A stretch of DNA of 50,003 nucleotides from Flavobacteriales bacterium (GCA_016124845.1 WGMW01000009.1:213624-263626), one strand, 5' to 3'. Counted from the stretch's first letter, positions 1 through 50,003 are shown. The notes: generated by a model not told the origin, from the sequence alone. Numbers and translations: made by a program.

Positions 1-1099
1 GCAGAAAGCCCGTTTTTCCGTTGATGACGATTTCTGAAACACCACCAACATCCGTTGCCAACGCGGGAATTCCGAAGGACATGGCTTCCATAATGCTTAC
101 GGGAATTCCGTCATACCGACTAAGCGTTATGAACAGATCGACTGTGTGGTCGGAATAGTATTTCAACACCTGCCAATTCGGAAGCCGACCCGGAAAATGG
201 TATTCGATGTTTTCTTTTCCATCCAACAATTGACTGGCAAGAACCCGCATGTTCGTGTGCTCCGAGCCATCTCCGAAATGCGTCCAATCGATTTCCAATT
301 CTCTTACGAATGAAAGCGCTCGGATGATCAGTTCAACCCGCTTTATTGGAATAAGGTTCGAGCAACTGATCAATCGGAAACGCCTGAATTTTCTGTTCTG
401 TTCGGGAAGCGCATCTACCGTTCTGATTCCCAATCGGCTTGGATACACCCGACCACGATTGATGATGGTGTCGAAGTGACTCAGCAAATAGTTTTTACCG
501 TTCTCCGAAATTGGAAAAACTGCATCCAATCCATTGAAAATCAACTTCCTGAAAGGCAGATAGAAATACGGACTGCGTTCGAAGTACAGATCCCAACCGT
601 GAATGCGACAGAATGCGGTAACGTCTGGCCTTTCCCGTTTTATGTATGTCAGCGCCAAAGCCGCATCATCCGCCCAATAGCTGTAGAGGAAAATCTGCTG
701 ATTATCAGCACGAAGCAACTTCTCCTCAACGAACTTTTTGATTCTGAGTGCCCGAAGTTTTGACACCAGCATCGTCTTCAGTCTGCCCCAACTTGTTTGG
801 TTGTGATAAGCTTCACGAATGACCTGCATTTCCTGTCCAATATCCTCATCTGTGAACATTTGAAAGACAGAAAGAGTCTTTTCCAACAGGTTTGGATTCG
901 GTTGAATGTTCAACAATTCAACACCTTCTGGAACCTCAAACTGAGGCTCGTTGCCAGACGCTGGAAGAGCCGTGGTGCAAATAGTAATTCTCTGAAAATG
1001 TGCTTTGAGGTAATTGAGTTCAACCTCAAGAAACGGCTCAGCGAACCCGAACGGGAAATTCCCGCAGAAGATCACCAGATGTCGCTGCTCCGAAGCCAT
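1..1099 (-). CDS. Glycosyltransferase, GT4-like, C-terminus cut by window edge
   Basis: The minus strand has one uninterrupted frame from ATG at 1099 to the left edge, giving 366 residues; the C-terminus lies outside the window. The N-terminus (MASEQRHLVIFCGNFPFG) has the first beta strand and glycine-rich turn of a GT-B fold. Near the edge the motif IMEAMSFGIPALATDVGG is the nucleotide-sugar binding signature of GT4 enzymes (EX7E-like region, then G-x-P). It probably transfers a sugar from an activated donor during surface polysaccharide assembly on the cytoplasmic face of the membrane. The frame stays open upstream of 1099 without another ATG, but the 80 bases to the divergent asparagine synthase gene make 1099 the sensible start. 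Donor and acceptor cannot be read from the sequence. Confidence 0.85.
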   Translation of the reverse strand, partial: MASEQRHLVIFCGNFPFGFAEPFLEVELNYLKAHFQRITICTTALPASGNEPQFEVPEGVELLNIQPNPNLLEKTLSVFQMFTDEDIGQEMQVIREAYHNQTSWGRLKTMLVSKLRALRIKKFVEEKLLRADNQQIFLYSYWADDAALALTYIKRERPDVTAFCRIHGWDLYFERSPYFYLPFRKLIFNGLDAVFPISENGKNYLLSHFDTIINRGRVYPSRLGIRTVDALPEQNRKFRRFRLISCSNLIPIKRVELIIRALSFVRELEIDWTHFGDGSEHTNMRVLASQLLDGKENIEYHFPGRLPNWQVLKYYSDHTVDLFITLSRYDGIPVSIMEAMSFGIPALATDVGGVSEIVINGKTGFL

Positions 1100-1179
1100 G
1101 GTGCGAATTACCACATTATTGGTGTACTGAACTGCGTTCGAAGCGCATTGCGTATCATTGGAATCACGAAATCTGACCC

Positions 1180-3012
1180 ATGTGCGGCATTGCAGGCATC
1201 TACCATCCCAAAGACGTTCAGCAGGAAATGCTGAAGCAAATGAGTGATGCCATTTCGCACCGTGGACCAGACGCAGAAGGCTTTTTTGTTGATGGAAATT
1301 TCGGTCTTGCGCACCGAAGATTGAGCATCATCGACCTGAGCACGGCTGCCAACCAACCCATGCAATCGGGTTGCGGGCGATATTGGATGGTTTTCAACGG
1401 TGAAGTTTACAACTACCGCGAAATCGCCAAAGAGTTGGATGTGAAGCTGAAAACTTCGGGCGATTCGGAAGTGATTCTTGAAGCCTTTGCCAAGTGGGGA
1501 GCGCAAATGGTTAACCGACTCAACGGCATGTTCGCCATCGCCATTTTCGATACCTCAGAGAAGAAACTGTACCTGTTCCGTGACCGATTGGGTATCAAAC
1601 CGATCTTTGTTTATCGGAAGAACGGAATCATCGCTTTTGCTTCAGAACTGAAGGCGATTACTGCACTGAAGGAATTGTCATTTACCATAAACCGGCAGGC
1701 AATTCCATACTTCCTGCATCTCGGTTACATACCGCAACCGCTTTCCATTTACAACGAGGTAGAGAAATTCCCGTCAGGAAGTTGGGCGGTGACAGATGGT
1801 GAATCTTTCAAGGTTGAGAAATACTGGAATCCTGAAAAAAAAGTCGGTTCCAGTGTTCTTTCGGATGAGCGCGAGGCGAAGGAACAATTGACCGAATTGC
1901 TTCAAGCTTCGGTAAGCAGAAGATTGGTTGCGGATGTTCCGTTCGGCACGTTTTTGAGTGGAGGAATCGATTCGAGTTTGGTCACTGCCTTGGCGCAGAA
2001 AGCCACTTCCGAAAAGCTGAAAACCTTTTCAATTGGGTTTGATGATGCCAAGCATGATGAATCGGGTTTTGCCCGAAAGGTTTCAGAATACCTCGGAACG
2101 GAACATCACGAATACCGTGTGACCGAAAAAGATGCTTTGGAACTTGTTCCTGAGATTCTTCCGCAGTATGACGAACCATACGCGGATTCATCGGCCATTC
2201 CAACCATGCTGGTTTCCAAAATGGCACGGCAAGAAGTGACCATGACGCTTTCTGGCGATGGTGGTGATGAGCTTTTCCACGGCTACGGAATGTACACTTG
2301 GGCTGAACGTTTGGACAACCCACTGACCAGAACAATTGGCAATTCTTTCGGGCAATTGTTGACTTTGGGAAATGACCGATTCAAACGTATTGCCAAGGTT
2401 TTTGCCACATCGAATTCAAGTCAATTGCATTCGCACATTTTCTCGCAAGAACAGTACATGTTCTCAGGTGCTGAGATCAACAATCTTCTTGTGGATTCTG
2501 AAGAAATTGACTTCTCGCTTTTGGACATGAACGTATCGCTTGCCAGGAAGCTATCACCAGCTGAGTTCCAAGCCCTATTCGATATTGAATTCTACTTGAA
2601 AGATGACCTGTTGACCAAAGTTGATAGAGCTTCGATGAAGTATTCTCTTGAAACACGAGTTCCGATCCTTGACCACACAGTTGTTGAATTCGCCCTGAAC
2701 CTCGACCCAAAACTGAAAGTGAAAGATGGGGTGAGCAAATACCTCCTCAAGCAAGTCCTTTTCGACAACGTTCCAAAAGAGCTTTTCGACCGCCCGAAAT
2801 GGGGTTTTAGCATTCCGCTGGATAAGTGGTTGAAGACGGATCTTTCCTATTTGGTTGACGAGTATCTGAATGAAAAATCGGTAACCGAAGTAGGAATTCT
2901 AAAGTGGTCAGAGGTGAAATTTCTTCTCGCAAAATGGCGAAACGGACAAAATCACCTTTACAATAGGGTGTGGCTGATGATTCTGCTTCAGCGTTTCAAA
3001 GCCTCGGTCTGA
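1180..3012 (+). CDS. asnB: Asparagine synthase (glutamine-hydrolysing)
   Basis: The 610-residue protein starts MCGIAGIYHP, so removing Met exposes the catalytic Cys of a class II glutamine amidotransferase domain (about residues 2-190). The synthetase half carries the ATP pyrophosphatase loop SGGIDSS at 260-266 and the later motif TLSGDGGDELFHGYG. Near the C-terminus, RPKWGFSIPLDKWLK is typical of the AsnB proteins found in polysaccharide clusters. The reaction is ATP-dependent amidation of aspartate, or of a related carboxylate, using glutamine nitrogen. It lies between glycosyltransferase genes, so amidation of a uronic acid or sugar-linked residue is an alternative to simple asparagine supply. 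It is divergent from the gene at 1-1099 and overlaps the converging membrane-protein gene by 25 bases. Family assignment is firm; the physiological substrate is not. Confidence 0.93.
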   Translation: MCGIAGIYHPKDVQQEMLKQMSDAISHRGPDAEGFFVDGNFGLAHRRLSIIDLSTAANQPMQSGCGRYWMVFNGEVYNYREIAKELDVKLKTSGDSEVILEAFAKWGAQMVNRLNGMFAIAIFDTSEKKLYLFRDRLGIKPIFVYRKNGIIAFASELKAITALKELSFTINRQAIPYFLHLGYIPQPLSIYNEVEKFPSGSWAVTDGESFKVEKYWNPEKKVGSSVLSDEREAKEQLTELLQASVSRRLVADVPFGTFLSGGIDSSLVTALAQKATSEKLKTFSIGFDDAKHDESGFARKVSEYLGTEHHEYRVTEKDALELVPEILPQYDEPYADSSAIPTMLVSKMARQEVTMTLSGDGGDELFHGYGMYTWAERLDNPLTRTIGNSFGQLLTLGNDRFKRIAKVFATSNSSQLHSHIFSQEQYMFSGAEINNLLVDSEEIDFSLLDMNVSLARKLSPAEFQALFDIEFYLKDDLLTKVDRASMKYSLETRVPILDHTVVEFALNLDPKLKVKDGVSKYLLKQVLFDNVPKELFDRPKWGFSIPLDKWLKTDLSYLVDEYLNEKSVTEVGILKWSEVKFLLAKWRNGQNHLYNRVWLMILLQRFKASV

Positions 3013-4409
3013 CCCGACTCGGGATTGGGCCGTGTATCCCCTTCTCTTTCAAGTTGCTGGCGCACCCTAACGGGAAGCGCTGCAATCACCGACTCTTCTC
3101 TGTTATGCCGAATCATGTACAGACTTGCCAAGAAAAAAGGGAGGGCGGGTATCTTATATCGTACCAAAGCTCCAAAATTGGAGGTTGTGAGTCCTACCGC
3201 AAACGAAAAGAAGATGGCAAACACAAACGAGAACATGATCATGGGTTTGGCAAAAACATATCGGGCGAATTCCAACGGCCCGATCTTAAACAACATATAG
3301 ATTAAAAAAAACATCAAAACCGTGTTTTCCAAGGCGGATAGAAGCATGAACGGAGTTCTTACATCAAGCAAGGTGGGGCGAAACAAACCCGCGAAAATGG
3401 CAACAGGAGCCTTTGATGCCATACCGCCAACTGAAGGGTCTATCGTGCCGATGTCAAATGTATTTCCAGCATAAGCATCCCGCTTCAGGTCTTCTTGCGT
3501 AGCTACTGCCCGATCCAAAATGGCATCTACCGATCCGTAATCGCCAAGATTCGAAGAAGCTCGTGAAAAAATGGCAGCTGCCCCCACAAATCCAAGCATC
3601 ATTATCATTGGGGCAGCAAGGAGTTTCATCATCGGGTTGTCGATACGCTGAATACGATTGAACACGACCCAAAGTAGAATTCCTGGCAGAAGTGCCACAA
3701 AAACATAAGGTTTCATTGACACCATTACGTATGCCGAAAAGATTATATAAACCATATTCCAGAATACGTTCCGTCTTTTGAGTAGTAGCCCATACACAGA
3801 AGAAGTCATCCAACAAGCTGCGGTAAATGTGTACGTATCCTTCATTATTCCAGAGCCCCAGAAAACAACCGATGGAAAAAACAGAAAGGCGATCGCTAAC
3901 TCTTTAGAAAGCTTTGGATACTCTTCACAAAAAACCCGGTATAACCTCCATACACCACCAAAAGAAGCCCATGCAACAAGAATGGTACAGCCAAAAAAAC
4001 TATCCACCGAAACAAAATGGAACAAGGCCGTGAAACGCGTTACGGCATAAGCCTGATGATCCCGCAAGTAGTGTATCGGAGTACCTTGAGAAAGGTCGAA
4101 ACAGTAGAACCATTTTGTCTGCAGATCACCGAAAAGAATCCGAAAAAAACAGAGCGGTTCGGTAAATACAAGATTGGCCAAACGCCCCGCATCGATCCAA
4201 TAGGCCGTTGTGTCTCCACCCTCATAGTAAAAAACATAGACCAACGCAAACACCAAACCTCCATAGATCTTGGCCAAAAGTCCACGCCTGTAATACTTGT
4301 ATTCCGGGTTTTCGGAAATCCTGTCCCGCGGAATTCGCTTAGCGAAATAATGCACCAGTAACAGGTAGATCGGCACCCAAATAAAATCCCATATACCGAT
4401 GTACTTCAT
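2988..4409 (-). CDS. Polytopic membrane protein, possible polysaccharide polymerase
   Basis: This is a 473-residue protein with roughly ten hydrophobic segments and a charged, hydrophilic tail of about 40 residues. After the first two segments comes YYEGGDTTAYW, followed in the middle by FFPSVVFWGSGIMKD and later MKPYVF. A GGD-Y loop with a conserved P-S-x-x-F-W-x-x-G-x-x-K-[DE] stretch recurs in EpsG/Wzy-like membrane proteins of Bacteroidota glycan loci, so a polymerase or membrane glycosyltransferase is the best guess. No other polymerase candidate is visible here. It converges on asnB with a 25-base overlap of the 3' ends and diverges from the glycosyltransferase at 4487. The gene is clearly real; the function is inferred from topology and neighbours only. 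Confidence 0.8.
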   Translation of the reverse strand: MKYIGIWDFIWVPIYLLLVHYFAKRIPRDRISENPEYKYYRRGLLAKIYGGLVFALVYVFYYEGGDTTAYWIDAGRLANLVFTEPLCFFRILFGDLQTKWFYCFDLSQGTPIHYLRDHQAYAVTRFTALFHFVSVDSFFGCTILVAWASFGGVWRLYRVFCEEYPKLSKELAIAFLFFPSVVFWGSGIMKDTYTFTAACWMTSSVYGLLLKRRNVFWNMVYIIFSAYVMVSMKPYVFVALLPGILLWVVFNRIQRIDNPMMKLLAAPMIMMLGFVGAAAIFSRASSNLGDYGSVDAILDRAVATQEDLKRDAYAGNTFDIGTIDPSVGGMASKAPVAIFAGLFRPTLLDVRTPFMLLSALENTVLMFFLIYMLFKIGPLEFARYVFAKPMIMFSFVFAIFFSFAVGLTTSNFGALVRYKIPALPFFLASLYMIRHNREESVIAALPVRVRQQLEREGDTRPNPESGQTEALKR

Positions 4410-4443
4410 GCGATTGCGGAAATATGGTTAGGTGCCATGTGCC

Positions 4444-4451
4444 CAAAGTTA
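4444..4451 (-). promoter_or_regulatory. Candidate -7 element of the 2988-4409 gene
   Basis: On the minus strand this reads TAACTTTG, a full match to the Bacteroidota -7 consensus TAnnTTTG, 34 bases before the start codon. No TTG is found at the usual -33 distance, so the assignment is tentative. Confidence 0.35.
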
Positions 4452-4486
4452 AAGAAGGTGTTCGGAGATAGGCTATTTTCGTCCAA

Positions 4487-5707
4487 ATGAATGTGCTATA
4501 CCTAACGTACGATGGCTTGACGGATGGACTGGGACGCTCCCAAGTTCTTCCGTATATCTTCGGGCTATGTCGAAAAGGTCACCATTTCACAATTGTCAGT
4601 TTTGAGAAAGCCGAACGTTTTTCGAAAGAGCAGAAAGCCATAAAGCAGCTTTGCGCCGCCAATGGTGTGGATTGGATTCCACTTACATACACAGCATCTC
4701 CACCCGTTCTCTCAACCGTTTACGACATTCTGAGATTACGGAAAACGGTGCGGAAACTTCATCAGGAAAGGCACTTCGACATCATTCATTGCCGCAGCTA
4801 CATCACATCATTGGTGGGATTGCACATGAAGCGGAATTTCGGAGTGAAGTTCATTTTCGATATGCGCGCATTTTATGCGGATGAACGTATTGACGGAGGA
4901 CTTTGGAATCTGGAAAACCCTGTTTTCAGAGCCGTTTACAATTTCTTCAAGCGAAAGGAAGTTGAGTTTCTGTCCGAAGCTGACCACAGCATTTCACTTA
5001 CCTCGAAAGGAAAGGATATCATCCATTCTTGGAAAAATGTAAACCATCAGCCTGTACCAGTTAAAGTAATTCCGTGCTGCGCGGATCTGGAGCATTTTCA
5101 TCCAACGCAGGTTGATGCCGAACTTCAATCTAAGTTGAGAAGCAGACTGAATTTGACCTCGGAAGATTTTGTCATCACCTATCTCGGTTCTATCGGCACT
5201 TGGTACATGTTGGATGAGATGCTCGATTTTTTCAACGTGCTGGTTGAAAAACGTCCTAACTCGAAATTCCTTTTCATCACACCTGATGAACCGAAAAGCA
5301 TTTTGGATGCGGCCAGAAAACGAGGAATTCCAGCTGACCGATTTGCCATTGATAGCGCAAAACGGGAAGAAGTGCCAACGTTTCTGAGTTTGGCCAACGC
5401 AGCCATTTTCTTCATCAAACCTGTTTTCTCCAAATCAGGTTCATCCCCGACAAAACATGGCGAAATGCTTGGAATGGGATTGCCTGTCATAGCCAATGTT
5501 GGTGTTGGCGATGTGGATTCTATCACCGAAGACACGAAAAGTGGAATTCTCGTTGAGGAATTCACTACCGAAGCCTATGAAAAAGCCGTTGACCAGATTG
5601 ATGAGCTTCTGAGAATTCCTACCTCAACACTTCAAGCTGCCGCTCAGAAATACTACTCGCTGGAAGAAGGCGTGGAACGATACGATTCGGTTTACCGGTC
5701 AGTTTAA
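4487..5707 (+). CDS. Glycosyltransferase, GT4 family
   Basis: This 406-residue cytoplasmic protein has a GT-B layout. The N-terminal Rossmann domain begins MNVLYLTYDGLTDGLGRSQV, the acceptor-side motif of many GT4 enzymes. The C-terminal domain contains ITYLGSIGTWY (about 230) and the donor-binding stretch KHGEMLGMGLPVIANVGVGDV (about 325-345). It is likely to add one sugar to a lipid-linked surface glycan. A TATTTTCG box at 4474-4481, one mismatch from TAnnTTTG, sits five bases before the ATG, so the leader would be very short. The stop codon abuts a palindromic repeat at 5707-5783, and rlmH converges from the other side. The sugar specificity cannot be read from the sequence. Confidence 0.9.
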   Translation: MNVLYLTYDGLTDGLGRSQVLPYIFGLCRKGHHFTIVSFEKAERFSKEQKAIKQLCAANGVDWIPLTYTASPPVLSTVYDILRLRKTVRKLHQERHFDIIHCRSYITSLVGLHMKRNFGVKFIFDMRAFYADERIDGGLWNLENPVFRAVYNFFKRKEVEFLSEADHSISLTSKGKDIIHSWKNVNHQPVPVKVIPCCADLEHFHPTQVDAELQSKLRSRLNLTSEDFVITYLGSIGTWYMLDEMLDFFNVLVEKRPNSKFLFITPDEPKSILDAARKRGIPADRFAIDSAKREEVPTFLSLANAAIFFIKPVFSKSGSSPTKHGEMLGMGLPVIANVGVGDVDSITEDTKSGILVEEFTTEAYEKAVDQIDELLRIPTSTLQAAAQKYYSLEEGVERYDSVYRSV

Positions 5708-5783
5708 AGCCCCTCTGCCTTCGGCATCTCCCCCAAGTGGAGAACACGCGCAGACTCTCCCCTTTGGGGAGTTGGAGCGGCTT
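5707..5783. repeat. GC-rich palindromic repeat, intergenic copy
   Basis: The gap between the convergent glycosyltransferase and rlmH genes is filled by a palindrome-rich element. It holds a TGCC-TTC-GGCA hairpin (5716-5726) and a perfect CTCCCC-TTT-GGGGAG hairpin (5757-5771), and begins and ends with AAGC/GCTT-like arms. Bases 5707-5733 are the exact reverse complement of 34886-34912 inside aroA. Related palindromes occur in carB. Here it could also act as a two-way terminator, since it separates two converging genes. Confidence 0.85.
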
Positions 5784-6252
5784 AATGATGATATTTCTCG
5801 TTCTTGAGAATGGTGAATGCGCGGTAAAGCTGTTCTGTGAACACCAATCGCACCATTTGATGCGTAAACGTCATGCTGGAAAGTGCCATCTTGAAATCAG
5901 CCCGCTGATAAACATCTTCAGAAAACCCGAACGCTCCACCAACGAGAAAGACAATTCGTTTGTGGCCGCCATTCAACCACTTTTGCAACTGCCCCGAAAA
6001 AACAACCGATGAGAATTGTTTTCCTTTCTCATCCAGCAAAACGAGGAAATCCTGATTGCTGAGATTGTCAAGGATCAGTTTTCCTTCTGCCACTTTCAAC
6101 GCTTCCATGTCCAATCGTTTGAACTGCTTCGGGGTTTTAATCACCTCCACATCGAACGAACAGTAGTGTGACAGCCGCTTCACATAACGGTCGATCGCAT
6201 CTTTCAGGTCGTTATCATCGGTTTCTCCTACCAGCAACAGGCAAAGCTTCAT
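5782..6252 (-). CDS. rlmH: 23S rRNA pseudouridine-1915 N3-methyltransferase
   Basis: RlmH is a small SPOUT-class methyltransferase that uses S-adenosylmethionine to methylate pseudouridine 1915 in helix 69 of 23S rRNA. The start at 6252 gives 156 residues, the usual family length, beginning MKLCLLLVGET; an upstream in-frame ATG would add eight unlikely residues. The knot region is intact: LLDEKGKQFSS, then FLVGGAFGFSEDVYQRAD, then MTFTHQMVRLVFTEQLYRAF, ending in the family-typical YHH. It converges on the glycosyltransferase at 4487-5707 across a palindromic repeat and is divergent from the DUF4783-nadC operon. Confidence 0.95.
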   Translation of the reverse strand: MKLCLLLVGETDDNDLKDAIDRYVKRLSHYCSFDVEVIKTPKQFKRLDMEALKVAEGKLILDNLSNQDFLVLLDEKGKQFSSVVFSGQLQKWLNGGHKRIVFLVGGAFGFSEDVYQRADFKMALSSMTFTHQMVRLVFTEQLYRAFTILKNEKYHH

Positions 6253-6351
6253 CACATTCTCTTTGGGATTGGTCAAAGTATAGATTTATTTTGTGCAGAT
6301 AACTGCTCCGCATGGCGCGATTCTTGCCAAGTGAAGAACGAATTGAAGCGA

Positions 6352-6741
6352 ATGAGAACAATTTCATCCATATTAAGCGTACTGCTGCTGAGCGTTACGT
6401 TGGTGTTTGCACAATCTGACGAAGCCAACATCACCTCAGCCATGAAACTTGGCAACTACAAGGAACTGTCGAAATTCTTTGACACGAAGGTGGATCTGAC
6501 CATCCTGACCAAAGAGAACAACTACAGCAAGGCGCAGGCTGAGTTAATCATCAAAGACTTTTTCTCAAAGGACAAAGTGAGCAACTACCAGGTCATTCAC
6601 CAAGGGAAATCGCGCGATGGTGCGCAGTACGCCATCGGTACGCTGACCACGGCCACTACATCTTATCGCACGTACGTGCTGACCAAGAACGTGAACGGCA
6701 GCACGCGTATTCAGCAACTCCGTTTCGAGGCGAACGAGTAA
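6352..6741 (+). CDS. Exported DUF4783 protein
   Basis: A 129-residue protein with a clean signal peptide (MRTISSILSVLLLSVTLVFA, cut before QSDE). The mature part matches the DUF4783 pattern: a short alpha/beta NTF2-like unit with LGNYKELSKFF, then a C-terminal YRTYVLTKN strand. Function is unknown; the location should be periplasm or outer surface. The ATG at 6352 is preferred over the GTG at 6331 because it puts a charged n-region directly before the hydrophobic core. Its stop is one base before the nadC start, so the two are co-transcribed. From memory, DUF4783 genes often precede nadC in Bacteroidota. Confidence 0.85.
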   Translation: MRTISSILSVLLLSVTLVFAQSDEANITSAMKLGNYKELSKFFDTKVDLTILTKENNYSKAQAELIIKDFFSKDKVSNYQVIHQGKSRDGAQYAIGTLTTATTSYRTYVLTKNVNGSTRIQQLRFEANE

Positions 6742-6742
6742 C

Positions 6743-7576
6743 ATGACCATCGATCAGATCATTGATGAGGCGCTCCGCGAAGACATCGGAGATGGAGACC
6801 ACACGGCCGATGCCTGTATTCCTATTGATGCCAAAGGCAAGGCACAACTTTTAGTGAAGGAAGATGGCTTCATTGCTGGCGTAGAACTGGCGCAACGCAT
6901 CTTTTCCCGTTTCGACCCAGAACTGAAAGTCGAAGTTTTCATTCAAGATGGTTCGAAAATCAAGGTTGGAGATATTGTGCTGACGGTTGAAGGTTCTTCG
7001 CGTTCCATTCTTAAAACCGAACGTTTGGTTCTGAATTTCATGCAGCGCATGAGTGGAATCGCTTCCAAAACGGCCAATCTCAACAAACTTATTGAAGGCA
7101 CCAACGCCAAACTGCTCGATACGCGCAAGACCACGCCCTTGCTTCGCGAAATTGAAAAGTGGGCGGTGAAGATCGGTGGTGGTGTCAATCACCGTTTCGG
7201 GCTGTATGATATGGTAATGATCAAAGACAATCACATTGATATGGCAGGTGGAATTCCGCAAGCGATTGAACGTGTTCATCAGCATTTGAAATCAATTGGC
7301 AAAGACCTGAAAATTGAGATCGAGGTACGTGATTTTGACGAGTTGAACCAAGCACTTGCTGCGGGTGGTTTCCACCGCATCATGCTCGATAATTTTCATC
7401 CTGATGACGAGAAGAAAGCAGTAGAACTGATCGCTGGCAAATACGAGACGGAATCTTCAGGAGGAATTACAGAAACCACAATCCGTGCACACGCTTTGGC
7501 CGGTGTTGACTATATTTCGGTTGGTGCTTTGACGCATCACATCAAAAGTCTCGATCTTAGCCTGAAAGCTATCTGA
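6743..7576 (+). CDS. nadC: Nicotinate-nucleotide pyrophosphorylase (carboxylating)
   Basis: This cytoplasmic enzyme (quinolinate phosphoribosyltransferase) converts quinolinate and PRPP to nicotinate mononucleotide, CO2 and pyrophosphate in de novo NAD synthesis. The 277 residues match the normal family length. Diagnostic motifs are TRKTTPLLR at 127-135, then AVKIGGGVNHRFGLYD and the substrate-binding KDNH at 161-164. The later IMLDNFHPDD and SGGITETT supply the phosphate-binding end of the barrel. It starts one base after the DUF4783 stop and ends four bases before the YihY-family gene, forming a three-gene unit. nadA and nadB are not in the window. Confidence 0.97.
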   Translation: MTIDQIIDEALREDIGDGDHTADACIPIDAKGKAQLLVKEDGFIAGVELAQRIFSRFDPELKVEVFIQDGSKIKVGDIVLTVEGSSRSILKTERLVLNFMQRMSGIASKTANLNKLIEGTNAKLLDTRKTTPLLREIEKWAVKIGGGVNHRFGLYDMVMIKDNHIDMAGGIPQAIERVHQHLKSIGKDLKIEIEVRDFDELNQALAAGGFHRIMLDNFHPDDEKKAVELIAGKYETESSGGITETTIRAHALAGVDYISVGALTHHIKSLDLSLKAI

Positions 7577-7580
7577 CCCC

Positions 7581-8567
7581 GTGAGAAAACTCATCGTCAA
7601 ATTCCTGCGACTTCCCATCATTCGGAGCATCATCCGATTTTCGAAAGAGGTGCGGATTCCAGGATTTGACGGTCTGCCGCTTTATGATGTCACGGCTTTC
7701 TTCGTGAAAGGATTGCAGAACGGTTGGTTGGGACTGCGCGCTTCAGCCGTGGCCTTCAACTTCATTTTGGCCATTTTCCCCGCCATCATTTTCGTGTTCA
7801 CACTCATCGCTTACATCCCGATAGACGGATTTCAGGAACAACTGCTGAGCCTGATGGAAGTGCTGCTTCCAACCAATGTTTTTGAAAGTGTGAATGAGAC
7901 CTTCACCGACATCATCACACGCCAACGGACTGGACTTTTATCGGTAACCGTGGTTTCCGCCCTTTACTTCTCCACCAACGGATTGCACGCTTTGATCGAT
8001 AGTTTCAACACGACCTATCACACGATTGAAAGCCGTTCGTACATCGTACAGCGTGGCATAGCCATTCTCCTCACACTTATTCTTGTTGTATTCACCTTGG
8101 TGGCCATTGGATTGATCGTGTTCGGGACGTTCGGTATGGACCTCATCCGTGAAAAGGGTTGGATCCAAGACAACATCTGGCAGTTTTCACTGAATTTGGC
8201 GCGCTGGCTGGTTATCCTCATTTTGATGTTCTTCGCCATTTCGGTGCTGTACTTTTTGGGTCCCGCCAAACAGACCAAGTGGCGATTCTTTTCGGCCGGT
8301 TCCACATTGGCAACGGTTCTTGTACTTATCACCTCACTTGGCTTCAGCTATTTTGTAGAGAATTTCGGGCAGTACAATAAACTTTACGGATCCATCGGAA
8401 CGCTGGTGATCGTGATGCTTTGGACGTATTTCAACGCAATTGCGCTTCTCATCGGTTTCGAACTGAACGCAAGTATTGAAGACGCGAAACTCCGCGAACT
8501 GGAATTGAACAAACGCTCGCTCCATATTTCGCTGGAAGATGAGATTGAAAAGGGCGGAGAATTGTGA
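7581..8567 (+). CDS. YihY/BrkB-family inner membrane protein
   Basis: A 328-residue protein starting with GTG, four bases after the nadC stop. The family signature is present: GLRASAVAFNFILAIFPAIIF at the first membrane segment, about six transmembrane segments in all, and the closing YFVENFGQYNKLYGSIG and YFNAIALLIGFELNA that typify YihY proteins. Members were once called ribonuclease BN, but that activity belongs to another protein; the real role is unresolved and may involve envelope transport. The last 30 residues are hydrophilic and probably cytoplasmic. Tight spacing indicates co-transcription with nadC. Confidence 0.92.
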   Translation: MRKLIVKFLRLPIIRSIIRFSKEVRIPGFDGLPLYDVTAFFVKGLQNGWLGLRASAVAFNFILAIFPAIIFVFTLIAYIPIDGFQEQLLSLMEVLLPTNVFESVNETFTDIITRQRTGLLSVTVVSALYFSTNGLHALIDSFNTTYHTIESRSYIVQRGIAILLTLILVVFTLVAIGLIVFGTFGMDLIREKGWIQDNIWQFSLNLARWLVILILMFFAISVLYFLGPAKQTKWRFFSAGSTLATVLVLITSLGFSYFVENFGQYNKLYGSIGTLVIVMLWTYFNAIALLIGFELNASIEDAKLRELELNKRSLHISLEDEIEKGGEL

Positions 8568-8607
8568 TTCGTGCATACATTGAAGTCTAAAATCTGAGTT
8601 AAAATCC

Positions 8608-8880
8608 ATGGATGGAAGTTTAGGTCATTTCAGAGCAACTCAACAAAGAAGGCAGGAAAGACGGTCCAATAAACAGGCTCATTTCACGCAAGATGGGAAT
8701 CTTCATGAGCATCCGAACGATCACAAATCAATTATTGAACCCGATATTTCAAAGGAGGAATTAGAAAAAATTAAGGCAGAAATCAGAATCAATAAACAGA
8801 AACACAGAACGCGTGAACTCGTGCTTTATGTATTTGTGAGTGTGGTAATTATTGGAATTGCATTGTGGACCATCCTCTAA
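8608..8880 (+). CDS. Small tail-anchored membrane protein, unknown
   Basis: A 90-residue protein that I do not recognise. Residues 1-65 are very polar and rich in His, Gln, Lys and Glu (for example DISKEELEKIKAEIRINKQK, likely a helix). Residues 70-90 form one hydrophobic segment (LVLYVFVSVVIIGIALWTIL) that ends the protein, so it looks tail-anchored with a cytoplasmic N-terminus. It lies 40 bases after the YihY-family gene and 40 before the M1 peptidase gene on the same strand, and no longer reading frame competes for this space. It could be an accessory membrane peptide; nothing ties it to a pathway. Confidence 0.6.
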   Translation: MDGSLGHFRATQQRRQERRSNKQAHFTQDGNLHEHPNDHKSIIEPDISKEELEKIKAEIRINKQKHRTRELVLYVFVSVVIIGIALWTIL

Positions 8881-8920
8881 AAAGTAACTGAACCCACGAA
8901 TTGGAACCATACTGACTTTT

Positions 8921-11900
8921 ATGAGAGAAATAAAATCACTTATCGTTTTGTTGTTTATGCTTGAAACGGTAAGTGTTTCAGCCCAATACAACCCGCTTTC
9001 TCCACCAAACACGTTCCGTTCGGCAGATAATCCGCTGTACTGGCAGAACCGCGAACATGCTTCTGATTATTGGCAACAGGATGTGCATTATCGCATTGCG
9101 GCCAATGTTGATGAGCAGACCGATATCATCTCGGCCAAGATGGAGTTGAGCTATTGGAACAATTCGCCCGATACGCTTTACGAGGTTTTCTTCCACCTGT
9201 ACCAGAATGCGTTTCAGCCAGGTTCTTACCACGACCTCTTGGATGAAGTTCACGGCCAAAAGAACCGTTTCGGGAAATACGAGGCTGACGGAAAAGGCAC
9301 CGAAGTGCTTTCGCTAATGATGAACGGCCAGGAAGTGAAGCAGGAATTGGACAACACCATTCTGCGAATCATCCCGAACAAACCGATTCTTCCAAACTCA
9401 AAAACAGAGTTTAAAGTCGTGTTCAAAACCTATTTCGACCAAGGTTCGATGGAACGAAGAATGAAGAAATTCTCTTCTGGGGATTTCACGCATTTCGATG
9501 GCGTGCATTGGTATCCACGCATTTCGGTCTATGACCCGAAATTCGGTTGGACAACCGACCAGCATCTCGGTCAGGAATTCTATGGTGATTTCGGAACGTT
9601 TGATGTGGCGCTGACTTTCGCCAGTAATTACATCGTTGAGGCAACGGGGTTTCTGCTAAATCGCGAAGCGGTTCTACCAACTGAATTGCGCCAAAAACTC
9701 GACCTGAAAAACTTTGCCGATAAGCCGTGGGATGAGCCTGCTTCAGAGATCATTCCTTACGACACAAAGGACCACAAAACATGGATCTTCCATGCAGAGA
9801 ATGTGCATGATTTCGCCTTTACGGCAGACCCAACTTATCGCATCGGTGAAACGGAATGGAACGGCATCAAATGCATTGCGCTGGCGCAGGAAGGTCATGC
9901 TTCGGGTTGGCAGAATGCTGCTGAATACACGGCCAAAACCATAAAGGCATTCTCCGAAGGTATTGGCATGTACAACTACCACAAGATGATCGTGGCCGAT
10001 GCGCAGGATGGCATGGAATATCCGATGTTGACGTTGGATGGCGATGAAGACCCGTATTACCGCGGGCTGTTGGTGCACGAGATCGGCCACAACTGGTTTT
10101 ACGGTCAGGTTGGGAACAACGAAACATATCGTGCTGCCTTGGATGAAGGTTTTACGCAGTATCTCACGGTTTACGGAATGCGGAAAATCGATGGCGACAC
10201 GGTGGTTACGGAAGAACCCGAAGGTTGGTATCGCAGAAAATTTGAGAAGCCCGAATTGGCCATTGATGATGAGATCTACTACGGTTTCATGCGAAGCGCC
10301 ACGCAGTATCGCGACCCGCAACTGAACACGCACTCAGACCAATTTGAAAACAATTACATGCACGGCTATGGCCACGTTTACTTCAAGACGGCCGCCATGC
10401 TTTACAACTTGGAATACGTGTTGGGCGACACGCTTTTCAACCGTGCGATGCAGTTCTATTTTGATGAGTGGAAATTCCGCCATCCATATTTCGATGACTT
10501 CCGAAACGCCATTATCCGCTACACGAAAGTGGACCTGAACTGGTTTTTCGATCAATGGATGGAAACCACCAAACACATCGATTATGCTGTGAAGCGAATC
10601 CATAAATCAGAGGAAGGCGCGTACAACATTCGCTTTAAGCGAAAAGGAGACATGCAGATGCCGATCGATTTTACGGTGGTGGACAAGAACGATAGCGTGC
10701 ATCAATTCCACATTCCTAACACATGGTTTGTGAAGGAAACGGACGCGACCGTACTCCCAAAATGGACAGGTTTCGGTGATTTGAACCGAACGTACGAAGC
10801 CGAAGTGATCGTTCCTGATGGCATCAAACAGGTGATGATTGATCCGAGCACACGGTTGGCCGATGTTTACATGCTGGACAATACCAGCTACACGCCCCTT
10901 TCGGTCGAATTCGACCATCAGGTTTACAACCGTCCCAATTGGCGCAAGTACGAACTCTCTGCCCGACCCGACCTGTGGTACAACGGCTTTGACGGCATGA
11001 AATTCGGGCTGCACGTGCATGGCGAGCACTTCAACACCAACCATGTTTTCAACGCGTATCTCTGGGCCAATTCGGGTTTTCTGCAATGGGACATTCCGAA
11101 TAACGTTGAGAAGAACCAGTTCATGCCCGTGAACTTTCTGTTCGATTACCGCACCTCGCTGGCCAAGTATTGGAAGAACAGTCAGGTGGATGTTTCGGGG
11201 CGCGTGCTGGACGGACTTTACAATGGCGAGGTTGGATTTCAGAAAAAAACGAAATCGGAAAACACGACCTTCCGTTTGTACTTCCGTGCGCTTTACAGAC
11301 ACAACGACCGCGACATTGCCTACCTCCTGAACCGCGATACTTGGAACGCTGGGAAGTGGAACAACTCGTTCAATCTCGACATCAAACATGTTTATCGCTA
11401 CCAATCTGGAAATGGCGAACTGAACATTGGGCTGAGAAGCAGTTCGTTGGGAAGTGACTACGATTATCACCGACTGAAACTGGAAGCGAAGAACACCACC
11501 AAACTGTGGCGACTGATTCTGAAAACCCGTGCGTTTGCCCAACTCGGAACGGGAAGCAACTGGGCTCCCGAATCACAACTTTACTTGGGCGGAGCAAACC
11601 CCGAACAAATGATGTACAACAAGTTCATGCGCAGTTCGGGAATCTTCCCTTCTAAGTGGGCAACATTCCAAGAATCAAGCAATCATCTGCAGTACGGAGG
11701 CGGTTTGAACATCAGAGGTTATGTCGGCTATCTGGCACCCGAAAGTGTTGGAGACGGTGTGGTGCTTGCCTACGCGGGAAATAGCGGAGCTTCCATCAAT
11801 GCCGAACTGGAATTTGACGAGATCTTCGGACTCAAACCTTGGTGGACGCGCAATTGGCTGGATATTGACACCTACATTTTCGGAGACCTCGGATTCATCA

Positions 11901-12115
11901 GCACCAACAAACCCAGCGAAAAACTGGCCTTTGCCAAACCACGTGCCGATGCTGGTCTGGGCGCATCGCTCACTATTAAAAAATGGGGACCGTTGGACAA
12001 GGTAAAACCGCTGACCATCCGATTTGACATGCCGTTGTTCCTGAACCGAACGCCCGCATTGGACCCGAATCCGTGGGCGTTCCGCTGGATGCTGGGAATC
12101 AGCCGAGCATTTTGA
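8921..12115 (+). CDS. M1 metallopeptidase fused to an Omp85-like outer-membrane barrel
   Basis: The 1064-residue protein begins with a signal peptide (cut near SVSA/QYNPL). Residues about 50-600 form an M1 aminopeptidase-like unit: the zinc site HEIGH at 386-390, the third ligand Glu409 in ALDEGF, and DAQDGMEYPMLT upstream in place of the usual GAMEN loop. After about residue 650 the sequence changes to alternating strands with many aromatic residues. It contains LYLGGANPEQM, then GGGLNIRGYVGY, which resembles the RGY/RGF loop-6 motif of Omp85 proteins, and ends in a C-terminal Phe (ISRAF) as outer-membrane barrels do. The inferred product is a peptidase domain attached to its own outer-membrane barrel. 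Peptidase family is firm; the barrel assignment rests on motif and pattern. Confidence 0.85.
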   Translation: MREIKSLIVLLFMLETVSVSAQYNPLSPPNTFRSADNPLYWQNREHASDYWQQDVHYRIAANVDEQTDIISAKMELSYWNNSPDTLYEVFFHLYQNAFQPGSYHDLLDEVHGQKNRFGKYEADGKGTEVLSLMMNGQEVKQELDNTILRIIPNKPILPNSKTEFKVVFKTYFDQGSMERRMKKFSSGDFTHFDGVHWYPRISVYDPKFGWTTDQHLGQEFYGDFGTFDVALTFASNYIVEATGFLLNREAVLPTELRQKLDLKNFADKPWDEPASEIIPYDTKDHKTWIFHAENVHDFAFTADPTYRIGETEWNGIKCIALAQEGHASGWQNAAEYTAKTIKAFSEGIGMYNYHKMIVADAQDGMEYPMLTLDGDEDPYYRGLLVHEIGHNWFYGQVGNNETYRAALDEGFTQYLTVYGMRKIDGDTVVTEEPEGWYRRKFEKPELAIDDEIYYGFMRSATQYRDPQLNTHSDQFENNYMHGYGHVYFKTAAMLYNLEYVLGDTLFNRAMQFYFDEWKFRHPYFDDFRNAIIRYTKVDLNWFFDQWMETTKHIDYAVKRIHKSEEGAYNIRFKRKGDMQMPIDFTVVDKNDSVHQFHIPNTWFVKETDATVLPKWTGFGDLNRTYEAEVIVPDGIKQVMIDPSTRLADVYMLDNTSYTPLSVEFDHQVYNRPNWRKYELSARPDLWYNGFDGMKFGLHVHGEHFNTNHVFNAYLWANSGFLQWDIPNNVEKNQFMPVNFLFDYRTSLAKYWKNSQVDVSGRVLDGLYNGEVGFQKKTKSENTTFRLYFRALYRHNDRDIAYLLNRDTWNAGKWNNSFNLDIKHVYRYQSGNGELNIGLRSSSLGSDYDYHRLKLEAKNTTKLWRLILKTRAFAQLGTGSNWAPESQLYLGGANPEQMMYNKFMRSSGIFPSKWATFQESSNHLQYGGGLNIRGYVGYLAPESVGDGVVLAYAGNSGASINAELEFDEIFGLKPWWTRNWLDIDTYIFGDLGFISTNKPSEKLAFAKPRADAGLGASLTIKKWGPLDKVKPLTIRFDMPLFLNRTPALDPNPWAFRWMLGISRAF

Positions 12116-12167
12116 TTTTGGAATGACGGTTGACGATTTTAGATTTACCATTAGCAAAACAGACATT

Positions 12168-12599
12168 ATGAAAAGAACACTCAGCCTTTCAATCGTTTTC
12201 TCATTATTCATTTTCTCTGCCTTCGCGCAGCGCTCTACACCTGTTGGCAAATGGAAAACAGTGGATGACAATACTGGGAAAACCAAGTCCGTAGTGGAGA
12301 TCTATGAGAAAGGCGGAAAGCTCTTTGGAAAGGTTTTGGAGCTTTTCGATCCCGAAAAACCAGATCCGAAATGTGAAGAATGTGCCGCAGATGACCCACG
12401 TCACATGAAGCCGATCGTTGGATTGGAGATCATCCGAAATATGCAACAAGATGGCACGGAGTGGGAAGATGGTGACATCCTTGATCCTGAAAACGGAAAA
12501 GTGTACCGCTGTAAATTGTGGGTTGAAGAAGGGAAACTGATGGTCCGCGGGTACATCGCGTTCCTGTACCGAACTCAGACCTGGCTGCCAGCCGATTAA
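12168..12599 (+). CDS. Exported DUF2147 protein
   Basis: A 143-residue protein with a signal peptide (MKRTLSLSIVFSLFIFSAFA, cut before QRSTP). The mature part has the DUF2147 pattern: VGKWKTVDDNTGK at the start, SVVEIYEKGGKLFGKV, a CEEC pair near residue 85, and the closing GYIAFLYRTQTW. Members are small beta-barrel or lipocalin-like periplasmic proteins of unknown role. The ATG at 12168 is chosen over one at 12123 because it starts the signal peptide directly. The stop codon overlaps the stop of the converging glycosyltransferase gene at 12596. Confidence 0.87.
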   Translation: MKRTLSLSIVFSLFIFSAFAQRSTPVGKWKTVDDNTGKTKSVVEIYEKGGKLFGKVLELFDPEKPDPKCEECAADDPRHMKPIVGLEIIRNMQQDGTEWEDGDILDPENGKVYRCKLWVEEGKLMVRGYIAFLYRTQTWLPAD

Positions 12600-13732
12600 C
12601 TGTTTCTGTACGCTTCGAGCAACATTTCGCCAACCTCGTTATAACCGAATTTGGTTTTGAAGGATTCGGCAATTTCCTGCTTTTCGTATCTGTTGTGCAT
12701 CGCCTGCACAATCGCGTCTTTCCACGCAGCAACCTGATTCTCCACCAGAATTCCGTTCGAGTCATCTATGAGTTCGGGAATGGCGCAAACGTTGGATGCC
12801 ACAACAGGCGTTCCGCATTTCAACGCTTCAGCGATCACCACCGAGAAGGTCTCATACTCTGAACCGTGCAGAAATAGGTCGGCCTTTTGGAACTCCTTGG
12901 CAATGGTCTCTTTGGAAATGAACCCGAAGAACTGTGCGTGCACATCATTCTGTAAACAGAACTTCTTCAGCTCGGGAACTCTGTCGCCATCACCGATAAT
13001 TCCCAGAATCACAGGTTTGTCCAATTCTTTGGAGGCTTCGGCCACGGCCTTGATCAGCAATTTCGGACGTTTGATAACGCGTTTCGTGCGGTTCCATTTG
13101 GCCGCCATCACGAAGTAATAACTACTTCCGATAGCACTCGGTCGGAACTTGAACTCATCGGCAGAGACCACATTCGGTACAACCGCCAGCTTCTCTTTAT
13201 GAGCAACGAATTTGGCCGTTCTTTCCTTCAGAAATTTGGAGACCACAAAGATCTTCCGCGCGTTAGCGTAAGCTTCCTTGCCCCAATTTCGGAACAGATT
13301 CTTCTCGAAATAATAGGCCAGATTGGACCAATGCTCGCTGATGTAGAACGGCAATCCGTTCTCCTGTGCCAAACGGTTTCCAATGGCTCCAGCGGGATGG
13401 ATGACGTGCGAATGCAGCACATCAAAAGACCGCAGATCGACCTGCGCTTTGCGCAATGCTTTGCGCACCAACAAAAGTTGAATTGGGTAAAACGTGTAGA
13501 TCAATTTCCACAGTGCTCCTGAAAGATCGACCGTAACCACGGGAATCCCTTCCATTTCGGTGCTACTTACCGTATTTCGGATCAGACCCTTTCCTGATTC
13601 CACCTTTACATGAACGATGGTGACGCTTGCGCCCACGCTTTTGAGCGCTTTTGCCTGTTCCAGAATGAAGATCCCCTTTTGCGGATTTCCCTCCGTTGGG
13701 AACCAATGGGTAAAAAACAGCACTCGCATCAC
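12596..13732 (-). CDS. Glycosyltransferase, GT4 family
   Basis: A 378-residue GT-B enzyme. The N-terminal MRVLFFTHWFPTEGNPQKG has the usual acceptor-loop pattern, with VLHSHVIHPAGAIGNRLA following. The donor domain holds ILGIIGDGDRVPELK (about 240), FFGFISKETIAKEFQKADLF, and EALKCGTPVVASNVCAIPEL (about 310), the EX7E-type nucleotide-sugar site. It is the last gene of the long minus-strand run starting at carB and overlaps the upstream flippase gene by four bases, implying coupled translation. Its role should be sugar addition to the glycan that the flippase exports. Specificity is unknown. Confidence 0.92.
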   Translation of the reverse strand: MMRVLFFTHWFPTEGNPQKGIFILEQAKALKSVGASVTIVHVKVESGKGLIRNTVSSTEMEGIPVVTVDLSGALWKLIYTFYPIQLLLVRKALRKAQVDLRSFDVLHSHVIHPAGAIGNRLAQENGLPFYISEHWSNLAYYFEKNLFRNWGKEAYANARKIFVVSKFLKERTAKFVAHKEKLAVVPNVVSADEFKFRPSAIGSSYYFVMAAKWNRTKRVIKRPKLLIKAVAEASKELDKPVILGIIGDGDRVPELKKFCLQNDVHAQFFGFISKETIAKEFQKADLFLHGSEYETFSVVIAEALKCGTPVVASNVCAIPELIDDSNGILVENQVAAWKDAIVQAMHNRYEKQEIAESFKTKFGYNEVGEMLLEAYRNS

Positions 13733-15207
13733 CTTCCGAATCGTTTTCTCACTGCCTGCACGAACTCAAGTGCATCTTCCGACAATCGCAAACCTATTGC
13801 CACGGGAACAAAGATGACCACAATGATGAGTGATCGTAAGAGGATGTCCAGAATCAGCTCCTGTTGAGGTAGAAATGTGCTGACGAAATAGGCAACTCCA
13901 CCCAAGGCAATCGTTACCAAAGACCTCCACGAAAACGGCCCGAAACCGAACTTGATCTTCAGGAATAGATACTTGGCCAGATTGAATGCCAGCAGCGAAA
14001 TTCCAGTCGCAATGGCAGCTCCCACAATTCCATACATCGGGATGAAGATGAGGTTGAGTACAACCGTTACAACCATCAAGGTGAGGTTGGCATACGTATC
14101 GAATTTGAAGTACTCCGAAGTGGTGATAATACCGCCATTCACTCCGAAACCGACATCGGCCAATCGGGCAAGTCCAACGAAAAACAGTACCCACTTTCCA
14201 TCTTTATATTCTTCTGGAAGAATCTCAAACAGGTTGGCTTCATTGGCCCAAATCCCCACAAACAGAAGCGTTCCGATCAGCAACTGGTTGATGGAAGTTT
14301 TCGAGTAGATGTTCTGGATGGTCGCATGATCTTTGCGTTTCCATGCATCGGAAATGACAGGCACAGCGATATTGCCGATCGCATTCCGCGGAATGTTCAG
14401 CAACGCCACAATGTAGAATGCAACCGAGTAGAATGCCGTTTGATCCAGACCGATCATTGCCCCGATCATGATCACATCGATGTTCATCAGAAAAAGTGCG
14501 CTGACGCTGGAAAGCAGCGTGAACATGCGATAATGCCTGAGTTCGCTTTTCAGCTCTGGCGTGAAGAAGCTTCCATCTACGCCTAAACTGAAGTTGCCAA
14601 TGGCTTTGAGGTAAACGGCCAAACCAATGGCGAGCAGTCCGTACTGAGCAATGAACAGCTGCATAAAGAGTTCAAAATCGATGAGCTTGAAATAGAACAG
14701 AACGATAAGAGTGGTTCCCAACAGCCTGAGGAAAACATCCTTGAAAAACACGTTCACCACCGAGTGGTAAAGTGCCCGAGTGTAGTTGGTAAAGATGTTA
14801 AACAGTACCTCGAACAACAGAAACGGGAACAGCAGGTAGTAGAACTGAACGAAAAGCTCAGACTTCTGCTCATAATGCTCCACGATCCAAGGTTTGGCCA
14901 AAAGGAGAGCCACTGCCACCACTGCGGTCCCGATCAATCCCCACATCAAGACCCAACCGAGCAGACCGTGCTGCTGCTTCTCATCGCCATCCTTGAATCT
15001 GGGAAAGAAGCGGATGATGGCATTGCCGAGTCCGAAAAGGGCAAACTGACCCGCTATACCGATGAATCCTATGAGAACCCGCGTCAACCCGAACTCCTCT
15101 GGCTCAAAGAACTTGGGAAAGAGCCACGCGACATTGATGTAACCCAGCACCACTCCCACATAGGAAAGTAGCGAGGTCTGAATGCTCTGTTTGCGGATTA
15201 CGCCCAT
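13729..15207 (-). CDS. Polysaccharide flippase (Wzx/MOP family)
   Basis: A 492-residue protein with about fourteen hydrophobic segments, the architecture of the oligosaccharide flippases in the MOP superfamily. The N-terminus IRKQSIQTSLLSYVGVVLGY and the segment GLTRVLIGFIGIAGQFALFG match the first two helices of Wzx-type proteins. It should move a lipid-linked oligosaccharide across the inner membrane. Its 3' end overlaps the glycosyltransferase gene by four bases, and the T9SS propeller gene lies 57 bases upstream. This and the sulfotransferase make the cluster a glycan assembly and export unit. Confidence 0.9.
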   Translation of the reverse strand: MGVIRKQSIQTSLLSYVGVVLGYINVAWLFPKFFEPEEFGLTRVLIGFIGIAGQFALFGLGNAIIRFFPRFKDGDEKQQHGLLGWVLMWGLIGTAVVAVALLLAKPWIVEHYEQKSELFVQFYYLLFPFLLFEVLFNIFTNYTRALYHSVVNVFFKDVFLRLLGTTLIVLFYFKLIDFELFMQLFIAQYGLLAIGLAVYLKAIGNFSLGVDGSFFTPELKSELRHYRMFTLLSSVSALFLMNIDVIMIGAMIGLDQTAFYSVAFYIVALLNIPRNAIGNIAVPVISDAWKRKDHATIQNIYSKTSINQLLIGTLLFVGIWANEANLFEILPEEYKDGKWVLFFVGLARLADVGFGVNGGIITTSEYFKFDTYANLTLMVVTVVLNLIFIPMYGIVGAAIATGISLLAFNLAKYLFLKIKFGFGPFSWRSLVTIALGGVAYFVSTFLPQQELILDILLRSLIIVVIFVPVAIGLRLSEDALEFVQAVRKRFGR

Positions 15208-15264
15208 TTCCCGCCAAAGGACGTAAATCGCTGTTGCTTATTAAACCGGATTCGCTAAAAACAG

Positions 15265-17058
15265 TTAATTGTGGCGGTACAGGGTAACCGTTCCCTTGTA
15301 AACCTTGGGCTCAAATGTGTTGAACTGCCTCAACCTGAACTGATACACGTAGAGACCTTGCATCACGCGATCATTGCTGCTCATGTAGTTTCCATCCCAC
15401 CACTTGAGAGGATTGTCTGTTCTCCAAATTAGACCTCCCCAGCGGTCAAATATTTCGAGTTCATAACTCTCAACCTCATAATTCAGCCCAGCTGGCCCCC
15501 AAGTGTCATTCTTTCCATCTCCGTCAGGAGTAAATGCATTTGGAACATAAAAAGTGAAAAATGGATCGACCTCCACATAACCGTAGGTCGTGTCAATGCA
15601 ACCGAAACCAGACTGACCGTACGCTACGAGCATCACCAAAAACACACCAGCAGTATCGTATGAATGTTCAGGATTCTCTTCATACGATGTCGCACCATCT
15701 CCAAAATGCCATTCGTACGAACTGGCTCCTGCGCTTTCATTATCAAACAAAACCAACGGGTCAATAAATTCCACCGGCTTTGACCTTGTATAGAACGCAG
15801 CCAAAGGAGGATTCATCACAGGCACCGTTACCGAACCGGTCACTTGGTAACCATTTGCATCTTGAACCACTACAGAATATGTTGCAGCCGACAGAGCATT
15901 GATCAGATTTGTGTTTGTAACCGTGTCAGTAAAAAAATGTGCTGAGTCTGCAATTGAATTCCACATGAAAAGATACGGAGCCGTTCCTCCGCTGACCTGC
16001 ACTTGAACGAACCCTGTATTCCTGTAACACGTATCCATCCCCGTTTCGAATTCCAAAATCAATTCTGGTACTTGGGTTGTATCCTTAACGAATCCGGCCA
16101 ACCCACCGCTGTTCATTCCCACCCACGGTCTATTCAAGTTGTCTATATCAATGGTCTCAATGTAATTGTCAGGCAGGGTTGAATTTGTGATATCGTAGAT
16201 CTGAAATGAACTTCCATCATATTTGGCCACTCCGCCATTGACCGTCCCCAGCCACAGGTCTCCATTCTGATCTTCTACTAAGGCGGAAACATCATTATCC
16301 GGAATTCCCGAGTTGGAGGTAGTGAAATCGGTGAGCGTTCCTCCGCTCACCATTGTCAATCGCGTAGTGGATGCCAACCAAACGTTTCCATCAGAAGTTT
16401 GAATGACAACACGACCATAATCGCCAACGTTATATGTTGTCCAATTGGCCCCATCAAATTTGGCAAATCCACCACCTGTAGCCACCCAAATATTTCCTTG
16501 ATTGTCTTCAGAAACATAATTCACCCAATTGTGTGGTATTCCAGAGTTTCCGGTACTATACAACGTCCAGTTAGAGCCATCGAATTTGACCAATCCAGAG
16601 TTGCCCGCGCCAGCCCAGATATTGCCAAACTGATCGGTGGTCATTCCCCAGCATTCTATGTCAGGCATTCCAGAATTGGAAGGATTATAATCGACAAAAA
16701 CGTTATTCGTGGTATCGAAAGAGAATATCCCATTATCCTTCGTACCAACCCATAGAATTCCATTCGGAGCAAAAGTGAGGGTTCTCAACTTATCCGATGG
16801 AATCCCAGAATTGGCGGTGGTGAAAGTGGTAATGGTTTGACCAACGACCTTTGAAAGACCTCCATTAAATGTGGCCGCCCAATGAACATCAGTAGCCTGA
16901 TCGTGCAACAGAAAATAAATCCTATTGTCCATCAATCCTGAATTTCCAGTTGTGAAAATGTGCCAATTAGGTGGCTGTTGAACTTGCGCTTTCGATGCTT
17001 CTGAAAACCAAGCCGAAAAGACTACAAAGAGAAAAAACGTTCTAAGCCTATACAACAT
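15265..17058 (-). CDS. T9SS-exported propeller-PKD protein with gliding-motility type C-terminal domain
   Basis: A 597-residue protein with a signal peptide (residues 1-25, cut near KAQVQ). Residues about 30-340 hold six or seven repeats ending in patterns such as GNIWVATGGGFAKFDG and GDLWLGTVNGGVAKYDG, the two-component-regulator-propeller type. A PKD-like domain follows (SSYEWHFGDGATSYEENPEH). The last about 85 residues are a gliding-motility-associated C-terminal domain: YVPNAFTPDGDGKNDTW, YELEIFDRWGGLIW, GLYVYQFRLR. That domain directs T9SS secretion, so the protein is probably surface-bound or released. The start at 17058 overlaps the sulfotransferase stop by one base (TAATG) and directly precedes the signal peptide. 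Its place between sulfotransferase and flippase genes is unusual. Confidence 0.9.
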   Translation of the reverse strand: MLYRLRTFFLFVVFSAWFSEASKAQVQQPPNWHIFTTGNSGLMDNRIYFLLHDQATDVHWAATFNGGLSKVVGQTITTFTTANSGIPSDKLRTLTFAPNGILWVGTKDNGIFSFDTTNNVFVDYNPSNSGMPDIECWGMTTDQFGNIWAGAGNSGLVKFDGSNWTLYSTGNSGIPHNWVNYVSEDNQGNIWVATGGGFAKFDGANWTTYNVGDYGRVVIQTSDGNVWLASTTRLTMVSGGTLTDFTTSNSGIPDNDVSALVEDQNGDLWLGTVNGGVAKYDGSSFQIYDITNSTLPDNYIETIDIDNLNRPWVGMNSGGLAGFVKDTTQVPELILEFETGMDTCYRNTGFVQVQVSGGTAPYLFMWNSIADSAHFFTDTVTNTNLINALSAATYSVVVQDANGYQVTGSVTVPVMNPPLAAFYTRSKPVEFIDPLVLFDNESAGASSYEWHFGDGATSYEENPEHSYDTAGVFLVMLVAYGQSGFGCIDTTYGYVEVDPFFTFYVPNAFTPDGDGKNDTWGPAGLNYEVESYELEIFDRWGGLIWRTDNPLKWWDGNYMSSNDRVMQGLYVYQFRLRQFNTFEPKVYKGTVTLYRHN

Positions 17059-18035
17059 TACAGAAGGAGAACACATAACCTGTTAAAGATAAACCTTAAC
17101 AAGCTCTCTTCAGGTTTCTTTTTAATGAACGAACCATTTGAGGTAATGAATGGATATCTGAGAGAATGAATGATTTCTTTGGCCACACTATTCACACATT
17201 TCACCTCTATTGGAAGTATCTCATTTTTCCACTCATCAAGGTTGACGGAAGATACACTTTTGAACTTCTTTCCAGACGTACTGTTGCCACCCCATTGTTC
17301 TCCGAGATGGCTCGGAAAAAGCAGTTTTTCATTGAACGGTATTCCTATGAACCCTGCAACTTCTTGCATGACCCGTTCTGTATCCGTTAGGATGTCTTCA
17401 TAGCGGACAACCAGGTAATGTTCAATCTGTTTCGGGTTCTCTTCCAGATAGTGATAACTGTTCTTAATCGTCTTGACCATGCGATTGAGCAATGGATAAC
17501 CAACACCAACACTCTTGTATTTGCGCAGCGAAACGAAATTGGCATACGGATTCCGGACAATATGAATGAATCTGGCCTGTGGGTACATCTTAGATAACTC
17601 TACAGCAAATTCAGCATTCTCCACCGACTTCTCCACTACACGCTTGTTGTCATCTAAGTCTCCAAGCCCCAAACATTGGTGAACGGCCGACATGTACTTT
17701 TCGAAGATCACGGTTTGAGTATCACCCTCTTTCAGGCAAAAATGTTGATTGAATGCATCAACATTCAGTTTTCCGGTAACGAACGTATCTCCCATCGGAT
17801 CGACAGCCTCATTCTGCAACTTGATCCAGTCTTTGAAATTGGACTCAATCTGTTTTATGGAAAGTCCTTGCTTCTTATTCTTTCGGTATTCATAATCCAC
17901 ATCCCAATCGGAAAGCTGAAACACATGTGATTCGAATGGGATCACAAACAGATCGGGATGCCCACTTAGCATATTCCGAAGCATAGTTGTACCAGACTTA
18001 TGCGCTCCTAAAATGAAAATGGGTTGTTGATTCAT
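17058..18035 (-). CDS. PAPS-dependent sulfotransferase
   Basis: A 325-residue protein starting MNQQPIFILGAHKSGTTMLR. The GAHKSGTTML loop at 10-19 is the 5'-phosphosulfate binding loop for PAPS; RFIHIVRNPYANFVSLRK (about 155-172) is the 3'-phosphate site with the conserved Arg and Ser. VVRYEDIL and the later GNSTSG stretch fit the Sulfotransfer_1/3 fold. It should place sulfate on a carbohydrate, or less likely on a protein or lipid. It overlaps the upstream glycosyltransferase by four bases and the downstream T9SS gene by one, so all three are probably translated from one message. Together with the flippase it suggests a sulfated glycan. Confidence 0.9.
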   Translation of the reverse strand: MNQQPIFILGAHKSGTTMLRNMLSGHPDLFVIPFESHVFQLSDWDVDYEYRKNKKQGLSIKQIESNFKDWIKLQNEAVDPMGDTFVTGKLNVDAFNQHFCLKEGDTQTVIFEKYMSAVHQCLGLGDLDDNKRVVEKSVENAEFAVELSKMYPQARFIHIVRNPYANFVSLRKYKSVGVGYPLLNRMVKTIKNSYHYLEENPKQIEHYLVVRYEDILTDTERVMQEVAGFIGIPFNEKLLFPSHLGEQWGGNSTSGKKFKSVSSVNLDEWKNEILPIEVKCVNSVAKEIIHSLRYPFITSNGSFIKKKPEESLLRFIFNRLCVLLL

Positions 18036-19318
18036 TTCAATGATTCGATTGTCCTGATCAGTCGCTCCGTCAAACCTTTCCTCGAAAACTGGGCAATCTC
18101 ACTTTTATCACCAATCAAACTCGCATCACCTTCAAACAGCAATCGAATAGCCCGCTTCATCCCCTCAATATCATCGCGTTCTACGATCATTCCAGCATTG
18201 GTTTTTGAGAGTACGGTGCCGATGTCACTTTTCTTTGGGCCGATGGCCAAGATGGGTCGGCCAGATGCCAGGTATTCGAAGAATTTGCCGGGGAGAATTC
18301 CTGTGGCGTTGGGAGTATTGTTGATGCTTACCAATAAAACGCGGCTGGAACGCTGATATTCCAACACTTTATCGTGCGAGACGTAATCGATGCGTTCCCA
18401 ATTCGCTGCAAGACCAGCTTCCTCAATGGAAGCGGCCACGCTATGGTCGACCACCCCAACGGTTCTGATCTTCAGCGCTTTGGCAAACTCAGCATTTTCG
18501 GCTTTCAGTTCAGCCAATGCCTGCCACAGTTTTGGGTGATTACGGGCCGGTGAGAACGTTCCGATGTGACTGATGCTGAATTCCTTGTCCAACGGTACTT
18601 CCGTTTCTGGAAAGTCTTCTTCATCAAATCCATTGGTGATGGTTTCGACCGAACTGGCACCAAGCGCGCGCATCTCTTCGGTCATGGTGTACCCGATGGT
18701 GACCACTTTATCTGCTTTTGTCAAAACCTCGCGCTCCAACTGGCGATGTTTCCTATCCGCCCATTTTGTAAGCATGAGTTCCTCATAGAAATCAATATTC
18801 GTCCAAGGATCACGAAAATCTGCAATCCACTTCACACCCAGTTGTTTTTTCAATTCCAACGCAATGAGATGCATGCTGTGCGGAGGCCCCGTGGAAACGA
18901 CCGCATCGACTGGGTTTTCCCTGAGATATTCAGTAAGAAAACGAACCGATGGTCTGATCCAGAATTTCCGTGCATCAGGTATAAAGAAGTTGCCACGAAC
19001 CCAGACCGAAATCTTGTGGAGAAGTCCAGGCTCTTTCTTCTCCGACACGAACCCAGCCCCGATCTTTTTGTCCTTCTGACCTAAGAACTGACGGTACCAA
19101 TTGTACGGTTCCCAGATCGGTTGTTTCAGCACTTCCACCGCTTCGGGAACATCTTTCATCAACGACTCATCGATCACAGGGAATTCTGGATTCTCTGGCG
19201 TGTAAATGATCGGCTTCCAGCCGAACTCAGGCAGATATTTGGCAAATTTTAACCAACGTTGTACACCCGCACCGCCACTTGGTGGCCAGTAATACGTGAT
19301 GATGAGCACTTTTTTCAA
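18032..19318 (-). CDS. Glycosyltransferase, GT4 family (WcaI-like)
   Basis: A 428-residue protein. The N-terminus MKKVLIITYYWPPSGGAGVQ matches the acceptor loop of WcaI-like GT4 enzymes, and the central ALELKKQLGVKWIADFRDPW is the conserved linker segment of that group. The donor site is KFFEYLASGRPILAIGPKKSD (about 355-375). It should add a sugar to a lipid-linked glycan on the cytoplasmic side. It begins five bases after the YfhO-like gene and overlaps the sulfotransferase by four bases. The exact linkage cannot be predicted. Confidence 0.93.
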   Translation of the reverse strand: MKKVLIITYYWPPSGGAGVQRWLKFAKYLPEFGWKPIIYTPENPEFPVIDESLMKDVPEAVEVLKQPIWEPYNWYRQFLGQKDKKIGAGFVSEKKEPGLLHKISVWVRGNFFIPDARKFWIRPSVRFLTEYLRENPVDAVVSTGPPHSMHLIALELKKQLGVKWIADFRDPWTNIDFYEELMLTKWADRKHRQLEREVLTKADKVVTIGYTMTEEMRALGASSVETITNGFDEEDFPETEVPLDKEFSISHIGTFSPARNHPKLWQALAELKAENAEFAKALKIRTVGVVDHSVAASIEEAGLAANWERIDYVSHDKVLEYQRSSRVLLVSINNTPNATGILPGKFFEYLASGRPILAIGPKKSDIGTVLSKTNAGMIVERDDIEGMKRAIRLLFEGDASLIGDKSEIAQFSRKGLTERLIRTIESLK

Positions 19319-19323
19319 AGCGT

Positions 19324-21765
19324 TCAGTCCTTTTTAGAACGGGCATCCAGCACAACTCCGCCAATCACGAACAGTACCATCAGTATAGAGCCGGCCAAGG
19401 AAATCTTCTCTCCCGTGTAATAGATCCTCGGTTCAAATTTGAACTCGACCACATGTTTCCCAGCTGGAACGATCATACTTCTTAGCACATAATCGGCTCG
19501 CCAATGAGGCTTCAGTTCGCCATCCACATAAGCGTTCCATCCATTAGCGAAATAGATCTCTGAGAACACCGCCAATTGATCTTTGGCCGCCTCCGTTTCG
19601 TACTTCAGGTAGTTCGGTTGATACTCGAGGAAGTAAATGGATGCCGTACTATCGACCGTTGGTTGGAAACCACTCAATTCCGATTCGAAACGTTTGTCAA
19701 TGACCGCCACTTCTTCTGGATTGAAATCGTTGCGATTGAGGTAAGAAAGCTCCTGATCGGCATTGTCGACCAACGCTACATCGCTAACGAACCACGCATT
19801 ACCCAACGCCAGCGGATTCCGTCTTACCGAAGGTTTGCCAGTTGCTCTGTCGGGCGTGATGAAATACTTGGTATTGAGCATGTTGAGCACCGCCAAATTG
19901 GTGTTGCTGATGCACGAATCGATCAACTCCTGATAGCGTTCCAACTTGGCTCCGTGGTAACCACCGATCGACTTGTGGAAATACGAAGTTTTGGAATCAT
20001 TGAACGTATTTGTTGCCAAATTGATGACGCGGAAATTCGGGTCTTTATCGGCAAGGATCTGCTTGTCCGCATCGGTCGGTGCGATCACATTTTTCGCTTG
20101 GCTCTTCCTCACGAAATCATCTTCACTCAAGTAACGTTGATCCACGTTCCAAAGATCGACCAGCACCAGCACCGAGATGAGAATGCCGGCAACTCCAGCC
20201 TTCAACTTGTTCAAATGATACACAAACAACAAGGCTGCGGCAAGTAGAATAAGCACCAACGATCGCAGCGCATCCGATTTGAGAAGTGCAGTACGATCTT
20301 CCTGAAGTGCATCCAGCAACCAATCGTATTTGGTGCCGATGAGAGCCGCATCGGTGTTACTCATAAAATCCAAGAACATGCTTGGCGCCAACCACAGCAA
20401 AAGACAAATGCCGCCCGAAACTCCGGCAGCGATCATAAGACTTTTCTGCCGTTCGTTCTTGTCCGTCATTTCGAAGAACGACTTGAGACCAAGCACCGCA
20501 AGAATCGGCAACACAAGCTGCGCGATCACCAAGGTCATTGACACCGCTCTGAACTTGTTGTAACCGGGGAAATAATTGAAGAACAGGTCGGAGAACCACG
20601 CGAAATTCGTTCCCCAAGAGAGCATGATGGAAAGCACAAAAGCGATGAAAAGCCACCAACGGTCGGAGGTTTTCACAACCAGCATTCCAAGCAAAGCCAA
20701 GAAGCAGATGATGGCTCCGAGATATACCGGACCTGAAGTAAACGGCTGTGCGCCCCAATAAGCCGTGGTCTGCTGCTGCAAACGTCCCAGTTCGTTGGCT
20801 TCCTGCTGTGTGGTAGGACGATGCGACACAAACGCTTGGTACGTGGCCGAATTCTCATCCATCAGGAAGGACTGCATGCTGCTTCCTCCCATGAAATCAG
20901 GAATCATCAACGTGAACGTTTCACCCACTCCGTAGCTCCAGCGCATGGCGTAATCCTTCTCCAAGCCAGAACTTTCCTTCTTGGCGGTGAGTTCAGACTT
21001 GCCACGCATCGTTTCCTTTCCGTAATCGGCTGTGGTCCAAAGCGAACCGAAATTCGGCCCGACCGCAATAATGGCAGCTACAACCATTAAACCTGTTGCC
21101 TTGGCAAAATTTGGCAGCTGATTGTTCTTGATGGCATCTACCAATTTCACGGCTCCGAGCACAAGAATGGTCAGCAACAGATAATAGGTTATCTGAAGGT
21201 GATTGGTGGCAATCTGCAACGAAAGGAACAACGCCAAAAGTGCAGATCCGAGCAAGTATCTGCCACGATACGTCAGCAGAATGGAACCAATAACAGGTGC
21301 CATGTAGGCCATGGCGTGTGCCTTGGAATTGTGGCCAGCCTCAAGAATTATCACCGTGTAGGAGGCCAGACCGTATGCTATGGAGCCAGCCAGCGCGTAA
21401 CGCCAATTCACACCCATCATCAGGAACATGAAGTACGCTCCCGCCAACATCAAAAACAGATAATTGGCCGGCTGCGGTATAGAATGGTTGATGAAATGAA
21501 TGATCTTCTTTGACCAGTTGTTCGGGTACAGCGTTGAGATCTGGTACGCGGGCATTCCACCGAACATGGAGTTGGTCCAAAGCGGTTCTTCTCCTGTCTC
21601 CTCTCGGAAATCCACGATCTCTTTGCTCATTCCGAGAAAGTTCACGATATCCGACTGGATCAGCTCCTTCTTCTCCAGAATTACGGGATGCATGTACGCC
21701 AAAGCCACGATCAAAAGCCCCAATGTGACCAGCACATGAGGCAGGAATTTCTTCAGTTTATCCAT
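19324..21765 (-). CDS. YfhO-family membrane protein (GT-C type)
   Basis: An 813-residue polytopic protein with about twelve to fourteen hydrophobic segments and a periplasmic C-terminal part (about 540-780) before a final transmembrane helix. The first external loop carries ELIQSDIVNFLGM with Asp39, followed by PLWTNSMFGGMPAYQIS, the hallmark of YfhO-like GT-C glycosyltransferases that use polyprenyl-phosphate sugars. The C-terminal region ends with YFANGWNAYVDG and AGKHVVEFKFEP, which are also typical of the family. In Bacillus, YfhO modifies lipoteichoic acid; here a glycan or lipid substrate is more likely. It is 26 bases after DUF4834 and five before the GT4 gene. Confidence 0.88.
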   Translation of the reverse strand: MDKLKKFLPHVLVTLGLLIVALAYMHPVILEKKELIQSDIVNFLGMSKEIVDFREETGEEPLWTNSMFGGMPAYQISTLYPNNWSKKIIHFINHSIPQPANYLFLMLAGAYFMFLMMGVNWRYALAGSIAYGLASYTVIILEAGHNSKAHAMAYMAPVIGSILLTYRGRYLLGSALLALFLSLQIATNHLQITYYLLLTILVLGAVKLVDAIKNNQLPNFAKATGLMVVAAIIAVGPNFGSLWTTADYGKETMRGKSELTAKKESSGLEKDYAMRWSYGVGETFTLMIPDFMGGSSMQSFLMDENSATYQAFVSHRPTTQQEANELGRLQQQTTAYWGAQPFTSGPVYLGAIICFLALLGMLVVKTSDRWWLFIAFVLSIMLSWGTNFAWFSDLFFNYFPGYNKFRAVSMTLVIAQLVLPILAVLGLKSFFEMTDKNERQKSLMIAAGVSGGICLLLWLAPSMFLDFMSNTDAALIGTKYDWLLDALQEDRTALLKSDALRSLVLILLAAALLFVYHLNKLKAGVAGILISVLVLVDLWNVDQRYLSEDDFVRKSQAKNVIAPTDADKQILADKDPNFRVINLATNTFNDSKTSYFHKSIGGYHGAKLERYQELIDSCISNTNLAVLNMLNTKYFITPDRATGKPSVRRNPLALGNAWFVSDVALVDNADQELSYLNRNDFNPEEVAVIDKRFESELSGFQPTVDSTASIYFLEYQPNYLKYETEAAKDQLAVFSEIYFANGWNAYVDGELKPHWRADYVLRSMIVPAGKHVVEFKFEPRIYYTGEKISLAGSILMVLFVIGGVVLDARSKKD

Positions 21766-21791
21766 GTTATGAGATTGGTTTTTGGAGTTGG

Positions 21792-22070
21792 TCAGTCTTT
21801 GATCTCTTCAAACTCCACGTATTCGCCTTCAGAATCGGAAACTCCGTTCGGTTTCTTCTTCTCGACTCCTTTCTGAATGATCACATCACCTTCTTGGTCG
21901 GCATAGCCGCGACCTTGCTGCTCGTACGATTGCCGCATGCGGTCGTCCATGTTCTGCTGCGCCTTGTCTACCACTTTCTTCACCACAACTGGGAAGAACA
22001 GTCGGAACAACATCTTCCAAACGTAATAGACTACGATGAGGAAAAGTATGGTTTTGAGTACGCCTAACAT
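21792..22070 (-). CDS. DUF4834 small membrane protein
   Basis: A 92-residue protein with one N-terminal membrane segment (VLKTILFLIVVYYVWKMLFRL) followed by a charged tail rich in Gln, Asp and Glu. The tail holds DRMRQSYEQQG and KKKPNGVSDSEGEYVEFEEI, a pattern I associate with DUF4834 proteins of Bacteroidota. The function is unknown; topology suggests a periplasmic or cytoplasmic tail anchored in the inner membrane. It lies 14 bases after carB and 26 before the YfhO-like gene. Confidence 0.8.
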   Translation of the reverse strand: MLGVLKTILFLIVVYYVWKMLFRLFFPVVVKKVVDKAQQNMDDRMRQSYEQQGRGYADQEGDVIIQKGVEKKKPNGVSDSEGEYVEFEEIKD

Positions 22071-22084
22071 GCGCGATGCAATTT

Positions 22085-24979
22085 CTATCGGCTAAGATAG
22101 AGGTTCCGCTCTGAATAGACCTCGCGGAAGAACTCGTCCTTCAGGTCGTCAATAAAGCGGATGGCCTCTCCTGTCGATTTCATTTCTGGCCCCAATTCCT
22201 TATTTACATCGGGGAATTTGTCGAATGAGAAGACCGGGATCTTAATTGCGTAGCCTTGTTTGTGAGGTGAGAATTTAAAGTCTTTTAACGTTTTCTCGCG
22301 CATCATCACCTTGGTGGCGTAGTTCACATAAGGCTCGCGATACGCTTTGGCGATGAACGGAACCGTCCGTGAAGCGCGCGGGTTCGCCTCGATGATGTAC
22401 ACCACTTCATCCTTCACCGCAAACTGAATGTTAATCAATCCAACTGTATTCAACGCAAGCGCGATGGTCTTGGTGTGTTCTTCGATCTGCTTCATCACAT
22501 TCTCACTTAGGTCGAAAGCAGGAAGTACCGCATAGCTGTCGCCAGAGTGAATTCCGGCAGGTTCGATGTGTTCCATGATGCCGATGATATAAACATCTTC
22601 GCCATCGCAGATTGCATCTGCTTCTGCTTCAATCGCACCTTCCAAGAAGTGATCCAGAAGAATTCTGTTACCAGGAATGTCTTTCAAAAGATTTACCACA
22701 TGATTCTCCAGTTCCTGCTCGTTGATCACGATCTTCATGCTTTGTCCTCCAAGCACATACGATGGACGAACGAGCAACGGAAAACCGAGTTCTTTGCAGA
22801 GTTCCAATGCTTTGTCGGCATCTTCGGCCACACCAAACTTCGGATATGGAATTCCCTTTTCTGCAAGCAGCGTTGAGAACCGTCCGCGGTCTTCGGCAAG
22901 GTCGAGCGATTTGAAATCCGTACCGATGATCTTGATGCCATGACGTTCCAGTTTCTCAGCCAGTTTCAATGCTGTTTGTCCACCAAGCTGAACGATAACT
23001 CCTTCTGGTTTCTCGTGAAGGATGATATCGTAAATGTGTTCCCAAAAAACTGGCTCGAAGTAGAGTTTGTCCGCCACATCGAAATCGGTTGAAACCGTTT
23101 CGGGGTTACAGTTGATCATGATGGTCTCGTAACCGCACTCTTTCGCAGCCAAAACGCCATGCACACAGCAGTAGTCGAACTCAATTCCTTGACCGATTCG
23201 GTTCGGGCCTGAACCAAGAACCACGATTTTCTTCTTGTCAGCCCCTCCCGACCTCCCCACAGGGGAGGAGATGGACTCGTTGACGATAAGGTCCGGATGT
23301 GGAAGCAGTTCTCCCCCTTCGGGGGAGTAAGAGGGGGCTTGTTCGAAAGTGGAATAATAGTATGGTGTCTGTGCTGGGAATTCGGCCGCGCATGTATCAA
23401 CCAATTTGTAAACGCGCTGAATATTGAAATCCTGACGCTTCTTGAAAACCTCACTTTCCCAACAGTTCAGCAAGTGTGCGATCTGTCGATCGGCATAGCC
23501 TTTCTGCTTCGCCTCGTACAGTAGTGCTTTCGGTAGCGAAGCAAGAGAATGACGCTCAATCTCGTTCTCGAGCTCGATCAACTCATGAATCTGCTCCAAG
23601 AACCAAGGGTCGATGCGGGTGATCTTCTGAATGGTCTTGGTTGGAATTCCCAACTTGAAGGCATCGTAAATATGGAACAAGCGGTTCCAACTCGCATGCT
23701 TCAAGCTGTGAAGAATTTCATCCTGATTGCGAAGTTCCTTACCATCTGCGCCAAGTCCGTTTCGTTTGATCTCCAACGATTGACACGCCTTCTGAAGGGC
23801 TTCTTGGAAGGTTCGTCCGATTCCCATCACCTCGCCTACCGACTTCATCTGCAAACCAAGCTCTCGGTTGGAACCTTTGAACTTATCGAAGTTCCAGCGC
23901 GGAATCTTCACAATCACGTAATCCAATGTTGGTTCGAAGAACGCAGATGTGGTTTTCGTGATCTGGTTCTCCAACTCATCCAAGTTGTACCCGATGGCCA
24001 GTTTCGAAGCGATCTTCGCAATCGGATAACCTGTTGCCTTCGATGCCAAGGCCGAAGAACGGCTCACACGTGGGTTGATCTCAATGGCAATAATGTCCTC
24101 GTTCTCATCATCGCTCACCGCAAACTGAACGTTACATCCACCCGCAAAATTCCCGATGGAGCGCATCATGTGAATGGCCATATCGCGCATGCGCTGATAG
24201 GTCTTGTCGCTCAGCGTCATAGCAGGCGCAACCGTGATGGAATCTCCAGTATGAATTCCCATCGGATCGAAATTCTCGATAGAACAGATGATCACCACAT
24301 TGTCGTTGCTATCGCGAAGCAACTCCAGCTCGAACTCTTTCCAGCCAAGCACTGCTTTATCGATCATCACCTCATGAATCGGTGACAAGTGCAATCCGCG
24401 TGTCAGCTGTTTATCAAACGTCTCCTGGTTGTAAACGATGGCAGCCCCTGCACCACCCAACGTGTAAGAAGCACGGATACAGACTGGAAAACCGAATTCC
24501 TGCGCAGCTTCTTTCCCTTCCAAAAATGATTTGGCGGTGGTTTGAGGTGCCATCGGAATACCGATCTCACCCATCTTCAGACGGAACTTTTCACGGTCTT
24601 CGGTCAACTCAATGGCATCCACATCAACACCGATCATCCGTACACCATATTTATCCCAAATGCCCATTTCCTTGCACTTGATGGCAAGGTTGAGAGCAGT
24701 TTGCCCACCCATTGTAGGAAGTACACAATCGATGTTGTGTTTCTCCAAAATCTCAACGATGCTTTTCGGTTCCAGCGGCTTCAAATAGACATTGTCCGCA
24801 GTGACGGGATCTGTCATAATAGTGGCTGGGTTGGAGTTGATGAGGGTTACCTCGATTCCTTCGTCACGCAATGATCGTGAAGCTTGAGAACCAGAGTAAT
24901 CGAACTCGCATGCTTGGCCAATTACGATGGGACCGGAACCAATGATCAGAACGTGTTTTATGGAATTGTCTTTTGGCAT
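22085..24979 (-). CDS. carB: Carbamoyl-phosphate synthase large subunit
   Basis: The large subunit makes carbamoyl phosphate from bicarbonate, ammonia (from CarA) and two ATP for arginine and pyrimidine synthesis. The 964 residues hold two homologous ATP-grasp halves: the first opens IKHVLIIGSGPIVIGQACEF and contains TMGGQTALNLAI; the second opens KKIVVLGSGPNRIGQGIEF at about 583. Two things are odd. An insertion at about residues 547-580, encoded by palindromic repeats, sits in the linker between halves. The protein also stops shortly after LGPEMKSTGEAIRF, so the C-terminal MGS-like allosteric domain of E. coli CarB (about 140 residues) is absent. It heads the long minus-strand run; carA is not present. 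Confidence 0.96.
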   Translation of the reverse strand: MPKDNSIKHVLIIGSGPIVIGQACEFDYSGSQASRSLRDEGIEVTLINSNPATIMTDPVTADNVYLKPLEPKSIVEILEKHNIDCVLPTMGGQTALNLAIKCKEMGIWDKYGVRMIGVDVDAIELTEDREKFRLKMGEIGIPMAPQTTAKSFLEGKEAAQEFGFPVCIRASYTLGGAGAAIVYNQETFDKQLTRGLHLSPIHEVMIDKAVLGWKEFELELLRDSNDNVVIICSIENFDPMGIHTGDSITVAPAMTLSDKTYQRMRDMAIHMMRSIGNFAGGCNVQFAVSDDENEDIIAIEINPRVSRSSALASKATGYPIAKIASKLAIGYNLDELENQITKTTSAFFEPTLDYVIVKIPRWNFDKFKGSNRELGLQMKSVGEVMGIGRTFQEALQKACQSLEIKRNGLGADGKELRNQDEILHSLKHASWNRLFHIYDAFKLGIPTKTIQKITRIDPWFLEQIHELIELENEIERHSLASLPKALLYEAKQKGYADRQIAHLLNCWESEVFKKRQDFNIQRVYKLVDTCAAEFPAQTPYYYSTFEQAPSYSPEGGELLPHPDLIVNESISSPVGRSGGADKKKIVVLGSGPNRIGQGIEFDYCCVHGVLAAKECGYETIMINCNPETVSTDFDVADKLYFEPVFWEHIYDIILHEKPEGVIVQLGGQTALKLAEKLERHGIKIIGTDFKSLDLAEDRGRFSTLLAEKGIPYPKFGVAEDADKALELCKELGFPLLVRPSYVLGGQSMKIVINEQELENHVVNLLKDIPGNRILLDHFLEGAIEAEADAICDGEDVYIIGIMEHIEPAGIHSGDSYAVLPAFDLSENVMKQIEEHTKTIALALNTVGLINIQFAVKDEVVYIIEANPRASRTVPFIAKAYREPYVNYATKVMMREKTLKDFKFSPHKQGYAIKIPVFSFDKFPDVNKELGPEMKSTGEAIRFIDDLKDEFFREVYSERNLYLSR
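23241..23340. repeat. Palindromic repeat embedded in frame in carB
   Basis: Two perfect hairpins lie 42 bases apart: CCTCCCC-ACA-GGGGAGG at 23252-23268 and CTCCCCC-TTC-GGGGGAG at 23311-23327. They are framed by GCCCCTC at 23241 and GAGGGGGCTT at 23331-23340, so the whole segment has inverted ends. It encodes carB residues of about 547-580 without breaking the frame. The style and end sequence match the repeats at 5707-5783 and 34759-34950. Confidence 0.85.
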
Positions 24980-25013
24980 TTTCTGTTGGATTTATCGACT
25001 GCGCAAATTCCTG

Positions 25014-25021
25014 CGAAGGTA
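25014..25021 (-). promoter_or_regulatory. Candidate -7 element for carB operon
   Basis: The minus strand reads TACCTTCG, one mismatch from TAnnTTTG, 34 bases before the carB start. The same octamer precedes the gene at 46573-49737. No TTG at the right -33 distance was found. Confidence 0.3.
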
Positions 25022-25089
25022 GGTTCTATGCTTCGGACTGTTGCCTTCAAAAACGATTCAGTTTTAAACATTTTATCTACCATTGCTAC

Positions 25090-25905
25090 ATGCGAAAGGC
25101 CCTGAAAGTGGGAGACGTAACTTGGAGCTATCTCGACAGCGGTTCTGGAGATGAGCTTTGGCTGGCGTTTCACGGTTATGGGCAAGAAGCGGAAGTGATG
25201 CTTCACTTTATGCAAAACCTGCAACCCGAAGCGCACATTCTGAGCTTTGATCTTCCACTTCACGGGAATACAACCATCAGGAAAAATAAACCGCTGAGCA
25301 TTGGCGATGTAGGCGAACTGCTTGGAACAGCCATGCGCGAAGTTGGTGCCACCCATTGCTCGTTGACTGGGTTCAGTTTAGGAGGGAAAATTGTGCTGAA
25401 AATGGTGGAAATGACACCAGGTAAAATTGACCGAATATTATTGATAGCTCCAGACGGACTGAAAACCAACCCACTTTACTGGTTTGTGACGCACACACTT
25501 TTTGGGCGATTGCTCTTTCAATTGGTCATCGCATTCCCTCAGCCATTTCTATTGTCGAGTCGACTTCTTGCTTCACTTGGATTGATGAACAAGAAGATCG
25601 ATCAATTTGTAGCTGCGCAGATGGGAACGCGCGAGAAGCGTGAGAAGGTTCTGCGTACCTGGATCACGTTTAAGCACATCCGCCCTTCGCTGGATCAAGT
25701 ACGGAAGCGGATCTGGCGGTACAAGATCAAACCAACATTGGTGTTCGGAAAAAAAGACCGCGTTATCCATCCCAAATTGGCAAAGAAACTTTCGGGCGAG
25801 AACTGCAAAACCGCAGAACTCATTCTTCTTGACACAGGACACAATTTGACTACGAAAGAGATTGCACTTGATTTAAGGTCAAAGTCGTCAGCTTTCAAAT
25901 GTTGA
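25090..25905 (+). CDS. Alpha/beta-hydrolase fold protein
   Basis: A 271-residue cytoplasmic protein with a standard hydrolase fold. LAFHGYGQ (26-33) forms the oxyanion region, GFSLGG (94-99) is the nucleophile elbow with Ser96, LVFGKKDRVI supplies the acid Asp and LDTGHNLTT the catalytic His. The substrate is unknown; esters or thioesters are typical for this group. The ATG at 25090 was chosen because the frame upstream of it runs into carB on the other strand and lacks family-like sequence. The box TACCATTG at 25078-25085, one mismatch from TAnnTTTG, would give an almost leaderless message. It is divergent from carB and converges on rpmH. Confidence 0.9.
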   Translation: MRKALKVGDVTWSYLDSGSGDELWLAFHGYGQEAEVMLHFMQNLQPEAHILSFDLPLHGNTTIRKNKPLSIGDVGELLGTAMREVGATHCSLTGFSLGGKIVLKMVEMTPGKIDRILLIAPDGLKTNPLYWFVTHTLFGRLLFQLVIAFPQPFLLSSRLLASLGLMNKKIDQFVAAQMGTREKREKVLRTWITFKHIRPSLDQVRKRIWRYKIKPTLVFGKKDRVIHPKLAKKLSGENCKTAELILLDTGHNLTTKEIALDLRSKSSAFKC

Positions 25906-25924
25906 CGACTTTTCTGAAAAGAAA

Positions 25925-25951
25925 AAGCCCGTCCAAAAACTGAACGGGCTT
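25925..25951 (-). terminator. Rho-independent terminator of rpmH
   Basis: Arms AAGCCCGT (25925-25932) and ACGGGCTT (25944-25951) pair around an 11-base loop. Read on the minus strand the stem is followed by TTTTTCTTTTC, a good T-tract, and it lies 21 bases after the rpmH stop codon. Confidence 0.85.
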
Positions 25952-25972
25952 CCAATGTTTAACCTTAAAATC

Positions 25973-26131
25973 TTATTTCTTGTCTGCGCGCTCGTCAGAA
26001 ACGGTCAACTTTTTACGACCTTTTGCTCTGCGTGCCGCCAATACATTTCTACCATTGGCACTTGCCATACGGCTACGGAAACCGTGCTTGTTGGTTCTCT
26101 TTCTTCGTGATGGTTGAAACGTTCTTTTCAT
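25973..26131 (-). CDS. rpmH: 50S ribosomal protein L34
   Basis: A 52-residue protein beginning [20 protein letters not shown] and continuing [20 protein letters not shown], the near-invariant L34 core. L34 is a very basic large-subunit protein that binds 23S rRNA. The tail [13 protein letters not shown] is slightly longer and more acidic than in E. coli L34. The gene stands alone here with its own promoter and terminator: rnpA, which often follows rpmH in other phyla, is not beside it. It converges on the alpha/beta hydrolase gene and is divergent from the ABC exporter gene. Confidence 0.98.
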
Positions 26132-26153
26132 AACTCCTACTTATTTGGGCGTG

Positions 26154-26183
26154 CAAAGATAATCTTCGATTCTATTTCTGCAA
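26154..26183 (-). promoter_or_regulatory. rpmH promoter, Bacteroidota type
   Basis: On the minus strand TTG (26181-26183), a 19-base spacer and TATCTTTG (26154-26161) reproduce the primary-sigma promoter of Bacteroidota (TTG, 19 bases, TAnnTTTG). It ends 22 bases before the rpmH start. Confidence 0.75.
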
Positions 26184-26257
26184 ACAAATATTCCGAGTTA
26201 TTGGTTAATGGTTATTTGTTATCGAGGAATTGGCTGAATAACGAATGACCATTTAAA

Positions 26258-26265
26258 TACCTTTG
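26258..26265 (+). promoter_or_regulatory. Candidate -7 element of the ABC exporter
   Basis: TACCTTTG matches TAnnTTTG exactly and ends 11 bases before the ATG at 26277, so the leader would be about five bases. The nearest TTG upstream (26230-26232) is 25 bases away, longer than usual. Confidence 0.55.
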
Positions 26266-26276
26266 CACCGCAAAAT

Positions 26277-28112
26277 ATGGCAAGAAGAGACAGATTGGAC
26301 ACGGAAGACCTGCCGAAAGTGAAAGTTTCGGGCGAAAGCATCAGAAAAGTCTCGCGGCTTTTCGGCTACTTCAAGCCGCATCGATGGAAATATTATCTGG
26401 GACTTTTCTTCCTGTTTCTGACCAGCCTTACCGCTCTCATCTTCCCAAAATTGCTAGGAGATATGGTGGATTCGGCCGAGACCGCCATGCTTCAGGACAT
26501 CAATCGCATTGCGCTGATTCTGTTCGCTGTATTCATTCTACAGGCCATTTTCTCGTTTTTCCGCATTTACCTGTTTGTGAACGTGACGGAGCACGTGCTG
26601 GCCGACCTGCGGAAGGACACCTACAACAAGTTGATCCGCTTGCCGATGTCGTTCTTCTCGCAGAACCGTGTGGGCGAAATGAACAGCCGCATCGCCACGG
26701 ACATCAACATGCTTTCGGATACGTTCACAACAGTTGTTGCGGAATTTCTGCGGCAGTCCATGTTGATCGTGGGCGGTATCGCATTCCTCGCTTACACCTC
26801 CATCGAACTAACACTTGTAATGCTCTGCATTGTGCCGTTGGTGGCAGTTTTCGCGGTCGTTTTCGGAAGAATGATCCGAAGAATTTCGAAGGAAACACAG
26901 GACAGAATTGCTGAATCGAACACCATTGTAGAAGAAACACTGGCTGGCATCACAAATGTGAAATCGTTTGCCAATGAGGTGTACGAAAGTGTGCGCTATG
27001 CGAAAAGCACCGATGCCATCATCGAGAAAGCGCTTCAAGGTGCCAAAGCACGTGGGTTTTTCGCATCGTTCATCATCTTCTGTCTTTTCGGGTCCATCGT
27101 TGGTGTGATCTGGTACGGAGCAACGCTCGTCAATCAGGACATTGCGCGACTGGCCGCTGACCCGACCATTCCAGAAGACCAACTCTTCACACTCGGAAAG
27201 CTGATTCAGTTTGTACTCTATTCGGTTTTTGTGGGTGCTTCCATTGGCGGCATTGCGGAGATGTATGCACAGATTCAGAAAGCGATCGGTGCCGCTGAAC
27301 GCATTCTCGAGATCATGGACGAAGAGCCTGAGCCTTATAATGCAGGCAAAGCCTCCGCTGGAATAGAGGCCATTTCGGGGGCGTTGAAATTCGATCATGT
27401 CCAGTTCCGTTATCCGAGCCGCCCAGATATTTCGGTATTGAATGGTGTGAGTTTTGAAGCGAAACAAGGCGAAACGGTGGCACTTGTCGGGCCGTCAGGT
27501 TCTGGGAAATCGACCATTGCTTCATTGGTGCTTCGGTTCTACGACCCCAATTCTGGAACGATTACGATCGATGGCATCGACTCGAAAGAAATGGATCTGA
27601 CCTTCCTTCGAAATCAGATGGCCATCGTTCCGCAGGATGTGATCCTGTTCGGAGGAACGATCCGCGAGAACATCGAGTACGGGAAACCAGGAGCATCGCT
27701 TGAAGAAATTGAAGCCGCAGCCAAAAAGGCGAACGCGCACATTTTCATAGATAGTTTCCCAGAAAAGTATGACACCGTTGTGGGTGAACGCGGCATTCAG
27801 CTTTCTGGCGGTCAACGCCAGCGAATTGCCATTGCGCGTGCAGTTTTAAAAGATCCGCGCATCTTGATCTTGGACGAAGCCACCAGCTCGCTCGATTCTG
27901 AATCGGAACGTTTGGTTCAAGAAGCGTTGGACAAACTGATGGTGGGAAGAACTTCTTTGGTCATTGCACATCGACTTTCAACCATTCGCAAAGCAGATAG
28001 AATTCTGGTGCTGGACAAAGGTCTCATCTCCGAAAACGGGAAACACGAAGAATTACTTGCGAAGGAAAACGGCCTGTACAAAGGGCTGTTGGAATTGCAG
28101 ATGCAAGCCTAA
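26277..28112 (+). CDS. ABC exporter, MsbA-like half-transporter
   Basis: A 611-residue protein with a six-helix membrane domain (about 35-340) fused to an ATPase domain. It carries Walker A GPSGSGKS at 405-412, the Q-loop region AIVPQDVILFGG, the signature LSGGQRQRIAIARAVLKDP, Walker B ILILDEATSSLDSESE and the H-loop IAHRLSTIR. Such half-transporters form homodimers and export lipids, lipid A or drugs; MsbA-like lipid flipping is the usual annotation in this phylum but the substrate is not visible. The initial hydrophilic 35 residues are cytoplasmic. Its stop overlaps the end of the converging rsmG gene by four bases. Confidence 0.93.
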   Translation: MARRDRLDTEDLPKVKVSGESIRKVSRLFGYFKPHRWKYYLGLFFLFLTSLTALIFPKLLGDMVDSAETAMLQDINRIALILFAVFILQAIFSFFRIYLFVNVTEHVLADLRKDTYNKLIRLPMSFFSQNRVGEMNSRIATDINMLSDTFTTVVAEFLRQSMLIVGGIAFLAYTSIELTLVMLCIVPLVAVFAVVFGRMIRRISKETQDRIAESNTIVEETLAGITNVKSFANEVYESVRYAKSTDAIIEKALQGAKARGFFASFIIFCLFGSIVGVIWYGATLVNQDIARLAADPTIPEDQLFTLGKLIQFVLYSVFVGASIGGIAEMYAQIQKAIGAAERILEIMDEEPEPYNAGKASAGIEAISGALKFDHVQFRYPSRPDISVLNGVSFEAKQGETVALVGPSGSGKSTIASLVLRFYDPNSGTITIDGIDSKEMDLTFLRNQMAIVPQDVILFGGTIRENIEYGKPGASLEEIEAAAKKANAHIFIDSFPEKYDTVVGERGIQLSGGQRQRIAIARAVLKDPRILILDEATSSLDSESERLVQEALDKLMVGRTSLVIAHRLSTIRKADRILVLDKGLISENGKHEELLAKENGLYKGLLELQMQA

Positions 28113-28759
28113 AACCTCGGCACCCAAACCACCATTTTCGTATCGAAAAACTCCTCTTCAAACAGGTCGCTGATCTTGTAGAGATTGGCTTTAACCCGTG
28201 CTTCAATGATCTCTTCGGTCAGGTCACCGCCTTTCAGGCAGATCAAACCTGTAACCGCTTTCTTGCTTTTAGAGTCGAGTTTACCATTGAGCCAGTTCTT
28301 GAGTTTGAGCAATGGCGCCACCGCACGCGTAACGATCACATCATACTTTTCCTTCACCTGCTCCATCCGAGCCTGTTCGGCTTTCACGTTTGTTAATCCG
28401 ATCTGAGCAGCTACTGCATCAACCACTTTTATCTTCTTGCCAATGCTATCAACCAAATGAAACTGACAGTTTGGAAACATGATGGCCAACGGAATACCTG
28501 GGAAACCGCCACCAGTTCCTACGTCCAGAACACGACTTCCGTCTTCAAAATTGGCAACCGCAGCAATCGCCAACGAATGCAGCACGTGTCGCTCGTAGAA
28601 CAAATGGAAATCCTTACGCGAAACCACGTTTATCTGCGCGTTCCATTCTTCATAAGCATCATACAGCGCGGCAAACTGCTGCTTCTGCACATCGCTCAGT
28701 TCAGTAAAATACTTGAGGATGATCTCCCACGAAACGGGAGCTGAATCTACTGGATTCAA
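28109..28759 (-). CDS. rsmG: 16S rRNA m7G527 methyltransferase
   Basis: RsmG methylates N7 of G527 in 16S rRNA using S-adenosylmethionine. The 216 residues match the family size. The N-terminal helix region YEEWNAQINVVSRKD (36-50) with ERHVLHSLAIA follows the family pattern, and RVLDVGTGGGFPGIPLAI (76-92) is the SAM-binding loop. Later, VTRAVAPLLKLKNW is the characteristic RAV[AP] motif. It overlaps the upstream sigma factor gene by four bases, so it belongs to the GT2-sigma-rsmG unit, and it converges with the ABC exporter gene. Confidence 0.96.
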   Translation of the reverse strand: MNPVDSAPVSWEIILKYFTELSDVQKQQFAALYDAYEEWNAQINVVSRKDFHLFYERHVLHSLAIAAVANFEDGSRVLDVGTGGGFPGIPLAIMFPNCQFHLVDSIGKKIKVVDAVAAQIGLTNVKAEQARMEQVKEKYDVIVTRAVAPLLKLKNWLNGKLDSKSKKAVTGLICLKGGDLTEEIIEARVKANLYKISDLFEEEFFDTKMVVWVPRF

Positions 28760-29370
28760 ATCTTCTCTTTGCTGTTCTTAAGGATGTTGTAGAGGAATTC
28801 ACGGGCGCGGAACAACTGTGCTTTCACCGTTCCCAACGGAAGGTCGAGTTCCTGCGCGATCTCTTCGTAAGAATACTCTTTGAAGTAACGCAACTCAACC
28901 AGCGTGCGGTAACGCGGCTTCAATTTTTCCACCACGCCATGCATCAGAATTTTCTTCTGTTGCTTGATGTAGGTCTCCTCTGGGTCCAACGTTCCCGAAG
29001 GAACATCCATGGTCATTTCGCCACCGTCATTTCCTTCTATCGGCTTATCCAACGAAAGCAGATTCTTCTTCTTCTTTCGGATGAAATCGATGCAATTGTT
29101 GGACGCGATCTTGAACAGCCACGTGCTGAAAGCGTAGTTAGGAGTGTACTGATGGAGCTTATTGAACGCCTTTCCGAAAGCTTCGATGGTCAGATCGTCC
29201 GCATCATCACGGTTATTGACCATTTTGAGCAGCATGAAATAAATGCTGTCGCGATAACGGTCCATCAGTTGCGCATACGCCTTCTGATCGCCATTATCGA
29301 TGGCTGCCCGCACAAGACGGTAATCCAACATGGCTTTTTCGGAAAGATCGGGATTGACTTCTACCTCCAT
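28756..29370 (-). CDS. ECF-type RNA polymerase sigma factor
   Basis: A 204-residue sigma-70-family protein with only regions 2 and 4. Region 2 runs from about 35 to 105 (RDSIYFMLLKMVNNRDDADD, then FSTWLFKIASNNCIDFIRKK), and region 4 covers about 145-200 (RTLVELRYFKEYSYEEIAQE, LPLGTVKAQLFRAREFL), the -35 recognition helix-turn-helix. The linker between them is long and acidic. ECF sigma factors usually sit beside an anti-sigma gene; none is found here. Instead the gene overlaps GT2 by ten bases and rsmG by four, so it is transcribed with them. The regulon is unknown. Confidence 0.95.
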   Translation of the reverse strand: MEVEVNPDLSEKAMLDYRLVRAAIDNGDQKAYAQLMDRYRDSIYFMLLKMVNNRDDADDLTIEAFGKAFNKLHQYTPNYAFSTWLFKIASNNCIDFIRKKKKNLLSLDKPIEGNDGGEMTMDVPSGTLDPEETYIKQQKKILMHGVVEKLKPRYRTLVELRYFKEYSYEEIAQELDLPLGTVKAQLFRAREFLYNILKNSKEKI

Positions 29371-30497
29371 CTAATGGGTGGTTTTATTCGGTTTGAGAGG
29401 GCTACTGCCGTATTGAAAAACGGAGTGAACAGATCACCCAATAGCGAAAATAACAAAAGATCACGCGCGTCCAAGATGCGCGTCACCGCTGCGATGATCG
29501 ACAAATGAACGGTCCATTTGAGGAAAATACCACAAAGCGCCAACCAATACAATGTTTCCATCGACAGAAGTCCAAAAAAGGACAGGTAAAACAAAACATG
29601 GCTGAGCGTGAAAATTCCAAGAAATATTTTTGATAAGAGTTTGTAGAAACTCCCAGTTGAAAGATGGCGCCTTTTCTGCAGCCACCATGCAGCCCACGAT
29701 TCTGGTGCCGCTGAAAGCGTTTGCGCTTCCTTTCTGGTTTCTACGGTTGTGTTCCTTCCCGATGCCACCTCATTCACCAGAAGATCATCGTCTCCCGATG
29801 AAATATGACGGTGTTTGATGAAGCCCTTGGTTTGAAAAAACAGCTCCTTTTGATAGGCCAGATTGCGTCCAACTCCCATGTACGGCAAACCTGCCAACGC
29901 GTACGACATGTATTGCATGGCGATGTGAACGGACTCGTAACGGTAGAACATGTTCAAAAGGCCCGAACGCTTTTCGAACCCCCCAAAACCGAGCACCAAC
30001 TTCTTCTCGCCTTTCAATCCTTCGGTCATGTAGCGCAACCAATGTTTGGATGTCGGCCTGCAATCGGCATCGGTGAATAACAGATGCTCATACTTAGCGC
30101 CTTTTATCCCCATGGAAATGGCGAATTTCTTTCCTCGGATGCGCACATTCTCACGTGTAAGGTTGATCACGCGCAAGTGGGGATATTTCTGTTGCCACGA
30201 TTGCAGCATCAGATCTGTTTCATCCAACGAATGATCGTTCACTACGATCACTTCGAATTCAGGATAATCCTGTTCCAATACAGACTGAAGGTTTTTCTTG
30301 AGATTGTCCTCTTCATTCCAAGCGCAGATGATGACCGAAACAGGTTCATTCGAACCCACACTTTGAGTGGGGCGATGAAACGCCAAACGTGCGAAGAAGA
30401 ACGCATAATAGAACAACTGGACCAGCAGCGAACCGATGAAAACAATGGCCAACGTCAATTGCCAGATCGGAAGCGAATGAAGGTCGATGATTTCCAT
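29361..30497 (-). CDS. Membrane-bound glycosyltransferase, GT2 family
   Basis: A 378-residue protein with an N-terminal membrane helix, a GT-A catalytic domain (about 45-280) and two or three C-terminal membrane segments. Motifs are VSVIICAWNEEDNL, VIVVNDHSLDETD, the metal-binding LLFTDADCRP (Asp143, Asp145), and the QKRRHLSTG stretch that stands for the QxxRW motif of processive GT2 enzymes. The SSGDDDLL acid region lies before it. It may extend or attach sugars at the inner membrane. ATG at 30497 is chosen over 30536 because a TAnnTTTG promoter box lies between them at 30510-30517. The 3' end overlaps the sigma factor gene. Confidence 0.9.
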   Translation of the reverse strand: MEIIDLHSLPIWQLTLAIVFIGSLLVQLFYYAFFFARLAFHRPTQSVGSNEPVSVIICAWNEEDNLKKNLQSVLEQDYPEFEVIVVNDHSLDETDLMLQSWQQKYPHLRVINLTRENVRIRGKKFAISMGIKGAKYEHLLFTDADCRPTSKHWLRYMTEGLKGEKKLVLGFGGFEKRSGLLNMFYRYESVHIAMQYMSYALAGLPYMGVGRNLAYQKELFFQTKGFIKHRHISSGDDDLLVNEVASGRNTTVETRKEAQTLSAAPESWAAWWLQKRRHLSTGSFYKLLSKIFLGIFTLSHVLFYLSFFGLLSMETLYWLALCGIFLKWTVHLSIIAAVTRILDARDLLLFSLLGDLFTPFFNTAVALSNRIKPPIRWR

Positions 30498-30509
30498 GGA
30501 TGCGTGCGG

Positions 30510-30517
30510 CAAAGCTA
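30510..30517 (-). promoter_or_regulatory. -7 element of the GT2-sigma-rsmG unit
   Basis: The minus strand reads TAGCTTTG, an exact TAnnTTTG match, 12 bases before the ATG at 30497. It decides the start: the alternative upstream start codon at 30536 would precede the promoter. No -33 TTG at the right distance was seen. Confidence 0.55.
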
Positions 30518-30541
30518 ACCAACGGCTGAAGGGCATTTAAG

Positions 30542-30549
30542 TACATTTG
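30542..30549 (+). promoter_or_regulatory. -7 element of tgt
   Basis: TACATTTG matches TAnnTTTG and ends 15 bases before the tgt ATG at 30565. It lies 25 bases from the opposite-facing element at 30510-30517, so the two divergent promoters almost touch. Confidence 0.55.
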
Positions 30550-30564
30550 AGCCATCTTTTCAAC

Positions 30565-31701
30565 ATGGCATTGCGATTTAAACTGACGCACACCGACCCG
30601 AATTCCAAAGCACGGAGAGGGCAGATCACCACCGACCACGGAGTGATCGAAACGCCCATTTTCATGCCTGTGGGAACGCTCGGCACCGTAAAGGGCGTTC
30701 ACCAACAGGAACTGATCGATGAGGTGAAAGCGCAGATCATTCTTGGCAACACCTATCATCTGTATCTGCGGCCAGGAACAGATATACTGGAAGAGGCTGG
30801 TGGCCTGCACAAATTCATGAACTGGGAACACCCCATTCTGACCGATAGTGGTGGTTATCAGGTCTATTCGCTTTCCAACCAGCGGAAGATCAATGAGGAA
30901 GGCGTCACGTTCGCTTCGCATATTGACGGTTCCAAACACTTTTTCAGTCCAGAGGCTTCGATGGACATCCAGCGCAGCATTGGTGCGGACATCATTATGG
31001 CGTTTGACGAATGCACGCCTTATCCGTGCGAATACAGATACGCCAAAGATTCGATGGAAATGACGCACCGTTGGCTGAAACGCTGTTGCGACCACGTGGA
31101 CAACACCACACCGCTTTACGGTCATCATCAGTCGCTTTTCCCCATCGTTCAAGGTTCCACTTACAAGGATCTGCGCATCCAAAGTGCTGAAACCATCGCT
31201 TCATTCGAGCGGGAAGGAAACGCCATTGGTGGCCTCAGCGTGGGCGAACCTGACGAGGAAATGTACGCCATGACAAACATCGTGTGTGGCATTCTTCCAG
31301 AAGACAAACCGCGCTATCTAATGGGTGTGGGAACTCCCGCCAACCTTTTGGAGAACATCGCCTTGGGCATTGATATGTTCGATTGTGTAATGCCGACACG
31401 AAACGCACGCCATGGGCTCATCTTCACCTGGGATGGCATTATCAACATCAAGAACAAAAAGTGGGAACGCGATTTTTCCCCATTGGATGAAAATGGCACG
31501 AGTTCGGTCGACTCGATTTACAGCAGGGCGTATGTACGCCATCTGTTTGCCTCGAAGGAATTACTTGGTCCGCAGATAACCAGCATACACAATTTGGCGT
31601 TCTATTTGGAGTTGATGCGACAGGCGCGACTTCATATCGAAGCGGGTGATTTCCGCGCTTGGAAAGACCAGACCGTACCCAAACTTCTTACCCGACTGTA
31701 G
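30565..31701 (+). CDS. tgt: Queuine tRNA-ribosyltransferase (tRNA-guanine transglycosylase)
   Basis: Tgt exchanges guanine 34 for preQ1 in tRNAs with GUN anticodons. The 378-residue protein begins MALRFKLTHTDPNSKARRG; ATG at 30565 follows the promoter box. Active-site residues are present: Asp94 in LTDSGGYQVYS, and the nucleophile Asp273 in MFDCVMPTRNARHG. The substrate loop GGLSVGEP is intact. Odd: the bacterial zinc motif CxCxxC after PLD is replaced by ENGTSSVDS, so no cysteines are available there, although the SIHNLAFY histidine is kept. Whether this is a lineage trait cannot be told here. The lptG-type gene follows three bases after the stop. Confidence 0.96.
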   Translation: MALRFKLTHTDPNSKARRGQITTDHGVIETPIFMPVGTLGTVKGVHQQELIDEVKAQIILGNTYHLYLRPGTDILEEAGGLHKFMNWEHPILTDSGGYQVYSLSNQRKINEEGVTFASHIDGSKHFFSPEASMDIQRSIGADIIMAFDECTPYPCEYRYAKDSMEMTHRWLKRCCDHVDNTTPLYGHHQSLFPIVQGSTYKDLRIQSAETIASFEREGNAIGGLSVGEPDEEMYAMTNIVCGILPEDKPRYLMGVGTPANLLENIALGIDMFDCVMPTRNARHGLIFTWDGIINIKNKKWERDFSPLDENGTSSVDSIYSRAYVRHLFASKELLGPQITSIHNLAFYLELMRQARLHIEAGDFRAWKDQTVPKLLTRL

Positions 31702-31704
31702 CAG

Positions 31705-32784
31705 GTGCTTACACGGATCGATAGATATATTCTGAAGCAGTTTCTCGGAACGTTCTTCTTCATCATCGTGCTGATCATTTCCATCACGATCGTCTTCGAC
31801 ATCTCTGAAAAGATCGACAACTTCATCGCGCACCAGTTGTCCGTTTGGACCATCTTTTCTGAATATTACCTCTACTTCATCCCCTATTTCGCCAACCTGT
31901 TCAGCCCGCTTTTCATTTTTGTAGCGGTTATTCTGTTCACATCGCGCATGGCGTACCGTTCAGAAATTGTGGCCATTCTCAGCAGCGGTGTCAGCTTTTA
32001 TCGGATGATGGTCCCATACATGCTCGGATCCACAATTCTTGCCGCTATGAGTTTGGTTCTCAATCATTTCATCATCCCGAAAGCGAACGAAGGGCGGATA
32101 AAATTCGAGAATACCTACATCAATCAACCATGGAAATTTTACGGGCGGAACCAGCACTATCAGGTGGAGCCTGGCACCTTCATCTATTTTGATTCATACA
32201 GCGCGGAACGGATGACAGGCTACAAGTTCGCGTTGGAGAAATTCAAGGATGGAAAGCTTACCTACAAACTCATTTCCGACCACATCATTTACGATACCAC
32301 CATCAATAAATGGAGTGTAAAGAAATACTACGAACGCACATTTGATGGCGTAAAGGAAACCGTGCGTGAACACGAGCAGCTTGACACGGTATTTCCCTTC
32401 AAGCCATCCGATTTCAGCCAGCGGCTGAAAGTAGTGGAGGCCATGGATTACTGGCAGCTCAACGACTTCATTCATAGTGAAGAAATGCGCGGCTCAGACT
32501 ACGTGGATTACTTCCGTGTTGAGAAGGAAAAGCGCACGGCCATGCCGTTTGCAGCGTTCATTCTTACCATAATCGGTGTGAGTTTGGCCAGCCGAAAAGT
32601 ACGTGGCGGCATCGGTATGCACATCGGTTTAGGCATCGGACTCAGCTTTGCTTACATCCTTTTCATGCAGGTGTCGCAAACGTTCGCTATCGAAGGTAAC
32701 ATGAATGTGACCGTGGCCGTTTGGATTCCGAATATTCTGTTTCTGATTCTTGGAATTGTGATGCTTTTCAGGGCTCCGAAGTAG
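31705..32784 (+). CDS. LptF/LptG-family lipopolysaccharide export permease
   Basis: A 359-residue protein of the YjgP/YjgQ family. Three N-terminal membrane segments (the first RIDRYILKQFLGTFFFIIVL), a periplasmic beta domain of about 150 residues and three C-terminal helices make the standard LptF/G topology. VEKEKRTAMPFAAFILTIIG before the fourth segment is the coupling-helix region typical of the family. The protein pairs with a partner LptF/G and the LptB ATPase to extract lipopolysaccharide from the inner membrane. The start is GTG at 31705, three bases after the tgt stop, so the genes are coupled. Which of LptF or LptG it is cannot be decided from the sequence alone. Confidence 0.93.
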   Translation: MLTRIDRYILKQFLGTFFFIIVLIISITIVFDISEKIDNFIAHQLSVWTIFSEYYLYFIPYFANLFSPLFIFVAVILFTSRMAYRSEIVAILSSGVSFYRMMVPYMLGSTILAAMSLVLNHFIIPKANEGRIKFENTYINQPWKFYGRNQHYQVEPGTFIYFDSYSAERMTGYKFALEKFKDGKLTYKLISDHIIYDTTINKWSVKKYYERTFDGVKETVREHEQLDTVFPFKPSDFSQRLKVVEAMDYWQLNDFIHSEEMRGSDYVDYFRVEKEKRTAMPFAAFILTIIGVSLASRKVRGGIGMHIGLGIGLSFAYILFMQVSQTFAIEGNMNVTVAVWIPNILFLILGIVMLFRAPK

Positions 32785-32858
32785 TTAATTGCAGAAGGCT
32801 TCTTTCTTGAAAATAGATACTGAACAACTTGAATTGTAGTTTCAGTCTTAAACATCTA

Positions 32859-33602
32859 TTATTCTAAATCATGTAATTGAAATACTTCGTCAACCAGACT
32901 CTTCCTGATAGTAACATCCGAATTGTTCCTATCAACTTCAATCGCTGAAATGCACTTTCCAAGACTATCAACCTTCACCTCGTATGTGTTCACACAGATG
33001 TGGCAACCTGTAATCAGGTTTATCCAAACAGATGTATACCCATCTTGACTGAAAATCTTTAATCCTTCCATTGGAAATCTGCTTGAAATTGGAGTATAAC
33101 GCCAAACCTCATTCAAGTTATTATCAAATCGAACCAACTGAACTTCATTGTCGGTTTTCCAATGTTCTCCATAGAATCCGAAGTTTCCAAAAAGTACTGT
33201 CACTCCTTTTGTATCGCTCGACATATCAGCTACTTTGAAGTCATCCACTGCACGAAATTTTGCAACGTTTTGTCCTTCCACCTTCAATACCATGCTGAAA
33301 AGCCGGGCCGCAGAATACATTTTACGCTGATTCACAAAATAGAAGACCGAATCTTCGGTATACACATCATATAATGATGAGGAATCCGATAAATTCTGTT
33401 TCGATAGGGTCAAGACATCTTGAAAATTGTTCTCTCGAATTTCTCCTGAACCCAACTCCAAAAGTTTATCTCCCAAAATCAAATCCAAAGGGTTCGTTGT
33501 CTTGGCTGTTCCATCGTTGGTATTCAACTGTTTGGGTGAACAGGAGCTAAATGCAACCAACAGCATACCTATATATGTTTGCCGCAGATTCACATACATC
33601 AT
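32859..33602 (-). CDS. Lipoprotein of unknown function
   Basis: A 247-residue protein with a lipoprotein-type signal peptide: a short basic start (MMYVNLRQ), hydrophobic core (YIGMLLVAF) and SSC as the lipid-attachment Cys at about residue 21. The start at 33602 is kept because the next Met leaves too short a hydrophobic core. The mature part shows beta-strand-like repeats (KSADxx-type not recognisable), one CHIC pair near residue 205, and no known domain. I do not recognise the family. It stands alone between the converging lptG-type gene and the aro operon on the same strand, with no clear promoter box. Confidence 0.75.
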   Translation of the reverse strand: MMYVNLRQTYIGMLLVAFSSCSPKQLNTNDGTAKTTNPLDLILGDKLLELGSGEIRENNFQDVLTLSKQNLSDSSSLYDVYTEDSVFYFVNQRKMYSAARLFSMVLKVEGQNVAKFRAVDDFKVADMSSDTKGVTVLFGNFGFYGEHWKTDNEVQLVRFDNNLNEVWRYTPISSRFPMEGLKIFSQDGYTSVWINLITGCHICVNTYEVKVDSLGKCISAIEVDRNNSDVTIRKSLVDEVFQLHDLE

Positions 33603-33686
33603 TTGGTAGTTTTCGGTTAAACTAATTCGGGTTTATTCAATTGACGATTGAGTTCGAACGGGCCTTTTTGAAACGAGAAGATGTAA

Positions 33687-35045
33687 TCAATCAACCCATC
33701 GGTTGAAATTATCCCAAAACCCTGGAAAGCTCTTCCGAACCACTTCAGGCTCTTCAATCTCCGTTGGAATGATGGTGGAAAGCACCGCAGCACTCATCGC
33801 CATACGGTGGTCGTTATAGGTTTTGACCTTTGCCTTTGAAGATGCGATTGAACCTGAAATGGTCATGGAGTCGCCACGGACCGAAACGGATATTCCCAGT
33901 TTTTTCAGTTCCCACTTCATGGCTTTGACACGATCCGTTTCTTTCAAACGCAAGTTGTCCAAACCAGTAAGTATGAGCGGTTTTCCGAGTGTTGCTGCAA
34001 GAAAAGCGAATGTTTGTGCCAGATCGGGATGGTCGGTGAAATCAATGTCTGTCGGAAAGTCAACCTTTTCTAAGGACCATATCTCAACTCCATTCTGCTT
34101 CTGAACTGATGAAACGCCCATTTCAGCAAACAAATCGGCAAGAATTGAATCGCCTTGCGGTGAATTGATCTTCAAGCCTTTCAGCAACAATTTAGAATTC
34201 GGTCTTGCTGCTGCCAAAGCATAGAAATAGGAAGCCGAGGTCCAGTCTGATTCAATTTTGAGTTTAGGAATTCTGTACTCCGAAGGCGGAATGGAGATCG
34301 AATTACCTTCAAATCTCACATCCACACCACAGTTTCGCATACAATCGGCCGTCAGTTCGATGTAAGGTTTGGAGAGCACTCTTCCTGCCAGGTGAATCTG
34401 AAGACCGTTTTCCATTGTCGGCCCAACCATCATCAAAGCAGAAATGAACTGGCTACTGACGGAAGCAGGAATCTCCACTTCACCGCCTTTCAGCTTTTTG
34501 CCAGTAGTTCTGAGAGGTGGAAATCCTTCATTTTCCAGATAATCGATCTCGGTCCCGAGTTTTCTCAAGGCATCAACCAGTTCAGCAATTGGTCGTTGCT
34601 TCATCCGTTCGGCACCCGTCAGCACAACCGTTCTTCCTTCTTGAACCGCGCAAAAAGCCGTAAGAAATCGCATGGCCGTTCCGGCCATTCCGATGTTGAT
34701 CTCCGATGAATTGGAATTCAGTGCTTCGAGGAGAATTCGGACGTCTTCGGGTAAAATGACCTCCCCCAACCCCTCCAAAGGAGGGGAGTAAAAGACCCCC
34801 TCCCCGCTTCGCGGTACTCCCCCTTTCAAGGGGGAGAGTTGGTGCATTCCGCCAACCTTTGTCCGAAGAACCGACTCTCCCCTTTGGGGAGATGCCGAAG
34901 GCAGAGGGGCTTGCTCCCCTCCCTTTCGGGGAGGGGTTGGGGGTGGGGCTAAAGCCGAAATAATCAAATACCGATTGGCAATGCTTTTTGAAACAGGTAG
35001 TTCAACCTCGCCCACAAACGGCCCGTCTTTCGCGACCAATTTCAT
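33687..35045 (-). CDS. aroA: EPSP synthase (3-phosphoshikimate 1-carboxyvinyltransferase) with in-frame insert
   Basis: AroA joins shikimate 3-phosphate and PEP in the sixth shikimate step. Core motifs are present: VELPVSKSIANRYLI (15-28), IGMAGTAMRFLTAF (about 117-130), MKQRPIAELVDALRKLG, and LRLKETDRVKAM near the end. The 452 residues exceed the usual 400-430. The surplus is a proline- and glycine-rich block at about residues 34-95 between ISALA and VILPEDVRILLEAL, which is encoded by palindromic repeats at 34759-34950. The frame is kept throughout, so the enzyme may be active if the block loops out. It overlaps aroB by four bases and is the last gene of the aro operon. Confidence 0.95.
   Translation of the reverse strand: MKLVAKDGPFVGEVELPVSKSIANRYLIISALAPPPTPPRKGGEQAPLPSASPQRGESVLRTKVGGMHQLSPLKGGVPRSGEGVFYSPPLEGLGEVILPEDVRILLEALNSNSSEINIGMAGTAMRFLTAFCAVQEGRTVVLTGAERMKQRPIAELVDALRKLGTEIDYLENEGFPPLRTTGKKLKGGEVEIPASVSSQFISALMMVGPTMENGLQIHLAGRVLSKPYIELTADCMRNCGVDVRFEGNSISIPPSEYRIPKLKIESDWTSASYFYALAAARPNSKLLLKGLKINSPQGDSILADLFAEMGVSSVQKQNGVEIWSLEKVDFPTDIDFTDHPDLAQTFAFLAATLGKPLILTGLDNLRLKETDRVKAMKWELKKLGISVSVRGDSMTISGSIASSKAKVKTYNDHRMAMSAAVLSTIIPTEIEEPEVVRKSFPGFWDNFNRWVD
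34759..34950. repeat. Composite palindromic repeat embedded in frame in aroA
   Basis: Several hairpins are strung together: CCCCTCC-AAA-GGAGGGG (34770-34786), CTCCCCC-TTTCA-AGGGGGAG-like (34817-34836), CTCCCC-TTT-GGGGAG (34877-34891), TGCC-GAA-GGCA (34893-34903) and CCCCTCC-CTTTC-GGGGAGGGG-like (34916-34935). Bases 34886-34912 are the exact reverse complement of 5707-5733. The block encodes AroA residues of about 32-96 without a stop. Length 192 is a multiple of three. Confidence 0.88.
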
Positions 35046-36055
35046 TTCTTGGAAACGTAGAATTCAAATGCTTGGTCGAGCAATTCTTCCATAACAGGCT
35101 GGTCGGTAATGGCTTCGCCAATACTCTTCAGAAGCACAAAACGAACTTGACCGTTCTTGTTTTTCTTGTCATGGATCAGCAGTTTTTTTACTTCCGACCA
35201 ATCCGTTTTGGACAGAGAAACTCGCGAGAAAAGGGAATCTGTGAGCTGCAATATTTCTTGCAATTCAGGTTCAGAAAGGCCTGTCAACTTGGTGGAGATG
35301 AACGATTCCATGATCATTCCAGCAGCGATCGCTTCCCCATGCAGAACGGGATTTTCCGTTTCCAACAGATGACTTTCAATGGCATGCCCAATGGTGTGCC
35401 CGAAGTTCAATTTCTTGCGTTCGCCCGATTCAAACTCATCGCGCGCCACCACATCCATTTTCACTTTCACTGACCGTGAAATGAGTTCGTCCTCGTTCGC
35501 GTACATAAGATCCAGAATCGATGCATCCGAAATGAACGCATGCTTCAACACCTCCGCCAAACCGTTTCGGTAATGTCGCGATGGAAGCGTCTTTAAAAAA
35601 TTAGAATCGACCAGAGCCGCTTCTGCTCTCGCAAACGTGCCGATCATGTTCTTCAAACCTCCGAAATCAATTCCTGTCTTACCGCCAATGGCCGCGTCCA
35701 CCATTCCTAAAAGTGAGGTCGGAATCTGCACAAAGCGGATTCCACGCATGTAAGTTGAAGCGATAAAACCACCCAGATCGGTTACCACGCCACCACCCAC
35801 ATTCAACAGCACCGTATTTCGATCTGCGCCATGCTCGGTGAGTTGATACCAGACCATTTCGCAGGTCTTCAGGTTCTTATGACGTTCGCCTTCCGGCATT
35901 TCAATCACAGGCAGATCTTGCGTTTGCGGACAAGCCACATGCAAGTATTCCAAGCATCTTTTTGTGTTCGAATCACAGAGAATGATGGCCTTTTCTTTTA
36001 CCAGCAGGTCACTCAAAAACCGCCAAGCTTGCTCTTTGAACAACACCTGTGTCAT
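35042..36055 (-). CDS. aroB: 3-dehydroquinate synthase
   Basis: AroB cyclises DAHP to 3-dehydroquinate using NAD+ and a divalent metal, the second shikimate step. The 337 residues are slightly shorter than E. coli AroB. Motifs include GGGVVTDLGGFIASTYMRGI (about 89-108, the nicotinamide site), LLGMVDAAIGGKTGID, then AEVLKHAFISD, FGHTIGHAIES and LHGEAIAAGM, which supply the metal-binding Glu and two His residues. It overlaps the DAHP synthase gene upstream by four bases and aroA downstream by four. No insert is seen in it. Confidence 0.96.
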   Translation of the reverse strand: MTQVLFKEQAWRFLSDLLVKEKAIILCDSNTKRCLEYLHVACPQTQDLPVIEMPEGERHKNLKTCEMVWYQLTEHGADRNTVLLNVGGGVVTDLGGFIASTYMRGIRFVQIPTSLLGMVDAAIGGKTGIDFGGLKNMIGTFARAEAALVDSNFLKTLPSRHYRNGLAEVLKHAFISDASILDLMYANEDELISRSVKVKMDVVARDEFESGERKKLNFGHTIGHAIESHLLETENPVLHGEAIAAGMIMESFISTKLTGLSEPELQEILQLTDSLFSRVSLSKTDWSEVKKLLIHDKKNKNGQVRFVLLKSIGEAITDQPVMEELLDQAFEFYVSKK

Positions 36056-37125
36056 GCGTCCTCAGCTTTTTTTGTGTTCATCACATTGGTCTGCTGCTGG
36101 ATGCTTTCCTCGTGAATTGCTTCGAGGAACTTGTACAGAAACCGTGACGAAAGCTGCTTTCCTTGAATGTATGCTTCACGATCGTGCAGAATCTCGTTCC
36201 AACGCTGATGTTGCAAAATGGTAATGTTGTGATTCTTCTTGTACGCTCCGATCTGCCGAGAAATCTCCAAACGGTCGATCAACAGATCCAAAATATCACG
36301 GTCAAGGCCATCAATGGCTGCGCGAAGTTCTTCGAGTTTCGCCTTTACTTCGAGGTCAAGCGAGTTCGGATTTCGCCAAACGAGTTCCAACAAGATTCTT
36401 TCCAACGCTTGTGGTGTGACCTGCTGTTCGGCATCGCTCCACGCTTTTGATGGGTCGCGGTGCGTTTCCAACATGAGTCCGTCCATGTTCAGGTCGATGG
36501 CCTTTTGCGCCACTTCGCTCAACAGTTCACGGTTACCGCAAATATGACTTGGGTCGCAAATAATCGGCACATCGGGCATTCTGCGCTTCAACTCAATCGG
36601 AATATTCCAATTCGGACTGTTCCTGAAAGGTGATTTTTGGAAGGTGGAGAAGCCGCGATGAATGGCTCCCAACTTGGTCAGACCAACGCTTTGAAAGCGC
36701 TCAATGGCACCGATCCAAAGTTCCACATCGGGGTTTACGGGATTTTTCACCAGCACAGGAACATCCGTTCCTTTCAACGCTTCCGCAATTTCTTGCACCA
36801 TGAACGGATTGACCGTTGTCCGTGCCCCGATCCAGAGCACATTTACACCTCCCTTCAGTGCCAGTTCCACATGATTCGGATTGGCCACTTCAACCGTAAC
36901 GGGCTTGCCGATGAGATTACCCGCCTCCTTCAGCCAAGCAATCGCTTCTTCGCCAATTCCTTCAAATTTCCCTGGACGTGTACGTGGTTTCCACACGCCA
37001 GCGCGCAGCAGATCGACATTCAAGTCTTTTAGACCCTCGGCTGTTTCCAGCACCTGTTCGCGCGTTTCCGCACTGCAGGGCCCAGCAATCACAAACGGTC
37101 GGTCTTTTCGTCTGAATTCCATCAA
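36052..37125 (-). CDS. Bifunctional DAHP synthase / chorismate mutase
   Basis: A 357-residue fusion. Residues about 1-255 form a KDO8P-synthase-like DAHP synthase ([20 protein letters not shown] at 8-27, then [31 protein letters not shown]). Residues about 265-345 are a type II (AroQ) chorismate mutase ([20 protein letters not shown], then IGAYKKNH and a helical end). It condenses PEP with erythrose 4-phosphate, and converts chorismate to prephenate, so it joins the first step and the branch to Phe/Tyr. In such fusions the mutase part often mediates feedback by prephenate. It overlaps aroC upstream and aroB downstream by four bases each. An alternative start is the second Met. Confidence 0.94.
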
Positions 37126-38204
37126 CCGTTCTGTTGCGTTCTGTTTCTAAGATAGTGGTCAGCCAAAACGATAGCAGCCATTGCCTCCACAATCGGCACT
37201 GCGCGCGGAACCACACACGGGTCGTGGCGTCCTTTTCCTTCCAAGGTCACTTCATTTCCTTCAGTGTCGATACTCGGTTGTGCTTGCATGATGGTGGCCA
37301 CAGGTTTGAACGCCACGTTGAAGGTGATGTTCATCCCGTTGGAAATTCCACCTTGAATACCGCCACTATGATTGGTTTCGGTGATGGTTTTTCCTTCTCG
37401 TGAAGCGAAAACATCGTTGTGTTCTGAACCACGCATTTTGGTAGATGCGAACCCTGAACCGATTTCAAAACCTTTCACGGCATTGACGCTGAGTATCGCT
37501 TTTCCGAGGTCGGCATGGAGCTTATCGAAGACTGGTTCTCCCAATCCTACAGGAACATTCCTAATTACGCAGCTGATAATTCCTCCAACCGTATCCCCTT
37601 CTTTCCGAACGGATTCAATCAATTTTTGCATTTCGGCAGATGTCTTTTCATCAGGACAACGGACGAGACTTTTCTCGACATCATTCAGAGAAACCGTCTG
37701 ATCATTGACCGTTGCCACGACATCGGCAACCGAAGAAACGTAGGCAACAATCTCAATTCCAGCTTGCTGAAGCAGCATTTTAGCAAAGGCGCCAGCCACG
37801 ACACGCGCAGCAGTTTCGCGAGCCGATGCGCGCCCACCACCTCGATAATCGCGATGGCCATATTTTGCCTGATACGTGAAATCGGCATGGCTGGGGCGGA
37901 ACGTTTCCTTGAGGTGATCATAGTCCTTAGAACGCGCATCTGCGTTGGGAATTGTAACCGCGATCGGAGTTCCGAGCGATTTCCGTTCAAATACACCCGA
38001 AAGAATTTGGAATTCTTCCGTTTCCTTGCGTTGCGTAGTCAGTTTAGATTGGCCTGGTCGTCTGCGTTGAAGGTCTTGATGAATAAGGTCTTCGCTAATG
38101 TTAATCCCCGCAGGAAAACCATCGATCACGACACCAATGGCGGCACCATGGCTTTCACCGAAGGTGGTTATTCTGAAAAGTTGACCGAACGAATTACCTG
38201 CCAT
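37122..38204 (-). CDS. aroC: Chorismate synthase
   Basis: AroC removes phosphate from EPSP to give chorismate, using reduced FMN. With ATG at 38204 the protein is 360 residues, the family length, and starts [20 protein letters not shown]; a longer frame upstream adds 27 unrelated residues. Signature sequences are [37 protein letters not shown] (about 125-145), [16 protein letters not shown] and [11 protein letters not shown]. It is first in the aro operon (aroC, DAHP synthase/mutase, aroB, aroA), each overlapping the next by four bases. TACCTTAG at 38209-38216 on the minus strand resembles a -7 box with one mismatch. Confidence 0.96.
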
Positions 38205-38274
38205 GGTGCTAAGGTAAATGAGGAAAAAGGAAAAACGGGAAAACGTTCTCTCCCAATTCAGTTCCGAACGTTTT

Positions 38275-39063
38275 TCATTTTTCATTCATCCTTTTCCCCT
38301 TCTTCGGGAACCACGGAATAAATGCGCTTGTGGTGGCAATGTAATCGGCATACTTGGGGTTGCCTTTGTACTTTTTCTCCAATAGCGCTACGCCCGAAAC
38401 CTTTACCAGGAAGAAGTGCATGACGGCCGGGCCGATGGCCGCGATGTACCAGTAAGGCGACATCAGCGCCAGCAGGAAAATGCCCCACCATTGCGTGGCA
38501 TCGCCAAAATAATTCGGGTGGCGCGTGTATTTCCAAACGCCATACCGCATCACTTTTCCTTTGTTTTCCAGGTTTGCTTTGAACTGTGCCATCTGATGAT
38601 CGCCAACGGCTTCAAAGAAAAAGCCGATCAGCCATACGGCCATTCCGAGATACACGTTCCAGGTCAGTTCCAGCGGTTCTGAAAAAATGACATATAGCGG
38701 TGAAGCCACGATTAGCATGATGAGCCCTTGCAGCATAAACACCTGAAAGAAGGCGCGTAGGATCGCATTTTCACCCCATTCTTTGCGCCATTGTGCGTAG
38801 CGGTAATCTTCGGGTTTCCCCTTGTTGCGGTTATAGATGTAACTGGCCAGGCGAATGCCCCAGACCGTGACCAAGAGTAACGCGATCCACTGCACGGAAG
38901 AATGATGCGATTGCAACGAACACGAAATGGCGATAAGCACAAAACCGAGCCCCCAACCAACATCAACAATGCTGTTGTCTTTTAACCGCTGCGCGATGAC
39001 GAACATCACCAACATGAATGAAAAAATGATCAGTGCGGAATGTTGAAGTAGGAGCCAGTTCAT
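38275..39063 (-). CDS. DUF1295 membrane protein (steroid 5-alpha reductase-like)
   Basis: A 262-residue protein with about six hydrophobic segments. [18 protein letters not shown] (28-45) and the C-terminal [19 protein letters not shown], the NADPH/sterol-binding signature, define the DUF1295 family, related to 5-alpha-reductases and isoprenylcysteine methyltransferases. The cofactor and substrate in bacteria are unknown. It lies 70 bases upstream of aroC on the same strand and is 92 bases after the FAH-family gene, so it could belong to either transcript or its own. Confidence 0.88.
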
Positions 39064-39112
39064 AATGAAGCGTTTGGTTCCAAATAAACAGCACTGGCCA
39101 ACTATTGTTGGT

Positions 39113-39148
39113 TTAGATTCCTCGGCTTCGCTCGGAATGACAATCTAA
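39113..39148. repeat. Short inverted repeat after the FAH gene
   Basis: TTAGATT (39113-39119) and AATCTAA (39142-39148) flank CTCGGCTTCGCTCGGAATGA. The core resembles a dispersed Bacteroidota intergenic repeat I recall from genome data; no second copy was found here. It sits just after the FAH stop and may end that transcript. Confidence 0.5.
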
Positions 39149-39155
39149 GCGAGTG

Positions 39156-39767
39156 TCATTTGATGCGGAAATCCATCATTTTTCGGCCTTCGATGAAGGC
39201 TTCGAGGTGGTCGCCAACGTTGAGTTTACCTACGCCAGCTGGCGTTCCAGTGAAAATCACATCACCGATCTTGAGCATGAAATACTTACTGGCCTCTTCT
39301 ATGATCCTGTCAACAGGAAAAAGCATATCACCCGTAAATCCTTTCTGAACCACCTTGCCGTTGATGTGCAACTCAAAGTGGATGGCGTTCACATCACCAA
39401 AATCAGAAAGTGGAAGCGTTTTGCTCATGGGTGCCGAACCATCAAAACCTTTTGCCTTCTCCCACGGTAGACCTTTTTCCTTGCATTTCTGCTGAATGTC
39501 GCGGGCAGTAATGTCAATTCCGATACCGATCTCGCGATAGTATTTTGGCGCAAACTTCTCCTGAATGTTCTTTCCCTTTTTGTGGATCTTCACATAGATC
39601 TCGGCCTCGTAATGCACGTCATTGGAGAAATCGGGCAGGTAGAAATCATCATTGTTCGGAAGAACGGCCGAATCGGGTTTGATAAAAAAAAGTGGCTCTG
39701 TAGGAATTGGATTGTTCAGTTCCTTGGCGTGTTCCGCGTAGTTGCGACCGATGCAGATGATCTTCAT
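39156..39767 (-). CDS. Fumarylacetoacetate hydrolase-family protein
   Basis: A 203-residue protein of the FAH superfamily, which acts on 2-oxo or dioxo acids using a divalent metal. KIICIGRNYAEHAKELNNPI and EPLFFIKPDSAVL open the fold; HYEAEIYVKIHKKGKN carries two metal-ligand acids, DITARDIQ follows, and GTPAGVGKLNVGDHLEAFIEG closes it. The size matches short YcgM-like members (acylpyruvases). It overlaps the exonuclease gene by four bases at its start, so it is the last gene of the five-gene minus-strand run. The natural substrate is unclear. Confidence 0.93.
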   Translation of the reverse strand: MKIICIGRNYAEHAKELNNPIPTEPLFFIKPDSAVLPNNDDFYLPDFSNDVHYEAEIYVKIHKKGKNIQEKFAPKYYREIGIGIDITARDIQQKCKEKGLPWEKAKGFDGSAPMSKTLPLSDFGDVNAIHFELHINGKVVQKGFTGDMLFPVDRIIEEASKYFMLKIGDVIFTGTPAGVGKLNVGDHLEAFIEGRKMMDFRIK

Positions 39768-40543
39768 AGCAGACCTTTGTTGAATGCTTCAACCCGTATT
39801 TCGGTAAGCACTTTTTTGGTGTAGCTCGGAAACTGGGCATCCATCATCCAACCGTAGTAACCTGGCTGGGTTTTAAGCACTTCGACAACGGATTTCCCTT
39901 TGTTCTTCCCAAAATTGAATACCGCCTCGCCTTTCTCATTCTCTACGATATGCCCTGCGAAGTCAATCGCATTTCCACGTTTGGAGAAATCGCTGAGCAT
40001 CTCCACATTTCCGTCCAGCTCATCATACTTCTCCACTTGGGCTTTCAGCACTTCCAATGTGGCGCGTGTATCTGCTTCTGCACTGTGCGCATTGGTCAGG
40101 TCGCCATCGCAATAGAACTTGTAAGCGGCCACCAATGTGCGTTGCTCCATCTTATGGAAAATGTTCTGCACGTCCACCACCTTGCGGTTCTTCATACTGA
40201 ATTCAATCTCATTTCGGTGATACTCTTCAAGCAAAAGCGGCACATCGAATTTCAAGCAATTGTAACCCGCCAGATCTGCATTCCCGATAAAATCGGTAAT
40301 TGCGGGGGCCAACTCATTGAAACTGGGCTTGCCGGCCACTTTGTCGTCTGTAATTCCATGAACTGCTGAGGACTCCAGCGGAATTGGCATCCCAGGATTG
40401 ACCAACTCGGTCATGGTTTCTTCCGAACCATCGGGATTCAGTTTGATGATGGAAATCTCCACGATGCGGTCGGTGGCCACATTGACACCCGTGGTCTCGA
40501 GGTCGAAAAAGGCAAGAGGTCGTTTAAGATGAAGCGTTGACAT
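39764..40543 (-). CDS. DnaQ-like 3'-5' exonuclease (DEDDh)
   Basis: A 259-residue protein. Exo I is LAFFDLETTGVN with Asp14 and Glu16; Exo II is LAGYNCLKFDVPLL; Exo III is AHSAEADTRATLEVL with the His/Asp pair, giving the DEDDh set. The C-terminal FGKNKGKSVVEVL and PGYYGWMMDAQFPSYTK form an ExoX-like C-terminal domain that binds DNA ends. It should trim DNA or RNA 3' ends and is not the polymerase epsilon subunit by its tail. Its start overlaps the stop of the PD40 gene by one base (TAATG), and the FAH gene follows with a four-base overlap. The link with envelope genes is unexplained. Confidence 0.93.
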   Translation of the reverse strand: MSTLHLKRPLAFFDLETTGVNVATDRIVEISIIKLNPDGSEETMTELVNPGMPIPLESSAVHGITDDKVAGKPSFNELAPAITDFIGNADLAGYNCLKFDVPLLLEEYHRNEIEFSMKNRKVVDVQNIFHKMEQRTLVAAYKFYCDGDLTNAHSAEADTRATLEVLKAQVEKYDELDGNVEMLSDFSKRGNAIDFAGHIVENEKGEAVFNFGKNKGKSVVEVLKTQPGYYGWMMDAQFPSYTKKVLTEIRVEAFNKGLL

Positions 40544-42474
40544 TACTTCGCTGGTGGTTCAAGTCCATTTTCCACCAAGGTCCATTTCCGGTTGATGATC
40601 TTCTGGTAATCACCGAAGCCCATTACGTTGATCTTCTCTTTGATCGGCTGGAAACCGGGCGCTTCAATCGTAAACTCGTAGATCTGCCCTGGATAGAGTG
40701 CGAAGGTCATCTTACCCGTGTTGTAATTGGGCAGGTAAGTTCCGACCATCTCACCTGATTTATCCGTGACCGTTCCTGTGATCTCAAGGTCTTTCAAATT
40801 GATGATCGGTGAAACTTTCGGTTCAAATTTCTTTGCGGGAACAGCCACTTTCTTCACGCGCGTATCATACCATTGAAATGTTCCTTCTCCTTTTGGGAAA
40901 GTCTCAGGAGTATACTTTGCCACTTCGGCACCATTCCAAGAACCGATGATGGTGATCTCATAGGCCTCTCCGTTCTTCACCTCCACATTCTTTGTCTCCA
41001 CAAATTCATATTCAGGATGATCGGTGGGCTGATATTCATCTGTGAACCATTTCACGTTTCCGTCTTCCGTGTTCTTCCATTCGTGGAAGGTCAAGGTTTC
41101 CTTCTCAGGCCCTTTCATGATCTCCAATTCCACCACCACTGCGGTCAACTGCTCCTCGTAATCCTCAAAGATCACGCGATAGATGTCAAGATCGCCAAAG
41201 CCTCCTTTTCGCAACTGCGCGGTGTAACCATATCGCGGATCATCAGTCGGACAGAATGTAAAATTGTCCATCGTATTGTTGATGGGATAGCAGAGACCTT
41301 CAGGCCGTTCCCATCTACTGAACTGCTCGTTCCATTCGCTCTTGTAGATGTCATAACCGCCCATACTCTTATGTCCCTGAGAAGCGAAATACAACGTTTT
41401 GCCATCAGCCGATATAACGGGAAACATCTCATCATACTGCGTATTGATGGTCGGTCCGAGATTGACAGGAATGGACCATTCTCCGGTCGGAAGCATCTTC
41501 GCCATGTAAATATCAAGCCCACCGAATCCGGGTTCCGCGATGGGCAAACGGGCAATGAACAGCGTCTGACCGTCCGGGGTGCAAGTAGCGGCCATTTCGG
41601 GTTCATCGGTATTAATCGATTCTCCCAATGTTTTTCCTTTTTCCCACCTTCTACCGCTGAACTCGCTCATCCAAATGTCATCGAACCCGTCCATGTTATC
41701 GATCATATAGAAGATATGATCGCCAAAGGCTGACATCCCAACAAACTCCTCTACAAATTCGGTATTGATGGTCATGCCAACACCTTTCGCTTTTCTGAAT
41801 TCACCATACTTGGATTGCGTCCAAAAAATGTCTGCGGGTTTGTTGCCGTCATAGTCCAGGTTCTGTCCGGCAACACCTTTATCTCTTTTGGTGGAGAATA
41901 CAAGGAAAGACTGATCGAGAGGTGTAAAAGGATTCAGGTCAGGACCGTCTGAATTGATGTCATCACCCAAATTCTCGAACCGTACATTGCACGGGTTCTT
42001 CATCAGTTTCCGTGCGTTCTCACAGAATTCGATCTGGCGGGTAACATCAATGATCCGCTCTGGCTTTGTAACGGTGAGTTTGTATTTATTGAAAAAGTAC
42101 AGCGCACTATCGATCTGCTCGTTGTACATGTACGCGGTACCGAGATCATAAAAAACCTCGTCATCAAACTTCTCCTTGGTAATGACCTTTCTCAGGTACG
42201 GGATTGAACGACTTTTGTCAATATTCTGGTATAGGTGGCACAGGCCAACCCGCCAGTTCAGAAACACATCTTCCGGGTTTTCGGCAAGCAGCTGCGTGTA
42301 CTCGATAAATGCGTTCTGATAATCACCGAGGTCGAAAAGGTTCTTTGCCTTTGCCATCGGTGTTGCCCCTTTCACATCATCAACTTGAGCACTTACTTGG
42401 TTCAACGAGAAGAGAAGGCATGCCAGCAACAGCCAACGAAATGAACTCAAACGTATGGGAATTCCTCGAAGCAT
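40543..42474 (-). CDS. TPR-PD40 propeller protein, PorE-like but without OmpA domain
   Basis: A 643-residue exported protein. ATG at 42474, four bases after the upstream stop, puts the signal peptide first (LLLACLLFSLNQVSA, cut before QVDD). Residues about 40-150 are TPR-like (KAKNLFDLGDYQNAFIEYTQ). Residues about 160-470 form a PD40 propeller with repeated blades such as ADGKTLYFASQGHKSMGGYD and PDGQTLFIARL. Beta domains follow and the end (LEITGTVTDKSGEMVGTYLP, APGFQPIKEKI) looks like a carboxypeptidase-regulatory fold. It is a shorter paralogue of the protein at 46573-49737 and lacks the peptidoglycan-binding part. It is probably periplasmic and works with that protein. Confidence 0.88.
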   Translation of the reverse strand: MLRGIPIRLSSFRWLLLACLLFSLNQVSAQVDDVKGATPMAKAKNLFDLGDYQNAFIEYTQLLAENPEDVFLNWRVGLCHLYQNIDKSRSIPYLRKVITKEKFDDEVFYDLGTAYMYNEQIDSALYFFNKYKLTVTKPERIIDVTRQIEFCENARKLMKNPCNVRFENLGDDINSDGPDLNPFTPLDQSFLVFSTKRDKGVAGQNLDYDGNKPADIFWTQSKYGEFRKAKGVGMTINTEFVEEFVGMSAFGDHIFYMIDNMDGFDDIWMSEFSGRRWEKGKTLGESINTDEPEMAATCTPDGQTLFIARLPIAEPGFGGLDIYMAKMLPTGEWSIPVNLGPTINTQYDEMFPVISADGKTLYFASQGHKSMGGYDIYKSEWNEQFSRWERPEGLCYPINNTMDNFTFCPTDDPRYGYTAQLRKGGFGDLDIYRVIFEDYEEQLTAVVVELEIMKGPEKETLTFHEWKNTEDGNVKWFTDEYQPTDHPEYEFVETKNVEVKNGEAYEITIIGSWNGAEVAKYTPETFPKGEGTFQWYDTRVKKVAVPAKKFEPKVSPIINLKDLEITGTVTDKSGEMVGTYLPNYNTGKMTFALYPGQIYEFTIEAPGFQPIKEKINVMGFGDYQKIINRKWTLVENGLEPPAK

Positions 42475-42478
42475 ATTG

Positions 42479-45400
42479 CTACTCGTATTTGCCGATCTCC
42501 AATTTATAAAGTGCCTCTGTAATGGCAATGTCTGAGTTTTTGAAGTAGAATACACCACCCCAATCCCATGTCTTTTTCTCATAGATGGTAACTACATTAT
42601 TCTCATTGATCACGTGGCGCAACAGCACAAAGTTCTTGCCTTGAACGGTTTCCTTTGTAAGACCCGAAGGATAGATCTTGGCAAGCTCAGATAGGAAAGC
42701 CTGTCTTCGCTCGTCACCCGTCAGACCCATATCTTCAACCGCCTGTTGCAGTTTCGCATACTTCTCTTGGCGTTCCTGCTCCAACTCGGCAGCCGTTTTC
42801 TGCTGTTGTTGCTTTGCCTCATCCACTTTGGTCAAAGCTGCCAAGCGAGCCTCTGTTTCGGCTTCAATTCTTGCCTGTTCTGCCGCCTTGCGTTCAGCTT
42901 CTTCCTTTTGCTTTTTCTCGAAGTCACGCTTGGCCTGTTCTTTTCGTCTTGCTTCTTCCTCCTTGGCAAGTGCCACTTCCTCCTCTCTTGCTTCTACTTC
43001 TTTGAGTTTCGCCACTGGCTCACCTTCCTCCGGTTTGATGCTTGCTGCCTCTTCATACTTACTTCTTGCCACATCCAATTGGCTTGATTCAAGTGCTTTG
43101 GAGCCTTCCTGCATTAGCAGCACATACTTGCGCTCCAACTTAATGCGTTCCTTCTCAGCGGCAGCGATCTCATCCAATGTCCGATCGATATTTCTGATCT
43201 GTTGCTTCGGAGCCTGTTCTCCAGGTTTCAACTCGGATGCCTTTTCAAACTTGGTCTTGGCATCTTGGTATTTCTTATTCTTCAGGTCCTCTTCCGCATT
43301 ATTGATGAGTTCATTGTAGCGCTCATCCAAAGCCAATTGCTCCGCCTCTTCCTTGTCAAGTCGCTTTACCTCCACATCTGCTTCGGCAAACTTCTTACTT
43401 GCTTGCTTATCGTCAGGATAAAGGGCAAGAGCATCTTTGTAATTCTTCCACGCATTTCGGAAATCCTGCTTGGCCATGTCGGCATCGGCCTTAGACATCA
43501 ATTTGTCGTAGTTGGCCTTTCTTTCGGCTTCTTCGGCCGCTTTGGCTGCCGCGAGTTCATCCGCTTTACGCTTTTCCTCCGCAATTCTTGCTTCTTCGGC
43601 AGCCTTGGCCGCTGCAATCTCTGCCTCTTTGCGTGCCTTCTCCTCTGCCTCTATACGCTTCTCTTCATCGATTCTCGCCTGTTCAGCCAACCGAGCCTCC
43701 TCCAAAGCTTTGCGCTTCTGCTCATCTTCAAGTTCCTTCTGTCGCTTTTCTTCTGCTTTGCGTGCATCTTCTGCTTCTTTGGCTGCTGCCAATTCTTCAG
43801 CTTGACGTTGTTTTTCCTCCTCCGCTAAGCGTTTCTCCTCTGCTTTCTTGGCATCATCGGCTGCCTTGGCCGCAGCCAACTCTTCCGCCTGACGCTGCTT
43901 TTCTTCTGCTGCTAAGCGTTTCTGCTCCGCTGCTTCAGCGTCCCTTCTTTGCTTTTCAAGCAGAGCAAGCTGTTCTTTGGCCTGACGCTCTGCCTCTTCC
44001 TGCTCTTTTTGTCTGCGGGCTGCCTCTGCGTCAGCAAGTGCTTGCTGTTCCTTACGTTCTTTCTCCAGTCTGGCCTGTCGCTCCTTTTCTATACGCTCCA
44101 ATTCGGCAGCGGCAACCCCTTGTTCAAGGGCCTCACGCTTGGCCTGTTCCATGGCCATTTGCTTGGCCAGTTCTTCCGCTTGCTTCTTTTCTTCGGCCAA
44201 ACGCTCCTGACGTTGTACTTCCACCTTGTGAAGCGTTTCTTCGTAGGCAATTTCTGCCTGCTCAGCCTGCTTTTCTCCTTGCTTCTGTTCTGCCTTGGCT
44301 ATTTCAATTCCGCGCTGAGTACGCTCCTCCTCATATTTTGCCAATTTCTCCTGTTCTTCCAGTTGCTTGGCTTCAAACTGACGCTGCAAACGCTTCAACT
44401 CGGCTTGATCAGCAGCTGCGAACAGCTTTGAGAAATCAACTTTTCCTCCAGAGTTTCCTGATGCGCGGAGTTCCTCGCTCTGCTCCAAATATGAATCATA
44501 GACTTCCTCTGCTCGGTATCTGTCAAGTTCTTTATCGTCTGTTGTCTGAAGAACCTTCTGAATAGCGGCTACCGATTTGTCGCGGTCGCCACCCCCAGAC
44601 TCAATTGCCTCTGCAAGCTGCCGTTCCTTTTTGGTCTTCGCCTCGGCCAAACTTGCTTTCTGGGTTGCCTCAACAACCTTCTCTGCCTGAACGGCCATTT
44701 CGCGCTTCTGCTGGCGCACGTCCTCTCGCTTGGCCTCGATCATTTCAAGTGCCCGTTGCTTTTCTTCGGCATTGCGGATCTTTTCTTCCTCCTTGGCTTT
44801 TTCTTCCGTTACCTCTGCGACTTTAAAAAGTGAGCCAAAATCCATCTTTACCGAGCCCGTTCCACCTTGGGCCTGCTTGCTTTTCACGTATTCTTCCTGT
44901 ATTCGCTCGGCCGTTCCTTGACGGTCGTAGGTATCTTCGGGCAATGCGTTGTAAACAGCCGCGATCTGGGCTTCCCTGTCATTGGCCGGTGCAGCTTTCA
45001 GGGCTTTCTCTATCTCAGGCAGAGCCTTCTTCTGTTTGAGGTATTCCTCATACATCACCTCAGCCTTCTCATCCTTGAAAGATTCATTCTTGGGCAACGC
45101 ATCTTTGAAAGCCGCAATTTGGCTGGCTCTGTCTGAGGAGGCTTCCACCAAACCCTTCATTATGCGCTCTTTCGTCTGCTCCTGTTCCTCCCGCTTCTTC
45201 TCTTCCACTCGTTGCATGAACGCGTCCAATTTGGACTGTTGCTTTGAATTGTCATCTGCGATTTCTTTCTGAATCGCATTCTGCTCAGCAAGATCTGCCG
45301 CATTGAACAGTTTATTGAAATCCATGGCAGAAAGCGTAGTTCCTCCCATACGCTCCTTTTCATAGGCATCATAGATGGCCTCTGCCTTTTGCTTGGCATA

Positions 45401-46570
45401 CTTATCCCCTTTAGGATAGGTCTTTATCAGACTTTGGACAGCTTCATCTCTACTCCCCGAATTGAAGATGGCGTAGTAAACGCTGTTCCTCTTATCCAAC
45501 TCCTCCTGCTTCTTTCTCGCCTCCTCCTCAGCGATGGCCGCAGCCAACCGTTCACTTTCCTGAACTTCGATGGCCTTTTGTGCGATTTCCATTGCCTCTT
45601 GCGATTTGTGCTCCGCCTCTTCTTTCTCAGCCTTCAGGATAGCCACCTGTGCTTGCCTTTCCTCTTCGGCTTCCTTCACCACTTTCTCTTCAACGGTCTT
45701 GGCCGAATTGAAAATTGCTTGAAAATTGATCTTGTTTCCGGTTGCTTTCGACTGTTTGCGCTCTTCGAGCAATTGCGCATACATGGCATCCACTTTCTTT
45801 TCTCTTAGCGTGTCAACCTCAGAGAAGACCTCCATGAAACCTTTCTTGGTTTTTGCCTCATCACCATCACCAACGGTAATGGCCGCTTCTATCAATTGCT
45901 GGGCAGTTGCATTCTCTTTCTCTAAGAGGAGTTTGGCCGCTTCTTCAAGCTCTTTTTTCTTTTCGTATGCCAACTCAGCAAGCCGCTGCTTCTCTTCCCG
46001 TTCCCGCAATTCCTTTTCTTCATTCCGTATGTCTTCCTTGGAATAATCAAGCTGATAATCGAACTTGTTCTGCTTCGGGTAATAAAATACTGATGCTACT
46101 GACCCTGAGAATGGCAAACCATCCAGGTCAGGCACCATGTCCACCTGAAATTCGAACGTAGGCACCGTGGTATACTGCTCTCTGGCGGAACGTACATCCG
46201 TATCAATATCAACCATTTTAGTGGTATACCCTGACTTCTCCACAGAAAGGACATAAAACTTGTTGACCTCAGCCTTGAATGTGAATTCACCACTACCGGG
46301 CGTCACTGTTCTCAATACCTCAGTCAAATTATCGTGTGTACCATCTTCGGATTGATAGAGAACCACGATTGCACCTTTCAACTTTTTGGACAGTTCTATG
46401 ACATGCCCTTTGAAATCCAAGGGGCCTTTGATGTTGGAACGGTTCATCAAACTGTCTCCGTTCACCTCGTAGTCATCCTGAGCAAATGCGGTACTTGAAA
46501 TGCAAACAACTGTGGTCATAACCACCAGATAGGCACCAATTCGGAGCAATATTTTTGGCAACAGGCTCAC
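42479..46570 (-). CDS. Giant exported coiled-coil protein with internal repeats
   Basis: A 1363-residue protein with a signal peptide (cut near TAFA/QDDYE). Residues 40-180 hold a beta domain of carboxypeptidase-regulatory/PEGA type. From about 190 the chain is mostly charged helix rich in Glu, Lys, Ala and Gln. Four copies of a [IMV]DFxxLFxxA motif lie at about 282, 416, 576 and 710 (for example MDFNKLFNAADLAEQ), each after an A-E-x-x-Y-x-x-Y stretch. A long Glu/Ala/Lys coiled coil covers about 730-1030. Three TPR-like repeats follow at about 1035-1215, and a beta-rich end (VFYFKNSDIAITEALYKLEI) closes it. I do not recognise it as a known family. It lies two bases after the OmpA-propeller gene and four before the PD40 gene. 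Confidence 0.9.
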   Translation of the reverse strand: MSLLPKILLRIGAYLVVMTTVVCISSTAFAQDDYEVNGDSLMNRSNIKGPLDFKGHVIELSKKLKGAIVVLYQSEDGTHDNLTEVLRTVTPGSGEFTFKAEVNKFYVLSVEKSGYTTKMVDIDTDVRSAREQYTTVPTFEFQVDMVPDLDGLPFSGSVASVFYYPKQNKFDYQLDYSKEDIRNEEKELREREEKQRLAELAYEKKKELEEAAKLLLEKENATAQQLIEAAITVGDGDEAKTKKGFMEVFSEVDTLREKKVDAMYAQLLEERKQSKATGNKINFQAIFNSAKTVEEKVVKEAEEERQAQVAILKAEKEEAEHKSQEAMEIAQKAIEVQESERLAAAIAEEEARKKQEELDKRNSVYYAIFNSGSRDEAVQSLIKTYPKGDKYAKQKAEAIYDAYEKERMGGTTLSAMDFNKLFNAADLAEQNAIQKEIADDNSKQQSKLDAFMQRVEEKKREEQEQTKERIMKGLVEASSDRASQIAAFKDALPKNESFKDEKAEVMYEEYLKQKKALPEIEKALKAAPANDREAQIAAVYNALPEDTYDRQGTAERIQEEYVKSKQAQGGTGSVKMDFGSLFKVAEVTEEKAKEEEKIRNAEEKQRALEMIEAKREDVRQQKREMAVQAEKVVEATQKASLAEAKTKKERQLAEAIESGGGDRDKSVAAIQKVLQTTDDKELDRYRAEEVYDSYLEQSEELRASGNSGGKVDFSKLFAAADQAELKRLQRQFEAKQLEEQEKLAKYEEERTQRGIEIAKAEQKQGEKQAEQAEIAYEETLHKVEVQRQERLAEEKKQAEELAKQMAMEQAKREALEQGVAAAELERIEKERQARLEKERKEQQALADAEAARRQKEQEEAERQAKEQLALLEKQRRDAEAAEQKRLAAEEKQRQAEELAAAKAADDAKKAEEKRLAEEEKQRQAEELAAAKEAEDARKAEEKRQKELEDEQKRKALEEARLAEQARIDEEKRIEAEEKARKEAEIAAAKAAEEARIAEEKRKADELAAAKAAEEAERKANYDKLMSKADADMAKQDFRNAWKNYKDALALYPDDKQASKKFAEADVEVKRLDKEEAEQLALDERYNELINNAEEDLKNKKYQDAKTKFEKASELKPGEQAPKQQIRNIDRTLDEIAAAEKERIKLERKYVLLMQEGSKALESSQLDVARSKYEEAASIKPEEGEPVAKLKEVEAREEEVALAKEEEARRKEQAKRDFEKKQKEEAERKAAEQARIEAETEARLAALTKVDEAKQQQQKTAAELEQERQEKYAKLQQAVEDMGLTGDERRQAFLSELAKIYPSGLTKETVQGKNFVLLRHVINENNVVTIYEKKTWDWGGVFYFKNSDIAITEALYKLEIGKYE

Positions 46571-46572
46571 GC

Positions 46573-49500
46573 TTATTTTCCTTCTGTTGTAATTATCTGT
46601 TCTCCGCCCACGCCTATGATGGTCAACTCAATTCTACGGTTCATTTGGCGACCTTCCGGATTATCCGTTCCATCAGGATTCTCGTTAGGTGCGATATTTC
46701 TTGTTTCGCCATAACCTTTTGCCACCATTCTCTTGGCAGGAATCTTCCTTTTCTTCAACCAGTTTACCACACTCTTGGCTCGGTTCTGAGACAATTTCAT
46801 GTTGTATTCATCCGAACCGCGGGAATCTGTATGACCGGAAATTTCAACGATCACATCTGGGTTCTTATCCAAGAAGACTAACAGTTTATTGAGTTCAACC
46901 ACCGACTCATCACGAATGTCAAATTTATCAAAGTCGAAATAGATCCGTTCAAGGATGATCTTCTGCCCAACCTTCAGTTCTTTCTCATTGAACAGGTCCA
47001 CATCAAGTAGGGTCGGATCATATCCAAGCTTTTTCTGAGCCTCAATATTTGCCAACTCTTTTTCGAGTGCTGCTATCTCGTCCTCCAACTTGTCGGGTTC
47101 TTGCGACAAAAGTCTCGGAGAGACCTCCTGCTCCTCAGGGAATTTGAGGTATGGGGTAAAGCAAACATCATGAATACATCCGGTGTGTCCCTTCAAACTT
47201 ACAACCTCCGAACCATCAAGGAAATCCCAAACAATCGGCTCTTTCTCCTTGCTGCCTGAAATGATATACTTGGAATCCTTGGAAACATAGAGCGAAGAAA
47301 TTGGCTTGTCATGTCCGAGCAGCACATGTTTCACCTCACCTGTTTCGGTATCCCATACATAAATGAAACCATTGTCGCTGCCCGATACGGCCGTGGAACC
47401 ATCTGGCGAGACCTCCACTGCATTGATAGGTGAACTATGCAGTTTGAATTCCAAGGTTTCCTGTGCTGTGGATGCATCCCATTTTTTCACGGTTCCATCC
47501 GTTCCTCCCGTTAGGATGAAATTCCCTCGTGGAGAGAACGCTGCGGTCCTGACAGGTCCTTTATGACCTTCAAAAACACCTACAAGGTCTTCGGTCATCA
47601 TTTCCCACATGAGTACATTTCCGTCATCGGAACATGAAACGAAATAGTTTCCATCCGGTGAAATTGTTATTCCATTCACCTTATCGAGATGCCCGACATA
47701 GATCTTTTCCATAAGACCTGTTTCCACATTCCATAGTCGGATCGTTGAATCTGCACTTGCCGATAGCACATACTTTCCATTATTGGAGAATACCGCCTGA
47801 GTAACTGCCTTATTGTGGCCTTTCAGGGTCTTCTCTGGCATTCCCCCAGGCATCAACCACAGGTTGATATCTCCTTTATCTGTGGCCGAAAGCACTCGTT
47901 TTCCATAGGGATCCACTGCAACCGAGGTCACATCATCCCTGTTGTCGAGCGAGAGCACCTGAGTTCCGGATGGAAGATCCCACACTTTGGCCTTCCCGTC
48001 ACAACTGCCTGACATGGCATAGATGAGACCTCCATACTTCTCTCCGGTACGTTTTCTGCGGATCGCGTCCGGATCTGGTCGTAGCGTGTAGTTCTTGATG
48101 ATCTCGTTGACATGCGATGATTTCCCATAAACCTCCACCACAGCGCTTGTATCGAAATACAGTTCTCCTTCTACATAAACACAGTATTCACCTGGTTCCA
48201 ATACCTGAGCGTAGTTGCTCGAAGCCATGTTTGGACGATAGGTTCCGATGAACTTGTCGGTATTCATGTCCGTCACGGTCATCTCAAAGGTGCCAATGTC
48301 CATACTCGGATCAACCAGCATGGAGTCGCGAATATTGGTGATGGAACCCCGCACAATAGTGTATACAGGGTCTACGTCATTGAATGTGATCCGGTAAATG
48401 TCACGCTCGCCATAACCTTCATCTCTTCTGAACTGGGCCACATATCCGTATCGGCCCGTAGTTGAGAGCGAAATATTGTAATCGTCATCCACCGTGTTGA
48501 TCGGATATCCTGCATTTTTTGGTGGAGACCATGTGTTGGTCAATTCATCCCACTCGGAAATGAAAATGTCGAACCCGCCCATGGACTCGTGTCCTTCCGA
48601 GCAGAAGTAGAAGGTTTTCCCATCGGCCATCAAGTGCGGGAAACTTTCGTTGAAGCGGGTGTTGATGATGTCTGGTAGCTTTTGTGGAATCCCCCAATCA
48701 CGATTGGGCAATCTGCGCGACATGTAAATATCGGTGCCCGTTCGGCCTTTCCCTGTTTCGCGCGAGAAGAAGATCAAATTTCCATCGGTACTCAGACTTG
48801 CCGTTGTCTCAATGTCATCTGAATTGATGTTTCGCCCAAGGTCCAAGTAATCATCAAAGAAACGTCCTTTCCGTGGCGACACATAGATATCGTCATATCC
48901 ATCGAAGTTGTCGATGTAGACAAGAAGCTCTTGACCATCGGCTGAGATCCCAACCACCTCTTCGTACCATTCGGTATTTACCGCAGAGCCGATGTTGCGT
49001 GCCTGACGGAATTCGCCTTTGTATTCGCGAGCTCTGAAAATATCAGGCGTTTTATAGCCATCGTAATCCAACTGCAACCCAAGACAATCTGGGCGTTTGG
49101 ATGTGAAAACGATGAACGATTCATCTTCTGGAATGAACGGATTGAACTCAGGATAGGCCGTGTTGATGTTCGGCCCGAGGTTTTCGAATGTGGCATCGAT
49201 CGGATACTTGACAAGCTGTTTGGCGTTGAAGCATTGCTCAATCATCCGGCCACCAGAGATGATGTTGTCATTATCTCCCCTCGAAATATCCTTGTACTTG
49301 TTGAAGGTGGTAATGGCCTCATCGAACCGATGTGCGAACATGTATGCCCGCCCCAATTGGTAGATGGCCTCCTTCGGAAACTTTTCCTGCTGAACCACAA
49401 ATTCCAAATAAGGAATTGCCTTCTCCTTGTCGATATTGCTTTCGAGGTAGGAAGCTCCGATGTAGAAGTTCAGGTCTACATCCGCTGGCTCCTTGGCCAA

Positions 49501-49737
49501 AAGAATCAGAAATTCATCCAACGCAGCACGGAAGTTGCCATTCCAGTACTGCTCCATCGCGGTCTTCTTGGTGATCTTCGCAATGCGCTTTTTCTTCTCT
49601 TCCTCGGTCTCGTTTATTTCCTCATTGAATTCCTCCTCGGTAACAGCCTTGATGTCTCTTGACTGAGCATAGAGATCCTGACAGAAAACCACCGACAACA
49701 GGAAGAAAAATGCAATGGAAGTAAGGCTTCGCGTCAT
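46573..49737 (-). CDS. PorE-like outer-membrane-associated protein with two propellers and OmpA domain
   Basis: A 1054-residue exported protein (signal peptide cut near DLYA/QSRD). In order: TPR-like repeats (about 60-155), a PD40 propeller (about 170-480, blades such as TDGNLIFFSRETGKG), a small beta domain (about 490-550), a complete seven-blade WD40 propeller (about 575-865, blades ending DSTIRLWNV, DGNVLMWEM, NGFIYVWDT), a short acidic helix, and an OmpA-like domain (about 925-1040, IYFDFDKFDIRDES, SGHTDSRGSDEYNMKLSQNR) that binds peptidoglycan. TPR-PD40-OmpA is the layout of the T9SS protein PorE; the WD40 propeller is extra. First in a five-gene run. TACCTTCG at 49812-49819 on the minus strand is a weak promoter candidate. 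Confidence 0.92.
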   Translation of the reverse strand: MTRSLTSIAFFFLLSVVFCQDLYAQSRDIKAVTEEEFNEEINETEEEKKKRIAKITKKTAMEQYWNGNFRAALDEFLILLAKEPADVDLNFYIGASYLESNIDKEKAIPYLEFVVQQEKFPKEAIYQLGRAYMFAHRFDEAITTFNKYKDISRGDNDNIISGGRMIEQCFNAKQLVKYPIDATFENLGPNINTAYPEFNPFIPEDESFIVFTSKRPDCLGLQLDYDGYKTPDIFRAREYKGEFRQARNIGSAVNTEWYEEVVGISADGQELLVYIDNFDGYDDIYVSPRKGRFFDDYLDLGRNINSDDIETTASLSTDGNLIFFSRETGKGRTGTDIYMSRRLPNRDWGIPQKLPDIINTRFNESFPHLMADGKTFYFCSEGHESMGGFDIFISEWDELTNTWSPPKNAGYPINTVDDDYNISLSTTGRYGYVAQFRRDEGYGERDIYRITFNDVDPVYTIVRGSITNIRDSMLVDPSMDIGTFEMTVTDMNTDKFIGTYRPNMASSNYAQVLEPGEYCVYVEGELYFDTSAVVEVYGKSSHVNEIIKNYTLRPDPDAIRRKRTGEKYGGLIYAMSGSCDGKAKVWDLPSGTQVLSLDNRDDVTSVAVDPYGKRVLSATDKGDINLWLMPGGMPEKTLKGHNKAVTQAVFSNNGKYVLSASADSTIRLWNVETGLMEKIYVGHLDKVNGITISPDGNYFVSCSDDGNVLMWEMMTEDLVGVFEGHKGPVRTAAFSPRGNFILTGGTDGTVKKWDASTAQETLEFKLHSSPINAVEVSPDGSTAVSGSDNGFIYVWDTETGEVKHVLLGHDKPISSLYVSKDSKYIISGSKEKEPIVWDFLDGSEVVSLKGHTGCIHDVCFTPYLKFPEEQEVSPRLLSQEPDKLEDEIAALEKELANIEAQKKLGYDPTLLDVDLFNEKELKVGQKIILERIYFDFDKFDIRDESVVELNKLLVFLDKNPDVIVEISGHTDSRGSDEYNMKLSQNRAKSVVNWLKKRKIPAKRMVAKGYGETRNIAPNENPDGTDNPEGRQMNRRIELTIIGVGGEQIITTEGK

Positions 49738-49811
49738 TCGTATCGGTCTATCCAGAATCCTCTTTACTTAGTTCGGAAAGCTATGGAAAATATAAATAAA
49801 TGCAACGATTG

Positions 49812-49819
49812 CGAAGGTA
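49812..49819 (-). promoter_or_regulatory. Candidate -7 element of the propeller cassette
   Basis: TACCTTCG on the minus strand, one mismatch from TAnnTTTG, 74 bases before the start at 49737. The same octamer stands before carB. The rest of 49738-49929 shows no gene. Confidence 0.3.
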
Positions 49820-49929
49820 CAATTATCCTTCAAATCGAATTCGGAAAGCAGAAAGCTTAAACTTATTCGCGCGTCTCCCTATAACGGATGGCAAGATAAT
49901 TGAAACCCTTACAAATAAAGGATTGTAGC

Positions 49930-50003
49930 ATGAATTTGATAGCGATACATAGAAAATACAATACACAGAAAAAGTGTATTCAATTACTGGAAGAAATACG
50001 CTG
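49930..50003 (+). CDS. IS1595-type transposase, N-terminus only, cut by window edge
   Basis: From ATG at 49930 the frame is open to the right edge and encodes 24 residues: MNLIAIHRKYNTQKKCIQLL, then EEIR and a partial codon. This resembles the start of IS1595/ISXO2-type transposases (x-x-[FY]-x-x-K-Y-x-T-[EQ]-x-x-C-x-x-x-L-E-x-x-R), which is followed in the family by a zinc ribbon. Only the first part is visible, so neither inverted repeats nor intactness can be judged. If real, an insertion sequence begins just upstream and separates the cassette from what follows. Confidence 0.6.
   Translation, partial: MNLIAIHRKYNTQKKCIQLLEEIR

Follow-up and report, generated by a model that had tools for sequence, protein, structure and literature searches.

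The window analysed here, a 50,003-nucleotide stretch of a Flavobacteriales bacterium genome, contains on its minus strand an ORF for a protein of 1363 aa with a GTG start codon (P0001, positions 42479–46570), as the preliminary description had claimed; below it is referred to as the rod gene. The gene begins 2 bp past the stop codon of the gene for a TPR-PD40-WD40-OmpA protein of 1054 aa (P0003, 46573–49737, minus strand) and ends 4 bp ahead of the start of the gene for a TPR-PD40 protein of 643 aa (P0002, 40543–42474, minus strand); hence it lies inside an apparent operon, whose third and fifth genes are these two neighbours. P0003 has strong Pfam matches to WD40 (1.2e-56), OmpA (3.4e-20) and PD40 (1.8e-14), and matches the NCBIfam models of CHU_0125 (2.3e-83) and PorE (1e-65), both under the cut-off. 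The mechanically predicted start of P0002 at 42582 overlaps the rod gene, and the ATG at 42474 is a better one. By synteny, the block is bordered by two further genes of the same strand, which by sequence reading encode an exonuclease-like protein (39764–40543) and a fumarylacetoacetate-hydrolase-like (FAH) protein (39156–39767).

The rod protein contains one hydrophobic stretch (residues ~6–25, ending in AFA-Q) and none later, which fits a soluble protein that is exported, export having been suggested before; the predicted signal peptide covers residues 1–30 (..SSTAFA-QDD; 46481–46570, minus strand), both the stretch and the cleavage site being read by eye. The full-length sequence had no match in NCBIfam at E ≤ 0.1, nothing in Pfam beyond a weak CarboxypepD_reg match at the N-terminus, and, with the C-terminal domain as a second query, no match in sequence searches of PDB; in the literature we found no named family with its features. 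The protein, initially described as unrecognised, thus has not been assigned to a well-studied family by the profile searches. By its sequence, it appears to be a large, previously undescribed exported protein, comprising a helical rod, repeated modules, and two small end domains. The preliminary description had missed both end domains, as well as the paralogues within this genome and the family found across the class, all described below.

The repeated modules are marked by DFxxLF motifs at residues 282 (in the variant form NFQAIF), 417, 577 and 712, with spacings of 135, 160 and 135 residues, whereas 134, 160 and 134 had been reported originally. The profile of the unit was constructed from unit 2 of the orthologues from other species only, with the window protein left out. 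It matches five segments of the rod protein with scores from 12.3 to 99.3 bits, the maximum over 1000 locally shuffled copies of this protein being 6.9 bits, so the units are related beyond chance. On the minus strand, these are unit 1 (residues 224–292, NFQAIF; 45695–45901; 14.4 bits), unit 2 (residues 360–427, DFNKLF; 45290–45493; 99.3 bits), unit 3 (residues 529–587, DFGSLF; 44810–44986; 12.3 bits), unit 4 (residues 648–722, DFSKLF; 44405–44629; 21.3 bits), and a degenerate unit without the DFxxLF motif at residues 466–517 (45020–45175; 15.4 bits). We may conclude that the repeats are genuine, with four DF units and a fifth, degenerate one. The segments DRxxxIAxxxxxLP...AExxYxxY, earlier listed as a further element, are indeed present; they constitute the body of the DF unit rather than a separate repeat.

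In the AlphaFold model of residues 525–730 (18 sequences, pLDDT 83, pTM 0.45), units 3 and 4 are helical: each is predicted as a pair of short helices and a loop, after which the DFxxLF segment opens the next long helix, and an 81-residue helix connects the two units. The comparison of the units with 39 PDB chains using VIA yielded no clear match (best Z 4.6). The best sequence match of the DF profile, to the N-terminus of a sigma factor (E 0.012), is weak, helical and cytoplasmic, and the match of one unit to DUF2119 (E 0.0087) is weak and helical; both were taken as chance.

The DF units are followed by a putative long helix (residues 731–1015; 43526–44380, minus strand) consisting of 26% E, 24% A, 13% K, 11% Q and 9% R, in agreement with the Glu/Lys/Ala-rich helix described at the outset. 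It had been regarded as a coiled coil, but neither a heptad nor a hendecad periodicity was significant in this region; hence "long helix" is a safer term. The periodicity instead peaks at 2.92 residues, probably due to an internal near-repeat of 29 residues. If wholly helical, this region would be ~43 nm long. An envelope-spanning rod of fixed length does not agree with the variation in size: the orthologues range from 1158 to 1529 aa, and the family as a whole from 290 to more than 1700 aa. Thus, the rod is not a fixed ruler or spacer. The TPR-like repeats expected after the helix are found at residues ~1022–1205 (42956–43507, minus strand), with matches to TPR_2 (1.3e-5) and TPR_19 (3.7e-4) under the cut-offs; for the isolated segment of residues 1015–1205 the TPR_2 score is 25.4 bits, the Pfam gathering score being 27.

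At the ends of the protein there are two domains with conserved cores in the respective alignments. The N-terminal domain (residues 47–181; 46028–46432, minus strand; profile A3, 148 bits) likely is a sandwich of the carboxypeptidase-regulatory, or transthyretin-like, type: its match to PF13620 (E 5.5e-4) is below the gathering score, and the fold of a short relative agrees with it. The C-terminal domain (residues 1291–1360; 42491–42700, minus strand; profile A4, 102 bits) is ~65 residues long and carries an almost invariant WGG-x-YYF motif; its best match in Pfam was DUF995 at E 0.12, and no match was found in NCBIfam. The short relative is the 290-aa family member from Carboxylicivirga linearis, whose AlphaFold model (28 sequences, pLDDT 82, pTM 0.59) comprises the N-terminal beta sandwich, a disordered linker, and the C-terminal domain, in which five strands are followed by a helix at the end. 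The Foldseek and VIA comparisons of this short member covered its N-terminal domain, which aligned over 80–94 residues with transthyretin-like and carboxypeptidase-regulatory folds at VIA Z of about 7–8, the rows being tied.

The search of the window's own genome revealed paralogues similar to the rod protein at either end, and not in the middle. One of them (P0004, 1754 aa) contains TPR-like units as well as an E/K/A stretch that is very long, another (P0005) has 536 aa, and a more distant one has 705 aa; the DF-unit profile gave no score in P0004 or P0005. A protein of 149 aa (contig C50; L011:5828–6277, minus strand) is the N-terminal domain alone, and its gene is situated between a bactofilin-like gene and genes of ATP-synthase subunits. 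Among the complete ORFs of the named set, both domains were found in 50, the C-terminal domain only in 10, and the N-terminal domain only in six; the members with two domains range from 290 to 1754 aa. One ORF tallied as having only the C-terminal domain (L097, 3124 aa) contains the N-terminal domain internally, and several others in this group are small exported TPR-like proteins ending in the C-terminal domain. The profile of the C-terminal domain has matches in 139 of the 295 Bacteroidia genomes (61 of the 156 genera), and among the named relatives are metagenome-assembled genomes (MAGs) of Flavobacteriales, Crocinitomicaceae and Bacteroidales, the cultured C. linearis, and a MAG labelled Chlorobiota; the closest named relatives of the window are MAGs labelled Flavobacteriales, one of them UBA10329. 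The rod protein belongs to a family of exported proteins, modelled neither in Pfam nor in NCBIfam, in which the carboxypeptidase-regulatory-like domain at the N-terminus and the WGGVYYF domain at the C-terminus are separated by a spacer that can have any length.

We found no gene recurring beside all members of this family; each subgroup has its own neighbours. Next to the short members, genes for three kinds of small exported protein recur (~175 aa with TPRs, ~139 aa with a CxxC motif, and ~140–200 aa; 9–17 loci each), and the loci of this kind (L010, L101, L131, L133, L134, L141, L145, L150–L155 and others) look like a second conserved gene cluster. In Crocinitomicaceae and other Flavobacteriales there are tandem triplets (L106, L111, L132, L140), where a gene for the N-terminal domain alone is followed by two members with both domains.

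In the window's genus, the gene order around the rod is TPR-PD40 (~545 aa), TPR-PD40...OmpA (~1330 aa), PD40-WD40-OmpA (1054 aa), rod, TPR-PD40 (~645 aa), exonuclease, FAH. In the window's genome the assembly breaks in the low-complexity E/A/K stretch of gene 2, so that the operon falls on two contigs: C20 stops inside gene 2 (end at 74843) and the window contig C9 just upstream of gene 3 (50003). The DF units are present in 15 of the 295 genomes, belonging to four families, and in the three families other than the window's own the rod gene takes the same place, with a PD40-OmpA gene before it and the last PD40 gene after it. Gene 3 in these three families encodes a protein without the WD40 part (745–762 aa); compared with them, the WD40 propeller of P0003 is confined to the window's genus and seems to be a lineage-specific insertion of a second propeller. 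Gene 2 was found at ≥50% identity in 15 genomes, 14 of them also having DF units (the next best identity is 45%), which amounts to about four lineages rather than 14 independent cases. Wherever its context was read, the DF-unit rod is always in one operon with PorE/CHU_0125-like TPR-propeller(-OmpA) genes. Thus, the placement between two propeller proteins, already pointed out in the preliminary description, is retained in four families, and a functional link between the rod and the propeller proteins is credible.

A block without the rod also exists. In several other Bacteroidia (L184, L185, L187, L188) there are tandem TPR-PD40(-OmpA) genes with an odhB-like gene at one border; in two of these four cases, the opposite border is formed by exonuclease and FAH genes. 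Hence, in some lineages the rod is an addition, or a substitute for one propeller gene, and, as the propeller operon occurs without the rod in most of the Bacteroidia inspected, the core tether does not require it.

As to the function, the propeller proteins of the operon are related to PorE and CHU_0125. The OmpA domain of PorE has been crystallised together with a peptidoglycan fragment (PMC7192894), and PorE, a component of the type IX secretion system (T9SS), binds the outer-membrane barrel PorP (PMC9143113). Deletion of CHU_0125 leads to vesicle release and loss of the outer-membrane integrity (PMC5891637). In a 2025 analysis, PorE was put forward as a compact tether of Bacteroidetes similar to CpoB-TolB-Pal, and further systems stabilising the outer membrane were said still to be found (PMC12204202).

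Given these data, the simplest reading is that the rod protein is a periplasmic scaffold added to an operon for an outer-membrane/peptidoglycan tether, which clusters or spaces the propeller/OmpA proteins via its DF units and end caps; we would give this reading roughly even chances. In such a case, the propeller/OmpA proteins of the operon would connect peptidoglycan with complexes in the outer membrane, and several of them would be collected or spaced by the rod, presumably located in the periplasm. Along the rod, partners would dock repeatedly, at the DF units, possibly bound by the propellers, and at the TPRs, whereas the end domains would fix its tips to envelope partners, the whole protein being a strut on a PorE-like tether between the outer membrane and the cell wall. 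This scheme is supported by the strong OmpA match of P0003, by the gaps of only 2 and 4 bp that separate the rod gene from its propeller neighbours, by the retention of these neighbours in four families, by the shared occurrence of gene 2 and the DF units, and by the bead-like units of the AlphaFold model. Against it, family members encoded outside the rod operon mostly have no propeller neighbours. A broader version of it, which is tentative and rather unlikely, is that the WGGVYYF domain serves as the shared docking module of a large, unrecognised class of Bacteroidota periplasmic struts, helical rods of freely varying length, which would form a Tol-Pal-like tether with PorE-like propeller/OmpA proteins.

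Three other explanations were considered. The rod protein could belong to the type IX secretion and gliding machinery, organising PorE-like proteins that hold PorP/SprF barrels and PorK/N rings. The window's genome has GldM, a PorP/SprF-like gene lies in the region of the short paralogue, genes near the C1 paralogue carry, by sequence reading, apparent T9SS sorting tails, and PorE itself, as mentioned above, is a T9SS component. On the other hand, the rod operon contains no PorP or Gld gene, its propeller proteins fall under the PorE cut-off, and the DF version is restricted to four families. At the threshold used, the C-terminal domain is absent in 143 of the 280 GldM-positive genomes; hence, at this sensitivity, the family is not a core part of T9SS, although the comparison has little power, as GldM is present in 280 of the 295 genomes. 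This explanation seems fairly unlikely to us. Alternatively, the C-terminal domain could be a sorting or anchoring tag, its carriers being cargo that the extreme C-terminus would direct to the outer membrane or the cell surface, or hold there. The members read do have it within about 25 residues of the C-terminus, and it occurs on exported proteins with wholly different middles, as well as on TPR proteins without the N-terminal domain. However, 50 of the 60 complete ORFs with this domain also have the N-terminal one, the very long L097 has it internally, and no sorting-domain model from Pfam or NCBIfam matched; the two former observations suggest a scaffold with two ends more than a tag attached to random cargo, and we consider the tag quite unlikely. 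Finally, we regard it as very unlikely that the protein builds envelope filaments or a periplasmic cytoskeleton shaping the cell. The long helical rod with repeats and the bactofilin-like neighbour of the solo N-terminal domain gene speak for it; against it, a heptad signal indicating a coiled coil is missing from the main helix, the rod length varies, and the bactofilin neighbour, also being within the ATP-synthase cluster, may be incidental.

Under the scaffold reading, the locus, with four propeller proteins, two of them having OmpA domains, and the rod, would be a candidate for a further outer-membrane stabilising system. The family itself is absent from Pfam and NCBIfam, yet about half of the Bacteroidia genomes in the sample have it, and the tandem TPR-PD40(-OmpA) block beside the odhB-like gene is a conserved Bacteroidia block of interest in its own right.

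Several known systems are similar to this locus in part. P0002 and P0003 are relatives, under the curated cut-offs, of the TPR-PD40-CRD-OmpA envelope proteins PorE (NF052230) and CHU_0125 (NF053607). The N-terminal domain of the rod protein seems to resemble their CRD, and its profile weakly matches the CHU_0125-like proteins of the same genome, but the rod protein has neither a PD40 propeller nor an OmpA domain; with no NCBIfam match and only the weak CRD match in Pfam, it was rejected as a member of these families. It was not accepted as T9SS cargo with a type A or type B CTD either, as no sorting-domain model of Pfam or NCBIfam matched. The N-terminal domain seems to share the fold of the CarboxypepD_reg/transthyretin-like domains (PF13620, the N-terminal extension of SusC), as suggested by the model of the short relative; however, this fold is common, with Z tied among many unrelated chains, and the sequence is below the gathering score.

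The likeness to TolA lies in an exported spacer, rich in E, A and K and apparently helical, which ends in a small beta domain, and in the link to proteins whose propellers are similar to that of TolB and whose OmpA domains are similar to that of Pal. At the same time, the C-terminal domain has no TolA_C/TonB_C match, the locus contains PD40/OmpA genes instead of TolQ/TolR genes, the hydrophobic N-terminus looks, by eye, like a cleaved signal, and there are the additional N-terminal domain and DF units; the only match to the TolA model in the window's genome is weak, situated elsewhere, and below the cut-off. The protein thus was rejected as TolA given the missing domain and tolQ/tolR context, and the rod may be comparable to the helical part of TolA in its role, not in descent. 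Tethering of the outer membrane to the cell wall is an already known kind of system; the candidate new part, with its function deduced from context, is the rod of a widespread two-ended family within a tether operon.
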